From: Candidatus Nealsoniibacteriota bacterium
GTDB lineage: Bacteria; Patescibacteriota; Minisyncoccia; Minisyncoccales; GWA2-46-15
Assembly (NCBI GenBank): GCA_016207115.1
Contig: JACQQI010000024.1
Location: 1 to 34,360, forward strand
Direction: 5' to 3'
DNA length: 34,360 nucleotides
The notes under the pieces are model-generated. The model saw only the letters and a list, made by a program, of their open reading frames with translations, was not told where the DNA came from and ran no database searches. Shown here one piece after another: positions 1 through 34,360 of the stretch. Made by a program: the position numbers and the translations under genes. Every line of letters begins with the position of its first letter. Position 1 is the first letter of the stretch.

Positions 1-37
1 AATTAGTAGTAACTTTTTCATTTTATCGTTTAGATTC

Positions 38-313
38 TTAGATTTTATTCAACAACCGGGTAATCCGGAGGATTTCCTGCACCATTTCTTGCTTCTTCTT
101 TTCATTCCTGGCCGCGATCGCGCTTTTAAAACAGGTGTTCAGGTGCCCTTCCATCAATTGCTGATGAGCCGATTTCAAAAGGCCGAGAACGGCCAAGTTT
201 TGCTGCATGACATCAATGCAATATTTGCCCTCTTCGGTCATTCTGATGATTTTACCCAGAAGAGATTGGGCCTTTTTGAAATTAATTAGAACGGCTTTCT
301 TTGATTTTTGCAT
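38..313 (-). CDS. csoR: CsoR/RcnR-family metal-sensing transcriptional repressor
   Basis: 91-aa all-helical DUF156 protein that would bind operator DNA and release it on binding metal. The metal site is visible: Cys32, His57 and Cys61 with spacing C-x24-H-x3-C, the same as the Cu(I) ligands of Mycobacterium CsoR (Cys36, His61, Cys65). The ORF track starts 31 codons upstream, but that extension would run through a good promoter (-35 TTGACA, -10 TATATT) and its operator, so I start at the ATG at 313 (MQKSKKAV). It is the last gene seen of the minus-strand redoxin-CcdA-small Cys-protein cassette and also has its own promoter. Copper is the likely effector by ligand pattern; other thiophilic metals or persulfide cannot be excluded. 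Confidence 0.88.
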   Translation of the reverse strand: MQKSKKAVLINFKKAQSLLGKIIRMTEEGKYCIDVMQQNLAVLGLLKSAHQQLMEGHLNTCFKSAIAARNEKKKQEMVQEILRITRLLNKI

Positions 314-324
314 ATATTTGCCCG

Positions 325-376
325 TACCCAGGGTATGGGTATTCATTAAATATACCCGATGGAAAAACTTTGTCAA
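325..376 (-). promoter_or_regulatory. csoR promoter with overlapping CsoR-type operators
   Basis: On the minus strand, TTGACA (376-371), a 16-nt spacer and TATATT (354-349) form a near-consensus sigma70 promoter that puts +1 near 342. Two inverted repeats overlap it: GGGTAT-N9-ATACCC (357-337), which covers the -10, and the perfect TACCC-T-GGGTA (335-325) just downstream of +1. G/C tracts flanked by TA are the usual CsoR-family operator style, so autorepression is the natural inference. Confidence 0.75.
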
Positions 377-386
377 ACCGCCCGAT

Positions 387-566
387 TTAATGGCAACAAC
401 CGCCACTCGAATGATCTGGCTGTTCTTTAACCATTTTTTTTCGGTACTCTTCCCGGCAATCTTCCGAACAAAACTTTTTACCTCCGGCCACTGGATAATC
501 TTTTCCCTTTTCTAATTCCATTTTACAAACTGGACACTTTTCTTTGGAAGCGAAAAATTGAAACAT
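387..566 (-). CDS. Small Cys-rich (TRASH/YHS-like) metal-binding protein, 59 aa
   Basis: Not in the ORF track; read by hand on the minus strand from ATG at 566 to TAA at 387. The product has an N-terminal CPVCKM, a central FCSEDCREEYRKKM and a C-terminal GGCCH, six Cys in all. The CxxC...CxxxC arrangement with an FCS core resembles TRASH/YHS-type treble-clef metal-binding domains, seen in small copper and mercury handling proteins. It has no signal peptide and is probably cytoplasmic. It begins 10 nt after the CcdA-like stop codon and ends just before the csoR promoter, so it is almost certainly in the same operon. A metal chaperone or sink is the inferred role. Confidence 0.75.
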   Translation of the reverse strand: MFQFFASKEKCPVCKMELEKGKDYPVAGGKKFCSEDCREEYRKKMVKEQPDHSSGGCCH

Positions 567-576
567 GATTGTTAAT

Positions 577-1476
577 TTACTTAATTTTCTCTACGACCTT
601 TGAATCCGGCTTCCGGCGGCGGGCGACGCCGACGAACAGGAGAAGAAAAACGAAAGCTACGGTGATCCAAATTACGGCCGGCATCTGAATTAAATATTGA
701 TTAACGAGGTTAATAAATTGAGCCGAGTAAACGTTCACCTTCATCTGATATGATGAGTGAACGGCCAGCTGGCCGGTCGAAGCCAGGTAGAGTATGAGAG
801 TTCCCATTGACAAAAAAGTCATCCCCGACATCAAATCGGCTACGGTAAGATTTATCGCTCTCCCCAAAAACGAGTAGGAAACCGGTTTCCTGAAAATGGC
901 GAATTTTTTGGTGAAGTCAACCCGATCGAGAAGGTAGGCAAGAAAAAAGAGGGGCGAAACCATGCCCAGGGCATAAGTCAGGGCATAGAGGCCTCCCCAG
1001 AGAAGAGAGCCCGGCAAAACAGAAAGAGCCAAAACGCCAGCGAGAACCGGAGCACAACAAAGAGTGGCAAAACCGGAAAAAACTCCCAGACTGAAGACTG
1101 AGCCGGGGCTATTGATCTTCGAAGCCGCCGCCGGGCGACTCGTTTTCATCGAAGGAACAGAGAAGGGCAAAGAAAAATGTTGGCCGAGTAAAATCAGAGC
1201 GGACAAAAATAGAAGAAGCAACCCGCCGAGAATAAATAAGGGGTCGTGGTATCGGCTGAAGAATCCTCCCAGGGCCGCCACGCCTAAACCCAAAGGCAGG
1301 AAAACCGTCAGCAGCCCGAGAAAAAAAACAAAGGTCATCAGAAAAACCGTCCGTTTTTGGGCAAAGACGGAACCGAGGTAGGCGGGCAATAGAACAGTGA
1401 TGCAGCAGGGGGCAAAAAGAGCGGCGACGCCGGCGACAAAGGCGGCGATGAGAGACGCTCCAACGAGTATTTCCAT
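577..1476 (-). CDS. CcdA/DsbD-type transmembrane thiol-redox protein
   Basis: 299-aa polytopic membrane protein of the cytochrome c biogenesis/DsbD transmembrane family, which carries reducing equivalents across the membrane to an extracytoplasmic thioredoxin-like partner. Conserved Cys motifs are visible at the starts of the two repeats: APCC (Cys24/25) in the first helix and CCAP (Cys140/141) in the fourth. The adjacent double Cys in each is a variant of the usual single Cys. A Lys/Arg-rich C-terminal tail ends the protein. The upstream minus-strand neighbour is a redoxin, the obvious partner. No cytochrome c maturation genes are nearby, so thiol or metal homeostasis is more likely than cytochrome assembly. 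The start ATG at 1476 directly follows a tandem hairpin repeat. Confidence 0.85.
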   Translation of the reverse strand: MEILVGASLIAAFVAGVAALFAPCCITVLLPAYLGSVFAQKRTVFLMTFVFFLGLLTVFLPLGLGVAALGGFFSRYHDPLFILGGLLLLFLSALILLGQHFSLPFSVPSMKTSRPAAASKINSPGSVFSLGVFSGFATLCCAPVLAGVLALSVLPGSLLWGGLYALTYALGMVSPLFFLAYLLDRVDFTKKFAIFRKPVSYSFLGRAINLTVADLMSGMTFLSMGTLILYLASTGQLAVHSSYQMKVNVYSAQFINLVNQYLIQMPAVIWITVAFVFLLLFVGVARRRKPDSKVVEKIK

Positions 1477-1550
1477 GTTACCTTTTTGCGGAGCAAAAAA
1501 GCTAAGCTTTGTTTACCTTTTCGCGAAGCGAAAAGGCTAAGCTTTGCTTA
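1477..1550 (-). repeat. Family A double-hairpin repeat, two tandem copies
   Basis: Between the redoxin and ccdA-like genes, on the minus strand. The first copy is TAAGC-AAA-GCTTA, a G, then CCTTTTCGC-TTC-GCGAAAAGG and TAA. The second has a degenerate first hairpin and CTTTTTTGC-TCC-GCAAAAAGG, ending 4 nt before the ccdA ATG. Related copies lie at 14107, 19775, 28979 and 30244. Confidence 0.85.
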
Positions 1551-1554
1551 TTTT

Positions 1555-2157
1555 TTACAGCTTTGAGATTTCGGAAAGAAGGACATCGTTTCTCAGGCCC
1601 ATTTTAGGGTCATCGAGAGTGTAACGGATAATGCCGTTTTTATCGACGATGAAATAAGTATGTCCGGGGTAGCCACCGGGGTGCATCGGGGAGGGCGGGT
1701 GCATAGATGAAGACAGGGCCAAAATGTCGTAAGCCGTGGAAACTTTTCGATCAGAATCAAAAAGAATCTCGGCTTTTGAAAATTCTGGTAATTGGCTGAC
1801 GATCTTATCCCATTCGCTTTTTTGATCGATGACAATGGAAAACGCCCTTACCTTATCGGCGTTGAATCTTTCGTCGCCGGCAAGAGACTTGATCTGGTCC
1901 CAGCAGGCCGGGTAACACATTGCTCCTTCATTAAAAAAGAGGATGACCGTTTTCCCTCGATAATCGCTGAGCCGAACGGTTTTATTATTGATGTCTTGAA
2001 GAACAAAATCTGGAGCCTGTTTTCCGACGGCTTGGCTAAAGTTCAACTTCTCGTTCTCTGTCTTTGTCTCTGACAATCTCTGGGGTTGATTGAAATAAAT
2101 AAATAATGAGCCGACCACCAACAATAAAGAAAAAAGGGCGAGAATCTTAACAAACAT
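1555..2157 (-). CDS. Membrane-anchored AhpC/TSA-TlpA-like redoxin
   Basis: 200-aa thioredoxin-fold protein with one N-terminal membrane anchor (about residues 5-22), so the redoxin domain should face outside. The fold starts at KQAPDFVLQD (about 47), followed by GKTVILFF and the active-site segment CYPAC (Cys81 and Cys85, a CxxxC pattern unlike the CxxC of thioredoxin and nearer to peroxiredoxin/SCO-like proteins). A Met/His-rich stretch, SMHPPSPMHPGGYPGH (152-166), sits before the FIVDKNG strand and could bind copper; that is inference. First gene of the cassette with the CcdA-like protein, which probably reduces it. Confidence 0.82.
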   Translation of the reverse strand: MFVKILALFSLLLVVGSLFIYFNQPQRLSETKTENEKLNFSQAVGKQAPDFVLQDINNKTVRLSDYRGKTVILFFNEGAMCYPACWDQIKSLAGDERFNADKVRAFSIVIDQKSEWDKIVSQLPEFSKAEILFDSDRKVSTAYDILALSSSMHPPSPMHPGGYPGHTYFIVDKNGIIRYTLDDPKMGLRNDVLLSEISKL

Positions 2158-2200
2158 GTTGTTTTAACGATTAACGGCGTGGTTGATTATTTCGACTCTT

Positions 2201-2259
2201 TACCCAGACCTGGGGTGGGGGTACTGATGTCACCATAGCAGATGAGGAGTTTCTGTCAA
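2201..2259 (-). promoter_or_regulatory. Redoxin-ccdA operon promoter with CsoR-like operator
   Basis: Minus-strand TTGACA (2259-2254), a 16-nt spacer and extended -10 TGC-TATGGT (core 2237-2232) place +1 near 2225. Immediately downstream, 2223-2201 reads TACCC-N13-GGGTA, rich in C/G tracts and similar in style to the repeats at the csoR promoter. This suggests CsoR controls both ends of the cassette. The -35 lies back to back with the tRNA-Gly promoter on the plus strand. Confidence 0.6.
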
Positions 2260-2265
2260 CTCGTG

Positions 2266-2294
2266 TTGGCGATGGGGTCAATCTGTGGTAGATT
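2266..2294 (+). promoter_or_regulatory. tRNA-Gly promoter
   Basis: TTGGCG, a 17-nt spacer and extended -10 TGG-TAGATT (core 2289-2294) predict +1 near 2301, seven bases before the mature tRNA 5' end. Confidence 0.6.
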
Positions 2295-2307
2295 AAAGGA
2301 GAAATCG

Positions 2308-2379
2308 GCGGGTGTAGCACAACGGTCAGTGCGCTTGTTTTCCAAACAAGATAAGAGGGTTCGACTCCCTTCACCCGCT
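2308..2379 (+). tRNA. tRNA-Gly(TCC)
   Basis: Complete cloverleaf. The acceptor GCGGGTG pairs with CACCCGC, the D arm is GCAC/GTGC, the anticodon stem CTTGT/ACAAG holds loop TTTCCAA (anticodon TCC), and the T loop is TTCGACT. Discriminator T73. The 3' CCA is not encoded. Confidence 0.95.
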
Positions 2380-2380
2380 C

Positions 2381-2406
2381 AAACAAAAGACAGCCCCAAA
2401 GGGCTG
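2381..2406 (-). terminator. Rho-independent terminator for the minus-strand rny transcript
   Basis: CAGCCC-(4 nt)-GGGCTG stem at 2391-2406. Read on the minus strand it is followed by TCTTTTGTTT, a weak U tract. It lies after rny and the small ORF. No U tract follows on the plus strand, so it is not a tRNA-Gly terminator. Confidence 0.5.
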
Positions 2407-2433
2407 CCCGTGGCATTTCATGAGAAGAGGGTC

Positions 2434-2538
2434 CTAACGGCCAAACAGATACCAAAGTAAAACGACGACGAGGACGGCGCAAGTCAGACCGGCGCCGTAG
2501 ACCAGTTTTTTATTGGCTAAAAAGTCTTGCGGTAGCAT
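2434..2538 (-). CDS. Possible 34-aa single-pass membrane peptide
   Basis: Not in the ORF track. ATG at 2538 to TAG at 2434 encodes a peptide starting MLPQDFLANKKLVYGAG followed by a hydrophobic helix (TCAVLVVVLLWYLFG) and a terminal Arg. It lies between the rny stop and a minus-strand terminator, so it would be the last cistron of that transcript. No clear ribosome binding site is seen, and a 7-bp hairpin (2571-2590) separates it from rny. Chance ORF is the alternative; the amphipathic-then-hydrophobic layout is the main support. Confidence 0.4.
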   Translation of the reverse strand: MLPQDFLANKKLVYGAGLTCAVLVVVLLWYLFGR

Positions 2539-2618
2539 AGTCACAAAAAGTTGTTTAAGAACCTCTCTGCGCGAGAACCTTGATTCTCGCCGAGGCTCGA
2601 ATTAAGAAAAACGACCTT

Positions 2619-4151
2619 TTACCGAGCGTGCTCGGTGATCCTCAATTCGCGGATCAGATTGACCTTGATTTCGCCCGGATAGCGCAGCTCTTCCTGGATT
2701 TTGGCGGCAATCTCCTTGGCCATCTTTTTGGCGCCAAAGTCATCGATTTCGTCGGGGCGAACAAAAATCCGGATCTCTCTCCCGGCCTGCAAAGCCCAGG
2801 CTTTTTCGACTCCCGGAAAATTTAAAGCGATCGTTTCCAAGTCTCCCAGTCGTTTGAGATAATTCTCCACGGTGTCTTTCCGAGCGCCCGGCCGAGCTCC
2901 AGAAATCTGATCGGCTGTCTGAACCAAAACCGCCTCCAGGCTTTCGTAGGGATATTCTTCATGATGAGACTTCATGGCTGCGATCACGGCTTTTTCCACG
3001 CCGAACTTTTCTAAGATCTTAATGCCGATCTCGACGTGAGAGCCTTCGATTTGCTGGTCAACTGCTTTACCGACGTCGTGCAGAAGACCGGCTTTCTTCG
3101 CCACCTGAACGTTGCCGCCGATCTCGGCGGCCAGGCCGGCCGAAAGGTGAGCCACCTCGATCGAGTGCAAAAGAACATTCTGACCGTAGCTCGTCCGGAA
3201 CTTTAAGCGCCCCAGAAGCTGAACCAACTTCGGATCAAACCCGATGATGCCGGTCTCATAGATGGCCGTGTCGCCGGCTTCCCGGATTTGCTTGGCGATT
3301 TCCGATTCGGCTTTGGCCACTTCGTCTTCAATCCGCGCCGGTTGAATCCGGCCGTCTTGGATCAGTTTTTCCAAAGCCACTTTGGCGATCTGTCGTCGGA
3401 TCGGGTCAAAACCCGAAATGACGAGGGCTTGAGGCGTTTCGTCGATGATGACCTCCACGCCGGTTAATTTTTCCAGGGTCCGGATATTCCGGCCCTCCTT
3501 GCCGATGATGCGTCCCTTAATTTCGTCGTTGGGCAAAGCGATGGTGGTCGTGGTAATCTCTTGAGCCTGGGACAGGGCCTGTTTTTGGATGACCAAAGAC
3601 AATATCTCTTTGGCCTTTTTATCGAACTGTTCTCGACCATTCTCTTCCAGCTTTCTCATTCTTTCCATGATCTCCAACTGAGAACTATTTTCGACCTTGG
3701 CCAGCAACTCCTCTTTGGCCTCTCTCGCCGTCAGTCCCGAGACTCTTTCGAGCTCGGCGCGGGTCTTGAGATTGAGCTCTTCGATATTCTTTTTTACTTC
3801 TTTGAGTTTCTCCACCTTCTCGGAGAAATCCTGTTCGCGCCCTTCGAATTGGTCGATTCGTTGTTCTAACAAGCTTTCTCTTTTCAAAAGCAAACCCTCC
3901 GCGCGAAAGATTTCCTGGCGGCGATCCTCGGTTTCTTTTTGAGCGGTTTCGAGGAATTTTTGCGCCTTGGTCTTGGCCTCAGAGAGAATGGCCTCAGCCT
4001 CCACTCTGGCCTGAGAAGCCATCTTCTGCAGCCTGGCTTCAATACTGCCGAGAGTCCTCTTGGCAATTGATTGGCGCGTCAGATAGCCCAAGACGGATCC
4101 GACGGCCAAAGATAAAAACGCTAAGATAACAAGAAAGAGTGGTTGTTCCAT
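2619..4151 (-). CDS. rny: Ribonuclease Y
   Basis: 510 aa, close to the usual ~520. It is the membrane-anchored endoribonuclease that starts mRNA decay. In order: an N-terminal membrane helix (about 4-24), a long charged coiled coil (about 30-190), a KH domain with IIGKEGRNI (about 215-225), and an HD phosphohydrolase domain with LLHDVGKAVD (metal-binding His-Asp) and SHHEEYPYES further on. The family-typical C-terminus GEIKVNLIRELR is present. Transcribed after clpP on the minus strand; PNPase and NusA are elsewhere in the window. No sign of damage. Confidence 0.97.
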   Translation of the reverse strand: MEQPLFLVILAFLSLAVGSVLGYLTRQSIAKRTLGSIEARLQKMASQARVEAEAILSEAKTKAQKFLETAQKETEDRRQEIFRAEGLLLKRESLLEQRIDQFEGREQDFSEKVEKLKEVKKNIEELNLKTRAELERVSGLTAREAKEELLAKVENSSQLEIMERMRKLEENGREQFDKKAKEILSLVIQKQALSQAQEITTTTIALPNDEIKGRIIGKEGRNIRTLEKLTGVEVIIDETPQALVISGFDPIRRQIAKVALEKLIQDGRIQPARIEDEVAKAESEIAKQIREAGDTAIYETGIIGFDPKLVQLLGRLKFRTSYGQNVLLHSIEVAHLSAGLAAEIGGNVQVAKKAGLLHDVGKAVDQQIEGSHVEIGIKILEKFGVEKAVIAAMKSHHEEYPYESLEAVLVQTADQISGARPGARKDTVENYLKRLGDLETIALNFPGVEKAWALQAGREIRIFVRPDEIDDFGAKKMAKEIAAKIQEELRYPGEIKVNLIRELRITEHAR

Positions 4152-4195
4152 ATTGGATAAAACCTTGAGTCGGCTGCATCAAACTCTAGTTTAAG

Positions 4196-4780
4196 TTAAT
4201 TTTTAGTCTTGATGACCGCATCGATCAATCCGTAAGCCTTGGCCTCATCGGCCCCGAGGTAAAAATCACGATCGGTATCTTTTTCGATCTTTGCCAAAGA
4301 CTGGCCCGTGTGCTTGGCCAGAATCTGGTTCAGTTTTTCCCTGATTTTCAGAATCTGTTTGGCCGTAATCTCAATCTCCACGGCTTCGCCCGTTACCCCG
4401 CCAGCGACCTGATGCAGCAGGATTTCTGAATTGGGTAGGGCAAATCTTTTGCTTTTTTGACCCGCACACAGCAAAACCGCTCCCATGGAGGCGGCTAAGC
4501 CCACGCAAACCGTGGAAATGTCCGGTTTGACGTGTTGCATCGTATCATAGATGGCCAAGCCGGCCGTGACCGAACCGCCGGGAGTATTAATGTAGAGCTG
4601 GATGTCCTTGGCCGGGTCTTTCGAGGCCAAAAACAAAAGCTGGGCAATGATAGAATTGGCCACCTGGTCCGTGATCGGCCCGGCGAGAAAAACGATCCTC
4701 TCCTTGAGGAGACGGGAATAGATATCGTAAGCTCTCTCGCCAAACTGGGATTTTTCAATTACGGTTGGGATCAGATTCAT
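4196..4780 (-). CDS. clpP: ATP-dependent Clp protease proteolytic subunit
   Basis: 194 aa, standard length for the tetradecameric serine protease that degrades substrates fed by Clp ATPases. The catalytic triad is visible: Ser98 in GLAASMGA, His123 in LLHQV, and Asp172 in DTDRDFYLG. Other family marks are the [19 protein letters not shown] strand-turn (63-81) and Gln-124 after the His. LLHQVAGG replaces the more usual MIHQP, a small variation. No Clp ATPase is in the window. Located between the hppA terminator and rny, with the same orientation. Confidence 0.96.
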
Positions 4781-4808
4781 GTAAGTAATCTTACGTAAAT
4801 CATCTTAA

Positions 4809-4840
4809 CAAAAATCTCCCCGTCCGTAAAGGACGGGGAG
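4809..4840 (-). terminator. Rho-independent terminator of hppA
   Basis: Perfect 10-bp stem CTCCCCGTCC/GGACGGGGAG with a 5-nt loop. On the minus strand it is followed by ATTTTTGTT. It sits 20 bp after the hppA stop codon and before clpP. Confidence 0.9.
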
Positions 4841-4860
4841 CGGGCCTTTTCGAATCAAAA

Positions 4861-6843
4861 TTAAACCAGAAAAGCCACGATCAGAAGGGCGACGATGTTG
4901 ATAACCTTGATCATGGGATTTATGGCGGGCCCAGCCGTGTCTTTGTAGGGGTCGCCGACCGTGTCGCCGGTCACGGCCGCCTGATGGGCAAAAGAACCCT
5001 TGCCGCCGTAGTTGCCTTCTTCGATGTACTTTTTGGCGTTATCCCAGGCCGCTCCCCCGGAAGTCATGGAAATGGCCAGAAAGAGGCCGGTCAGAATGCT
5101 GCCCATCAAGACTCCGGCCAGGGCCAGCGGCCCCAGAAGAAAACCAATCAGGATCGGCGCCAAGACCGGCAAGAGAGTTGGGACGACCATTTCTTTCAGC
5201 GCGGCCTTGGTCACGATATCAACACACTTTCCGTACTCCGGCTTTTGCGTTCCCTCCATCAAGCCCGGAATTTCTTTGAATTGCCGACGAACTTCGTTAA
5301 CGACCTGACCCGCGGCCTTGCCCACGGCGAGCATGGCCAGAGAAGCAAAAAAGTAGGGGATGAGGCCGCCCAGGAAAAGCCCGACGATTACTTTCGGGTC
5401 GTCCAAAGAAAACTGGAAACGGCCGCCGGCCGCCAGCAGTTCCTGGGTGAAGCTGGCAAAAAGCACCAGGGCCGCCAATCCCGCCGAGGCAATGGCGTAG
5501 CCCTTGGTGACGGCTTTGGTCGTATTGCCCACCGCGTCTAAGGCATCGGTAACTTTCCGGACGTCTTCACCGGCACCCGACATCTCGGCCAAGCCGCCGG
5601 CATTGTCCACAATCGGCCCGAAAGCGTCAATGGCGATGATTAGACCCGTCAAAGAAAGCATGGCGACCGTGGCCAGGGCCACGCCGAAAATCCCGGCCAG
5701 CCAGAAACTGACCAGGATGCCCGAGGAAATTAAAATGGTCGGCAGGACGGTCGACTGCATGCCCACGGCTAAGCCGATGATGACGTTCGTCCCGTGACCG
5801 GTTTGAGACGAGGCGGCGATAGACCTAACCGGCGAGTGTTTTTTGGAAGTGAAGTACTCGGTGATGGCAAAGATTCCCGCGGTCACGACCAGGCCTACCA
5901 AAGAAGCCAAATAGAGCTTATTCGCCGAAAAGGGACTCAGCCGGCTGAACTTTTGGATAATCGGATAGAAGCCCAGGGCAGCGACTAAAGCGGAAACGAT
6001 CAGTCCTTGATAGAGAGCGGGCATGATTTCTTGGTTTCGACCCAGACGGACGAAAAAACTGCCGACGATCGAGGCGAGGATAGCTACCATCCCGAGGAAA
6101 AGAGGTAAAAGTACCAGGGGCGAGTCGGCCGAGACCAAGAGAGATCCGAGAATCATTGTCGAGATCAGAGCGATGACATAGGTTTCAAAAAGATCGGCGG
6201 CCATGCCGGCGCAATCACCCACGTTGTCGCCGACCTGATCGGCGATCACGGCCGGATTCCGAGGATCGTCTTCGGGAATGCCTTTTTCTACTTTACCGAC
6301 GATGTCGGCGCCGACGTCCGCGGCCTTGGTATAGATGCCGCCGCCCAGTCGGGCAAAAACAGAAATCAAGGAGCTGCCCAAGCCCAAGGCCACCAAGGCC
6401 TTCAAATCATTGGTCAAAAGATAGAACCCGGAAACGACCAGCAAGCCCAGCCCGACCACCAGAAAGCCGGTCACTGATCCGCCCTTGAAAGCCAGATCGA
6501 GAGCCGAGCTCAATCCTTTTTGAGCCGCCGCGGTTACCTTGTGATTGGCCTGAGTCGAAACGATCATACCCAAAAACCCGCAGAGGCCAGAGACAAAAGC
6601 CCCGAGCAGAAAAGCGAGTCCGGCCCGGAAACCCAAGACCAGAGACAAAAGAATGAAAAGAAAAGCGGCCACGGCCGCGATGGTTTTGCCCTGCCTCTGG
6701 AGATAGGAAAGAGCGCCCTGACGGATTCCAAGACTGATCTCGAGAGCCCGAGGCGAACCAGCGGGGGCCTCTCCGATCTTTTTGACCAAGAAGAAGACAA
6801 AGAGCAGGGCTAAAAGAGAAACGAGAATGGGAAAAAACAACAT
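4861..6843 (-). CDS. hppA: Membrane-bound ion-pumping pyrophosphatase, K+-independent type
   Basis: 660-aa polytopic protein that couples pyrophosphate hydrolysis to H+ (possibly Na+) export. Substrate-site motifs are intact: [11 protein letters not shown], then [22 protein letters not shown], then [16 protein letters not shown], and near the C-terminus [15 protein letters not shown]. The subclass residues are readable in [10 protein letters not shown]: Lys and Thr occupy the positions that are Ala and often Gly/Ala in K+-dependent enzymes, so this should be a K+-independent, probably H+-pumping enzyme. About 15-16 hydrophobic segments are apparent. It follows nusA by 17 nt in the same direction and has its own terminator. 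Its start codon falls at the edge of a degenerate family B repeat. Confidence 0.96.
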
Positions 6844-6858
6844 ATCGCTTCGCGTTAT
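6841..6858 (-). repeat. Degenerate half copy of family B palindromic repeat
   Basis: Minus strand reads ATAACG-CGAAG-CGATATG, matching the left half of the family B consensus. It fills the nusA-hppA gap and contains the hppA start codon. Confidence 0.45.
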
Positions 6859-6860
6859 TA

Positions 6861-8204
6861 TTAAGCTTCTTTTTTGTCTTTTTTGACTTTGGGCTGGCTT
6901 TTTTTGGGTGTCGCCTTTTGATTTCGAGCAGGGTGAGAAACAAGGTTCTCACCAAGAGCGAGGTTCTTAGTTTTTTTCTCGGCCGGCTGACCTGAACCCT
7001 CTTTGATCTCTGCCGGCGGCTCGACCGGCGTCTCCTCTGGCGTTGATTCCTCTGCGGATTTCGAAGAAGATTCTGCCTCGCTCCGCACGTCAATTTTCCA
7101 GCCCGTGAGTTTGGCCGCCAATCTCACGTTCTGGCCGTCTTTGCCGATGGCTAGAGATAGCTGGTCTTCTGGAACAATGGCGAGGGCCAGGTTCTTCTCT
7201 TCGGTTTTGACCTCGAGTACCTTGGCTGGACTCAGGGCATTGGCAATCAAGTCGGCGGGATCGTCAGACCAATTGATGATGTCTATCTTCTCGCCGCCCA
7301 GTTCGTTGATGACGGTCATGACCCGAGTGCCCCTCTGGCCCACGGCGGCGCCGATCGGATCGATTCTCTCGTCATTGGAGAAAACGGCGACTTTGGATCG
7401 AGAACCCGCTTCTCGGGCGATCGATTTTATCTGGACTTGGCCCGAAGCAATTTCCGGCACTTCCAGCTCGAAAAGCCGAGAAATCAATTTCGGATGCGAT
7501 CGGGAAAGGAAGATGACCGGTCCCCGGGGTGTGTTCTCGGTTTTCAAGAGATAGACTTTTAGGCGCTGACCGGGGCGGTAAAACTCTCCCGGGACCTGTT
7601 CCTCTCGCGTCAGGATGCCGAGAGTCTTGCCAATGTTGAGGAAAACGTTGCGCCCTTCGATCCGCTGGACAGTTCCCGAGACCGCTTCTCCCTCTTTGGC
7701 CTGAAATTCGGAAAAAACGGTTTCCTTCTCGATCTCTTTGATCTTTTGTAAAACCACCTGCTTGGCGGTCTGGGCGGCGATGCGACCGAAAGAAGAAGCC
7801 GATTGAGACTCGAGGGGGAACTCCAATTCTTCCCCGGCCTTGACTCCTTTTTTAACTTTCTTGGCCTCCGCCAGTACCAAATGCCTTTCGGGATTAAAGC
7901 GGATCTTTTTTTCTTGTCCCTCTCCGGCCATCTCCGGAGTTTCCGGCCGGCCGGTTGTTTTCAGCTCTTCCAGCTCTGCCTCGGAGTAGATCATCTTGTC
8001 GTCCACTATCAGCTTCACCTGCCAAAACTCAACTTCGCCGGTGTCCAAATCCAGCTTGGCTTTGATCAACTGGCCCTTTTTGCCGTAATCTTTTTTATAG
8101 GCCGAGGACAAAGCCTGTTCGATCGTCTCGATGACTTTTTCCTTGGGGATGCCGCGCTCTTCAGAAATCTGATTGATGGCGGCAGCGAATGATTTTAAAT
8201 CCAT
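6861..8204 (-). CDS. nusA: Transcription termination/antitermination factor NusA
   Basis: 447 aa from the ATG at 8204 ([13 protein letters not shown], the typical NusA start); the ORF track begins six codons earlier at a TTG. Domains in order: N-terminal RNA-polymerase-binding domain (1 to about 150, with an extra charged insertion near 80-105), S1 (about 172-235), and KH1/KH2 with [18 protein letters not shown] and [18 protein letters not shown]. The last ~75 residues are a low-complexity Pro/Glu then Lys-rich tail, not the acidic repeats of E. coli. It would modulate RNA polymerase pausing and termination. Transcribed ahead of hppA. Confidence 0.95.
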
Positions 8205-8210
8205 ATTTAG

Positions 8211-8239
8211 ATTTAACCTCAAAAACGAAGAAACGTCAA
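8211..8239 (-). promoter_or_regulatory. nusA promoter, predicted leaderless
   Basis: Minus-strand TTGACG (8239-8234), 17-nt spacer, TTAAAT (8216-8211). A +1 seven bases on falls at about 8204, the A of the nusA ATG, so the mRNA may have no leader. GAGG at -13 is an alternative weak ribosome binding site if transcription starts further upstream. Confidence 0.5.
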
Positions 8240-8261
8240 TTTTAGAAAGATGGGACGAACC

Positions 8262-8582
8262 TTATCCGCGCGATGACAATAATAGGATGATCGTCACCGC
8301 GACAACGAAAAAAATGAGCCAAGCTAGAGTGGCGAAGAGCAGGCCAAAGGCTTCTTTTTTGAGGCCGCTCAAATAGAGGTGGATGGGTTGGCCCAAGACC
8401 AACAGGCTCGTTACGGACGCCGATATAATAAACAGAAGTAATAAGAAAAGCGGCACAAGGAAACTGGGCGCCTGACCAAAAATAACTTGTCCGTTAAAAA
8501 GCAGCCACGCGACGGCAGACGTATATAAAAAGACGCCGAGCGCATTTAATAAACTTTTCCAAAAGTATTCCAGTTTTTTCAT
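8262..8582 (-). CDS. Small three-helix membrane protein, unknown function
   Basis: 106 aa from the ATG at 8582 (MKKLEYFWKSLL); the ORF-track start at 8609 is a TTG lying close to the tRNA 3' end. Three hydrophobic segments are apparent: about residues 10-32, 36-58 and 72-102. No catalytic motif or Cys is seen. It lies between tRNA-Ala and nusA in the same orientation, and the nusA promoter starts right after its stop. I do not recognise the family; similar short membrane proteins are common in CPR genomes. Confidence 0.7.
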   Translation of the reverse strand: MKKLEYFWKSLLNALGVFLYTSAVAWLLFNGQVIFGQAPSFLVPLFLLLLFIISASVTSLLVLGQPIHLYLSGLKKEAFGLLFATLAWLIFFVVAVTIILLLSSRG

Positions 8583-8619
8583 TGATTTACGGAAAGCCGG
8601 TACGAGCAATTTAGGACAG

Positions 8620-8690
8620 TGGACCTGGCGAGAATCGAACTCGCGCCTCTACAATGCGAATGTAGCGTAATGCCACTTTACTACAGGCCC
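8620..8690 (-). tRNA. tRNA-Ala(CGC)
   Basis: Minus-strand cloverleaf: acceptor GGGCCTG/CAGGTCC includes the G3-U70 wobble that is the hallmark alanine identity element. Anticodon stem CTACA/TGTAG holds loop TTCGCAT (anticodon CGC), T arm GCGAG-TTCGATT-CTCGC, A73. CCA is not encoded. The first seven bases overlap the 3' end of the upstream membrane-protein gene. Confidence 0.93.
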
Positions 8691-9136
8691 GTTTTACTTT
8701 TCCAAACAGTCTCCAGTAGTTTTAAGAAACGAGTAAAAAGAAAAATCCCTAAGATCTCGACGGTGAGCACGGAAATATCTCTCAATGTTCCGATGGGATA
8801 GCCTTCTCGAGAGTAGCTGAAATAATCTCGGCTCCAGAAATTGACAACATACAGGGCCGTCGTCAGGAGCACCCAGGCGTAGACAAAGAACTCACCGTTC
8901 CTCTTGTTCTTTTTCTCGCCCAGCCAGCGCACCAGTTCTTTGTGTAAAGAATAGATTAACAAGACGGATAGGTAGAATAGATTCATTCTGGCCGGGAGAA
9001 AACTACCCCGGCTGAAAAAATCAGCGGTCATCATCCCCATCGTCGCCAGGGTGACAATGGCACAGATGAAAAAAAGGTTTTGACTGATGCCAGACTCGAT
9101 TTTCTTCAAATCGTCCGGCCGCTCATTGTTTTGCAT
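8681..9136 (-). CDS. Four-helix membrane protein, unknown function
   Basis: 151 aa with a charged N-terminus, hydrophobic helices near residues 20-40, 50-66, 84-102 and 118-140, and a loop WLGEKKNKRNGEFFVYAW between helices 2 and 3. The motif RDYFSYSREGYPIGTL precedes the last helix. ATG at 9136 follows the tRNA-Pro 3' end by 5 nt, and the TAG stop lies inside the first bases of tRNA-Ala, so the gene is sandwiched between and probably co-transcribed with the two tRNAs. Function not recognised; no transport or enzyme motif seen. Confidence 0.72.
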   Translation of the reverse strand: MQNNERPDDLKKIESGISQNLFFICAIVTLATMGMMTADFFSRGSFLPARMNLFYLSVLLIYSLHKELVRWLGEKKNKRNGEFFVYAWVLLTTALYVVNFWSRDYFSYSREGYPIGTLRDISVLTVEILGIFLFTRFLKLLETVWKSKTGL

Positions 9137-9141
9137 ATCTT

Positions 9142-9212
9142 TCGGGGCGTCCAGATTTGAACTGGAACAGCTGACTCCCGAAGCCAGTATACTACCATTA
9201 TATTACGCCCCG
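9142..9212 (-). tRNA. tRNA-Pro(CGG)
   Basis: Minus-strand cloverleaf: acceptor CGGGGCG/CGCCCCG begins with the C1-G72 pair characteristic of bacterial tRNA-Pro. Anticodon stem CTGGC/GTCAG (one G-U) holds loop TTCGGGA (anticodon CGG), T arm TCCAG-TTCAAAT-CTGGA, A73. CCA is not encoded. It begins 8 nt after the stop codon of the CCA-adding enzyme gene. Confidence 0.92.
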
Positions 9213-9220
9213 TAACTAAT

Positions 9221-10690
9221 CTACGTGACCCAGTATTTTTCTTTGGTCATCTCGTCTCTCTTCTGCTCGATTTGTTCTTTGCCCTTCTCGGCTTCCCGGG
9301 CCAGAGCGTCCAACTCTTTATCGGAAAGGCGGCCGAGCCGGACGACTTCTTTCCGCAAGGCCTCTTTTTTGTTCTTCTTTGGATCCTCCAGAATCTGTCC
9401 TAAAAGAATGTCGAGGATCTGTCCCACCTTCGGGCTCGGTGAGATTTTCAGGATTTCCATAACGTCGTGGCCGTTGACTTTGAGCATTTTGGCAGAAATG
9501 GGATCGGTTGAAACTCTCGCCATCAGATAGCGCAGATGGCGCAACTTATAGGGCTCGGCTTTGGGCACGCCCGATCCGATCCGGTCGGCATAACGCACCT
9601 GCAAAAGTTCCTCGATGTTTTCCGGACCGGCGTTGCGCAAAAGCCTTCGGACCGAACTCTCGCCAACTTCGCCGACATTATAATAGAAAAGGTGGTAGCG
9701 GACAAGCCGGACGACTTTGACGCTCAGGTCGCGCGGCAGCCGCAAACGTTCCAAAATCTTGGCCGTCAGGCGGGCGCCGACGATTTCGTGCCCGTAGAAA
9801 GTCGCTTCGGGTCCCTCGCCCTTTTTGACTCGGGGCTTGGCGATGTCGTGAAAAAGCGCGGCCAGCCTCACGGCTAAGTTAAAATTCTTGGTGGCGGCGT
9901 ATTTTAGAGAGAAAAGATTGTGTTCGTAACAGTCATAGATGTGGTGTTTGTTTTGGCCGCAACCAACGCCCTCTTCGAGTTCGGGCACCACATATTTCAA
10001 AAGTCCCAGGCGGCGCAAAAGTTCGACGCCGTCGGCCGCTTTTTCTGATTCGATGATTTTGACAAACTCGTCGCGGATTCGCTCGATAGAGATCAACTTG
10101 AGAAGGGGGGCGTTTCGGACGATCGCCGCGCGGGTTTTTTCTTCCAGGCTGAATTTCAGAACCGTGGCCAATCTCACTGCCCGCATCAATCGCAAGGCGT
10201 CTTCAGAAAATCGGTCGTTCGGATTGCCCGCCGCCCGAACGATCTTCTTCTTCAAGTCCGCCTGACCAGAGAAAGGATCAATGATTTCCGGGCTCTTGGC
10301 GCCCACCCCTTTTCTCAGTTTTAGGGCGATGGCATTAATGGTAAAGTCTCTCCGGGCCAGATCCTCCTCCAGCGTTTGGGCAAAGTTGATTTCGTCGGGA
10401 TGTCTTTTGTCGCTGTACTTGGCCTCCGAGCGAAAAGTGGTGATTTCAATCTCTTTGAGCTTGGGGTCTTTGCTCTGGGTTTGAACCGTCACCGTCAAAA
10501 ACCGATTTTCGTAAAAGTTGTCGGGAAAAATCTTTTGGATCTGCTCTGGGACCGCCGAGGTGGTCACGTCCCAGTCATTGGGTTCCCGGTCCTGCAGAAA
10601 ATCACGGGCGCAACCACCGACGACATAGGCCTCAAAACCCGCTTTCTCCAGCTTATTGATGATTGATTTGACCTCTTTGGGGATTAACAT
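9221..10690 (-). CDS. cca: CCA-adding enzyme / class II tRNA nucleotidyltransferase with HD domain
   Basis: 489 aa. The N-terminal nucleotidyltransferase core has VVGGCARDF (GGxxRD) and NDWDVTT (catalytic DxD), followed by RRDFTINAIAL and the head-domain region ENDLRLMRAVRLA-type motif (here SEDALRLMRAVRLA). An HD domain follows with LFHDIAKPR and YGHE. A C-terminal charged tail (KEALRKEV... to the end) is coiled-coil-like. It would build or repair the 3' CCA of tRNAs. Three of the five tRNA genes here lie on the same strand or close by, and four of five lack an encoded CCA, so the enzyme is needed for synthesis. A poly(A) polymerase role cannot be excluded by sequence. Confidence 0.93.
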   Translation of the reverse strand: MLIPKEVKSIINKLEKAGFEAYVVGGCARDFLQDREPNDWDVTTSAVPEQIQKIFPDNFYENRFLTVTVQTQSKDPKLKEIEITTFRSEAKYSDKRHPDEINFAQTLEEDLARRDFTINAIALKLRKGVGAKSPEIIDPFSGQADLKKKIVRAAGNPNDRFSEDALRLMRAVRLATVLKFSLEEKTRAAIVRNAPLLKLISIERIRDEFVKIIESEKAADGVELLRRLGLLKYVVPELEEGVGCGQNKHHIYDCYEHNLFSLKYAATKNFNLAVRLAALFHDIAKPRVKKGEGPEATFYGHEIVGARLTAKILERLRLPRDLSVKVVRLVRYHLFYYNVGEVGESSVRRLLRNAGPENIEELLQVRYADRIGSGVPKAEPYKLRHLRYLMARVSTDPISAKMLKVNGHDVMEILKISPSPKVGQILDILLGQILEDPKKNKKEALRKEVVRLGRLSDKELDALAREAEKGKEQIEQKRDEMTKEKYWVT

Positions 10691-10697
10691 CGGTTTA

Positions 10698-10726
10698 ATC
10701 TTAGCTTAAAACCCGGTTAACTTCAA
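10698..10726 (-). promoter_or_regulatory. cca promoter, predicted leaderless
   Basis: Minus-strand TTGAAG (10726-10721), 17-nt spacer, TAAGAT (10703-10698). +1 would fall near 10691, one base before the cca ATG at 10690, so the mRNA is predicted to be leaderless. Confidence 0.5.
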
Positions 10727-10750
10727 TTGATAAAATGACCGATTTGTTTT

Positions 10751-10787
10751 ATAACGAATACGATATATCGAGCTATCGCCCGCTATG
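10751..10787 (+). repeat. Family B palindromic repeat
   Basis: ATAACGAATA-CGATATATCG-AGCTATCGCCC-GCTATGG in the cca/tRNA-Arg gap. It has the central 10-bp palindrome and terminal ATAACG/GCTAT arms shared with the copies at 17724, 32848, 33419, 33660 and 33704. Confidence 0.75.
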
Positions 10788-10800
10788 GTTAAGGCAGTTC

Positions 10801-10872
10801 GCCCCCGTGGTGAAATGGATATCACGCGACGCTTCGGACGTCGAAGTCCGGGTTCGAGTCCTGGCGGGGGCA
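10801..10872 (+). tRNA. tRNA-Arg(TCG)
   Basis: Acceptor GCCCCCG/CGGGGGC, D arm GTGA...TCAC, anticodon stem CGACG/CGTCG with loop CTTCGGA (anticodon TCG), T arm CCGGG-TTCGAGT-CCTGG, A73. CCA is not encoded. Confidence 0.94.
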
Positions 10873-10875
10873 CAA

Positions 10876-10903
10876 TTAAGTTTCAGATAAAAACTGCTAT
10901 ACT
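10876..10903 (+). promoter_or_regulatory. Promoter of the VirB2-like pilin gene
   Basis: TTAAGT, 16-nt spacer and extended -10 TGC-TATACT (core 10898-10903) lie between tRNA-Arg and the pilin ATG, with +1 near 10910. Confidence 0.5.
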
Positions 10904-10938
10904 TAAGATAGGGTGATAAAATTTTAACGTCTTAGCCC

Positions 10939-11364
10939 ATGAAGAAAATATTAATCCTCGCTTCCCTGGCCCTCGTCATCGCCCCGCCGGTGCTGGCGGC
11001 TGGCCTAGTACCTTGCGGCTACGATATAGACGGCAATGGTATCTATGACCCAATTAATGAAAGTTGCAAGCTCTGTCATTTCTTCGTCATGGTCGACGGA
11101 ATCATTGATTTCGTTCTCTTTACCCTCGTGCCGCCCTTGGCGGTCTTGATGTTCGTCGTTGGCGGCGGCATGTTCATTCTAGGATCTGGCTATGACCCCA
11201 GTTTGATCACTAAGGGTAAATCGGTCATGGTTTCAACCGCCATTGGTCTCCTGATCACTTACGGTTCCTGGGTTTTCGTCAACACTTTTTTTGTCTTGAT
11301 CGGTTTAGCCAACACCAACCTCGGCGCCAGAATCAGTCAATGGTTTGTCTTTCCTTGTCCCTAA
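10939..11364 (+). CDS. VirB2/TrbC-like pilin-type membrane protein
   Basis: 141 aa with a signal peptide (MKKILILASLALVIAPPVLAAG, cleavage likely after AlaAla near 20-21), a short exported segment with CKLCHFF (CxxCH) and an additional Cys at PCGYD, and two hydrophobic helices (about 55-80 and 95-118) separated by a short polar loop (GYDPSLITKGKS). This two-helix layout after a cleavable signal is that of VirB2/TrbC-family pilins, and the CxxCHFF lead-in is typical of CPR versions. CxxCH could bind haem but more likely forms a disulfide. It lies 8.5 kb from the main secretion locus with its own promoter. Confidence 0.72.
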   Translation: MKKILILASLALVIAPPVLAAGLVPCGYDIDGNGIYDPINESCKLCHFFVMVDGIIDFVLFTLVPPLAVLMFVVGGGMFILGSGYDPSLITKGKSVMVSTAIGLLITYGSWVFVNTFFVLIGLANTNLGARISQWFVFPCP

Positions 11365-11369
11365 ACGGA

Positions 11370-11876
11370 ATGAAAATAGCGATTGTTTCTGATAGTCACG
11401 ACAACTGGACCACAACAGAAAAGGCTTTGCGATGGCTCAAGAAAAAAAGGGTCGGCTCCCTGATCCATTGCGGCGACGTCTGTTCTCCCTCGATGCTCAA
11501 AGAGATGAGCCGCCTTTTCCGAGGCGAAATTCATTTGGTTTTCGGCAATGTTGACGGCGACCCGTATTCAATGCTTAAAGCTAAGGAGAAGGGAGAGCTG
11601 CCGAATGTTGTTTTTCACGGCGATGCCGGAGAACTGAACGCCGGAGGTAAAAAAATGGCCTTCTGTCACAAGCCCCTGCCGGCTCAAGGGCTTTCGCTTT
11701 CGGGAAAGTATGACTTGGTTTTTTACGGCCATACCCACCAACCCTGGGAAGAAAAAGTGGGGAACTGCCGGGTGGTGAACCCGGGGACTCTCGCCGGCCT
11801 GTTTAGTAAAGCCACTTTTGCCGTCTACGACACCAAAACTGATAAGTTAGAGTTGAAGCTCGTCGAAAAACTGTAA
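11370..11876 (+). CDS. YfcE/MJ0936-type metallophosphoesterase
   Basis: 168 aa from ATG at 11370 (MKIAIVSDSHDNW); the ORF-track start 10 codons earlier overlaps the pilin gene. Calcineurin-like metal motifs are complete: SDSHDN (D-x-H), IHCGDVC (GD), GNVDGD (GN.D), FCHKPLP (H) and GHTHQPW (GHTH). Length fits the small YfcE-like phosphodiesterases, which hydrolyse model phosphodiesters but whose natural substrate is unclear. It begins 5 nt after the pilin stop and is followed immediately by tRNA-Lys, so the three may be co-transcribed. Confidence 0.9.
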   Translation: MKIAIVSDSHDNWTTTEKALRWLKKKRVGSLIHCGDVCSPSMLKEMSRLFRGEIHLVFGNVDGDPYSMLKAKEKGELPNVVFHGDAGELNAGGKKMAFCHKPLPAQGLSLSGKYDLVFYGHTHQPWEEKVGNCRVVNPGTLAGLFSKATFAVYDTKTDKLELKLVEKL

Positions 11877-11877
11877 C

Positions 11878-11953
11878 GCCCCCATAGCTTAATTGGCAAA
11901 GCAACTTCCTCTTAAGAAGATGAGTCCTGGTTCGAGTCCAGGTGGGGGCACCA
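11878..11953 (+). tRNA. tRNA-Lys(CTT), with encoded CCA
   Basis: Acceptor GCCCCCA/TGGGGGC, D arm GC...GC, anticodon stem CTTC/GAAG with loop CTCTTAA (anticodon CTT), T arm CCTGG-TTCGAGT-CCAGG, A73. Positions 27 and 43 appear as an A-A mismatch. CCA follows directly at 11951-11953, unlike the other four tRNAs here. Confidence 0.92.
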
Positions 11954-11956
11954 AAA

Positions 11957-13252
11957 CTAAACTAATTTCCCCTCGAGTTCGAATTCTCGGGCTTTGAGGA
12001 TTTTTACGTTGACGAACCCACCGACAAGGCTTTTTTGAGATCTGAACCGGACGGTCTTATAGTTTCGGGTTTTGCCCAAACACTCTTTCTTTCTCGCTGA
12101 CCAGGCATCGACCAAAACTTCCAGGGTCCGGCCAACTTCTTTGAGTAAATTCTCTCTGGCTGTTTTTCTTAGAAGTCGAGTGAGTTTTTCGAATCGGGCT
12201 TTTTTGACTTTGGCCGGCACGTCATCCTTCATCAGTTTTTGGGCCAGCGTCCCGGGCCGGGGCGAATACTGAGCGATAAAAGCCATGGTGGGTCTTATCC
12301 GGGCAAAAATCCGATAAGTGTTCTGGAATTGTTTTTCCGTTTCACCGCAGAAGCCGATGATAATGTCGGTGGAAAAGCTGAAGTCGGGGATCTCTTTTTC
12401 GGCTCGATTCAGGACCGCGAGGTATTCGGTTACCGAATAGCGACGGTTCATCCGTTTCAAAATGGCGTCGTCGCCGGACTGCAGCGGTAAGTTGAGGTAG
12501 CGACTGACTTTTCGGGCGCGGGCCAAAAAAATGATTAGCTTTTCGTCGAAGTCTAAAACGTAAGGCGAGGCAAACCTCAGCCAGAATTGGCCGGGCATCT
12601 TTTCTATCTCTCGCAAGAGATTCAAGAATCGATAGCTTGGTTTTTGGGGATCTCGCCAGCTGGAAACGGTCTGGCCCAAAAGGGTGATCTCTCGATAGCC
12701 TCGCTCGACCAGTTTTTTGACCTCTTTTAAGATGTCTTTGGCTGCCCGATCGATTTCCAGGCCGCGAGTATAAGGAACGGCGCAGTAGGTGCAAAAGCGA
12801 TCGCAGCCGAAAGAAATCGGCACCAGGGCAGAAAATTTACTTTGCGGCCGAGGTTCGATTTTAAAATAATCGATGCCTTCCTGACGCGGAACGGAAACCT
12901 TACTCCTCTCTAAGTTCTGTAAGCGCCGGGGCAAACCACGCAAGTCGCGGATATCCAAAAGTAAATCAAAAATGGCGGCAAATCCCCGGCGATCTTTCGG
13001 CAAAACGCAGCCGGTGACGACAACTTTTAGTTTAGGGTTTTTATTTTTTAGTTCTCTGATATTTCCCGCCTGGCCATAGATTCGATCGATGGCTGACTGC
13101 CGAACCGAACAGGCGTTGAAAACCAAGAGGTCGGGGACTTGGTTTTTTACCGCCGGTCGAAAATTCAGATTTTCCAAGGTCGCCGCCAGCCTTTCCGAAT
13201 CGGAACGGTTCATGGCGCAGCCATAAGTGACGATCTTGTAGTATTTTTTCAC
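11957..13252 (-). CDS. miaB: tRNA 2-methylthiolase MiaB (radical SAM)
   Basis: 431 aa from a GTG start. It would insert a methylthio group on (isopentenylated) A37 of tRNAs reading U-starting codons. N-terminal UPF0004 domain with three cluster Cys (C12 in YGCAMN, C48 in NACSVR, C82 in TGCVLP). Radical SAM core with CDRFCTYC (C150, C154, C157), and a C-terminal TRAM domain (about 365-431). The NxCSVR and GCAMN motifs favour MiaB over MtaB or RimO. No miaA is in the window. The tail converges with tRNA-Lys four bases away. Confidence 0.93.
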   Translation of the reverse strand: MKKYYKIVTYGCAMNRSDSERLAATLENLNFRPAVKNQVPDLLVFNACSVRQSAIDRIYGQAGNIRELKNKNPKLKVVVTGCVLPKDRRGFAAIFDLLLDIRDLRGLPRRLQNLERSKVSVPRQEGIDYFKIEPRPQSKFSALVPISFGCDRFCTYCAVPYTRGLEIDRAAKDILKEVKKLVERGYREITLLGQTVSSWRDPQKPSYRFLNLLREIEKMPGQFWLRFASPYVLDFDEKLIIFLARARKVSRYLNLPLQSGDDAILKRMNRRYSVTEYLAVLNRAEKEIPDFSFSTDIIIGFCGETEKQFQNTYRIFARIRPTMAFIAQYSPRPGTLAQKLMKDDVPAKVKKARFEKLTRLLRKTARENLLKEVGRTLEVLVDAWSARKKECLGKTRNYKTVRFRSQKSLVGGFVNVKILKAREFELEGKLV

Positions 13253-13331
13253 GCTCTTTCAAAAAAAGTCTATTAATGCTAAGATAAATGATACCCGAAT
13301 TTAGATAAAATGTAACGTCGCCATTTAACCC

Positions 13332-13598
13332 ATGTTAACCCCCGAAGAAAAACAGAAGGTTATCGCCAAAGCCAAGCTTCACGACAAAGACACGGGCTCG
13401 CCCGAGGCTCAGATTGCCCTTTTATCGGAAGAAATCGACCGGCTGACTCTTCATCTCAAAAAACACCCGAAAGATTTTGCCTCGAAAAGAGGGCTTTTGA
13501 AAATGGTCTCGAAAAGAAAAAGCCTCCTGGCTTATCTCAAAAACGAAGATGAAAAAAGATATAATGAAACCGTCAAGAGAATCGGGCTGGGAGACTAA
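13332..13598 (+). CDS. rpsO: 30S ribosomal protein S15
   Basis: 88 aa, full-length S15, which binds the central domain of 16S rRNA early in 30S assembly. Recognisable segments are DTGSPEAQIALLSEEIDRLTLHLK, then HPKDFASKRGLLKMVSKRKSLLAYLK and the final YNETVKRIGLGD-type end. Three-helix family fold throughout. An AT-rich spacer with possible -10 TAAAAT precedes it, divergent from miaB. PNPase lies two genes downstream, so the classical rpsO-pnp linkage is kept with a NYN gene in between. Confidence 0.97.
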   Translation: MLTPEEKQKVIAKAKLHDKDTGSPEAQIALLSEEIDRLTLHLKKHPKDFASKRGLLKMVSKRKSLLAYLKNEDEKRYNETVKRIGLGD

Positions 13599-14109
13599 AA
13601 CCCCCAGCGCGATTAAACATGCCGAACAACGGATTTTGGTTTTATTTGACGTCCAAAATCTCTACCATTCGGCCAAAAATCTCTACGGCGCCCGCGTCAA
13701 TTTCGCCAGCATCTTAAAAACGGCGGTGGCCCAAAGGAGATTGATTCGTGCCTTCGGCTATGTGGTTCGGACAAAAACGGGCGAAGAAAAGCCCTTTTTC
13801 GAAGCTCTGACCAAGCTGGGCATTGAGACCCGGGTCCGGGATTTACAAGAATTCTACGGCGGACTCAAAAAAGCGGATTGGGACGTGGGCATCGTCATTG
13901 ATGCCATCCGCAGCGTTCATAACTACGACGTCATTTGTCTTTGCTCCGGCGACGGCGACTTCATCCCTTTGCTCGAATATCTGGAGAACCAGGGTAAAAG
14001 GACTGAAGTCATTGCCTTCGGCCGCTCGGCTTCGGCCAAATTGAAAGAAATTGCCGATGAGTTTATCGACCTGGGCACTTCTCCAGAAACCTACTTGTTA
14101 AGAAAATAA
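13549..14109 (+). CDS. NYN-domain (LabA/DUF88-type) putative ribonuclease
   Basis: 186 aa with a PIN-like NYN fold: LVLFDVQNLYHSAK (first acidic residue and NxY), a middle RDLQEFYGGLKKADWDVGIVIDAI, and CLCSGDGDFIPLLEYL (SGDGDF, acidic pocket), then GKRTEVIAFGRSAS and the closing FIDLGTSP. This is the LabA/DUF88 family, thought to act on RNA. The first ~50 nt overlap the rpsO 3' end whichever Met (13549 or 13564) is used. Situated between rpsO and pnp, a context consistent with RNA processing. Substrate unknown. Confidence 0.85.
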   Translation: MKKDIMKPSRESGWETKTPSAIKHAEQRILVLFDVQNLYHSAKNLYGARVNFASILKTAVAQRRLIRAFGYVVRTKTGEEKPFFEALTKLGIETRVRDLQEFYGGLKKADWDVGIVIDAIRSVHNYDVICLCSGDGDFIPLLEYLENQGKRTEVIAFGRSASAKLKEIADEFIDLGTSPETYLLRK

Positions 14110-14146
14110 GCAGGGCTTAGCTTTCTCGCTTCGCTCGAAAGTAAAT
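14107..14146 (+). repeat. Family A double-hairpin repeat, degenerate copy
   Basis: TAAGC-AGG-GCTTA followed by an imperfect second hairpin with CTTTC/GAAAG arms and loop containing CGCTTCGC, then TAAA. It starts at the stop codon of the NYN gene and precedes pnp. Confidence 0.65.
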
Positions 14147-14173
14147 TTAACAATTAAGTTGATTAATTAGGCT

Positions 14174-16330
14174 ATGAATTCAGAGAAATTCACATTAGAA
14201 CTGGGGGGTCGAGAGCTGAGTCTGGAAATTAAGGATCTCGCCGAGCAGGCTTCGGGCAGCATTTTTGTCCGCTACGGCGATACGGTGGTTCTGGCCACGG
14301 CCTGCCTGTCGCCTAATTCGTCCTCGTCTCAGGGGTTTTTCCCTTTAACCGTCGATTACGAAGAGAGGTATTATGCGGCGGGCAAAATCAAAGGACCCCG
14401 CTATATCAAGAGAGAAGGTCGGCCTTCAGACAAGGCCATTTTAAATGCCAGATTGATCGATCGGACCATTCGGCCGCGCTTTCCGAAAAATCTTTTTCGT
14501 GAAGTCCAGGTCGTGAACACGGTCCTTTCTTGGGACGGACAGAACGACCCCGATACCATCGGCATCATCGCCGCCTCGACGGCTCTTTGTCTTTCCAATA
14601 TCCCCTGGCAAGGACCTCTGGCCGCCGTTAAGGTTGGCCGAACTGGTGGCGAATTCGTTCTCAATCCCACGGCCGAACTGGAAGAGAAAAGCGAATTTCA
14701 GCTGATCATTGCCGGTGACTTTGACGATAACGACCAGTTGATCGTCAACATGTTGGAAGGCGAAGCTTCCGAGGTTAGCGAAGATCATATCGTCGGCGCC
14801 GTCGAATTCGCTCGGCCCTATCTAAAAAAGATTGTGGACTTCCAAAAAGACGTTATCCGAAGCCACGGCCGGCCCAAAACCGAGCTCAAAGAAAGCCAGG
14901 TCGATCTCGAATTGGCCGGGAAAGTCAGAGAGTTTCTCAAGGATAAGATCGAAATCATCCTTTTCCAACCCGACAAAGCTCAGCGCCAGGAACAGGAAGC
15001 GATTCTCAAGCAAGAGTTAAACGAGTTTATCAAAGAAAAGTACCCGGGCCAGGAAAACAGTCGCCATCTTCCTCTTCTCTTTGACGAAGAGGTTGACCGG
15101 GTCATGACGGAAAATATCCTGAAAAACGGGAAAAGGCCGGACGGCCGGAAACCCGATGAGTTGAGGTCGATCTCCGGCGAGGTCGGCGTCTTGCCTCGAA
15201 CGCACGGCACCGGACTCTTTCGCCGCGGCCAAACCAAGGCTCTTTCCATCTTGACTCTGGGCGCTCCCGGGGACCAGCAAATCCTGGAGGGCATGGAGAT
15301 CACCGGCAAAAAACATTTCATGCTCCACTACAATTTTCCGCCCTATTCGGTGGGAGAGATAAAACCCATGAGGGGACCGGGCCGCCGGGAAATCGGTCAC
15401 GGCATGCTGGGCGAAAGAGCTCTTTTGCCCGTGGTGCCGACGACGGACAAATTTCCCTACACGATCCGAGTGGTTTCGGAGATTCTTTCTTCCAACGGCT
15501 CGACTTCGATGGCCTCAATTTCCGGCGCCTCCCTGGCTCTGATGGACGCGGGAGTGCCCATCAAGGCTCAGGTGGCTGGCATCTCTGTCGGCCTCGCCCT
15601 GGACGAAAAAACCGGGGAGTATGTTCTCCTGACCGACATCCAGGGGCCCGAGGATCATCACGGCGACATGGACTTCAAGGCCGCCGGAACGAGACAGGGC
15701 CTCACCGCCCTGCAAATGGACGTTAAGGTCGGGGGCATCACTCAAGAAATTCTCGCCCGGGCTTTGGTTCAAGCCAAAAAGGCCCGTTTCGAAATCTTGG
15801 ACGTCACCGAGAAAGTCATCTCCGAACCCCGAAAAGAACTTTCTCCCTACGCGCCGCGCATCCTCACTCTGCAAATCAATCCCGAGAAGATTCGGGAAGT
15901 GGTTGGACCGGGCGGCAAGGTCATCAACGAAATCGTCGCCCAGACCGGAGCGGTCATCGACATCGAACAAAGCGGCCTGATTTTCATTACTTCTGAAAAC
16001 GAAGCTTCGGCTCAAAAAGCCCTGGAATGGATTAAAAATATCACCCACGAGGTGAGCGTCGGGGAAACCTTTAAAGGCAAGGTCTCTCGGATCTTTAATT
16101 TTGGCGCCATGGTCGAATTTCTGCCCGGCCAAGAAGGCTTGGTCCACATTTCTGAACTAGCCAATTACCGCGTGAATAAGGTTGAGGACATCGTAAAAAT
16201 CGGCGACGTCATTCCGGTTAAAGTCATCTCGATCGACCAACAGGGGAGAATCAACCTTTCTCTAAAGCAGATGTTAAGTAAAAACGACAATGGAGGAGAA
16301 ACTCGCTTTCCTAAAACGGGCCGAGATTAG
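14174..16330 (+). CDS. pnp: Polyribonucleotide nucleotidyltransferase (PNPase)
   Basis: 718 aa, the normal length. It is the phosphorolytic 3'-5' exoribonuclease that can also add tails. Order: first RNase PH domain (about 10-140), all-alpha linker (about 240-310), second RNase PH domain carrying GDMDFKAAGT and QMDVKVGGIT (catalytic acidic residues, about 495-520), KH domain with VVGPGGKVINEI (about 570-590), and S1 domain from GKVSRIFNFGAMVEF (about 635-705). All parts intact. No strong ribosome binding site before ATG at 14174. The next gene overlaps its 3' end by 41 nt. RNase Y is also in the window, so both decay partners are present. Confidence 0.98.
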   Translation: MNSEKFTLELGGRELSLEIKDLAEQASGSIFVRYGDTVVLATACLSPNSSSSQGFFPLTVDYEERYYAAGKIKGPRYIKREGRPSDKAILNARLIDRTIRPRFPKNLFREVQVVNTVLSWDGQNDPDTIGIIAASTALCLSNIPWQGPLAAVKVGRTGGEFVLNPTAELEEKSEFQLIIAGDFDDNDQLIVNMLEGEASEVSEDHIVGAVEFARPYLKKIVDFQKDVIRSHGRPKTELKESQVDLELAGKVREFLKDKIEIILFQPDKAQRQEQEAILKQELNEFIKEKYPGQENSRHLPLLFDEEVDRVMTENILKNGKRPDGRKPDELRSISGEVGVLPRTHGTGLFRRGQTKALSILTLGAPGDQQILEGMEITGKKHFMLHYNFPPYSVGEIKPMRGPGRREIGHGMLGERALLPVVPTTDKFPYTIRVVSEILSSNGSTSMASISGASLALMDAGVPIKAQVAGISVGLALDEKTGEYVLLTDIQGPEDHHGDMDFKAAGTRQGLTALQMDVKVGGITQEILARALVQAKKARFEILDVTEKVISEPRKELSPYAPRILTLQINPEKIREVVGPGGKVINEIVAQTGAVIDIEQSGLIFITSENEASAQKALEWIKNITHEVSVGETFKGKVSRIFNFGAMVEFLPGQEGLVHISELANYRVNKVEDIVKIGDVIPVKVISIDQQGRINLSLKQMLSKNDNGGETRFPKTGRD

Positions 16331-17327
16331 GACGATGGCCAAAGACCTGGCCCGCCTACAAGAAACGCAGGCTTTGCAAGAGAAAGAAAGGATCAGTCAG
16401 CTGCGAATTGACGAAAGACTCAAAAAAGAAGCGACGGCCAGGGAAAAAATCGCCAGCACCATGATTCCCAAGGCGCCGGCGACCGAGGAGATAATTCCAC
16501 GACCGCCGTCGCCAAAAAGAGAGCCGGGGGAATCGTTGTTGCCGCAGGCCCGGAAACCATCGGCCCTGGAAAAAGTCCTCGTCCGCCTCCTTCTCGTCCT
16601 TCTCTCTCTCGGCTTTTTTCTTGTCGCCACTTTCGGCTATTGGTTTTTCTTTATCAAGAAGAAAGGCGTCCAACCCTCCGTCTCGCCCAGCCCATCTTCT
16701 TCGCCCGTGGCGTCGGTGACGCCTCCTTCGGAACCTCCTCCAATAGAAAATGGCGTTCCGCCCACGCCCATTTTAGAGGTCAAAGAGATAAAAATCCTGC
16801 GGCTGACTCCCGAAAAGAGCCTGAAGCTTCTCCTGTCCGAGTCGTTGATCAATGTTTTGCCTTCGGGCGCTAATCCAGAATTCTTCGAGCTCGCTCCCCT
16901 AAAAGACGGGCATTTTCTTAATTTCTCCGAGACCCTGGCCGAGCTCGACGTCAAGGTGCCGGTTGGTTTTTCGGAGATGGTTTCCGAAAAAGACGCGGAC
17001 TTTGATCTTTTTCTCTACGCCAAAGGAGCCGGCGAGCAGAGACTGGGCTTCGTCGTCAAATCAAAGGACCCGAGCGGAGCGGCCGCAATGCTCCGGGGTT
17101 GGGAAAAAACCATGGAAGGTGACTGGGCCGAACCCCTGAGGATCGTCGGCAAAGAAAAAGAGTCGCTGACCACGGCTTTCAGGCAGTCCAATTATGGCGG
17201 CATCTTCTTCCGTTATCTCTCTTCCCAGGAAAAGAATCTCGGCATCTCCTGGTCGATCCTCGGAGATAATCTCATCATTACCTTCTCAGGAGAAAGCATT
17301 ATGAAAACCATCGATCTTTTACGTTAA
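16290..17327 (+). CDS. Single-pass membrane protein with coiled-coil head and large extracytoplasmic domain, unknown
   Basis: 345 aa. Charged helical N-terminus (AEIRTMAKDLARL..., about 10-60, probably coiled coil, cytoplasmic), Pro-rich linker, one strong membrane helix (about 92-120), then a Pro/Ser-rich stretch and a ~200-residue exported region of mixed strands and helices without Cys. The start is uncertain: 16290 overlaps pnp by 41 nt, while Met16 at 16335 follows the pnp stop. I keep 16290 because the IRTM segment looks like part of the protein. Similar IRTM-anchored proteins are frequent in CPR genomes; no function is recognised. Confidence 0.75.
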   Translation: MEEKLAFLKRAEIRTMAKDLARLQETQALQEKERISQLRIDERLKKEATAREKIASTMIPKAPATEEIIPRPPSPKREPGESLLPQARKPSALEKVLVRLLLVLLSLGFFLVATFGYWFFFIKKKGVQPSVSPSPSSSPVASVTPPSEPPPIENGVPPTPILEVKEIKILRLTPEKSLKLLLSESLINVLPSGANPEFFELAPLKDGHFLNFSETLAELDVKVPVGFSEMVSEKDADFDLFLYAKGAGEQRLGFVVKSKDPSGAAAMLRGWEKTMEGDWAEPLRIVGKEKESLTTAFRQSNYGGIFFRYLSSQEKNLGISWSILGDNLIITFSGESIMKTIDLLR

Positions 17328-17344
17328 AAAATAAATCGTATCGT

Positions 17345-17701
17345 ATGGAGAAAAATTTTGTCGAAAAAATGAAGGAGCAGCTGGAAAAAGAAAAGAAGGT
17401 TTTAGAAAAGGAGTTGCAGGGTTTTGCCGAAAAGAACAAACAAGCTAAGAGTGATTGGGATACTCATTTCCCCAACTTTCACGGCAGCAGCCTCGAGGAA
17501 GAAGCCGATGAGGTAGAAGAATACGTCAACCTACTACCGGTGGAAAGGGCGCTGGAAGCCCGATTGAGCGAAATTAATCTGGCTCTCGAAAGAGTCCAAC
17601 AGGGGAAATATGGTCTTTGCGAAAAATGCGGTCAGGCGATTGCCGCGCCCAGACTCGAAACCATACCCGAGGCCCGGACTTGCGACAAGTGTCCGAATTA
17701 A
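17345..17701 (+). CDS. DksA/TraR-family C4 zinc-finger protein
   Basis: 118 aa. The N-terminal two-thirds is a Lys/Glu-rich coiled coil, with DTHFPNFHGSSLEEEADEVEEY and ERALEARLSEINLALERVQQGKYG leading to a C4 zinc finger CEKCGQAIAAPRLETIPEARTCDKC near the C-terminus (C4 ligands at CxxC and CxxC). This is the DksA/TraR/YteA layout; DksA-type proteins enter the RNA polymerase secondary channel with ppGpp. DksA's coiled-coil tip Asp pair is not obvious, so a general-stress YteA-like role is possible. Located 17 nt after the unknown membrane gene. Confidence 0.88.
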   Translation: MEKNFVEKMKEQLEKEKKVLEKELQGFAEKNKQAKSDWDTHFPNFHGSSLEEEADEVEEYVNLLPVERALEARLSEINLALERVQQGKYGLCEKCGQAIAAPRLETIPEARTCDKCPN

Positions 17702-17723
17702 AAAACGGCGCTCGGCGGCACCG

Positions 17724-17764
17724 TATAGCGGGCGGAACGCCCGATATATCGTACTCGCTATAAA
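17724..17764 (-). repeat. Family B palindromic repeat
   Basis: Minus strand: TATAGCGAGTA-CGATATATCG-GGC-(5 nt)-GCC-CGCTATA. It lies in the 80-bp gap between two convergent genes, the DksA-type and LysM-M23 genes. Terminal arms TATAGC/GCTATA are perfectly complementary. It could double as a weak convergent terminator hairpin, although no U tract follows. Confidence 0.8.
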
Positions 17765-17781
17765 TTCTGGATCGGAGTCTT

Positions 17782-18846
17782 TTAGCGGGTAAAAGGATTC
17801 TTGGCGCCCACGACCTGGAAGTGAACATGGCAACCCGTCGACAAACCGGCGCCAGCCATACCCCTCCCGCCGCCCATGTAAGCGATGATTTGTCCTTGAG
17901 AAACCTCGTCGCCCGGATCGACAATCGCGCTCAAAAGATGACCGTAGAAAGTCACCACGCCGTTGGGGTGCAGAATGGTGATGTGGTTGCCGGCGCCGCC
18001 AAAAGCCCAGCGAGACGTGGAGGTCGTCAGTTTCACTTTTTGAACCCGGCCCGCGGCCGCCGCATAGATAGGCTCGCCGCACTGACCGCGACTAAAATCA
18101 ATGGCGTTGTACCAGTGCAAGCCTTGGGTGACCCGGCAAGGGGCGCCGATGGGACAAATGAAATAGCCGGCGGTCAAGGGTGCCCAGGTTGAGGTCGGTT
18201 TCTTGATGGCTGGAGATGGCAGAAGGCCATGCGGAACGATGACGATGTCGCCGGCAAAAACCTCATTCTCGTTGGTCAGTTCGTTAAAAGCGATGGTTTC
18301 GTTAAGATTCCCCTTGTATTTTTTGACGATGTCGCTCAGGGTGTCGCCCGGGCCAACGACGTACATGACACCCGAAACGGGCAGGATGACCAGTTTTTTA
18401 CCCGCCGAAATTACCGAGTTCTTGTTTAAGTTATTGGCCCAGAGAACCGTTTCTAGAGAAATATTGAACTGTTGGGCAATAGATGAAAGAGTGTCGTTTT
18501 CGGCCACCGTATATTCGATCACGCCACCTCTGCGGCCCTCTAGCTCTTCTTCGGTGCCCGAAAGAGTGGCCAAAACCTGAGGCTTGACGATGCCCGTCGG
18601 CAAAACGGCCTTTAAGCTGTTTTTCTGAATCAGGTAGAAATCCGGCAGCTGGAGAATGCCGGCGGAAGGACCCAGAGCTAAGTAATGGCTGGAATTGTTT
18701 TGAGAAGAAGGTTGGGTCAGGCCGGCCGAAAAGACCGCTTGGCCTACCGGTTCGGGTAAAAACAGTGTTAAAACGAGCAAAAACGCGGCCAGACCCCCTA
18801 AATAAAGCAAGGGGTCCTGACCGGATCCCTGAAATCGATGGATCAT
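17782..18846 (-). CDS. Membrane-anchored LysM-LysM-M23 peptidoglycan peptidase
   Basis: 354 aa from ATG at 18846 (GGGG ribosome binding site); the ORF-track start is a TTG four codons up. One N-terminal membrane helix (about 12-32), two LysM domains (starting YTVAENDTLSSIAQQF and YVVGPGDTLSDIVKKY, about 115-205) for peptidoglycan binding, and an M23 metallopeptidase domain (about 240-350) with GLHWYNAIDF, GHLL and CHVHF. The last gives the HxH zinc ligand; in the first motif the usual HxGxD reads HWYNAID, a known spacing variant of this subfamily. It would cut peptide cross-links at the cell surface. Cell-wall remodelling for division or pilus passage is inferred. Confidence 0.9.
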   Translation of the reverse strand: MIHRFQGSGQDPLLYLGGLAAFLLVLTLFLPEPVGQAVFSAGLTQPSSQNNSSHYLALGPSAGILQLPDFYLIQKNSLKAVLPTGIVKPQVLATLSGTEEELEGRRGGVIEYTVAENDTLSSIAQQFNISLETVLWANNLNKNSVISAGKKLVILPVSGVMYVVGPGDTLSDIVKKYKGNLNETIAFNELTNENEVFAGDIVIVPHGLLPSPAIKKPTSTWAPLTAGYFICPIGAPCRVTQGLHWYNAIDFSRGQCGEPIYAAAAGRVQKVKLTTSTSRWAFGGAGNHITILHPNGVVTFYGHLLSAIVDPGDEVSQGQIIAYMGGGRGMAGAGLSTGCHVHFQVVGAKNPFTR

Positions 18847-18930
18847 TTTTTTCCCCAATCTTCTAAAATTAGGGATTTTACGGAAAAAAGAAGGGATAAT
18901 ACCGTCTCCTTTACGTAACTAAAGGATACC

Positions 18931-19755
18931 ATGAGAAAATCACCCGGTCAAGGGCAGTCGAGCTTCAGGCCCCAGAAAGGGCTGGGACAGAACTTTCTTC
19001 GGCAGAAAGGCGTTTTAAACCAGATGGTGGTGGTGGCGGAGATCAATAGCCAGGATCTGGTTTTAGAAATCGGGCCAGGCCTGGGCAGCCTGACCCAGGC
19101 GCTGGCCCAAAAGGCGAGGCGGGTGGTCGCCATAGAAAAGGATGGGCGACTCATCCCAATCCTTTCGGAGACCCTGCAAGGTCTGGGCAACGTCGAGATT
19201 ATTCTCGGCGATGCCCTCAAGCTAAACTGGTCGCCTTCAATGTCTAGGGGTCAAAGATACAAGCTCGTCGCCAACCTGCCCTATTATATTACTCAACCAA
19301 TCATCCGGCGGTTCCTCGAAGCCGAAAATCCGCCCGAACTGATGGTCTTGCTGCTGCAGAAGGAGGTGGCTCAGAGAATCTGCGCCCGACCCGGGGAAAT
19401 GAGTCTTCTGGCGGCCTCGGTCCAGTTTTATGCCGAGGCCAAAATCGTCGACTACGTTTCCAAGCGGGTTTTCTGGCCTAAACCAAAAGTTGACGGCGCC
19501 ATCATCAAAATTATAGCCCGCTGCCCCAAGCCGAAAGCCGACGGGGAAATCTTTTTTAAAATCGTTCGGGCCGGCTTCTCCCAACCGCGGAAGCAATTAT
19601 TGAGCAATCTGAGCCGAAAACTCGATCTGCCCCGCGGGACGGTCGAGGCCTGGCTAGCCGAGAATCGGATCTCGGCCCGACAGAGGCCGGCGGACCTCTC
19701 TCTTTCCGATTGGCTGGCCCTGGCCAAGACCTTACCCCAGCCTTTGTTTTCTTGA
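18931..19755 (+). CDS. rsmA: 16S rRNA (adenine1518/1519-N6) dimethyltransferase
   Basis: 274 aa, normal length for RsmA/KsgA. It dimethylates two adjacent adenines in helix 45 of 16S rRNA. SAM-binding motifs are clear: GQNFL (N-terminal), EIGPGLGSLT (motif I), VAIEKDG (acidic II), ILGDALKLNW, NLPYYITQPI (motif IV, NLPYY), and FWPKPKVDGAIIKI later. The C-terminal helical domain ends in WLALAK. AAAGGA precedes ATG by about 4 nt, a moderate ribosome binding site. It ends with TGA, so TGA is read as stop. Divergent from the LysM-M23 gene and upstream of virB6. Confidence 0.97.
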   Translation: MRKSPGQGQSSFRPQKGLGQNFLRQKGVLNQMVVVAEINSQDLVLEIGPGLGSLTQALAQKARRVVAIEKDGRLIPILSETLQGLGNVEIILGDALKLNWSPSMSRGQRYKLVANLPYYITQPIIRRFLEAENPPELMVLLLQKEVAQRICARPGEMSLLAASVQFYAEAKIVDYVSKRVFWPKPKVDGAIIKIIARCPKPKADGEIFFKIVRAGFSQPRKQLLSNLSRKLDLPRGTVEAWLAENRISARQRPADLSLSDWLALAKTLPQPLFS

Positions 19756-19766
19756 CTCAAGACTTG

Positions 19767-19775
19767 TGGTAGAAT
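19767..19775 (+). promoter_or_regulatory. Possible extended -10 promoter before virB6-like gene
   Basis: TGG-TAGAAT (TGnTATAAT style) follows the rsmA stop, with no good -35 at 16-18 nt. +1 would be near 19782, inside the family A repeat. Confidence 0.3.
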
Positions 19776-19815
19776 AAGCGAAGCTTAGCCTTTTTACTTT
19801 GTAAAAAGGTAAAAT
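19775..19815 (+). repeat. Family A double-hairpin repeat
   Basis: TAAGC-GAA-GCTTA, G, CCTTTTTAC-TTT-GTAAAAAGG, TAAAA; 10 nt before the virB6-like ATG. Both hairpins are perfect. Confidence 0.85.
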
Positions 19816-19824
19816 AACAAAAAT

Positions 19825-22086
19825 ATGGTTGGAGCTAATCTCAAAAACTTCCCTCGGTGGGTCAAAATTTCTCTGCTCGTTTTGGTTTTCGTCGGCCTGA
19901 GCCTGCCCCTCTATCAGGCCCGGGCTTTCTTGGGTCCGCTGGCCGGATTGATCGCCGCCAACATTTTCGCCTTTGCCCTTCAACTCGTCGTCATCATCAC
20001 CTGGCTGATTTTGCTCGTCTGCTACGCCATTCTCATCTGGGTTTTGAGTCCGGCTTTCATCACTCTGCCCTACACTTCGGGCGGCATCGTCGACATTGGC
20101 TGGCCGATCACCCGCGACCTGGCCAACATGGGTTTTGTCTTCGCCCTCTTGGTCATCGGCGTGGCCACGGCTCTGCGCTATCCGCGGGACGAAGGCTACA
20201 AAGTGAAAAAGGCTCTGCCGAGCCTGATCGGCATCATCCTCCTGGTCAATTTTACCCCGGTCATCACCGGCGTCATCATGGACGCGGCCAACATCGTCAT
20301 GGTCTTTTTCATCCAGGAGGTTTCTGGCTTCCAGTCTTTGATCACCATTCTGGGAAATCAATTCAGCGCCGTGGTTTCTTCTTTCACCAACCTTCAAGGA
20401 ATTCTCACCGGCCAGATCGCCCTGATTGCCCGCAGCCTGGTCCTGATTGGCTTCAATCTGATGACGGCTATGTTCTTACTGCTTTTCGCCGTCATTTTCA
20501 TCATGCGCTACGTGGCCATTTGGATGCTCGTCATCCTCTCGCCCCTGGCCTTCTTTGCCTACGTTCTGCCCGGGACGAGGAAATATTTTACGGCTTGGTG
20601 GAGTCAGTTTCTCCAGTGGGCTTTTGTCGGCGTCACGGCCGCCTTTTTCTTGTACTTGGCCGAGCAGTTGCTCGTGACCATGTCGACGACACCCTTCATC
20701 GCCGCTCCCACCCCGCCGATCGGCATTCTCCAGCCATTGACCGACATTTTTAATACCGTCATGGTCTACGCCGTCATCGAAGCTTTCCTCGCCTTTGGTT
20801 TTTTTGCTTCCTTGTCGAGCGGAGCCGTGGGCGCCGGCGCCGTCATTTCCACGGGCAAGCAATGGTCCACGGCCGCGGCCAAATCTGTGGGCAGCTGGGC
20901 CGGTAAGACCGGTAAGGGCTATGCCCGCAAGGCGCTGGAAGAAAGCGGCATCGCCAAAGGCGCCATGGACATTGCTCAAAGGATGGCGACCATGAAAACG
21001 CCGGGCACGGGCGTGCCGGGCGTCAAGGGCACCTTGCAGCGAGCGGCCGGCGGCGTTTTCGCCGAAGGCATCCGCGTGGTTGGCCGGGGCGGAATGACCT
21101 TCCTCGAATCGGGGCGCAAAGAGGTTGGCGAGGCCGAAGGCGAAGTCGAAAAGGCTTCGGTGGACATGGTCATTTCTAAATTCAGATCGGCCGCCGAATG
21201 GTCAAAGAAAGTCGGTTATCTCAATCGCTTGATCAAAAAGGGAGACCTGGGCGACGCCCTGAAGAAGGGCCTGACCGAAGGGGAGATTAATCAGGCCTTG
21301 GTCCACGCTCAGCGATATGACTCTCACCAGGAGATTCTCAACGCCATGCCTCATCTGCCCGAAGCTCAACAGATTATTAGAAGAGACGCGGCCGTACCTC
21401 GCGTCGCGGCGGCGGCCGCGGCTCTGGCTATTTCTCCTTCGGCCGTCACTCCCGCCCAAATGGCCGCCGTCACTCCCGCCCAAATAGCGGCCGTAACTCC
21501 GGTCCAGGCGGCAACGGCGAGAAGGTCTCTCACCACAACTCAAATTGGAGGAGTTACTCCGGCTCAACTGGGTGACGCTTATAGAGATAATGTTTTCAGA
21601 AAAATGAAGCCGGAGCGAGCCGGCCAGGTCAGTTCTAATATTTTTACTGATCCGATGCTTTCCGAAGCGGCGATCCGCGGGTGGGACGGAAGACACGTTG
21701 GGAAATTTGTCGAAACACAGGGACAAGCAGCCATGCAATCAATTGAAGATACAATTGACAGATTAACTCCGCCGACACCGGTGAATGTCGGACACGTAAG
21801 GGCGGCGGCGGCGGCGTTAGCAACTGGAGCAAGAACCCCGATTGAAATTGTCGCAGTAACGCCAGCAGACATCAGTAAAATAACGCCAGATCAAATCACA
21901 GCCATGATCCCTTCTTTAACCCCCGCTCAAATAGCGGCTGTAAACCTAAATCAGGTGGCAGCCTTAACTCCCGATCAATTATCAAGATCCATAGACAGAA
22001 AATTGTGGTTAGAAACCAACAATCCGCGATTGCGACAATATCTTCAGTCTTCAGTCGCAAGAACCCTAGGATTTACTACCGTCTAA
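19825..22086 (+). CDS. VirB6/TrbL-like channel protein with long C-terminal repeat tail
   Basis: 753 aa. N-terminal ~330 residues carry a signal-like helix and about seven more membrane helices, including a polytopic core of the VirB6/TrbL type (e.g. the WMLVILSPLAFFAYVLPG segment in the TM region) forming the inner-membrane channel. The C-terminal ~400 residues are soluble, Ala/Gly-rich then repetitive: 8-residue units of the form [VLI]TPxQ[IM]AA, three near 540-565 and a second cluster near 678-726. The first cluster is a 24-bp DNA tandem repeat near 21447. The last ~350 bp are more AT-rich and have different codon use. Followed by a bidirectional terminator, so transcription ends here. Confidence 0.82.
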   Translation: MVGANLKNFPRWVKISLLVLVFVGLSLPLYQARAFLGPLAGLIAANIFAFALQLVVIITWLILLVCYAILIWVLSPAFITLPYTSGGIVDIGWPITRDLANMGFVFALLVIGVATALRYPRDEGYKVKKALPSLIGIILLVNFTPVITGVIMDAANIVMVFFIQEVSGFQSLITILGNQFSAVVSSFTNLQGILTGQIALIARSLVLIGFNLMTAMFLLLFAVIFIMRYVAIWMLVILSPLAFFAYVLPGTRKYFTAWWSQFLQWAFVGVTAAFFLYLAEQLLVTMSTTPFIAAPTPPIGILQPLTDIFNTVMVYAVIEAFLAFGFFASLSSGAVGAGAVISTGKQWSTAAAKSVGSWAGKTGKGYARKALEESGIAKGAMDIAQRMATMKTPGTGVPGVKGTLQRAAGGVFAEGIRVVGRGGMTFLESGRKEVGEAEGEVEKASVDMVISKFRSAAEWSKKVGYLNRLIKKGDLGDALKKGLTEGEINQALVHAQRYDSHQEILNAMPHLPEAQQIIRRDAAVPRVAAAAAALAISPSAVTPAQMAAVTPAQIAAVTPVQAATARRSLTTTQIGGVTPAQLGDAYRDNVFRKMKPERAGQVSSNIFTDPMLSEAAIRGWDGRHVGKFVETQGQAAMQSIEDTIDRLTPPTPVNVGHVRAAAAALATGARTPIEIVAVTPADISKITPDQITAMIPSLTPAQIAAVNLNQVAALTPDQLSRSIDRKLWLETNNPRLRQYLQSSVARTLGFTTV

Positions 22087-22124
22087 AAGATTTTTCCTCC
22101 TTAGTTTCTAATTTATCTTTTGTG

Positions 22125-22157
22125 CAAAAACCGGCTGGGCTTCCAGTCGGTTTTTGG
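22125..22157. terminator. Bidirectional rho-independent terminator
   Basis: CCGGCTGG-GCTT-CCAGTCGG (8 bp, one G-U) flanked by AAAAA and TTTTT. It serves the plus-strand virB6-like gene and the minus-strand small ORF/SPFH cassette. Confidence 0.85.
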
Positions 22158-22193
22158 TTTGGTTCAATGGCGACGGTAGTCGCGCCAAGCACA

Positions 22194-22442
22194 TCAACGC
22201 TTAGGCCGATAGTCGTTGAGGTTGACGAGATCACTGACGCGCGCTTCCTCGAGAAGCCACTCTAGTGCTGCACTAGCGGCCACTAGCGTCGGGTATTCGC
22301 CTAGTATGACCCAGTCCGTGGCTGTTATCTGAGCGGTGATACCGCAGCGACCACCAGGCTCATTAACTTCGAACGTCTGGATCGTCAGAGCGCTTCCGAG
22401 ATTGAGGAGAACGCCTCGCTGTGTGCGGACAAACGTAGTCAT
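22194..22442 (-). CDS. Small protein of unknown function downstream of the SPFH gene
   Basis: 82 aa from the second ATG at 22442. The ribosome binding site AAGGAGG sits 7 nt before this ATG but only 1 nt before the ORF-track ATG, so the internal one is chosen. The sequence, mostly beta with a helical end (RGVLLNLGSA, then WVILGEYPTLVAASAALEWLLEEA), has no membrane span and a single Cys. I do not recognise a domain. It follows the SPFH gene by 15 nt on the same strand, so it is probably co-expressed with it. Confidence 0.7.
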   Translation of the reverse strand: MTTFVRTQRGVLLNLGSALTIQTFEVNEPGGRCGITAQITATDWVILGEYPTLVAASAALEWLLEEARVSDLVNLNDYRPKR

Positions 22443-22457
22443 GGTCATTCCTCCTTT

Positions 22458-23315
22458 CTACGGGGTGGTTTTTCCGCCCGGGCTGATGCCCAAGAGGCCC
22501 AGAGCCGAAATGAACTGGTCAAACCCAGTAGCGCCGTAGACGAGGCGCTTGGACTCGACCGCCTGGAGGAACTTCCAGAGATCCACCGCCAGATTCTTGG
22601 CCTCATCTGGCGTGTACTGGCCAGTCGCTTCCAGTTGTTTTCTCAGCTCATCCACCGTGCCGAAAATGGTAATCGCGCGCTTGGCCGCATCGATCACCGC
22701 GGCATCCTTGGCTTTCTGGGCTTGCAGGGGCAGTTGACGCGCCGCGATGACGTCGGGCGGCAGGTCAACGTCTTCGAGGGGAGCGCGTTTCAGCTCCAAG
22801 CCCTTTTCGGCGAGGAGCGCCACGAGGTCAGCGAGGGCCTGCGGCGAAATCTGGACGGGGAGCTGGGTCAGGAGATCTCCGCGCATCGCCAGGGCCTGGT
22901 CGATTGTCTTGCCATGGAACAAGGGACGGAGAGCGTTTTCGATCATGCTCTCGGCCCACGGCTCCAGATTGGCAACCGTGTAGACCGATCGCCAGACGTC
23001 GGCAGGATTGTCTCTGACGACAATATAAGCTGTCGCCTCGACACTCGAGGTGCCATCTTGAAAATCAATCTTTTCTCCCTTGAAGAGGGGGAGAGATCGT
23101 TCCAGGATCGACACCTTCTTGCCATCGCTGACTCTTTCCAGCCAGTGCAAGACGAACGTCGGCCCTGGTCCCCGGACGCCGACATAGCGACCCAGGCGCT
23201 CGACCACCCAGCGCTCCTGTTGGGGGATCTGCTGGAAGCTATTCCAGAGGTACCAAAGCCCGAAGATGAAAAGCCCGACCGCTACCACCAAGACGAACAG
23301 TAAAGCTGCGAACAT
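22458..23315 (-). CDS. SPFH/band 7 (stomatin-like) membrane-anchored protein
   Basis: 285 aa. N-terminal membrane helix (3-25) followed by an SPFH domain: IPQQERWVVERLGRYVGVRGPGPTFVL (42 onward) is the classic QxxVVERLGR opening, then SVEATAYIVVRDNPADVWRSVY and a C-terminal helical region (about 185-285) ending near GKTTP. Stomatin-type proteins form membrane-microdomain scaffolds and often pair with an NfeD protein, not seen here. It is read against the surrounding secretion operon and has a strong promoter (TTGACA/TATTAT) and AAGGAGG ribosome binding site, both unusual for this genome. Likely acquired; function in this cell unknown. Confidence 0.88.
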   Translation of the reverse strand: MFAALLFVLVVAVGLFIFGLWYLWNSFQQIPQQERWVVERLGRYVGVRGPGPTFVLHWLERVSDGKKVSILERSLPLFKGEKIDFQDGTSSVEATAYIVVRDNPADVWRSVYTVANLEPWAESMIENALRPLFHGKTIDQALAMRGDLLTQLPVQISPQALADLVALLAEKGLELKRAPLEDVDLPPDVIAARQLPLQAQKAKDAAVIDAAKRAITIFGTVDELRKQLEATGQYTPDEAKNLAVDLWKFLQAVESKRLVYGATGFDQFISALGLLGISPGGKTTP

Positions 23316-23390
23316 GTGTGCCTCCTTATCCTTATTGAGTTGACAAGTTGCTTGATTCCGATTGAAGAGAACGCCTCCTCATTGTCCCAA

Positions 23391-23419
23391 ATAATAACAG
23401 GTTTTCTCGTATTTGTCAA
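23391..23419 (-). promoter_or_regulatory. Strong promoter of the SPFH cassette
   Basis: Minus-strand TTGACA (23419-23414), 17-nt spacer, TGT-TATTAT (-10 core 23396-23391), +1 near 23384. The leader is ~70 nt and contains a 16-codon open frame (ATG 23382 to TAA 23332) just before the AAGGAGG site; its role is unknown. Confidence 0.75.
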
Positions 23420-23429
23420 GATCAATGTT

Positions 23430-23459
23430 TTGGCTTGTGATTGAGTTTCGTGATATAAT
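23430..23459 (+). promoter_or_regulatory. Promoter of the PrgI-VirB4 operon
   Basis: TTGGCT, 18-nt spacer, extended -10 TGA-TATAAT (core 23454-23459). +1 near 23466, giving a ~25-nt leader to the ATG at 23491. It is back to back with the SPFH promoter and shows the secretion operon restarts here. Confidence 0.7.
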
Positions 23460-23490
23460 TAACGAAGTTAACTACTCCAACAACAAAACC

Positions 23491-23937
23491 ATGGCTGACT
23501 ATACCAAAGAGCAATTGTGGAAACTATACGAAAAACTGCCTTCCGATCTGAAGGAAGCGATTTTCTCCGCCGACAACGCCGATCATATCGCGGACATCTG
23601 CCGCCGCAACTCTTTGCCGACAGAATTGAACTCATCCCTGGCTAAAATTGCCGGCGATGTCCTGATGGGTCTTTTGCTGCCGGGAGATTTCCAAGGGACA
23701 ATCGAGAAAGAATTAAAGTTAGAAAAATCCCTGGCCAAGAAAGTCGGCCAAGAAGTCAACCGTCTGATCTTTTTCCCGGTCAAAGACAGTCTGAATCTGC
23801 TCAACAAGATTGAGGCTGGAGCAGAAGAAACGACGACAACCAAGGCGGCTCCGGCGAGGGCAGTAGAAGAGCCGGTGCCCGCGCCCAAAAAAGAAAGAAT
23901 ATCAAAAGCCGATACCTATCGCGAACCAATTGAATAA
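23491..23937 (+). CDS. Conserved-looking helical protein preceding prgI, unknown
   Basis: 148 aa starting MADYTKEQLWKLYEKLPSD; the ORF-track start at 23413 lies upstream of the predicted promoter -10, so the internal ATG is used. The N-terminal ~95 residues are amphipathic helices (LPSDLKEAIFSADNADHIADICRRN, then EKSLAKKVGQEVNRLIFFPV), followed by a low-complexity Thr/Ala/Pro-rich tail. No membrane helix or Cys pattern. First gene of the operon prgI-virB4, so a cytoplasmic accessory of the secretion/pilus machine is plausible. Confidence 0.75.
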   Translation: MADYTKEQLWKLYEKLPSDLKEAIFSADNADHIADICRRNSLPTELNSSLAKIAGDVLMGLLLPGDFQGTIEKELKLEKSLAKKVGQEVNRLIFFPVKDSLNLLNKIEAGAEETTTTKAAPARAVEEPVPAPKKERISKADTYREPIE

Positions 23938-23943
23938 AGCTTT

Positions 23944-24372
23944 ATGCGTTTTCAGGTGCCCCAATTCATCGAAAGAGAGACGCGGGTGGCCGGCCCGATC
24001 ACCTTCCGGCAGTTTATCATGCTGGGGATAATGGGCGCCCTGATCGTCCTGCTCTATTTCGCCCTGGTCAAAATCAGTTTCATGGCCTTTATCTTTGTCA
24101 GTACTATCATTTTTGTCGCCACTTTTGCTCTGGCCTTTCTCCGAGTCGGAGGCCGACCGCTGCCCACCGTTCTGGGTAACTTTGTCGGGTTCTTCGTCTC
24201 GCCCAAGGTCTATCTTTGGAAAAAGAAGGAGCTTTCCCCCCGGATCATCTGGAAGAAGGTTGAAGAAAGCGGCCCGGGTCCGGTCCGGCCCAAACAGATC
24301 GTGCCGGAGCTAAAAATGATGGAGAAAAGTCATTTGAGACAGATGTCCACTAACATCGAGACGAAGAGGTAA
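23944..24372 (+). CDS. PrgI-family (VirB3-like) membrane protein
   Basis: 142 aa. N-terminal MRFQVPQFIERETRVAGPITFRQFI is typical of PrgI, followed by two adjacent membrane helices (about 26-45 and 47-68), then a cytoplasmic domain with VGFFVSPKVYLWKKKE and a charged C-terminus. PrgI is the Gram-positive/CPR counterpart of VirB3, a partner of the VirB4 ATPase at the inner membrane. It starts 6 nt after the preceding gene and lies just before the VirB4 parts. Confidence 0.88.
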   Translation: MRFQVPQFIERETRVAGPITFRQFIMLGIMGALIVLLYFALVKISFMAFIFVSTIIFVATFALAFLRVGGRPLPTVLGNFVGFFVSPKVYLWKKKELSPRIIWKKVEESGPGPVRPKQIVPELKMMEKSHLRQMSTNIETKR

Positions 24373-24373
24373 T

Positions 24374-25021
24374 ATGCCCAAATCTTCGGCACAAGATTTT
24401 CTCGAGATCGAACAGATCCGTGAGGGGATGATCGTTTTGAAAAGCAAGGGATTGAGAGGCATCATGATGACCTCTTCTTTGAATTTCGCCTTGAAATCAG
24501 AGGAGGAGCAGCAGGCCATCATCTATCAGTTTCAGAGTTTTTTGAATTCTCTGGATTTTTCGATTCAGATCATCGTTCAGTCAAGAAAATTAAACATCAC
24601 CAGCTATCTAGAGAAAATTGAGCAACTGGAGAACGCTCAGACCGTTGAGCTGCTCAAGATGCAAACGGCCAGCTATCACGACTTCATCAAAACCCTGATC
24701 GAGGGCGGCACGATCATGACCAAAACTTTCTTCATCGTCGTACCCTATACCATTCTGGAATCCGAGGGAGCCATGGGATCGGAAAGCGTTCTCAAAATGC
24801 CCAAGATTCCCAATCTGACCGAAGAGCAATTCCAGCGCTGTAAGTCTCAGCTCTGGCAGAGGATGGAATTCCTGGCCCTGGGCTTAAAAAGAATGGGGTT
24901 GCAGGCGATGCCCCTTTCCACCCCGGAATTGATTGAATTCTTTTGGGCCCTGCATCATCCCAAGGAGGCCGAAATCGGTTACTATCCCGAGATTCCGCCC
25001 GAGTTAACCCAAGACCGCTAG
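24374..25021 (+). CDS. TraC/VirB4 N-terminal-type protein (separate gene)
   Basis: 215 aa with the beta-alpha fold of the N-terminal domain of VirB4/TraC: QDFLEIEQIREGMIVLKSKGLRGIMMTSSLNF opening, EEEQQAIIYQFQSFLNSLDF, and SRKLNITSYLEKIE. No Walker motif. It is followed one base later by the VirB4 ATPase gene, so the two halves of the usual VirB4 polypeptide are encoded separately. The stop of one and the ATG of the next nearly touch (TAGAATG), suggesting translational coupling. Confidence 0.82.
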   Translation: MPKSSAQDFLEIEQIREGMIVLKSKGLRGIMMTSSLNFALKSEEEQQAIIYQFQSFLNSLDFSIQIIVQSRKLNITSYLEKIEQLENAQTVELLKMQTASYHDFIKTLIEGGTIMTKTFFIVVPYTILESEGAMGSESVLKMPKIPNLTEEQFQRCKSQLWQRMEFLALGLKRMGLQAMPLSTPELIEFFWALHHPKEAEIGYYPEIPPELTQDR

Positions 25022-25022
25022 A

Positions 25023-26813
25023 ATGAAAATCCCATTTTTCGGAAAAAGAGAGAGAGAACTGCCGGAAAAAATCTTTGAGGCCGAAACTCTCGACGTCCGA
25101 GATTTTATCGCTCCTTCGTCGATTGAGATCCAGCAGAACTTTTTGAAGGTCGGGGAGAAGCTGGCCAAGTCGTTTTTCGTTTTTTCCTACCCCCGCTATC
25201 TGATGACCGGCTGGTTCTCGCCGGTCATCAATCTGGAAACGCCGATGGACATTTCCTTCTTCATCCACCCGATCGACACCGGCCTGATCTTGAAACAGTT
25301 GAGAAAGCGGGTGACCGAGATCCAGGCAGAATTGATGGAACGCGAAGAAAAAGGTTTGATTAGAGATCCGGTTCTGGAAACCGGCTTCCGCGACTTAGAA
25401 TCCCTCCGCGACGGGTTGCAAACCGCCCAGGAAAAGATCTTTCGCTTTGGACTCTACATCACCATCTACGCCGACTCGGACAAGCAACTGAGAGACACGG
25501 AACTGACTCTCCGCTCCATCATGGAAGGGCGGCTGATCTACGTCAAACCCGCCTTTTTCCAGCAAAAACAGGGCTTCGTTTCTTCTTCTCCCTACGGCCT
25601 GGACCTGATCGAGGTGCACACGCCGATGAACACCAGCCCCTTGTCGAGTGTTTTCCCTTTCATCTCCTTTGATCTGAGTTCCAACGAGGGCGTGCTCTAC
25701 GGCATCAACCGGCACAATAATTCTTTAATTCTCTTCGACCGATTCTCTCTGGAAAATGCCAATCTCTTGGTCTTCGCCAAATCCGGCGCCGGTAAATCGT
25801 ATTTCTGCAAACTGGAAATCTTGCGCTCTCTCATGGCCGGAGTCGACGTCATCGTCATCGATCCGGAAAATGAATACAAGTTCCTGGCCGATTCGGTCGG
25901 CGGATCATTCTTCAACATCTCTCTCGGATCAGAAAACCACATCAATCCTTTTGAGCTGCCTCTGCCTCGGGAAGACGAAAAGCCCGAAGACGTCCTGAGG
26001 TCCAATGTCATCAACTTGGTGGGCCTACTCAGAATCATGCTCGGCGGGCTGACGCCGGAAGAAGACGCCATCATGGATCGCGCCCTGACCGAGACCTACG
26101 CCGCCAAAGACATTCGGCCGCAAACCGATCCGGAGAAATGGCTGGGGAACATCCCCCTGATGTCTGACTTGGAAGAGATTCTACAGACCATGGAAGGAGC
26201 CGATTCCTTGGTCCGCCGCTTACGCAAATTCACCCAAGGTACCTTCGCCAATTTCTTCAACCAACCCAGCAATATTTCTCTGGACAAAAACATGGTCGTT
26301 TTCGGCATCCGGGACATGGAAGACGAGCTGCGACCTATGGCCATGTACGTTGTTATGAGATACATCTGGAATAAAATTCGGTCCGAGCTCAAAAAGAGAA
26401 TGCTCTTGGTGGACGAAGCCTGGTGGATGATGCAGTCCAGCGACGGCGCCTCCTTTCTTTTCGGCGTGGCTAAAAGAGCCCGAAAATACTGGCTGGGCGT
26501 CACGACCATCACCCAAGACGTCGGCGACTTCCTGAAATCAGATTATGGCCTGCCCATCGTCGCCAACTCTTCCCTGCAGCTTTTGCTCAAACAGAGTCCG
26601 GCCGTGCTCGATCAAATCAAGAAGACTTTCAATCTGACCGAGGAAGAAAAAATGCTGTTGCTCGAGGCGGGGATCGGCGAAGGCGTTTTTATCGCCGGCC
26701 AAAAACACGTGGCCATCCGCGTCGTCGCTTCCTACGCCGAAGACCAGATCATCACCACCTCTCCCGAAGAGGTTCTCAAAATTAAAAAAGCGCGCCAGGA
26801 GGCCGCTGAGTAA
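25023..26813 (+). CDS. VirB4/TraC-type ATPase
   Basis: 596 aa. It powers substrate or pilin handling in type IV secretion. Walker A FAKSGAGKSYFCK lies near residue 255 (GAGKS), followed by IDPENEYKFL and HINPFELPLP, then Walker B MLLVDEAWWMM near 460-470 and later TTITQDVGDFLKSDYG and the conserved LLLKQSP of the sensor region. The N-terminal ~230 residues carry the second half of the usual VirB4 N-domain. No frameshift. Upstream neighbour supplies the TraC-like first domain. Confidence 0.94.
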   Translation: MKIPFFGKRERELPEKIFEAETLDVRDFIAPSSIEIQQNFLKVGEKLAKSFFVFSYPRYLMTGWFSPVINLETPMDISFFIHPIDTGLILKQLRKRVTEIQAELMEREEKGLIRDPVLETGFRDLESLRDGLQTAQEKIFRFGLYITIYADSDKQLRDTELTLRSIMEGRLIYVKPAFFQQKQGFVSSSPYGLDLIEVHTPMNTSPLSSVFPFISFDLSSNEGVLYGINRHNNSLILFDRFSLENANLLVFAKSGAGKSYFCKLEILRSLMAGVDVIVIDPENEYKFLADSVGGSFFNISLGSENHINPFELPLPREDEKPEDVLRSNVINLVGLLRIMLGGLTPEEDAIMDRALTETYAAKDIRPQTDPEKWLGNIPLMSDLEEILQTMEGADSLVRRLRKFTQGTFANFFNQPSNISLDKNMVVFGIRDMEDELRPMAMYVVMRYIWNKIRSELKKRMLLVDEAWWMMQSSDGASFLFGVAKRARKYWLGVTTITQDVGDFLKSDYGLPIVANSSLQLLLKQSPAVLDQIKKTFNLTEEEKMLLLEAGIGEGVFIAGQKHVAIRVVASYAEDQIITTSPEEVLKIKKARQEAAE

Positions 26814-26814
26814 T

Positions 26815-27357
26815 ATGCCCGAAGAGCTTGTACCGCAAACAGAAATTGAAGAAGCCGAGGCCGCCGAAGCTGTTTCGGAAACGATCGAGACCTCCGGCGA
26901 GGAGGAAATCAGCGTTGTTGGCGGCGGCCTGTTTAATCTCCTCACTCCGGAGGGCGTAATCATGATGCCGATCGCGATGATTCTCGACTTGGTCGGGATC
27001 ATTTTGATTTTCTTTGCCCTCGACGATTTCGGGATAACCGACATCATCGGCACAATCATCATCGGCGGCTGGCTCTTTTTCCGATCGGGCACGGTGCCGT
27101 CGCTGCCCGAAAGAGCCAAGCAGGAAACGGGTAAAGCCGAAGCCAAAGTTGGTTCGGCCATCTCCACGGCAGAAAAGGCGGCTGGGGGAACCGCAGAAAA
27201 GGCGGCCGAAAAAACAGTTCAGAAAGCGGGCACCCAGGCCGTCAAATCCGGCCGCTGGCTGAAGCCCCTTCTTTGCGGCCTCGGCGAATGGATTCCTTAC
27301 CTCGGCGTCATACCTTTCTGGACCTATCTCGTCTATTCCACACTGACCAGTTCGTAA
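26815..27357 (+). CDS. Membrane protein of the secretion locus, unknown
   Basis: 180 aa. Acidic N-terminus (EEAEAAEAVSETIE), a hydrophobic pair near 50-92 (MMPIAMILDLVGIILIFFAL and IIGTIIIGGWLFF), an Ala/Lys/Glu-rich low-complexity helical stretch (about 100-145) and a last hydrophobic segment near the C-terminus (150-177). ATG overlaps closely with the virB4 stop (TAATATG), in a tightly packed operon. No conserved catalytic residues are visible. Its constant place between VirB4 and the M23 gene implies a structural role; that is inference. Confidence 0.75.
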   Translation: MPEELVPQTEIEEAEAAEAVSETIETSGEEEISVVGGGLFNLLTPEGVIMMPIAMILDLVGIILIFFALDDFGITDIIGTIIIGGWLFFRSGTVPSLPERAKQETGKAEAKVGSAISTAEKAAGGTAEKAAEKTVQKAGTQAVKSGRWLKPLLCGLGEWIPYLGVIPFWTYLVYSTLTSS

Positions 27358-27364
27358 ACAAGTT

Positions 27365-28981
27365 ATGCACAAAGGCTTGGGTAAGAAAGTTTCAATCGTT
27401 CTCTTTGTCTTGTTGCTTTTGGGAATAGCCCAGGCGGTTTTAGCTATCGAAATCAGCTACCCCCAGATTCCCGGCGTGGAAGCGCCGCAGGATTTCTTAC
27501 CCAAGATTCAATCCGGCCAATATCCGGGCGAACAGGCTCTGCCGCTTTTCGTTAAATACCTCTACGCCCTCGGGCTGGTCGCCAGCACCGTGCTGACCGT
27601 CATCTCTCTCATCTACGGCGGCGTCCTCTACATTCTCTCCGGCTCAAATCCCGGGAAAATGATCGGCGCCAAAGATCAGATCACGACGGCTTTCTTAGGA
27701 CTGGGACTGCTCCTCCTGTCTTACCTCTTCTTGAATATTCTCAATCCCGACTTATTGGTAATGAAGCTGCCGTCGGTCAGTCGGCCCGTTTTTTCGCCGC
27801 CTCCCGATACCCCGCCGCCCGGAGAGGCCGTCTTGGTTTTCTGGGAATTGCCCCTGGGGACGATCTTCAACGACATTTCTAATATTTTCCCTCAGGTCAA
27901 ACCAGCCAGCCAGGACGTCAAAGACAAAGCGGACATCGCCAAACAAGCGTCTCAAGAGTTGGTCGATCTGCTCAACTCCTGTCAATGCCAAAACCTTTCC
28001 CCTCAGTGTTCGAGTCTGACCTGCTCGGCGCTCGCCTGTCTCGGCACGAGAAATAATCTCTGTCCGAACTTGAGCGTAATCGAAGCCAAAAAACAGGACC
28101 TGATGAATAAATTGGGAATTCTTAAAGTTTCCAGGAAAAACTTGGCCATCATCAAATTCAACCTGCAAAAAGAAACGAGCCGTCTCCAGGTGGCCGAGAC
28201 CCTGATGAAAAGCTGCACCTACGTGCCAATTGATTTAAATACGATGCTCGGCCTCAAACAAACGAGCCGGGTCGAAATCAAAAAGCCCTGGTCGGAAACC
28301 GACGCCAAAAACAATCCTTTGTCTTTCTATTGTCAAATGGATGAAGCGTTCGTGACGCAAACGATCTTTGATTGGCGGGAGATGATCGCCCAGCTGGAAT
28401 CGATACTGAACACCGATCCTGACGACATTCCTTTACCGCCGCCTTCTCCCGGCCCGCTGCCCACCGGTACGCCCGGACCCGGTCCGTCGCCGGTTCCCGG
28501 CTTCTCTTTTAACCTGCCTCTGTCCTGGACCTGCCTCACTGATATTTGCAATGTGCGGCGGAGCGTCTATTACTGTCACGAGGGATTAGATTTGTATGCC
28601 GCCGAAAATTCGCCCATCTATGCCGTGGCCGACGGAGAGATAGCGGGCTCGGGCGACTTCACCGCCGACTGTCCGCCCGGAGGCGCTTACGGTCGATGGG
28701 TCGCCGTTAAGCACCAAGTCGGCACTCAGGAAATGACCAGTTTCTATGGTCACCTAAATTCGGTGCTGGTGACTTCCGGCCGCGTCGCTCAGGGCCAAAT
28801 CATCGCCTACAGTGGCAACACCGGTAGTAGCACCGGGCCGCATCTGCATTTCAGCCTGACCGTTAATTTCGCCCCGGGTTGTTTGAATCGAGGTACTCCC
28901 TTAGATCCGCAAAAATGGCTACCGGCCATCGGTTGGTGTTCCGGCTTCAGCGGCACGCCCGATTGTTCTATTTGTCAGTAA
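27365..28981 (+). CDS. VirB2-like two-helix protein fused to an M23 peptidase
   Basis: 538 aa. Signal peptide (about 1-27), two hydrophobic helices (about 60-85 and 102-125) in a VirB2/TrbC-like arrangement, a Pro-rich linker, a Cys-containing helical region (about 185-330) with LNSCQCQNLSPQCSSLTC, a second Pro/Gly linker (about 355-380), then an M23 domain (about 400-535): CHEGLDLY (HxGxD, zinc His and Asp), FYGHL and GPHLHFSL (HxH). All zinc ligands are present. A paralogous N-terminal module occurs in the gene at 30273. It would be a peptidoglycan hydrolase coupled to the pilus, replacing VirB1. Confidence 0.85.
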   Translation: MHKGLGKKVSIVLFVLLLLGIAQAVLAIEISYPQIPGVEAPQDFLPKIQSGQYPGEQALPLFVKYLYALGLVASTVLTVISLIYGGVLYILSGSNPGKMIGAKDQITTAFLGLGLLLLSYLFLNILNPDLLVMKLPSVSRPVFSPPPDTPPPGEAVLVFWELPLGTIFNDISNIFPQVKPASQDVKDKADIAKQASQELVDLLNSCQCQNLSPQCSSLTCSALACLGTRNNLCPNLSVIEAKKQDLMNKLGILKVSRKNLAIIKFNLQKETSRLQVAETLMKSCTYVPIDLNTMLGLKQTSRVEIKKPWSETDAKNNPLSFYCQMDEAFVTQTIFDWREMIAQLESILNTDPDDIPLPPPSPGPLPTGTPGPGPSPVPGFSFNLPLSWTCLTDICNVRRSVYYCHEGLDLYAAENSPIYAVADGEIAGSGDFTADCPPGGAYGRWVAVKHQVGTQEMTSFYGHLNSVLVTSGRVAQGQIIAYSGNTGSSTGPHLHFSLTVNFAPGCLNRGTPLDPQKWLPAIGWCSGFSGTPDCSICQ

Positions 28982-29016
28982 GCGAAGCTTAGCCTTTTCG
29001 TAAACGAAAAGGTAAA
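28979..29016 (+). repeat. Family A double-hairpin repeat
   Basis: The stop codon TAA of the M23 gene begins TAAGC-GAA-GCTTA, then G, CCTTTTCG-TAAA-CGAAAAGG, TAAAA; 3 nt before the next ATG. Confidence 0.85.
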
Positions 29017-29019
29017 AAC

Positions 29020-30243
29020 ATGAGTACAAGAATATTATTCATTTCTCTCCTCTCTCTTGCCCTGATCGCCATCTCGGGTAGCGTGGCCTTGGCTCAGCAG
29101 AGTCCGGGTGAAAACATCACCTGCCCCCTAGACAAGGAGGTGCCCGTCGGCCAAATCATCAACCAATTGGAATACACCAACGATCAGATATTGAGACAAT
29201 TACAGAGTATCGACGACGCGGCCGTTCGCATTTTGCAAAACGGGAAAAGCTTGACCGAGTTGACCGCCGGCTGTCAAACAAGCAATTGCAATTCTGACTG
29301 CCGATCAGAAGACGTCCCAACTCCCTGCAACGGCACCCCGAGCACCAGCTGTACGCCCGGGTACACCTGCACCTACCAGAGCACGGTCCCGGGCAGCTCC
29401 GCCCCCAATACTAGCTGTACAACCTTGCCGACCACCGGATCTATGACCATCAATCCCTCGGGTTATTACGGTCTTTTTGGCTGGCGCGAAAATAGCGGCT
29501 ACCCTTGTAATCCTTACGACTGTCCCGATTCGAGCTTTAATCCCAACGCTTACTATTGCACGACCGGCGACAATTGTGTCTATCAGAATTACACCCACAC
29601 CGGTCAAGAGATTATCAGCGGAGGCTATTCTCGTCAGAGCTGTGTCAATCTGCCCAATAATTTGAGTATTAATGCGAGCTCGACCTATGCCATCTATCAA
29701 TGGTCCGGCGTCCACGGCGCCGGCTGGTGCAACGTTCTCTGGCCAACTACCACTTGCTACGATACTTGCTATAATGAAGGCGGCTGTAGCGTGGATTGGA
29801 CCTGTACTACTCAGGTCTGCCGACAAGACGCCTGTTCGGGCCAGGCCTGCAATTTCACCGAGATCAGCGCCAAGATGAATACCATTTCCCAATCGACCCA
29901 GACGATCAGGGATTCGAACCAAGCGATCATCGATATTTTCGACAAGAAGGTAGCCGAGTTGCCACTCCTGGGCAATATCTGCCAGATTCCCGGAATCGGA
30001 GTCGTCTGCGACTTCTGTGACATCTTTAGTCTGATCTTTACCGGCTGCAAAACAGAGATTGAAACCATCCTCTCTCTGCTCCAAAAGAGCCTGACCAACG
30101 TCAAAGACTGTTGGAATGACCCGGCCGATTACGAAAAGATCATTTCGGGAGAAAAATCAGGCAAATTCTTGATGAGTTGCGAAGAGCTGAGGCCGGGCGT
30201 CTTAAAAGAATGCTATCCCAATAATTTCTTTTGTTGTAAGTAA
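29020..30243 (+). CDS. Secreted Cys-rich protein of the secretion locus, unknown
   Basis: 407 aa with a signal peptide (cleavage near ALAQQ, residue 25) and 30 Cys in the exported part. The Cys-dense middle (about 85-290) is low in charge and rich in Thr, Ser, Gly, Asn and Tyr, with pairs such as TPGYTCTYQS and TCTTQVC. The last ~120 residues contain a helical pair around FCDIFSLIF and end FFCCK. Nothing enzymatic is recognisable. It probably sits outside the membrane, stabilised by disulfides; the CcdA-like and redoxin genes elsewhere could supply thiol chemistry. An external adhesin or pilus-tip role is a guess from its position. Confidence 0.75.
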   Translation: MSTRILFISLLSLALIAISGSVALAQQSPGENITCPLDKEVPVGQIINQLEYTNDQILRQLQSIDDAAVRILQNGKSLTELTAGCQTSNCNSDCRSEDVPTPCNGTPSTSCTPGYTCTYQSTVPGSSAPNTSCTTLPTTGSMTINPSGYYGLFGWRENSGYPCNPYDCPDSSFNPNAYYCTTGDNCVYQNYTHTGQEIISGGYSRQSCVNLPNNLSINASSTYAIYQWSGVHGAGWCNVLWPTTTCYDTCYNEGGCSVDWTCTTQVCRQDACSGQACNFTEISAKMNTISQSTQTIRDSNQAIIDIFDKKVAELPLLGNICQIPGIGVVCDFCDIFSLIFTGCKTEIETILSLLQKSLTNVKDCWNDPADYEKIISGEKSGKFLMSCEELRPGVLKECYPNNFFCCK

Positions 30244-30265
30244 CCTTTTTCACCCCGTAAAAAGG
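30244..30265 (+). repeat. Family A repeat, second hairpin only
   Basis: CCTTTTT-C-AC-CCC-GT-AAAAAGG immediately after the TAA stop; seven outer pairs plus two inner pairs with one bulged C. The TAAGC/GCTTA hairpin is missing. ATG follows 7 nt later. Confidence 0.7.
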
Positions 30266-30272
30266 TAATTCC

Positions 30273-31583
30273 ATGCTCAAAAAGAATAAACGAGTTTGTT
30301 TCCAGAAAAATAAACTACTACTCTTCTTCCTTTTGACTGGGACTCTCCTGGCCAGTTTCGTGCTGGCCCAGAAACCGCTGGAGATAACCTATCCCACAAT
30401 CCCCTTGGCCGACACGCCTTCGACAATCAAGACCTCTCTGCCGGCTTACCTCAAATACGTTTTCAACTTTTCCTTGATCGCGGCTGGCATCCTCATCTTC
30501 TTGGCTCTACTCCGGGCGGGATTCAGCCGGCTGACCTCGGTGGCTAATCCCGAAGGCTTAAAGGATAGCAACGACCAATTGATCTCGGCGGTCATCGGCA
30601 CCGTCCTGCTTCTTTCTTCTTATATCATTCTCAATACCCTCAATCCGACGCTGACGGTTCTTAAAATGCCCGGTGCTCGGATCGCTAAAGAGATTCACGT
30701 CTGGAGCAATCCGGGCCGGAGCGGGAACGACATGGGACTCAAGGTGAGCAATCCCGATCTGCCCTCGACCCTCGGATCGAGCGGAGTCCAATATCTGGAG
30801 TTCGTCTCGACTAATGCGGATGAGGTTGACGTCAGCGCCTATCCCGACGTTAACTACGGGGGCACGCCGACGAAGGTGACTACGCCGGGCAACGTCGCCC
30901 TCGCTAGATCTATTTCTCTGGCCTGGAAAATTCCCGGAGTCTATCTCCATTCCGGTACCAGTCTCGGGGGCGAACCAAGGCTCTATCTCTTCAGCCAGGC
31001 CGCCGTGGCCGATTTCAACGACCGAGCTCAGTCGATCCGCCTACTCAATCAGGGCAGCAACCAGTTTGCGGCCGTCCTACACAAAGACCAAAACTTCCAG
31101 GGCGAGTGCGCCGTCGTCTTCAATGATCAGAATAGCCTGAATAATGAGGACGCGACGGGCGGGGGAGTCGTCGGCAATAATCAAACTTCTTCGGTGACCA
31201 TCTTCAAGCCCGACCTCGGACGCCCGGCTTCGGGCAGCGAAGGCGTCACTCTTTTCGGCAAAGATTCCTCGCGGAACAAAGTTGGCGTACGGGCTACCAA
31301 TAATAAAATCACCAGCTTCCCGGTCATGGGAGTCGAAAACGATTCGGTCGATGAAGTCCAAATTCTCGGCAACTATATCGCCGTTCTTTTTGAAAACAAC
31401 AACTTCCGCGGCAAGTGCGCCGTTTTCACCAAGAGCGACGACAATCTGTCTGACGACCCGATCGGCAAATGCCAGGGTTCTCCCTACGGCAACTGTTTCT
31501 GTATCCCCGTCATCAATTGGTGCGTCCCTTGCGAGGGCCCCTGCACCTCTTCTTTCATGGTTTTCCCGATCAAGCCGTTCTAG
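30273..31583 (+). CDS. VirB2-like two-helix protein with beta/gamma-crystallin-like domain
   Basis: 436 aa. Signal-like N-terminus (about 12-32), two helices (about 66-90 and 104-125) paralogous to those of the 27365 gene (IETYPTIPLAD/ISYPQIPGV and LNTLNPTL/LNILNPDL), then an exported region with Greek-key repeats: DQNFQGECAVV and NNNFRGKCAVF are typical beta/gamma-crystallin signatures, with SLGGEPRLYLF a weaker copy. Cys-rich end NCFCIPVINWCVPCEGPC. Such domains bind Ca2+ in many bacterial members; the D/N ligand set was not checked. Last plus-strand gene of the locus; its stop overlaps jag tail to tail by 4 nt. Confidence 0.72.
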   Translation: MLKKNKRVCFQKNKLLLFFLLTGTLLASFVLAQKPLEITYPTIPLADTPSTIKTSLPAYLKYVFNFSLIAAGILIFLALLRAGFSRLTSVANPEGLKDSNDQLISAVIGTVLLLSSYIILNTLNPTLTVLKMPGARIAKEIHVWSNPGRSGNDMGLKVSNPDLPSTLGSSGVQYLEFVSTNADEVDVSAYPDVNYGGTPTKVTTPGNVALARSISLAWKIPGVYLHSGTSLGGEPRLYLFSQAAVADFNDRAQSIRLLNQGSNQFAAVLHKDQNFQGECAVVFNDQNSLNNEDATGGGVVGNNQTSSVTIFKPDLGRPASGSEGVTLFGKDSSRNKVGVRATNNKITSFPVMGVENDSVDEVQILGNYIAVLFENNNFRGKCAVFTKSDDNLSDDPIGKCQGSPYGNCFCIPVINWCVPCEGPCTSSFMVFPIKPF

Positions 31584-32047
31584 CCGAGCGGCTTGGGCTT
31601 GATGACCACTCTTCTCTCGGCGCCCTCACCCCGGCTTTCCGTGACCACGTCGGATCGGTCCACCAGGGTCAGGTGGACGATCCGCCTCTCTTGGGCGGAC
31701 ATCGGTGAAAGTTCTTTTTCTATCCTCAGAAGCGAAACTTCGTTGGCCGTCGTGTGAGCTAGCTCTTCGAGGTAGATGTTCTTCTTTCTCTTGTAGCCGT
31801 TGACGTCGAGATCTAAAAAGAACGGCTCAACAATTTTGCGTCGCAAAATCAGGCGAAGGAGGTATTGGATTTCCGTCAAGGTTTGACCTTGTTCCCCAAT
31901 CAACAATTGGGGTATTTCTGTCTCTAAATCAATCTTGAAAGTTTCTCCTTCGAGATCGCTCTCTTTAATTTCGACCTCGAGGGTTGCTTTCTGGAAAAAC
32001 TCCTGGACGGTATTTTTAATTGTGTCTTGTTGTTCTCGGGAAAGCAT
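31580..32047 (-). CDS. jag: Jag/KhpB-like KH-R3H RNA-binding protein
   Basis: 155 aa. No N-terminal Jag_N domain is apparent, so it is the short form: a KH domain (about 25-85) with IPQLLIGEQGQTLTEIQYLLRLIL and an R3H domain (about 90-150) with ERRIVHLTLVDRSDVVTESRGEGAERRVVI. It would bind RNA and act with YidC in cell-envelope regulation, as in Gram-positive bacteria. It is next to yidC as in most genomes, and minus-strand in the order rpmH-rnpA-yidC-jag, which marks the origin region. Confidence 0.9.
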   Translation of the reverse strand: MLSREQQDTIKNTVQEFFQKATLEVEIKESDLEGETFKIDLETEIPQLLIGEQGQTLTEIQYLLRLILRRKIVEPFFLDLDVNGYKRKKNIYLEELAHTTANEVSLLRIEKELSPMSAQERRIVHLTLVDRSDVVTESRGEGAERRVVIKPKPLG

Positions 32048-32087
32048 TTTATCTCGGGTTAGACTAAGAAGTGGTGTTTAGTAAATT

Positions 32088-32828
32088 TTATTTACTGCTG
32101 GGTTCGACTAGAGGATATCTCTTGTTCAAAAAATACTGCTGACCAGCGGTCAAAAAAGAAGTGGCCAACCAATAGAGGCCTAGGGCCGAGGGCAGCTTGA
32201 GGAGAATGAAAACGGTCAGGAAGGGCAAAAAAAATATCATCTGCTTTTGGATCATCTTGTTTATCTGGTAGCGCGGATCATCCTTGTCTGTCTGGCCCGG
32301 ATTGAGCGGCGTAACCAGAGACTGCGCCAACTGACCTAGTCCAGCGAGGATCGCCAACCAGAGATTGGGCTGAGAAAGATCGACCAATCCCAGAAACTGA
32401 GGGCTGATTACTTCTGGCCGAACGATAAAACTATAGAGATGATTCTGCTGACCCCAGAGACCGCTCAAAAAAAGCTGGTACAGCGCGATCAGGATGGGGA
32501 ATTGGATCAACAGAGGAACAAAACTACTCCAGGGATTAACTTTTTCTTTCTTAAAGATCTCCGACATGACTCGAGCCTGCTCGGCCGGGCGATCTTTGTA
32601 TTGCTTTTGAGCTTCCTTGAGCTGGGGTTGGATCCGAGCCATGGCCTGCTGCAGCTTAAAAGCCCTGACATTTAAGGGCAGGGTCGAGAGCTTGATGATG
32701 AACGTCAGGGCAATGACAGCCAGGCCCAGGTCGTGTCCGGGCAGAAGGTTATAAATGAGAACCAGGGCGTTGAAGAGTGGCTGGTAAAGAAAAATCTGGA
32801 AGAATTCGCCGATAAAACTGAGGTTCAT
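32088..32828 (-). CDS. yidC: YidC/Oxa1/Alb3 membrane protein insertase
   Basis: 246 aa, the short form without the large periplasmic domain of E. coli YidC. Family order: N-terminal helix, GLAVIALTFIIKLSTLPLNVRAFKLQQAM (with the conserved Lys in the hydrophilic groove), the coiled-coil PQLKEAQKQYKDRPAEQARVMSEIFKKEKVNPW, the PLLIQFPILIALYQLF helix, and the QMIFFLPFLTVFILLKLPSALGLYW pair near the C-terminus. It inserts and folds inner-membrane proteins with or without Sec. Lies between jag and rnpA. Confidence 0.96.
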   Translation of the reverse strand: MNLSFIGEFFQIFLYQPLFNALVLIYNLLPGHDLGLAVIALTFIIKLSTLPLNVRAFKLQQAMARIQPQLKEAQKQYKDRPAEQARVMSEIFKKEKVNPWSSFVPLLIQFPILIALYQLFLSGLWGQQNHLYSFIVRPEVISPQFLGLVDLSQPNLWLAILAGLGQLAQSLVTPLNPGQTDKDDPRYQINKMIQKQMIFFLPFLTVFILLKLPSALGLYWLATSFLTAGQQYFLNKRYPLVEPSSK

Positions 32829-32837
32829 CTGAATAAT

Positions 32838-33218
32838 CTATTTTTTAATAGCGGGCAAACAGCCCGATATATCGTTGGGCGTTATCAAATCGGCTTTTTT
32901 TAAGAAGAAAAGGATCATTTCGGCCGCCTCTCTCAGATCCTTTTTCTCCAGGTCTTTCCGAGCCGACAGGACCAGATCCCAACCGGGCTTGACGAGAAAC
33001 AGATTCGACCTCATCGCCTCTCTGAGTTTTCTTTTTATTCGATTGCGTTGACTGGCCCGGTTAAATGTTTTCTTGCTAGCCAGAAAGCCGAAACGACTGA
33101 AAGAATGATCATTGCCGACAAACTTTATGGAGAGAAACTGATTATTTTGACTTCGGCCATTTTTCAAGACGTGCGCGAAGTCGCGTTTTTGTCTTAAGCG
33201 ATGACGACTCGGCAGCAT
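32838..33218 (-). CDS. rnpA: Ribonuclease P protein component
   Basis: 126 aa, the protein partner of RNase P RNA in tRNA 5' maturation. Family signature RIKRKLREAMR follows FLASKKTFNRASQRN (RNR-type motif). N-terminus RLRQKRDFAHVLKNGR is typical. The last ~13 residues (ITPNDISGCLPAI plus KK) are encoded by a family B palindromic repeat, so the C-terminus is a repeat-derived extension; the family core ends near LKKADL. Upstream rpmH starts the operon. Confidence 0.95.
   Translation of the reverse strand: MLPSRHRLRQKRDFAHVLKNGRSQNNQFLSIKFVGNDHSFSRFGFLASKKTFNRASQRNRIKRKLREAMRSNLFLVKPGWDLVLSARKDLEKKDLREAAEMILFFLKKADLITPNDISGCLPAIKK
32848..32885 (-). repeat. Family B palindromic repeat inside rnpA
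   Basis: Minus strand ATAACGCCCAA-CGATATATCG-GGC-(TGTTT)-GCCC-GCTAT, in frame within the rnpA 3' end, encoding ITPNDISGCLPAI. Confidence 0.85.
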
Positions 33219-33238
33219 GGCCTTTAAATCTCGTAAGA

Positions 33239-33373
33239 TTAGACCGTTAATCTTTTCCTTTCCTTTCGCCGCCGACGAGCGATGACTCTTCGACCGACCG
33301 AAGTCCGGCTTCTCTTTAGAAAACCGTGTACCCTACTTCTCTTCCTTTTTTTGGGTTGATAGGTAATAGACAT
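33239..33373 (-). CDS. rpmH: 50S ribosomal protein L34
   Basis: Not in the ORF track. ATG at 33373 to TAA at 33239 encodes 44 residues starting [20 protein letters not shown] and ending [11 protein letters not shown], the standard basic L34 with its HGFxxR motif. Overlaps no other gene and lies 20 nt before rnpA, as in nearly all bacteria. Confidence 0.95.
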
Positions 33374-33418
33374 ATCAATTAAATTAGATTCATCAAATAG
33401 TCTAGCAAATTCTTATCG

Positions 33419-33455
33419 ATAACGCAAAGAGATATATCGTGCTCTTCGTGACATA
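33419..33455 (+). repeat. Family B palindromic repeat, diverged
   Basis: ATAACG-CAAAGA-GATATATCG-TGCTCTTCGTG-ACATA in the putative oriC. Core lacks one terminal base of the palindrome, and the right arm GCTAT is diverged. Confidence 0.6.
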
Positions 33456-33659
33456 AAGAGGCGCATCGAATCTCGTCCTTTGCAATAATTACTGCGCCTC
33501 GCCCCAACAAGATTAAAAATTGCTATTATTTCGGATCAGTTTTTCTGTTAATTTGACCTCGGCGCCATTGTCAACGATTATTCCACTCTTTGTCCACAAC
33601 TTGTTAAGACGGGGGGTGGGTTTGATCTCTTTTTGCCCTTTCTCGAGCCGAAAGATATA

Positions 33660-33704
33660 ATAACGAGCAGGAGCTCGATATATCGGGCAATCTTGCCCGC
33701 TATG
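33660..33704 (+). repeat. Family B palindromic repeat
   Basis: ATAACGAGCAGGAGCT-CGATATATCG-GGC-(AATCTT)-GCCC-GCTATGA. Both flanking hairpins (GAGC-AGGA-GCTC and GGGC.../GCCC) are intact. Directly followed by a second partial copy. Confidence 0.85.
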
Positions 33705-33735
33705 ACGAATACGATATATCGCTTTGCGCTATAAA
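33704..33735 (+). repeat. Family B palindromic repeat, tandem partial copy
   Basis: ACGAATA-CGATATATCG-CTTTG-CGCTATAAA, in tandem with the preceding copy and 18 bp before the dnaA start codon; any dnaA promoter must lie in or over these repeats. Confidence 0.75.
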
Positions 33736-33753
33736 TAATCTCGCGTCTTCTCG

Positions 33754-34360
33754 GTGACAAACGAAGAACTCTGGCAAACCGTCCTGGCTCAAGTCCAACT
33801 GGTCATTTCCCCAGCGAATTTTGCTACTTGGTTCAGGCAAACGGCCATCATTTCGCACAAAGACGGTGAAATTATCGTTTCCGTTCCTAATTCTTTCTCT
33901 CGGGAATGGCTCAAGAACAAATATCATAAACTAATCACTAAAATCATCAGCGAACAAGAAAGTGGCGTTAAAGAGATTAAATACGCCATTGGTTCGGGAA
34001 TCCATCCTGCCCCAGAGAAAAAAGTGGCTCCGGCGACGTCAACGGGAGAGCAAATGGACTTTCAAGAGCTTAAAATTGATAGAGAAACCAGCCTGAATCC
34101 GCGCTACCTCTTCGATAATTTCATCGTCGGCTCTTTTAACGAGTTGGCTCATGCGGCTGCGACCGCCGTCGCCAAAACGCCGGGCGAAGTCTATAATCCC
34201 TTGTTCATCTACGGCGGGGTAGGACTGGGGAAAACTCATCTCCTGCAGGCGGTGGGAAACGAGGTGACCAAAAACTTTGGCAAGAAAAGCATCAAGTACC
34301 TGCCCGCCGAAAGGTTCGTTTCTGAAATCGTTGGCGCCATCCGAAACCATCAGATTGAAT
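33754..34360 (+). CDS. dnaA: Chromosomal replication initiator DnaA (partial, runs off window)
   Basis: Not in the ORF track because no stop occurs in the window. A GTG start at 33754 opens VTNEELWQTVLAQVQLVISPANF, the usual domain I beginning, then a domain II linker rich in Pro/Lys/Thr, and domain III from NPRYLFDNFIVGSFNELAHAA with Walker A GGVGLGKTHLLQAVGNE. Read open for 202 codons to the window end. DnaA binds origin boxes and opens the duplex. Domain IV (DNA-binding) is outside the window. Adjacent to putative oriC and the rpmH-rnpA operon, the standard arrangement. Confidence 0.95.
   Translation, partial: MTNEELWQTVLAQVQLVISPANFATWFRQTAIISHKDGEIIVSVPNSFSREWLKNKYHKLITKIISEQESGVKEIKYAIGSGIHPAPEKKVAPATSTGEQMDFQELKIDRETSLNPRYLFDNFIVGSFNELAHAAATAVAKTPGEVYNPLFIYGGVGLGKTHLLQAVGNEVTKNFGKKSIKYLPAERFVSEIVGAIRNHQIE

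Follow-up and report, generated by a model that had tools for sequence, protein, structure and literature searches.

The segment between positions 22087 and 23490 of the window, a stretch of 34,360 nucleotides that is one contig of the source genome (G000; 476 kb, 27 contigs), most probably (about 0.8) is a self-contained transcription unit that was acquired horizontally and inserted in a T4SS operon in the lineage of G000 and its sister genome G002. An earlier note on this DNA had described the segment as an acquired module, and this description was well supported by the gene order, GC content and the statistics of promoters and Shine–Dalgarno (SD) sites.

The insert as seen in the sequence was confirmed to be real. 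It extends from the stop codon of plus-strand virB6 (19825–22086; ORF listing and sequence) to the ATG at 23491 of the next ORF of the T4SS block and, according to the ORF listing and a family search, contains only two minus-strand genes. The first is an SPFH/Band_7 gene coding for 285 aa with an N-terminal hydrophobic helix (22458–23315; PF01145, E = 1.6e-15) and the second is a small ORFan gene (22194–22442). On the other side, the plus strand continues with a conserved T4SS-block ORF of 148 aa from its ATG (23491–23937; tblastn matches in G001, G002 and G003), a prgI-like gene from 23944 and virB4 from 25023 (both from the ORF listing); the start of the conserved ORF is placed at about 23491, and the ORF list gives TTG 23413. 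The ORFs and the sequence confirmed the claim that two minus-strand genes lie between plus-strand virB6 and the ORF/prgI/virB4 block. The surroundings of the insert are T4SS and housekeeping genes. No transposase is present in the insert, whose genes are the two ORFs alone, and no inverted repeats were seen in it by eye besides the terminator.

The minus-strand genes have a near-consensus promoter, as claimed, TTGACA-N17-TATTAT (23391–23419, minus strand; TTGACA at 23414–23419, TATTAT at 23391–23396), matching 11 of 12 consensus letters and located 75 nt upstream of the SPFH gene. An extended -10 promoter, TTGGCT-N18-TATAAT with TG, directed toward the T4SS block, was read from the sequence at 23430–23459 on the plus strand (TTGGCT at 23430–23435; N18; TGATATAAT, -10 at 23454–23459). 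It corresponds to the separate promoter at 23430 that had been proposed to re-initiate the locus and presumably is active. In G002, the same places are occupied by TTGACA-N17-TATTGT for the SPFH gene and by a plus-strand counterpart with TATAGT. The opposite side of the insert is closed, as the earlier note had stated, by a bidirectional intrinsic terminator, AAAAACCGGCTGG-GCTT-CCAGTCGGTTTTT (22126–22155, both strands), with a stem of 13–14 bp, placed between the small gene and virB6.

Both genes of the unit carry well-spaced AAGGAGG sites. For the SPFH gene, AAGGAGG-N5-ATG (23321–23327, minus strand) has a spacing of 5, and both motif and spacing are identical in G002. The start of the small gene sits close behind the SPFH stop codon and has its own AAGGAGG (22450–22456, minus strand). 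ATG 22442 (82 aa, spacing 7) was considered the better start than ATG 22448 (84 aa) because the latter lies only 1 nt from the motif. The computed duplexes with the canonical anti-SD were -12.5 and -16.4 kcal/mol for the two insert genes versus -0.9 for prgI, -0.5 for virB4, -4.0 for virB6, +0.6 for the 23491 ORF and -7.6 for the 24374 ORF, in agreement with the claim that the neighbours lack strong SD sites.

The same locus was compared in the relatives. In G002, whose VirB4 is 94% identical, virB6 is followed by the insert and then by the same downstream ORF, with the SPFH gene in the site and orientation and behind the promoter seen in G000; the G002 contig ends inside the locus, and the T4SS block is rejoined where this contig overlaps the following one. 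The distance from virB6 to the 23491-type ORF is 44 bp in G001 and 18 bp in G003, which represents the empty site. An insertion shared by most close relatives and of typical codon usage, named in the earlier note as the observation that would speak against acquisition, was not what this gene-order comparison gave: the insert is carried by two of the four congeners having the locus. In G002, an element of ~130 bp with inverted ends CCCCGTAGGAAAT was also noticed between the SPFH promoter and the next ORF (stretch L027, about 385–520), with a related copy at G002:C4:88436. In G003, virB4 is split by ~2 kb in one 1272-codon frame near the P-loop (G003:C7:3831-7598), probably by an intein.

Both carriers are metagenome bins, and G002 has ~4% contamination and contig breaks inside the locus, so that an assembly chimera or contamination was considered. 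The junctions and the matched divergence are common to two separately assembled species, which makes this explanation scarcely credible. A viral origin was rejected because searches of viral contigs and of phages gave no relatives.

The SPFH gene has a GC content of about 60% in both carriers, the genomes of which have 51% (G000) and 44% (G002). In G000, its 59.8% compares with a gene mean of 51% and ranks 353 among 356 genes, and in G002, its 59.7% compares with a core mean of 46%, its GC3 being the highest among 306 orthologues. The gap in GC3 between the two copies was 0.002, among the 16 smallest of the 306 orthologues (mean 0.093). The per-codon usage was ordinary for G000 (z -0.3), and thus of the deviations in GC and codon usage that had been suggested for checking, the former was found and the latter was not; the deviation of the gene is one of GC and not of codon choice.

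The amino-acid identity of the two SPFH proteins is 88%, with dS of 0.87 and dN/dS of 0.095, similar to the values for PrgI in the same pair of genomes (dS 1.06, dN/dS 0.075). Such a dN/dS of about 0.1 indicates that the SPFH gene has been kept and is functional. The promoter and 5' leader are well conserved between G000 and G002, and the identity at four-fold sites was 0.63 versus a mean of 0.53 for core genes. As the two copies have diverged about as much as core genes, the gene could also be an old resident, and the GC kept at 60% with nearly equal GC3 indicates either gain before the split without amelioration or exchange afterwards. Judged from these sequences, the insertion is not recent and would either predate the G000/G002 split or have been exchanged around it; a recent single transfer was contradicted by the dS of about 0.9.

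The SPFH gene might instead belong to the T4SS locus as an accessory part of ancestral origin, lost in G001 and G003 and never imported; this would agree with the purifying selection and the core-like divergence. However, the flanking genes are tightly joined in both G001 and G003, and the gene keeps a GC of 60% inside a genome of 44% GC. Moreover, no close relative of the protein was found in GTDB genome contigs besides G002, the best other match among 60 genomes from the genus and the order reaching 33% identity, and matches in 380 genomes of the phylum were only weak. An ancestral gene is therefore very unlikely.

The SPFH domain was recognized well above the cut-off (PF01145, 58 bits versus 23.6), and in a profile search the protein matched QmcA (8z5g, E = 1.4e-11) and also stomatin. 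A helix at 2–28, the putative membrane anchor, is predicted in a model of low confidence (pLDDT 47). By family, the protein is most likely a membrane-anchored QmcA/stomatin-like oligomeric scaffold. It shares with QmcA/stomatin-type SPFH (Band_7) proteins the N-terminal hydrophobic helix followed by the SPFH domain, but it is distant in sequence, lacks a known operon partner and is encoded in a T4SS locus. No partner of NfeD or protease type is located next door, the small ORF having no Pfam or NCBIfam match. For the small protein, PADLOC likewise gave no match, nothing significant was found in PHROGs, and no relative was detected in six congeners or in 380 genomes of the phylum. A defence function was rejected since PADLOC gave no match, and an assignment of function from structure was rejected because of the low-confidence models (pLDDT 47 for SPFH and 50 for the small protein).

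The signals of the insert were then viewed across the genomes. Among conserved genes, AAGGAGG-led starts were found in 2 of 411 in G000 (one being the SPFH gene) and in 4 of 434 in G002, which is the chance level; a reversed-motif control gave 5 of 411 conserved genes in G000. For the two genomes together, such starts precede 13 of 320 accessory versus 6 of 845 core genes (p = 2e-4), a comparison resting on a heuristic start choice and a single sister genome. In G000, near-consensus promoters were present for 6 of 10 SD-led non-core genes versus 12 of the 129 core genes with free upstream space (p = 3e-4), and the promoter enrichment for SD-led genes of G002 was not significant. The upstream regions of conserved genes pair worse with the anti-SD than control regions do. 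The SD-led carriers are species-specific ORFans missing from the syntenic site of the sister; many of them lie in intergenic gaps whose counterparts in the sister are short, and they end in strong hairpins.

Two further SD-led loci were noted. The SD of a 67-aa ORF at G000:C26:2565-2768 is extreme, AAAGGAGGTGATCC, and is complementary to the entire canonical 16S tail. At G002:C30:17769-20951, genes named by eye as VWA-like, PP2C-like and kinase-like lie in a row, all SD-led and the last two with consensus promoters.

Strong SDs and promoters could be a native device, used by singly transcribed genes of high expression, instead of foreign marks. The AAGGAGG and its spacing, kept between G000 and G002 over a dS of about 0.9 together with the well-conserved 5' leader, would fit such a device, as would the partial pairing that CCUC still allows. 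The conserved singly transcribed genes, however, are without these signals (2 of 411 for AAGGAGG, 12 of 129 for promoters), and the carriers are the species-specific ORFans, which makes a native device improbable.

The 16S rRNA of the order gave further information on the SD sites. None of 81 resolved 16S rRNA 3' ends contained CCUCC. The tails of G002 (C7:229-273) and G005 (C14:9931-9975) are GGATCACCTCATTTT, with CCUCA, and they were used to deduce the anti-SD of G000, since the G000 assembly is without a 16S 3' end. One real canonical 16S tail in the order was seen in G182 (G182:C33), possibly as contamination, and exact GGATCACCTCCTTT matches in G000, G016, G165 and G166 were rejected as 16S tails because of the wrong context. 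In G001, the 16S 3' tail is located ~500 bp beyond the matched part (G001:C2:72361-74330), which is probably due to an intron or insert. The computed pairing of the SPFH leader falls from -12.5 kcal/mol with the canonical tail to -6.2 kcal/mol with the G002-type tail, and the conserved genes show no SD signal with either tail. With CCUCC in none of the 81 tails, the AAGGAGG sites fit a ribosome that the lineage has apparently lost, and a mismatch between the SDs of the insert and the ribosome of the lineage is probable.

The loss of the anti-SD has been described in Bacteroidetes, Mycoplasma and insect symbionts, in which SDs are reported to vanish too (PMC3522020, PMC6107228). As in those bacteria, CCUCC is missing here from the 16S rRNA and SDs are missing from the core genes; the difference is that canonical SDs persist on species-specific genes. 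A search of the accessible literature found no report of anti-SD loss in this group, which is not proof that it is unreported.

The first 20 bases of the terminator constitute the repeat AAAAACCGGCTGGGCTTCCA, which occurs once in G000 and three times in G002, always at this locus; with up to 3 mismatches allowed, no further copy was found in the genus. The G002 locus contains two further, different inserts (a zinc-ribbon ORF of 91–110 aa and an ORF of 72 aa) parted by copies of the 20-mer. Since these copies separate different genes at one site, the site represents an insertion hotspot. At G000:C15:17942-18845, exact 41-bp direct repeats with a terminator flank an SD-led 231-aa gene (18089-18784) next to a tRNA. 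At G002:C7:7118-7567, a repeat of 22–34 bp (CAAACAGGTTCTAACGTCGTCC...) surrounds a single cupin-like gene, and it was seen again between two other single genes (G002:C6:894-915). The 20-mer and the 41-bp repeats are hints of insertion at terminators, and most units are without such repeats.

These repeats, namely the 20-mer between the successive G002 inserts, the 41-bp terminator repeats and those of ~30 bp around the cupin gene, could also mean that the locus is an integron-like array of mobile cassettes that are exchanged by site-specific recombination at terminator-borne sites. Such an array is nevertheless doubtful: direct repeats of at least 14 bp are missing from the flanks of most SD-led genes, the repeats vary by locus, no integrase was noticed, and the units bring promoters, which integron cassettes do not. 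Flanking repeats occur at few loci only, and for this reason mobility of the integron type or bounded by repeats was rejected as the general rule. The likeness to integron gene cassettes lies in different short genes following one another at one site with a repeat ending in a hairpin between them, whereas the SPFH unit has a near-consensus promoter, its repeat is locus-specific, and no attC boxes were visible by eye in the repeats seen. Phage morons are also similar: they too are self-contained, with a sigma-70 promoter and a terminator of their own and an odd GC, and are inserted among genes of a conserved cluster, but the SPFH unit lies in a bacterial T4SS operon without adjoining phage genes or relatives in viral contigs.

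In the preferred reading, that of an acquired transcription unit, transcription from the minus-strand promoter would cover first the SPFH gene and then the small gene and would end at the bidirectional terminator, which would also insulate virB6. Since the operon is interrupted by the insert, the divergent plus-strand promoter beside it would restart the ORF–prgI–virB4 block. The unit would be one of the genome-wide species-specific genes that carry a canonical SD and, in many cases, a promoter and terminator of their own. With CCUCC lost from the 16S rRNA of the lineage, its SDs seem to stem from donors whose ribosomes were of the ordinary kind, and in this genus they could pair partly with the remaining CCUC (computed at about -6 versus -12 kcal/mol). 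No donor lineage or recombinase was found for the unit. A tentative and less likely possibility is that a pool of single-gene units, the SPFH unit among them, circulates in this order of small-genome bacteria that has lost the anti-SD. These units would insert site-specifically at terminators, and their canonical SDs would be kept because they are selected for, or because the units often pass through cells whose ribosomes are ordinary, for instance partner bacteria.

If true, the acquisition would be an example of how inserted DNA can be accommodated in a core secretion operon, as a replacement promoter comes along with it. If the loss of CCUCC holds for the order, imported genes in such genomes could be recognized in the sequence simply by their canonical SD, and it could be asked whether such imports are translated by a ribosome unable to pair with them fully.
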